From Nitrospirae bacterium CG2_30_53_67 (GTDB lineage Bacteria > CG2-30-53-67): a stretch of DNA of 10,153 nt. Under the pieces are notes generated by a model. It saw only the letters and a program-made list of their open reading frames with translations. It did not search any database and was not told the DNA's origin. Both the position numbers and the translations under genes were made by a program. Positions 1 through 10,153 of the stretch are shown piece after piece. Location: the NCBI GenBank assembly GCA_001873285.1, contig MNYV01000087.1:1-10153 (forward strand), in the 5' to 3' direction. The first letter of the stretch is position 1. Every line of letters begins with the position of its first letter.

Positions 1-160
1 TCCAGGGGTCGAGGGGTCAAGGGTTCAAGTGAGATACTGAAACGCAAGCAAAATCTTCAGAGAAAAACACTGGAACCCTTGGACCCTATAATCCTCGGCC
101 CCTTATGATTTTAGCACTTCACTTGACCCCTGGAATCCTTGACCCCTTGAACCCTGATGT
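1..160. repeat. Clustered GGGTCAAGG-type repeat, inverted copies
   Basis: Short units of the type (g)gggtcaagg / ccttgacccc recur here in both orientations. Positions 1-35 carry the plus-sense form. Positions 113-155 carry the minus-sense form, and degenerate units lie at 71-102. The 43-bp block 113-155 has an inverted copy at 6861-6903 with 41 of 43 positions identical by eye. No ORF covers the stretch. It is a dispersed non-coding repeat of unknown function, and the array is too irregular for CRISPR. Confidence 0.75.
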
Positions 161-395
161 TTTCACCCGCTCTTTTGGAGATGATCCAATGATTTTAAAT
201 GATCATCCTAACCTCATGATCAATGTAAGATAACCCCATTAACCATCCATAATACATAGAAAATACCATTCAATGAAGTGTACGATATTTGTTGCCGCGC
301 CCTATATGTACCGTCCTATAAGATATATTATGTTAACTTAAACGCCCGCCTTGTTTATCTCCATTGGGTCTATGTTTAAGGGAAAATAGGCCTGC

Positions 396-564
396 GGGGC
401 TGTTGAAAAAGTCTCTTATGGTAAATAATTTGTCATGCCCGATAAACTTGTCCCCGCATGCATTCAGCGGGGAGCGGGCATCCAGTAATACTATGAAAAA
501 CCTGGATTCCCGCCTACGCGGGAATGACGGCATGAGACCAGAAAAACACTTTTTCAACAGCCCC
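396..564. mobile_element. MITE-like element with 17-bp terminal inverted repeats
   Basis: The ends are perfect inverted repeats: ggggctgttgaaaaagt at 396-412 and its exact reverse complement at 548-564. A possible 5-bp target duplication, cctgc, occurs at 391-395 and 564-568; it overlaps the last repeat base, so it is uncertain. Inside are two REP-type hairpin modules in opposite orientation. The left one has outer arms 435-441/475-481 and inner arms 451-457/467-473. The right one has 8-bp arms 506-513/518-525 around a ctac loop. There is no transposase, so the element would need one supplied in trans. Confidence 0.7.
506..525. repeat. REP-type palindrome (attcccgc/gcgggaat)
   Basis: A perfect 8-bp inverted repeat encloses a 4-base loop. 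It sits in the context ctggattcccg...cgggaatgac, a dispersed palindrome type seen in many proteobacterial genomes. The partner module on the left (gtcatgcccg...cgggcatccag, 433-484) is its inverted counterpart, so the two form a BIME-like doublet. Confidence 0.7.
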
Positions 565-585
565 CTGCCCCCTTTTATCTTTTTC

Positions 586-616
586 TTGACTCTCATTTTA
601 TTGATGATACTATTAT
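586..616 (+). promoter_or_regulatory. Candidate sigma70 promoter for the ATPase gene
   Basis: TTGACT at 586-591 and TATTAT at 611-616 each match consensus at 5 of 6 positions, but the 19-bp spacer is longer than ideal. It lies just downstream of the MITE-like element and about 60 bases before the ATG at 676. Short direct repeats (tgcgttat at about 622-645) lie between promoter and gene. Confidence 0.35.
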
Positions 617-675
617 GCATTGTGCGTTATGCATCATGCGTTATACATGGTGCAAAAATAAAAAGAAACTAAGCC

Positions 676-1818
676 ATGCCGGATAAAAAACTTTTCATCA
701 ACCCTTTTGTTCTCGGGCGTATCCGTCCAGGTGAGCCGTTCTGCAACAGGAAAAAAGAGCAGTCTGATCTCAGGACCCACTCTTTAAACTGTGTAGATGT
801 TGTCCTCTATTCTTCCCGCAGATTAGGCAAGACTTCTCTTTTGCATCAGGTTTTAAATTCCATGGAACACAAGGGTTATTATGGAATCTATGTAGATCTT
901 GTTTCCATAACGAGCGAGAGCGATTTTATCCGGAAAGTCGTTGAGGGAATGGTTCTCGGAGTTGGAAAGGATGTGACGAGCCGATCATTCCCAAAGAGGA
1001 TCAAGGGGCTCTTCAGCCGTATCCAGCCCCAGGTGGAAATCCGGCCCGATGGTGTAACCTTCTCTATCAAATATAATAGCACCGTAAGTTTGAATTTACT
1101 GGTCGAAGATGTTTTCCATGGCTTATCCAAGTTTTTGGATGCAAGGGAGAAAAAAGCTCTGGTTGTGCTTGATGAATTTCAGCAGATCGCCGACCTGAAA
1201 GAGAACAAAAAAATCGAGGGTCTGTTACGCGAATATATTCAAGGTGAACGGAACATCGCCTATTTTTTTGTTGGGTCGAGACGGCGGATATTAAAAGATA
1301 TGTTTACAGACAAAAACAGGCCCTTTTATAAAAGTGCGTTTTCCTACCCTCTTGGAAATATTTCAAAAGACGAGCTTTCAAAATTTGTGAGGCTTCAATT
1401 TGCAGATACCGGGAAAAACTGCCCTCTGGAGATCGCCCAAGAGATTTATGATGATGTAGGAGGACACACCTATTATGTGCAAAAACTATCGCACATTCTT
1501 TGGGATATTGCGGAAACAAAAGCGACCCCGGCGTTGTTGGCAAAGGCAAAAACCGAACTGCTCCAGTCCGAAGCTCGGGATACCTTCGAGAATATGTTTC
1601 AAGGGTTGAATCAGGGCGAAAAGAAACTCGCAAAAGCGCTGGCTTTGGAACCGACCCGTCAGCCCTACGCTGCGCCGTACCTGGCTCGTTATGAGCTTAA
1701 TGCAGGGGGTGTAGGGAGAAACATAAAATCCCTATTAGATAAGGATCTGCTGGAGATCACAGAGGATAGCGTGCATCAACTCACCGATCCGCTTTTTGCA
1801 AAGTGGTGTTCGATGTAA
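676..1818 (+). CDS. Archaeal-type (ATPase_2/STAND) P-loop NTPase
   Basis: This 380-residue protein has the layout of the archaeal-ATPase family (COG1672-like). An N-terminal tract with NPF (residues 9-11) leads to a P-loop at 46-54 reading SSRRLGKTS. A Walker B motif VVLDE follows at 163-167, then a VGSRRR segment at 199-204 in the sensor position. A C-terminal winged-helix-like part spans about 310-378 and ends with the family-typical LTDPLFAKW. The first P-loop glycine is replaced by serine. The family is regulatory or unknown in function and is often found in accessory DNA. The ATG at 676 has only a weak ribosome site. By eye the gene is AT-richer than its neighbours and directly follows repeats, which hints at acquisition. 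The fold assignment is solid; the role is unknown. Confidence 0.88.
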   Translation: MPDKKLFINPFVLGRIRPGEPFCNRKKEQSDLRTHSLNCVDVVLYSSRRLGKTSLLHQVLNSMEHKGYYGIYVDLVSITSESDFIRKVVEGMVLGVGKDVTSRSFPKRIKGLFSRIQPQVEIRPDGVTFSIKYNSTVSLNLLVEDVFHGLSKFLDAREKKALVVLDEFQQIADLKENKKIEGLLREYIQGERNIAYFFVGSRRRILKDMFTDKNRPFYKSAFSYPLGNISKDELSKFVRLQFADTGKNCPLEIAQEIYDDVGGHTYYVQKLSHILWDIAETKATPALLAKAKTELLQSEARDTFENMFQGLNQGEKKLAKALALEPTRQPYAAPYLARYELNAGGVGRNIKSLLDKDLLEITEDSVHQLTDPLFAKWCSM

Positions 1819-1893
1819 GGGATCAGGGCTATACATGGGTCTTATGAACAGAACTGCGGACACGTTCAAATTGCAGAATTTTTGTGAGGACGG

Positions 1894-3150
1894 ATGAAAA
1901 GAGTTGATGATTTCCGGTTGAGGTTGGGCAAAAAAGAGCTGGTGCCGATCGTCATCGGAGCGATGGGTGTGGACATATCCATAGCAGAACTTGCGCTTAC
2001 CGCCGCTCGGCTCGGCGGAATCGGCCACATCTCCGATGCCATGGTGCACATCATCACCGACCGGCGGATGAAGACGAGTTTTGTAAAGGAAAAACTCAAA
2101 AAGTACCAATACAACATCGGCAACCCGGACAAATCCGAGGTTCATTTTGATCTCGGACAATTGGCTGAGGCGACCAGACTGCATGTAGGACGGACCATGG
2201 AGGCCAAAAAGGGTGACGGCCTCATCTTCATCAATACGATGGAAAAACTTACCATGAACGCGCCGCACGAAACCCTGCGTGTGCGCCTCAGCTCGGCCAT
2301 GGACGCCGGCATAGACGGCATTACCCTGAGCGCGGGTCTGCACCTGAGGTCTCTTGCCATGGTGCAGGATCATCCACGCTTTCGAGACGTAAAATTCGGC
2401 ATTATTGTCTCCTCACTTCGCGCCCTGTATCTCTTCCTTCGGAAAAACTCCAGGCTGAACCGCCTCCCCGATTATATCGTGGTGGAAGGCCCGCTTGCCG
2501 GCGGGCATCTCGGTTTCGGCATGGATTGGGCGCAGTATGACCTCAAGACCATTACGGACGAGATTATCCTTGATCTCAAGCGGAATGATCTGGACATACC
2601 GGTCATCCCTGCGGGGGGCATTTTCACAGGCACGGATGCCGTTGAATTTCTTGAGGCCGGAGCTTCGGCCGTTCAGGTGGCGACCCGTTTTGCGATCACA
2701 AAAGAAAGCGGACTGCCGGCCAAGGTTAAGCAGGAATATTTCAAGGCCGATGAGTCGGACATCGAGGTCAACATGATCTCACCCACCGGCTATCCGATGC
2801 GCATGCTGAAGATGTGCCCGGCGATCGTTTCGGGAAACAGACCGAATTGCGAAGCCTATGGCTATCTGCTGGATGGTTCGGGCAACTGCAGCTATAAAGA
2901 TGCCTATTACCTCGAGCTGAAGAAAAACCCAGGTGAGAAAAGAATGTCAGTCGAGGGAAAAACCTGCCTCTGCACTCAAATGCGGAATTTCGGCTGCTGG
3001 ACCTGCGGCCAAAACGCCTATCGGCTCAAAGAAACGACCCGGCGTCTCCCGGATGGAACCTATCGACTGCCGGCCGCGGAATTCGTTTTCAGGGATTATC
3101 AGTTCAGCGTCAATCATCAGACCAATCTTCCGGAAGAACCGGAAGGCTGA
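1894..3150 (+). CDS. Nitronate monooxygenase/FabK-like FMN oxidoreductase with Cys-rich tail
   Basis: The 418-residue product is a TIM-barrel flavoprotein of the 2-nitropropane dioxygenase family (COG2070). Visible signatures are the N-terminal IGAMGVDIS segment, the GPLAGGHLGF loop at 199-208 with His205 at the usual catalytic or flavin site, and the phosphate-binding IPAGGIFTGTDAV at 238-250 followed by GASAVQVATRF (256-266). Family members oxidise nitronates or reduce enoyl-ACP using FMN; which applies here cannot be told. It is longer than typical members (about 310-360). All seven cysteines (308, 319, 332, 358, 360, 368, 371) lie in the extra C-terminal segment, suggesting a metal or Fe-S site. 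The start is supported by gagga at 1886-1890. It follows the ATPase gene by 75 bases and converges with the HD-GYP gene. Confidence 0.88.
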   Translation: MKRVDDFRLRLGKKELVPIVIGAMGVDISIAELALTAARLGGIGHISDAMVHIITDRRMKTSFVKEKLKKYQYNIGNPDKSEVHFDLGQLAEATRLHVGRTMEAKKGDGLIFINTMEKLTMNAPHETLRVRLSSAMDAGIDGITLSAGLHLRSLAMVQDHPRFRDVKFGIIVSSLRALYLFLRKNSRLNRLPDYIVVEGPLAGGHLGFGMDWAQYDLKTITDEIILDLKRNDLDIPVIPAGGIFTGTDAVEFLEAGASAVQVATRFAITKESGLPAKVKQEYFKADESDIEVNMISPTGYPMRMLKMCPAIVSGNRPNCEAYGYLLDGSGNCSYKDAYYLELKKNPGEKRMSVEGKTCLCTQMRNFGCWTCGQNAYRLKETTRRLPDGTYRLPAAEFVFRDYQFSVNHQTNLPEEPEG

Positions 3151-3159
3151 TCATTTTTA
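3127..3159 (+). terminator. Hairpin with T-run at the end of the flavoprotein gene
   Basis: A 7-bp perfect stem (cttccgg 3127-3133 / ccggaag 3139-3145, loop aagaa) lies over the last codons of the flavoprotein gene. A run of five T follows at about 3154-3158. The 8-base gap between stem and T-run is longer than in a textbook terminator. It occupies the 6-base gap between two convergent genes. Confidence 0.4.
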
Positions 3160-4113
3160 TTCTTCGGAGCCGATTCGGTCCCCGAACTTCTGTTTTTGGA
3201 ACCCTTCATGACTGGTGTAATTGTTGACTTCATCCGGCGGACGGTAGCCGAGATGGCTCTGAGAATAAACCATGGTATCGAGCGGGGGTTTGCTATGACG
3301 GTTGTAGGAAAGGAGGAGTTTGACCCCGGTCATGTTCAGCTTCCCGCCTTCCGCTTCATCGCATAGATAATCCAGCGCCCCTCGTATATTAAACGGCTCC
3401 AGCCGATAGGGACGTTGTGATATCAGCGCATCGAATATATCGTTGATGGTCACGAACTGGATGAGACTCTCGACGACTTTGACTCCCCTGGGATACCCGG
3501 AGCCGTCCATTTTCTCGTGATGGTTGAGAGCCACAAGGGCATGCATGGATTCATGTTCCCCGGTGTAATAGACCAGCAGCAGAAAACCGATCCAGGGATG
3601 TTCATGGATATACAGGTACTGCTCGTAAGTCAGTTTTTTCGTACTCTGAAGTATCTCAAGAGGGATCCTGGACTTTCCAAAGTCATGGGTCAGAGCGGTC
3701 GATGCCGCAGTCAGCGCCATTTTCGAATCCTGGTATAGATCCTGCGCCATGCGAGCGGTCATGATCGTCGTGATCAGTATGTGCCTGTAGGTGTAGTAAT
3801 CTTTGATTTTGCAGAAATCGAGTTCCTCCAGAATATCATCGTTCAGAACCATCTCCCCGACAAGATCCAATACACGTTGTCTCAAGGTTTGCTGGTCAAA
3901 AATGATGCGGTAGTTCTCATCCTTCATGACGCGTAAGAAATCTTCCGGAAGGTGCGTCTCTTTGAGCCGGGTAGTCTTGTTGGAAGGCCGGGCGCGCTTA
4001 TGCTTGATCTCGTCCAGTATGGGCCTGGTGATCGTCTCCCCCCGGCCCAAGATCAGAGTTCCCTCATGGGCATACAGGTCTTCCCGCATGACCAGAGAAT
4101 TTTGGAAATCCAT
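3157..4113 (-). CDS. HD-GYP domain protein, probable c-di-GMP phosphodiesterase
   Basis: The 318-residue protein carries a full HD-GYP domain from about residue 105 to 275. Counted from the ATG, the motifs are THDFGK (His143-Asp144), HPWIG (172), HHEKMDGSGYPRG (198-210) and NDIFDALISQRPYR (224-237). These are the metal- and substrate-binding residues of the class that hydrolyses c-di-GMP. The N-terminal 100 residues lack a receiver, PAS or membrane segment; the piece around YAHEGTLILGRGETIT resembles the short lead-in seen in many stand-alone HD-GYP proteins. GTG (4116) and ATG (4113) are adjacent. aagagg at 4127-4122 is 8 bases from the ATG and 5 from the GTG, so ATG is preferred. It lies 72 bases downstream of the hydroxylase gene and may be co-transcribed with it. 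Confidence 0.9.
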   Translation of the reverse strand: MDFQNSLVMREDLYAHEGTLILGRGETITRPILDEIKHKRARPSNKTTRLKETHLPEDFLRVMKDENYRIIFDQQTLRQRVLDLVGEMVLNDDILEELDFCKIKDYYTYRHILITTIMTARMAQDLYQDSKMALTAASTALTHDFGKSRIPLEILQSTKKLTYEQYLYIHEHPWIGFLLLVYYTGEHESMHALVALNHHEKMDGSGYPRGVKVVESLIQFVTINDIFDALISQRPYRLEPFNIRGALDYLCDEAEGGKLNMTGVKLLLSYNRHSKPPLDTMVYSQSHLGYRPPDEVNNYTSHEGFQKQKFGDRIGSEE

Positions 4114-4188
4114 CACGATTGCCTCTTGTTAGTATTTCAGGATTATTAACCGATTAAGGGGTGGAAATCAAGATAAATCCTTCTTGCG

Positions 4189-5010
4189 TTAGTCATCCCG
4201 GCGAAAGCTGTAGCCGCCGATTTTTATCTCAAATGGAATCCAGAGCAGGCGCAAAAGGTTCAGTCTTTCAAAATCACGGTATTCTTTAAGGCCGATGGTC
4301 ATCTCCCTATGCCCTTCCTGCGGCTGATCCCGGTAAGTCCCGAAGAGACGGTCCCACCAGGGAAAGAAAAATCCGAAATTGCTGTTGGTTTCCTTTACCT
4401 TCCAGGAGTGATGCACCCGGTGCATGTCCGGCGTGACCACAAATCTTCGGAGGATACGGTCAAGGGACAAGGGGATCGCCACATTCCCGTGATTGAACTG
4501 TGCAGAGGAATTCAGGATGACTTCAAAGAGCAAGACTCCGAAGGGATGAGCGCCCAATGCCGCCGCCAGCGCCGCCTTGTAAAGCATGGAGATGAAGATC
4601 TCCAAGGGGTGAAAACGAAGGCCGGTGGTCACATCAAAGTCCAGATCGGTGTGATGGACGCGGTGGAGGCGCCAGAAGACGGGGAGCGCATGGGACATGA
4701 CATGCTGCAGATAGATCGCCATGTCAAAGAAGAAGATGGTGATGAAAAAGGAGAAGACCTCAGGGAGATGAATTGCATGGAGGATCCCCCAACCGTGATC
4801 CCTGGCATAGACCGCCGTGCTCACGGCCACGGCGCCGAGGGTGAACCGGACAAATAGCATGTCCACCGCGGTCAGCGCAAGATTGGCAAACCAGCGGCGG
4901 CCTTTGGGCTGAAGCAGGACCCTTCTCGGCCGCATGACCTCCCAGACGGCCATGACCACTAAACATCCCAGAAATATGGAAAAACGGATCACGGACTCAT
5001 GTGCAATCAT
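4189..5010 (-). CDS. Fatty acid hydroxylase/sterol desaturase family membrane protein
   Basis: The 273-residue integral membrane protein belongs to the di-iron fatty acid hydroxylase superfamily (PF04116 type). Three histidine boxes are visible: HVMSH (103-107), HRVHH (116-120) and HRVHH (197-201), with further conserved-looking His134 and His174. Hydrophobic segments lie at about 8-24, 44-66, 84-100 and 138-165. Such enzymes hydroxylate or desaturate lipids at the cytoplasmic membrane using O2, so the gene implies at least some oxygen exposure; the substrate cannot be inferred. The ATG at 5010 is preceded by a purine-rich ggggag six bases upstream. The gene is divergent from the selenoprotein operon and upstream of the HD-GYP gene. 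Confidence 0.9.
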   Translation of the reverse strand: MIAHESVIRFSIFLGCLVVMAVWEVMRPRRVLLQPKGRRWFANLALTAVDMLFVRFTLGAVAVSTAVYARDHGWGILHAIHLPEVFSFFITIFFFDMAIYLQHVMSHALPVFWRLHRVHHTDLDFDVTTGLRFHPLEIFISMLYKAALAAALGAHPFGVLLFEVILNSSAQFNHGNVAIPLSLDRILRRFVVTPDMHRVHHSWKVKETNSNFGFFFPWWDRLFGTYRDQPQEGHREMTIGLKEYRDFERLNLLRLLWIPFEIKIGGYSFRRDD

Positions 5011-5115
5011 CAGGTTCTCCCCTCCCCTGCCGCGATACAGTGATCAGCGCCGTCTTTTCCCGGAACCGGATACCCGATCAGAGGCCATACTGCCCGCGGT
5101 CCGCTCCCGGATTCA

Positions 5116-5153
5116 TGATCATTCGAGGATCACTTTATCAGATTGACGATAAA
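5116..5153. promoter_or_regulatory. Two adjacent short palindromes in the divergent intergenic region
   Basis: tgatc (5116-5120) pairs with gatca (5128-5132), and tttatc (5134-5139) pairs with gataaa (5148-5153). They lie between the hydroxylase gene and the plus-strand operon, about 75-110 bases upstream of the operon's candidate promoter. They could be operator sites. The arms are only 5-6 bp and no known regulator consensus is evident. The rest of 5011-5315 contains no convincing gene. Confidence 0.3.
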
Positions 5154-5229
5154 AGAGCAAACCGGATAGAAACAACATTATCTAAACTATTAAAATTTCT
5201 ATCGCGGAATTTGGGGGCCGAGGATCTGT

Positions 5230-5258
5230 TTGACACGGCGCTCATTCTATTGTATTTT
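5230..5258 (+). promoter_or_regulatory. Sigma70-like promoter of the ferritin/DUF2231/selenoprotein operon
   Basis: A perfect TTGACA at 5230-5235 is followed, after exactly 17 bases, by TATTTT at 5253-5258 (4 of 6 to consensus). Transcription would begin near 5265, giving a leader of about 50 bases before the ATG at 5316. No other good promoter appears between the three downstream genes. Confidence 0.6.
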
Positions 5259-5315
5259 ATTTACGACGTTTTGCCGCAAAGGCATCTGTTCATCAGCCGG
5301 CATGGGAGAGTCACC

Positions 5316-5549
5316 ATGAATAAAGAGATCAAAGAGATGGAAAAGGTCCTTGAGATCTATACCATCGCCGCTCGTCGGGAGAAGGCAGCCTACGAGTTTT
5401 ACAAGGACGTTGCCGAAAAGGTTTCAACCGAAGAAGAAAAAAAAATCCTCCTCGGACTGGCGCAGTTTGAGATGCAGCACCTCAAGCTGATGGAAAGCCA
5501 TTATGAAAAGACCCTTAAAAAAATTAAAGAACTGCATAAGCAGAGCTGA
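5316..5549 (+). CDS. Two-helix ferritin-like (half-rubrerythrin) protein
   Basis: The 77-residue, soluble, helical protein matches one half of a rubrerythrin/ferritin-like bundle. Helix 1 has Glu22 in REKAAYEFY, and helix 2 has FEMQH with Glu52 and His55 as an ExxH metal motif. Only one Glu...ExxH half is present, so a diiron site and a four-helix bundle would need dimerisation. The frame is open upstream to 5001, but the ATG at 5316 is chosen because gggagag (5304-5310) stands 5 bases ahead, the family match begins here, and a promoter lies inside the upstream part. It is the first gene of the operon. The role is probably iron or peroxide handling, by family inference. Encapsulin-cargo ferritins are also two-helix, but no encapsulin gene is in view. 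Confidence 0.82.
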   Translation: MNKEIKEMEKVLEIYTIAARREKAAYEFYKDVAEKVSTEEEKKILLGLAQFEMQHLKLMESHYEKTLKKIKELHKQS

Positions 5550-5582
5550 TTCTACACATGCATTTCTGGAGAGGAGCAAAAC

Positions 5583-5999
5583 ATGGCCGTTTTCAAAATC
5601 CATCCCCACCCCATCGCCGTCCACTTCTCCAACGGCCTGATTCCGGTCTCGGTTTTTTTTCTCATGGTTTTTGGGGTCACCCGGATCCCTGACATGGAGA
5701 TCGTTGCCTTTTACACCCTCTTGACCGGCACACTGGGTTCCATGCTGGCCGTGGGTACGGGACTCTTCGACTGGAAGAAGAACTACCGCGGCGCCTGGGT
5801 CCCGGTGTTCAAGAAGAAATTGACCGCCGGCATTTTGGCTATCGTTATAGGCATGATCGCCTGCATCATCCGTTTTTTGAATCCGGAACTTCTTTATTCC
5901 ATCACCCCCCTTTCCATCATATATTTGGCCCTGAATCTTTTTATCCTGGGCTGCGTGAGCATTGCCGGTTATCTGGGGGGGAGGCTCGTTTTCCAATAG
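5583..5999 (+). CDS. DUF2231-type four-helix membrane protein
   Basis: The 138-residue protein has about four transmembrane segments (15-32, 41-61, 80-98, 109-130). It opens with the histidine-rich HPHPIAVHF (His7, His9, His14), typical of DUF2231 proteins, and has GTGLFDW at 58-64 after helix 2. The family has no settled biochemical function; the conserved histidines make heme or metal binding plausible. aggag ends at 5576, six bases before the ATG. It lies 33 bases after the ferritin-like gene and 12 bases before the selenoprotein gene, so co-transcription is very likely. A membrane redox or transport partner for the two soluble diiron proteins is an inference. Confidence 0.85.
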   Translation: MAVFKIHPHPIAVHFSNGLIPVSVFFLMVFGVTRIPDMEIVAFYTLLTGTLGSMLAVGTGLFDWKKNYRGAWVPVFKKKLTAGILAIVIGMIACIIRFLNPELLYSITPLSIIYLALNLFILGCVSIAGYLGGRLVFQ

Positions 6000-6011
6000 T
6001 GAGGAGAATAT

Positions 6012-6836
6012 ATGGCCTTCCTAAATTACTTTAAACCTGTTCCGTCATGGAGCTCTAATCAAGTCCTTGATTTTATAAAAGATAAGAATCCTGATGAATA
6101 TCAACTTATAGACGTGCGTCAGCCTTCAGAGTATCAAGGAGAACACCTGCCTGGCGCCCGTTTGATCCCCATCGGGGAACTCTCCTCACGTCTGAACGAA
6201 CTCGACCCGAAAAAACCGACCATCACCTATTGAAAAGCCGGCGTACGCAGCCGGTCGGCTGCAGGCATGCTCTCCGGCGCCGGTTTCAAGCAGGTCTTCA
6301 CCATGACAGGCGGGATCGATGTCTGGAACGGCCTCAGGGCATCCGGCGCACCCGATGCGGGGATGGCCGTGTTTTCAGATGCCGACACGGCCGAAGACCT
6401 GCTGGCCTTGGCGTGGGTCCTGGAGGAAGGTTCCCGCAAATTCTACGCCGGCGTATCAAGATCCCTGAAGGATGACGGGGCCGTAAAACTGTTTCAACAA
6501 CTCACAGCCGCCGAGGAGAAACACAAGGAATCTCTTGTCCGGCTCTATGGAGAGATTTCCGGGTCGCCTCTGCCTGTTTTTTCTGAATTGGAAGGCTCCG
6601 AAGGCCTGATGGAAGGAGGGATACCGGTCGGCGCCGGACTCTCCTGGGCTAAGAACAAGGGCGCAAGAGAAATCCTTCAGTTCTCCATGGCCATGGAGAC
6701 CAATGCCTACGACCTCTATCTGAAGATGATCCCCCGGATGACGGATGAAAAATCCGCGCGGGTTTTTAAAACCTTGGCTGAGGAAGAAAAAGGGCATCTG
6801 GACAAACTGGGTAAGCTGCTGGAGCAAAGGGTCTGA
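6012..6836 (+). CDS. Selenocysteine-containing rhodanese fused to rubrerythrin-like diiron domain
   Basis: The gene reads as 274 residues with in-frame TGA at 6231-6233 translated as Sec74. The rhodanese domain (about 15-110) has LIDVRQPSE (32-40) and EHLPGARLIP, then U74-K-A-G-V-R79 exactly where rhodaneses have the catalytic CRxGxR loop. GFKQVFTMTGGIDVWNG follows in the same frame. The second domain (about 125-274) is a complete four-helix ferritin-like fold: Glu139, E168xxH171, Glu229 and E259xxH262. Rhodaneses transfer sulfane sulfur through a Cys persulfide; Sec would give a selenium-based site. The rubrerythrin part suggests peroxide or iron chemistry. gaggag (6001-6006) lies 5 bases before the ATG. 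A stop-based reading gives a truncated 73-residue piece and a false start at 6267 without a ribosome site. Mutation of a Cys codon is the alternative, but the intact downstream frame and the SECIS hairpin argue against it. Confidence 0.88.
6231..6233 (+). other. In-frame UGA, predicted selenocysteine codon
   Basis: This TGA replaces the active-site cysteine codon of the rhodanese loop. Codons on both sides stay in one frame and continue the domain without interruption. The recoding reading needs SelA, SelB, SelC and SelD, none of which is encoded in this window. Confidence 0.85.
6234..6266 (+). promoter_or_regulatory. Bacterial SECIS hairpin
   Basis: A perfect 6-bp stem (gcagcc 6247-6252 / ggctgc 6257-6262) closes a GGTC tetraloop at 6253-6256. 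The first loop G is 20 bases after the UGA. In E. coli fdhF the equivalent GGUC begins 19 bases after UGA and is the SelB contact. The stem codes for the conserved rhodanese residues after the active loop, so RNA and protein constraints overlap. A further pair g6241-c6266 and c6242-g6265 could extend the stem across an internal loop. Confidence 0.83.
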
Positions 6837-6860
6837 CCCCGGAATACACTAAAAAATATA

Positions 6861-6903
6861 AGGGGTCAAGGGGCCAAGGATTCCAGGGGTCAAGTGAAGT
6901 GCT
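6861..6903. repeat. Dispersed repeat, inverted copy of 113-155
   Basis: This 43-base block differs at only two positions from the reverse complement of 113-155. It begins 24 bases after the selenoprotein gene, in the gap before the convergent peptidase gene. The rest of the gap (6904-7016) shows no gene or clear structure. Confidence 0.75.
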
Positions 6904-7016
6904 GATCCACCAGAAAGCCGGCGCTCCCCGGCGTGTGTCCCGGGAGCAGATGGGCCATAACCTCCATGCGGCTCTTCCCGATCCGGAAGACCTCGCCTTT
7001 TCAAGAGGCATGAAAT

Positions 7017-8039
7017 TCATGGCGATTCCTTTTTCTCCCGTGGGGAGGCCGGGAACCTGGATTGAATCTCTTCGAGTGTCTTTTGAAAGAGATCCATCAT
7101 GGGGCCGTTTAGGGCCACCGCACGGCGGGCTGCATCCAGGGCCTCCTCTCCCCTCCCCTGTTCCATGAGCACCTGGGCCAGATTATTCCATGCCGGCCCG
7201 GAATCCGGATGCAGGCGGGCCGCCTGCCTGAAGGCTTCCTCCGCAGTCGTGAGTTCACCCGATGCATAAAAACTATTGCCCAAACCCATGAGTGCGCCGA
7301 GGCTCCCGGGCCAGCGCGCGAGCGCCGTTTGATAGCCGGTCACCGCGGCAGTCCATTGCCGGGCCTGTTCCAGTCCCAGCACGGCCATGAGATAATCTTC
7401 CTCATCGGCGGTGGCAGGAAATTCTTCCGGCCGTAAAACCAGCAGTCCCCAATACCCGCTCCTTAACCAAGTGTTTTTAAAAACCCGGAAGGATAAGTGT
7501 TCCCGTGGTGTTTTTCCGGAATGAAGGATGATGGTATCTTCAGGCAGGTCATAGCCGACGACGACTGCATAATGCCACATGGGATACCAGGAGAGTCCAA
7601 GATTCTGAAGGACCATGACCGGATGACCGTCGGCCACCTCCGTGAGCATGGCCTCGATCCCTGAAATCGGATAGGCGATCCGGCCGTGACGCCGTGCCGC
7701 GCTGATCAGCGAAGTCTGAAGGCTCCCCTTACGGACGGGCGTATAGACCTCGGATTCGAGTTCTTCAGGGGTGACCGAGATCCCGCGGGAACGGAGCAGC
7801 ATGGCGAGGGCCGCAGGACCGCATTGATGCTCACTCTGGGCGTAAAATGGAACCGCGCTGATCTCAGTCTTGGCAGGTCTCCCCTCACCATACGCCGGCA
7901 AGGAGCCTGATCGCAGCCCGGTACAGCCGGTAGGCAGGATACTCAACAAGAGGACGAGCAGGGCGCAGCAACATCGGCAATCAACCCCGTTACTCACCGT
8001 CTTGTAAGACGGGGCTTTCTTGCTGATCTGATATTGCAT
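7017..8039 (-). CDS. PA2778-family C39-like cysteine peptidase lipoprotein with TPRs
   Basis: Counted from the ATG at 8039 the product has 340 residues. A signal segment ALLVLLLSILPTGC ends in a lipobox with the lipidated Cys at 39, so it should be an envelope lipoprotein. The papain-like peptidase domain follows: PFYAQSEHQCGPAALAMLL with catalytic Cys73, and MWHYAVVVGYD with His156. About 213-311 are tetratricopeptide-type helices (ALMGLGNSFYASGELTTAEE; PAWNNLAQVLMEQGRGEEAL). This is the PA2778 arrangement, normally encoded next to a PA2779 protein, as here. The substrate is unknown. The start is uncertain: GTG at 8066 and an internal GTG at 7997 are also in frame, none has a good ribosome site, and the 5' part overlaps a repeat-like hairpin. 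Confidence 0.87.
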   Translation of the reverse strand: MQYQISKKAPSYKTVSNGVDCRCCCALLVLLLSILPTGCTGLRSGSLPAYGEGRPAKTEISAVPFYAQSEHQCGPAALAMLLRSRGISVTPEELESEVYTPVRKGSLQTSLISAARRHGRIAYPISGIEAMLTEVADGHPVMVLQNLGLSWYPMWHYAVVVGYDLPEDTIILHSGKTPREHLSFRVFKNTWLRSGYWGLLVLRPEEFPATADEEDYLMAVLGLEQARQWTAAVTGYQTALARWPGSLGALMGLGNSFYASGELTTAEEAFRQAARLHPDSGPAWNNLAQVLMEQGRGEEALDAARRAVALNGPMMDLFQKTLEEIQSRFPASPREKKESP

Positions 8040-8204
8040 ATGCCATTCACCACATTGGAAGTTCACTGTTGCGTGACAGGAGTCTGAACTTCTGACAGAG
8101 GAAACTTCTAACGTGGTTCATCCCCAGCCTGAAGTCCGGGGCTTTCTGGTGTAACGGGGTCAACACGGTAGTCCGCTCTACGAGCCATCGGCCACTCCGT
8201 TACC
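7990..8204 (-). other. Structured hairpin region resembling IS200/IS605-type ends
   Basis: Two hairpins (stem 7997-8003/8006-8012; stem 8122-8125/8138-8141) are each followed by the identical 11-mer cggggctttct (8010-8020 and 8137-8147), which reads AGAAAGCCCCG on the minus strand. Further pairings are gaagttca 8058-8065/tgaacttc 8085-8092 and gtaacgg 8151-8157/ccgttac 8197-8203. AAAGCCCC next to a GC hairpin recalls right ends and guide-RNA scaffolds of IS605-group elements. No transposase or TnpB is present, so it is at best a remnant or non-autonomous element. It spans the gap between the PA2779 and PA2778 genes and runs into both. Confidence 0.4.
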
Positions 8205-8616
8205 GCCTGGGGGCTGGGTGGTTGACAAATGAGTAGACGCGTGTCAGTCCCAGAAGGTCCGTAATCAACAAAACAATAAAGACGAACAAGGCCGCTCCGA
8301 TCAGCGCCCCCACGGCATCACCACCGGCGGGGAGCCGGTCCATCATACCGGAAATTCGGTTCACCTCGGTATCGGTCAAACTGTTGATGCGCGCCCGAGC
8401 TTCCTCGGGCCGGACACCCTGCTGAACCATGACGGTCTGAACATCCTGCCGGTTCAGGAAATTCACAAGTCGTGTGCGGGCATTCCGTCCCTCTGTGGTG
8501 TTCAGCGCCGTTTCCGTCCCCACCATGGCTGCGCGGGCCGTGTGCACGGAAAAGTCGAGCATGGAATAAGAAATAATCAGGAAAAAACAGACCGGCTTGG
8601 CAATCGAACGCATCAT
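8200..8616 (-). CDS. PA2779-family membrane-anchored protein
   Basis: The 138-residue protein has an N-terminal signal or anchor (about 6-30, ending TARAA). A helical middle (38-95) contains RTRLVNFLNRQDVQTVM, RPEEARARINSLTDTEV and RLPAGGD. One transmembrane helix (101-123) leads into DLLGLTRVYSF. This matches the small PA2779 family always found with the PA2778 peptidase. The last residues (NHPAPRR) look unlike the family tail and fall at the edge of the hairpin region. Two ATGs are adjacent (8616 and 8613); aaggag lies 6 bases before the first. It probably shares a transcript with the peptidase 160 bases downstream. The function is unknown; an envelope partner or substrate of the peptidase is a reasonable guess. 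Confidence 0.87.
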   Translation of the reverse strand: MMRSIAKPVCFFLIISYSMLDFSVHTARAAMVGTETALNTTEGRNARTRLVNFLNRQDVQTVMVQQGVRPEEARARINSLTDTEVNRISGMMDRLPAGGDAVGALIGAALFVFIVLLITDLLGLTRVYSFVNHPAPRR

Positions 8617-8689
8617 ACCATTCTCCTTCTCTGATGATCAGTTTTTTAAGATATGGATTTTTCCGAACCGTTTTAAAAAGCTCTTATGT

Positions 8690-8722
8690 TTGTTATGTAT
8701 AACAATTCAATTTCATTGTCAA
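8690..8722 (-). promoter_or_regulatory. Promoter with overlapping 16-bp palindromic operator
   Basis: On the minus strand TTGACA (8722-8717) is followed by an AT-rich stretch with TATACA (8701-8696, spacer 15) or TACATA (8699-8694, spacer 17) as possible -10. A perfect inverted repeat, ttgttat (8690-8696) gt ataacaa (8699-8705), covers the -10 zone and could be a repressor site. The leader to the PA2779 start would be about 70 bases. Confidence 0.45.
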
Positions 8723-8734
8723 TAGGTTTGTCAT

Positions 8735-8989
8735 TCAGAAAGAGACGGGGGAGACGCTGTGGAGGAACCATGTCATGGCCGTCTCATGGTAATAGATATG
8801 ATAGATCTTCCGGTCATCGCCCTTGAGCCGGAACCACCGCCTTGTCGTCTTCTCCTCCACATCCTGTTCGACCCGCCGGTCGAGAACTTCGACCACGTTG
8901 ATTTTTTCACCCCGGAAAACAAAGGCCATCGGGCTTTCCTCGCCCCGATACCCTGCATAGGCCGTAACTTTAATCTCTTGGTCGCCCAT
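8735..8989 (-). CDS. Small hypothetical protein, beta-rich
   Basis: The 84-residue protein is not confidently recognised. It has no signal or membrane segment. The pattern is strand-rich and charged: IKVTAYAGYRGEESP, AFVFRGEKINVVEVLDR, TTRRWFRLKG, KIYHIYYHETAMTWFL. Alternating hydrophobic residues and the central VVEVLDR suggest a small beta-barrel or sheet fold. The reading frame is preferred over the overlapping long frames because of its coherent composition. The ATG at 8989 overlaps the TAA of a possible short upstream ORF (TAATG), which would allow translational coupling. No strong independent ribosome site is visible. It lies between the LysE-type gene and the PA2779 gene in the same orientation, with a separate promoter after it. 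Confidence 0.6.
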   Translation of the reverse strand: MGDQEIKVTAYAGYRGEESPMAFVFRGEKINVVEVLDRRVEQDVEEKTTRRWFRLKGDDRKIYHIYYHETAMTWFLHSVSPVSF

Positions 8990-9123
8990 TACCGGAATTT
9001 TCCCCGTCCGAAAACAAGGCCCTTCTCCATCTGTTTTCCGGCTGCGTCCTCGCTGACGGATGCCGGCAGGTAAACCGTTTCCAACTCCTTGAGGAGTTCT
9101 GCCTCGGTCCTGTCCTTAAAGAT
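8989..9123 (-). CDS. Possible very small or degenerate ORF lacking a standard start
   Basis: The minus-strand frame ending with TAA at 8991-8989 encodes protein-like sequence containing KDRTEAELLKELETVYLP and ending EKGLVFGRGKFR, of good helical character. No ATG, GTG or TTG precedes this segment after the upstream in-frame TGA. The first standard start is a TTG at 9084 (31 residues), with aaggag directly abutting it. An ATC at 9123 would overlap the LysE stop. It could be a short gene with a non-canonical start, a frameshifted remnant, or chance. The TAATG overlap with the next gene favours something real. Confidence 0.3.
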   Translation of the reverse strand: MFKDRTEAELLKELETVYLPASVSEDAAGKQMEKGLVFGRGKFR

Positions 9124-9763
9124 GCCGCAAGGACCGCCACCCGAAGTGGAGAAACCAGATGCCGAAAAAGATCAAAAACAGGCCGCAGAATAGAATCATC
9201 CGCTGATAAAACGGCGTGCTGATCCATGACCTGCCTCTGCTGACGGCAAAGGAGATGGCGCTGTACCATAGGAGATCTGCAAGGATATGACCGGAAAAAA
9301 ACACAAGCACCCCTGCAAGTCCATACTTCCATGCCGCGGCCAGATACCCCATCCCGATGGTCGCCCACCAGAGACTCCAGTAGGGGTTGGCGAGGCTCAC
9401 CACTATTCCGGTAAGCACCGGCCTCCCGGCATCCGGAGCGTTTGTTTTTTGATGTTCCGCAGAAGGGCTCATCTTTTGTGAATCCCTGATCATTGTGGAG
9501 CCGAACCCACAGAGGACAACCCCTCCGGCCATTCCAAAGATTCCGGCGATGACAGGTCTCACGATCCATGGCCCAAGTCCGGCCAATATTAAAACAACCA
9601 GGGCCAGTTCCAGAATACCGTGCCCCAGTACAATCAGAGGCCCTGTCCGGAATCCTTTTTTTGAAGCATCGGCAATCGTCACGGTAAGCAAGGGGCCCGG
9701 CATCAATGCCCCTGAAAGGGCAATGATAAAAGAGGTAACAAATATCAGAATCCATCCCTGCAT
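9116..9763 (-). CDS. LysE/RhtB-family membrane exporter
   Basis: The 215-residue polytopic protein has the LysE-family opening SGALMPGPLLTVTIADASKKGF (17-38), GHGILE (47-52) and NPYWSLWW (126-133). About six hydrophobic segments are split by a hydrophilic loop near 92-113. The family exports amino acids or other small metabolites across the inner membrane; the substrate is not predictable. The start ATG at 9763 lacks a ribosome-binding site, which fits the very close -10 box upstream. It reads toward the small hypothetical genes and could be co-transcribed with them. Confidence 0.88.
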   Translation of the reverse strand: MQGWILIFVTSFIIALSGALMPGPLLTVTIADASKKGFRTGPLIVLGHGILELALVVLILAGLGPWIVRPVIAGIFGMAGGVVLCGFGSTMIRDSQKMSPSAEHQKTNAPDAGRPVLTGIVVSLANPYWSLWWATIGMGYLAAAWKYGLAGVLVFFSGHILADLLWYSAISFAVSRGRSWISTPFYQRMILFCGLFLIFFGIWFLHFGWRSLRHL

Positions 9764-9773
9764 AGGGAGACAT

Positions 9774-9800
9774 ATTATAGTGTTCCCGTGCTTTTTACAA
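9774..9800 (-). promoter_or_regulatory. Promoter giving a near-leaderless exporter mRNA
   Basis: A perfect TATAAT lies at 9779-9774 on the minus strand. The -35 is weaker: TTGTAA at 9800-9795 with a 15-base spacer. The expected transcription start, near 9767, is only a few bases before the ATG at 9763. This agrees with the missing ribosome-binding site. Confidence 0.45.
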
Positions 9801-9945
9801 GATTAACACGCTGAACGGTCAATAATCTCTGTGACAACTTCTGCGGACAATCCAAGACAGGATAACGAGCAGAAATTGCCGAAGGCTCTTATGAGTGGTA
9901 TAGTTATTAATATTCTCGAAATAGAATAGACATAGTTCATAGAAT

Positions 9946-10025
9946 CTCCCCTTGCCCCTCAGAGGGATAACTCCCCCTTGCCCCCTCTTAAATAAGAGGG
10001 GGGAAAGCCTTTTTTAGAAAAGGGA
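9946..10025. repeat. Palindromic C/G-rich repeat with T-run
   Basis: A perfect 10-bp inverted repeat, ccccctctta (9981-9990) aa taagaggggg (9993-10002), is preceded by two imperfect direct copies of ctcccc(c)ttgcccc(c)tc (9946-9960 and 9971-9987). It is followed by a second small stem (cctttt 10008-10013 / aaaagg 10018-10023). It resembles dispersed MITE-like repeats and could also terminate transcription. The remainder of 9800-10109 shows no gene. Confidence 0.6.
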
Positions 10026-10109
10026 GGTTAGAGCCTGCCCTCAAATGGGTTTATCGGGGGAGGGATTTTCGATATGATGTCATTTCTATTATGAGAACCT
10101 TATTAATTC

Positions 10110-10153
10110 ATGGAAAAGAGCATGGTTGAAAAACGGCAGCAGGACAAGTGCCA
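10110..10153 (+). CDS. Possible start of a gene running off the window
   Basis: Two in-frame ATGs (10110 and 10122) open a frame reading MEKSMVEKRQQDKC before the sequence ends. ggaaaag lies ahead of the second ATG. Too little is present to assign a family. Confidence 0.3.
   Translation, partial: MEKSMVEKRQQDKC

Follow-up and report, generated by a model that had tools for sequence, protein, structure and literature searches.

A predicted selenoprotein combining a rhodanese domain with a rubrerythrin-like diiron module, from a bacterial family that appears to switch between selenocysteine and cysteine

The window, by which we mean the whole stretch of 10,153 nucleotides analysed here, carries on its plus strand a gene at positions 6012 to 6836, which starts with ATG at 6012 and ends with TGA at 6834-6836. 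Translation gave a single frame of 275 codons containing one internal TGA (6231-6233, plus strand, codon 74); when this TGA is read as selenocysteine (Sec), the product has 274 residues with Sec at residue 74. A Shine-Dalgarno-like TGAGGAG (6000-6006, plus strand), read from the sequence, lies 5 nt upstream of the ATG. The context of codon 74 is ITY-U-KAGVRSRSAAG, in which the TGA occupies the position of the catalytic cysteine of a rhodanese (UKAGVRS loop), and residue 74 is the sole Cys or Sec residue in the protein. Past this TGA, the frame continues for 200 more codons, which cover the rest of the rhodanese domain and a rubrerythrin domain. The preliminary description of this DNA had placed an in-frame TGA at the rhodanese catalytic cysteine in an intact frame, and the translation bears this out. 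If the TGA were a true stop, the locus would encode a truncated rhodanese of 73 residues and a separate rubrerythrin-like domain, starting for example from ATG 6267, as a split or decaying pseudogene. An ORF from this ATG to 6836 (189 amino acids) does exist, but the rhodanese fragment of 73 residues would be without its nucleophile.

Upstream on the same strand are genes for a small rubrerythrin-like protein of 77 amino acids (5316-5549; Pfam PF02915, E 3.9e-5), which amounts to half of a ferritin-like bundle, and for a DUF2231 membrane protein of 138 amino acids (5583-5999; Pfam PF09990, E 1e-12). The former heads a conserved cluster, the order of which is common to the genomes G003, G004, and G005; the latter ends 12 nt upstream of the selenoprotein ATG and is kept upstream in three same-family genomes. 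A promoter-like site, TTGACA-17-TATTTT (5230-5258, plus strand), is found upstream of the cluster as a consensus match only. Divergent from the cluster is a gene of the fatty acid hydroxylase/sterol desaturase family (4189-5010, minus strand; Pfam PF04116, E 1.1e-26).

Several other features of the window were observed. A nitronate monooxygenase-like protein (1894-3150; PF03060) has a Cys-rich C-terminal stretch (CLCTQMRNFGCWTCGQ). On the minus strand, a C39-type peptidase with TPR repeats and a small membrane-anchored protein are encoded side by side (7017-8066 and 8200-8616), a pair that presumably resembles PA2778/PA2779. Short non-coding stretches at 1-150 and at about 6860-6895 resemble each other (ggggtcaagg...ccaggggtcaagtga) and look like copies of a dispersed repeat, the second being just 3' of the selenoprotein stop. 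An inverted repeat at about 397-566, with the ends GGGGCTGTTGAAAAAGT and CACTTTTTCAACAGCCCC, is of a type found in small non-autonomous mobile elements.

The domain composition of the protein was examined with Pfam and by structure prediction. The Rhodanese domain (PF00581) was located at residues 20-106 (68.7 bits; cut-off 22.2) and the Rubrerythrin domain (PF02915) at residues 129-269 (50 bits; cut-off 22.8). An AlphaFold2 model built with the family alignment (mean pLDDT 89.0, pTM 0.85) consists of two confident domains, so that the fusion of the two in one chain, as claimed in the preliminary description, stands. In structure comparison, the N-terminal part matched rhodanese domains (3tp9, Z 18.5; 3nta; 5ve3), and the C-terminal part matched ferritin-like proteins, including nigerythrin (Z about 17) and mini-bacterioferritin. 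Of the features that define a rhodanese, the protein has a Pfam score above the cut-off, the predicted rhodanese fold, and an active-site loop with a nucleophile (Sec in place of Cys) and an Arg; by sequence and model, the C-terminal domain likewise has the four-helix diiron fold and the ligands expected for PF02915. The C-terminal rubredoxin FeS4 domain with its four Cys is absent, since the chain stops 5 residues past the four-helix domain; thus, we keep to the cautious term "rubrerythrin-like diiron module". Among the 45 homologs described below, D34, R36, E40, residue 74 (U or C), G77, and R79 are invariant, and the candidate diiron ligands E138, E168, H171, E229, E259, and H262 are kept in 44 to 45.

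In profile comparison, the C-terminal domain weakly resembled the ferritin-like part of the iron exporter MbfA, and the rhodanese domain scored higher with GlpE/MoeZ types than with MnmH. The MbfA similarity and the ferritin-like and mini-bacterioferritin structural matches would suit a role in iron-sulfur or iron trafficking or in redox sensing, in which iron is held by the ferritin-like domain while the rhodanese domain either provides sulfur or does no more than sense oxidants. We regard this as unlikely: we noticed neither a DNA-binding domain nor isc or suf genes in the window, and the catalytic loop, which a pure sensor does not need, is intact.

About 580 genomes were searched, and 45 homologs of the fusion were analysed. 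The codon equivalent to codon 74 is TGA in 23 of them and TGC or TGT in the other 22; no TGA was found elsewhere within the aligned protein in any Sec member examined. Among eight genomes of the window's phylum, G003, G004, and G005 have complete orthologs (52-53% identity), each with one TGA at codon 74. Only the C-terminal part was found in G002, at a contig end, and the fusion gene was not found in the same-genus genome G001. One Sec member, G250, comes from a genome that forms a single contig and is given as 100% complete. Wider searches covering 386 relatives and 198 genomes of the phylum of G030 gave many full-length fusions. Since 51 of the 198 match the family, most with the full-length fusion, the earlier suggestion that the combination is unusual does not hold. 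In a further phylum (12 genomes searched), there are four full-length members, all with TGA at codon 74, three of which are new beyond the 45. Thus, homologs with Cys and others with TGA at residue 74, which the preliminary description had proposed to look for, both exist, and none of the close relatives has a decayed frame. On a maximum-likelihood tree with residue 74 masked, at least eight changes between Sec and Cys are needed, five of which are forced by strongly supported branches. A scan of genome contigs gave only two distant matches, over the rhodanese part; viral contigs contained no relatives, and plasmids and phages gave partial matches only, none covering 80% of the query.

A hairpin of the bSECIS type follows the internal TGA at 6247-6262 (plus strand), with the arms GCAGCC (6247-6252) and GGCTGC (6257-6262) and the loop GGTC (6253-6256). 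Its stem of 6 bp is perfect, and the loop, GGUC in the RNA, starts 19 nt past the UGA at 6231-6233. We take this loop to be the same as that in E. coli fdhF. The bSECIS model has a loop of 3-9 nt, an upper stem of 4-16 bp, a distance of 16-37 nt between the UGA and the loop, and a G within the first two loop positions, and the window hairpin agrees with all the constraints quoted (PMC13188914). An Rfam scan of 6100-6500 gave no match to a SECIS family, which is not informative because bSECIS elements vary.

In synonymous shuffles, the window hairpin alone was not significant (p about 0.19); most single hairpins are explicable by codon choice, and thus the weight rests on the family pattern. 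A stem of at least 6 bp is present in 21 of the 23 Sec genes versus three of the 22 Cys genes, for which the Fisher p of 1e-7 is overstated because the genes are related. The mean free energy (-18.4 for Sec and -17.1 for Cys genes) does not separate the two groups; stem length does. The hairpin codons (79-83) are identical at four of five positions across four family orthologs, versus 13 of 80 positions elsewhere (Fisher p 0.005), and these orthologs have CGC AGC CGG TCG in common, whereas their protein identity to the window's is only 52-53%. The arms are compensated in G514 (GCAGCA-GGUC-UGCUGC), the hairpin is shifted in G430 (GAGCCGC-GUG-GCGGCUC), and the stem of G005 is interrupted (4 bp). 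From the TGA/Cys conservation, the hairpin-codon identity, and the stem counts, the predicted element is beyond chance, and the SECIS-type hairpin that had been claimed for this gene is both present and conserved.

One candidate TGA member, L046 (the same locus as L099, in G221), was rejected, as its TGA is a normal stop and its active-site codon is TGT. This Cys member (3094-3924, minus strand) keeps a 7-bp SECIS-like hairpin and is probably a fossil of a recent Sec-to-Cys change. Another Cys member, L111 (G393), also retains a long stem.

The window genome (2.36 Mb in 183 contigs, 95% complete) contains selA (611.6 bits), selB (296.8 bits), selD (158.3 bits), and a tRNA-Sec gene (selC) with the anticodon UCA; selB and selD are over their cut-offs and are cut by contig ends. 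All four genes that the preliminary description had named for a check were therefore found. In 47 of 47 other genomes tested, which have Sec members, Cys members, or close kin of them, selB was also over the cut-off.

These results bear on the reading of the TGA as a true stop. Although the hairpin could act in another way, a true stop would have to coincide with the catalytic residue, and with no other position, in 23 genomes. Sec members conserve the KAGVRS loop and the C-terminal half of the rhodanese domain just as Cys members do, the 22 Cys members read through this position, and the Sec machinery is present. We consider a true stop extremely improbable. The region 6012-6836 almost certainly encodes a predicted selenoprotein with Sec at the rhodanese catalytic position; the selenoprotein reading put forward earlier is supported by the TGA/Cys homologs, the conserved bSECIS-type hairpin, and the Sec machinery of the genome.

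The genes adjoining the fusion in other genomes include an FAD oxidoreductase. It sits between the DUF2231 gene and the fusion in G003, G004, and G005, flanks the fusion upstream or downstream in 17 of the 45 loci, across phyla, and adjoins it in 16 of the 20 genomes having a copy. It was not found in the window genome at E 1e-60 and thus cannot be an obligate partner. Its nearest profile is TIGR03169 (275 bits, below the cut-off of 310). We dropped an identity of the CoA-disulfide/SQR type: of its Cys residues, just the one within the GGGDC FAD motif is invariant, and there is no conserved redox disulfide, so the enzyme looks NDH-2-like. A homolog in G454 (contig C47, 1704-2810, minus strand) has one in-frame TGA, which could be Sec, a frameshift artefact, or a terminal stop. 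In five other genomes (L086, L087, L093, L096, and L100), a gene of the fatty acid hydroxylase family is directly upstream of the fusion, stopping 2-94 bases before the fusion domain; there it seems to take the place of the FAD oxidoreductase as the neighbour, and its product is a possible partner of the fusion.

The best overall explanation of the locus, to which we give a rough probability of 0.85, is that it encodes a selenoprotein; its proposed role is detoxification that would combine Sec74 and the diiron domain. SelB and tRNA-Sec would insert Sec at residue 74, where it would serve as the nucleophile of a sulfurtransferase, accept a sulfane sulfur (or selenium), held as Se-S(H), and hand it on. 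As the protein lacks a second Cys, the transfer would be to another molecule and not through an internal selenenylsulfide. Peroxide or oxygen would be reduced at a diiron site in the four-helix, rubrerythrin-like C-terminal domain, with electrons coming in many species from the neighbouring NDH-2-like FAD oxidoreductase. The most likely job would be detoxification in an anaerobe, with Sec74 dealing with persulfide or sulfane sulfur and the diiron site removing peroxide; Sec may offer faster exchange and resistance to over-oxidation. The function as a sulfur- or selenium-transfer enzyme is what we infer from these features, and we propose the specific mechanism only tentatively, at somewhat less than even odds. 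A point against it is that a rhodanese domain can also be regulatory.

In known rhodaneses, the C/U-x-x-G-x-R loop binds the persulfide anion. The invariance of this loop in Sec and Cys members alike, together with the lack of a resolving Cys, argues against Sec74 being a peroxidase-type nucleophile with selenenic acid chemistry, in which case the rhodanese fold of this branch would act without sulfur transfer. Many selenoproteins are redox enzymes (PMC9312934), and the gene sits with another rubrerythrin-like protein, which suggests oxidative stress, but on balance we find this reading improbable.

A different role for a genuine Sec residue would be selenium supply, with the rhodanese domain binding selenium as a perselenide and delivering it to SelD for selenophosphate, and with the FAD oxidoreductase reducing selenium. 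TIGR03169, to which the oxidoreductase is closest, is a domain N-terminal to SelD, and SelD is commonly fused with an NADH dehydrogenase-like domain (PMC4561486); according to a title cited in PMC2398784 and PMC1794560, enzymes with the rhodanese fold synthesize selenouridine in tRNA by using selenophosphate. However, we noticed no selD beside the gene, either in the window or in the flanking sequence that was read, the window genome is without such an oxidoreductase at the threshold given above, and the rhodanese domain resembles GlpE/MoeZ more than MnmH. Cys members are as common as Sec members, and the diiron domain would be left unexplained. We therefore judge selenium supply to be quite unlikely and retain the combined Sec74/diiron detoxification role.

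Selenoproteins with rhodanese-like domains are already known, and forms 1-5 are listed in a 2026 review (PMC13188914), with first reports cited there and in PMC1088965 and PMC2398784. The window protein is like these forms in having Sec at the active-site Cys and a bSECIS after the TGA, and its UxxG motif is as in forms 2 and 4. It differs in that the descriptions of the five mention neither a rubrerythrin nor a ferritin-like domain. The word "rubrerythrin" is absent from four selenoprotein papers, including these three, and the open-access literature gave no description of a rhodanese selenoprotein fused with a rubrerythrin or ferritin-like domain. Form 2 (UxxG; type sequence MBM9537886.1, known here by its motif alone) might include a member of the fusion family. 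No NCBIfam model covers the fusion, and the closest selenoprotein models score well under their cut-offs.

Other known systems share parts of the architecture. TsoB (NF045694) likewise joins a rhodanese domain containing Sec to a second domain, but the partner is DsbD-like and there are two Sec; the window protein reaches 22 bits with this model, for which the cut-off is 805. The NADH-dependent persulfide reductase/CoADR-RHD (3nta, 3icr) has the rhodanese fold (Z 16.5-17) and works with an FAD pyridine-nucleotide oxidoreductase; it is one chain with Cys, whereas the window family has a separate neighbouring oxidoreductase and a fused diiron domain. The persulfide dioxygenase-rhodanese fusion BpPRF (5ve3) joins a rhodanese to an iron enzyme, but has Cys instead of Sec and an iron domain that is not ferritin-like and that we take to be a mononuclear dioxygenase of the metallo-beta-lactamase fold. 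Rubrerythrin and nigerythrin (1yux, 1yuz) have the same four-helix diiron fold (Z about 17) and conserved Glu and ExxH ligands, whereas the window protein has an N-terminal rhodanese domain in place of rubredoxin.

Judged from gene sequences, this is a widespread rhodanese-rubrerythrin family that switches repeatedly between Sec and Cys, for which we found no description in the open-access literature. Because standard gene calling cuts Sec members at the TGA and leaves a shortened rhodanese and a rubrerythrin without its N-terminal partner, the family can be overlooked, although roughly one in four of the genomes sampled from one phylum has it. It may represent a new class of selenoenzyme, a diiron oxidase or peroxidase with a Sec persulfide on the fused rhodanese as redox partner, in which sulfane sulfur chemistry and peroxide removal would be coupled in one chain; we hold this to be conceivable but doubtful. 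The natural occurrence of the same two-domain protein in a Sec and a Cys form, with repeated switches, offers a ready way to test the advantage of selenium to a sulfurtransferase, and the family ties selenium, sulfane sulfur, and non-heme diiron chemistry together in bacteria.
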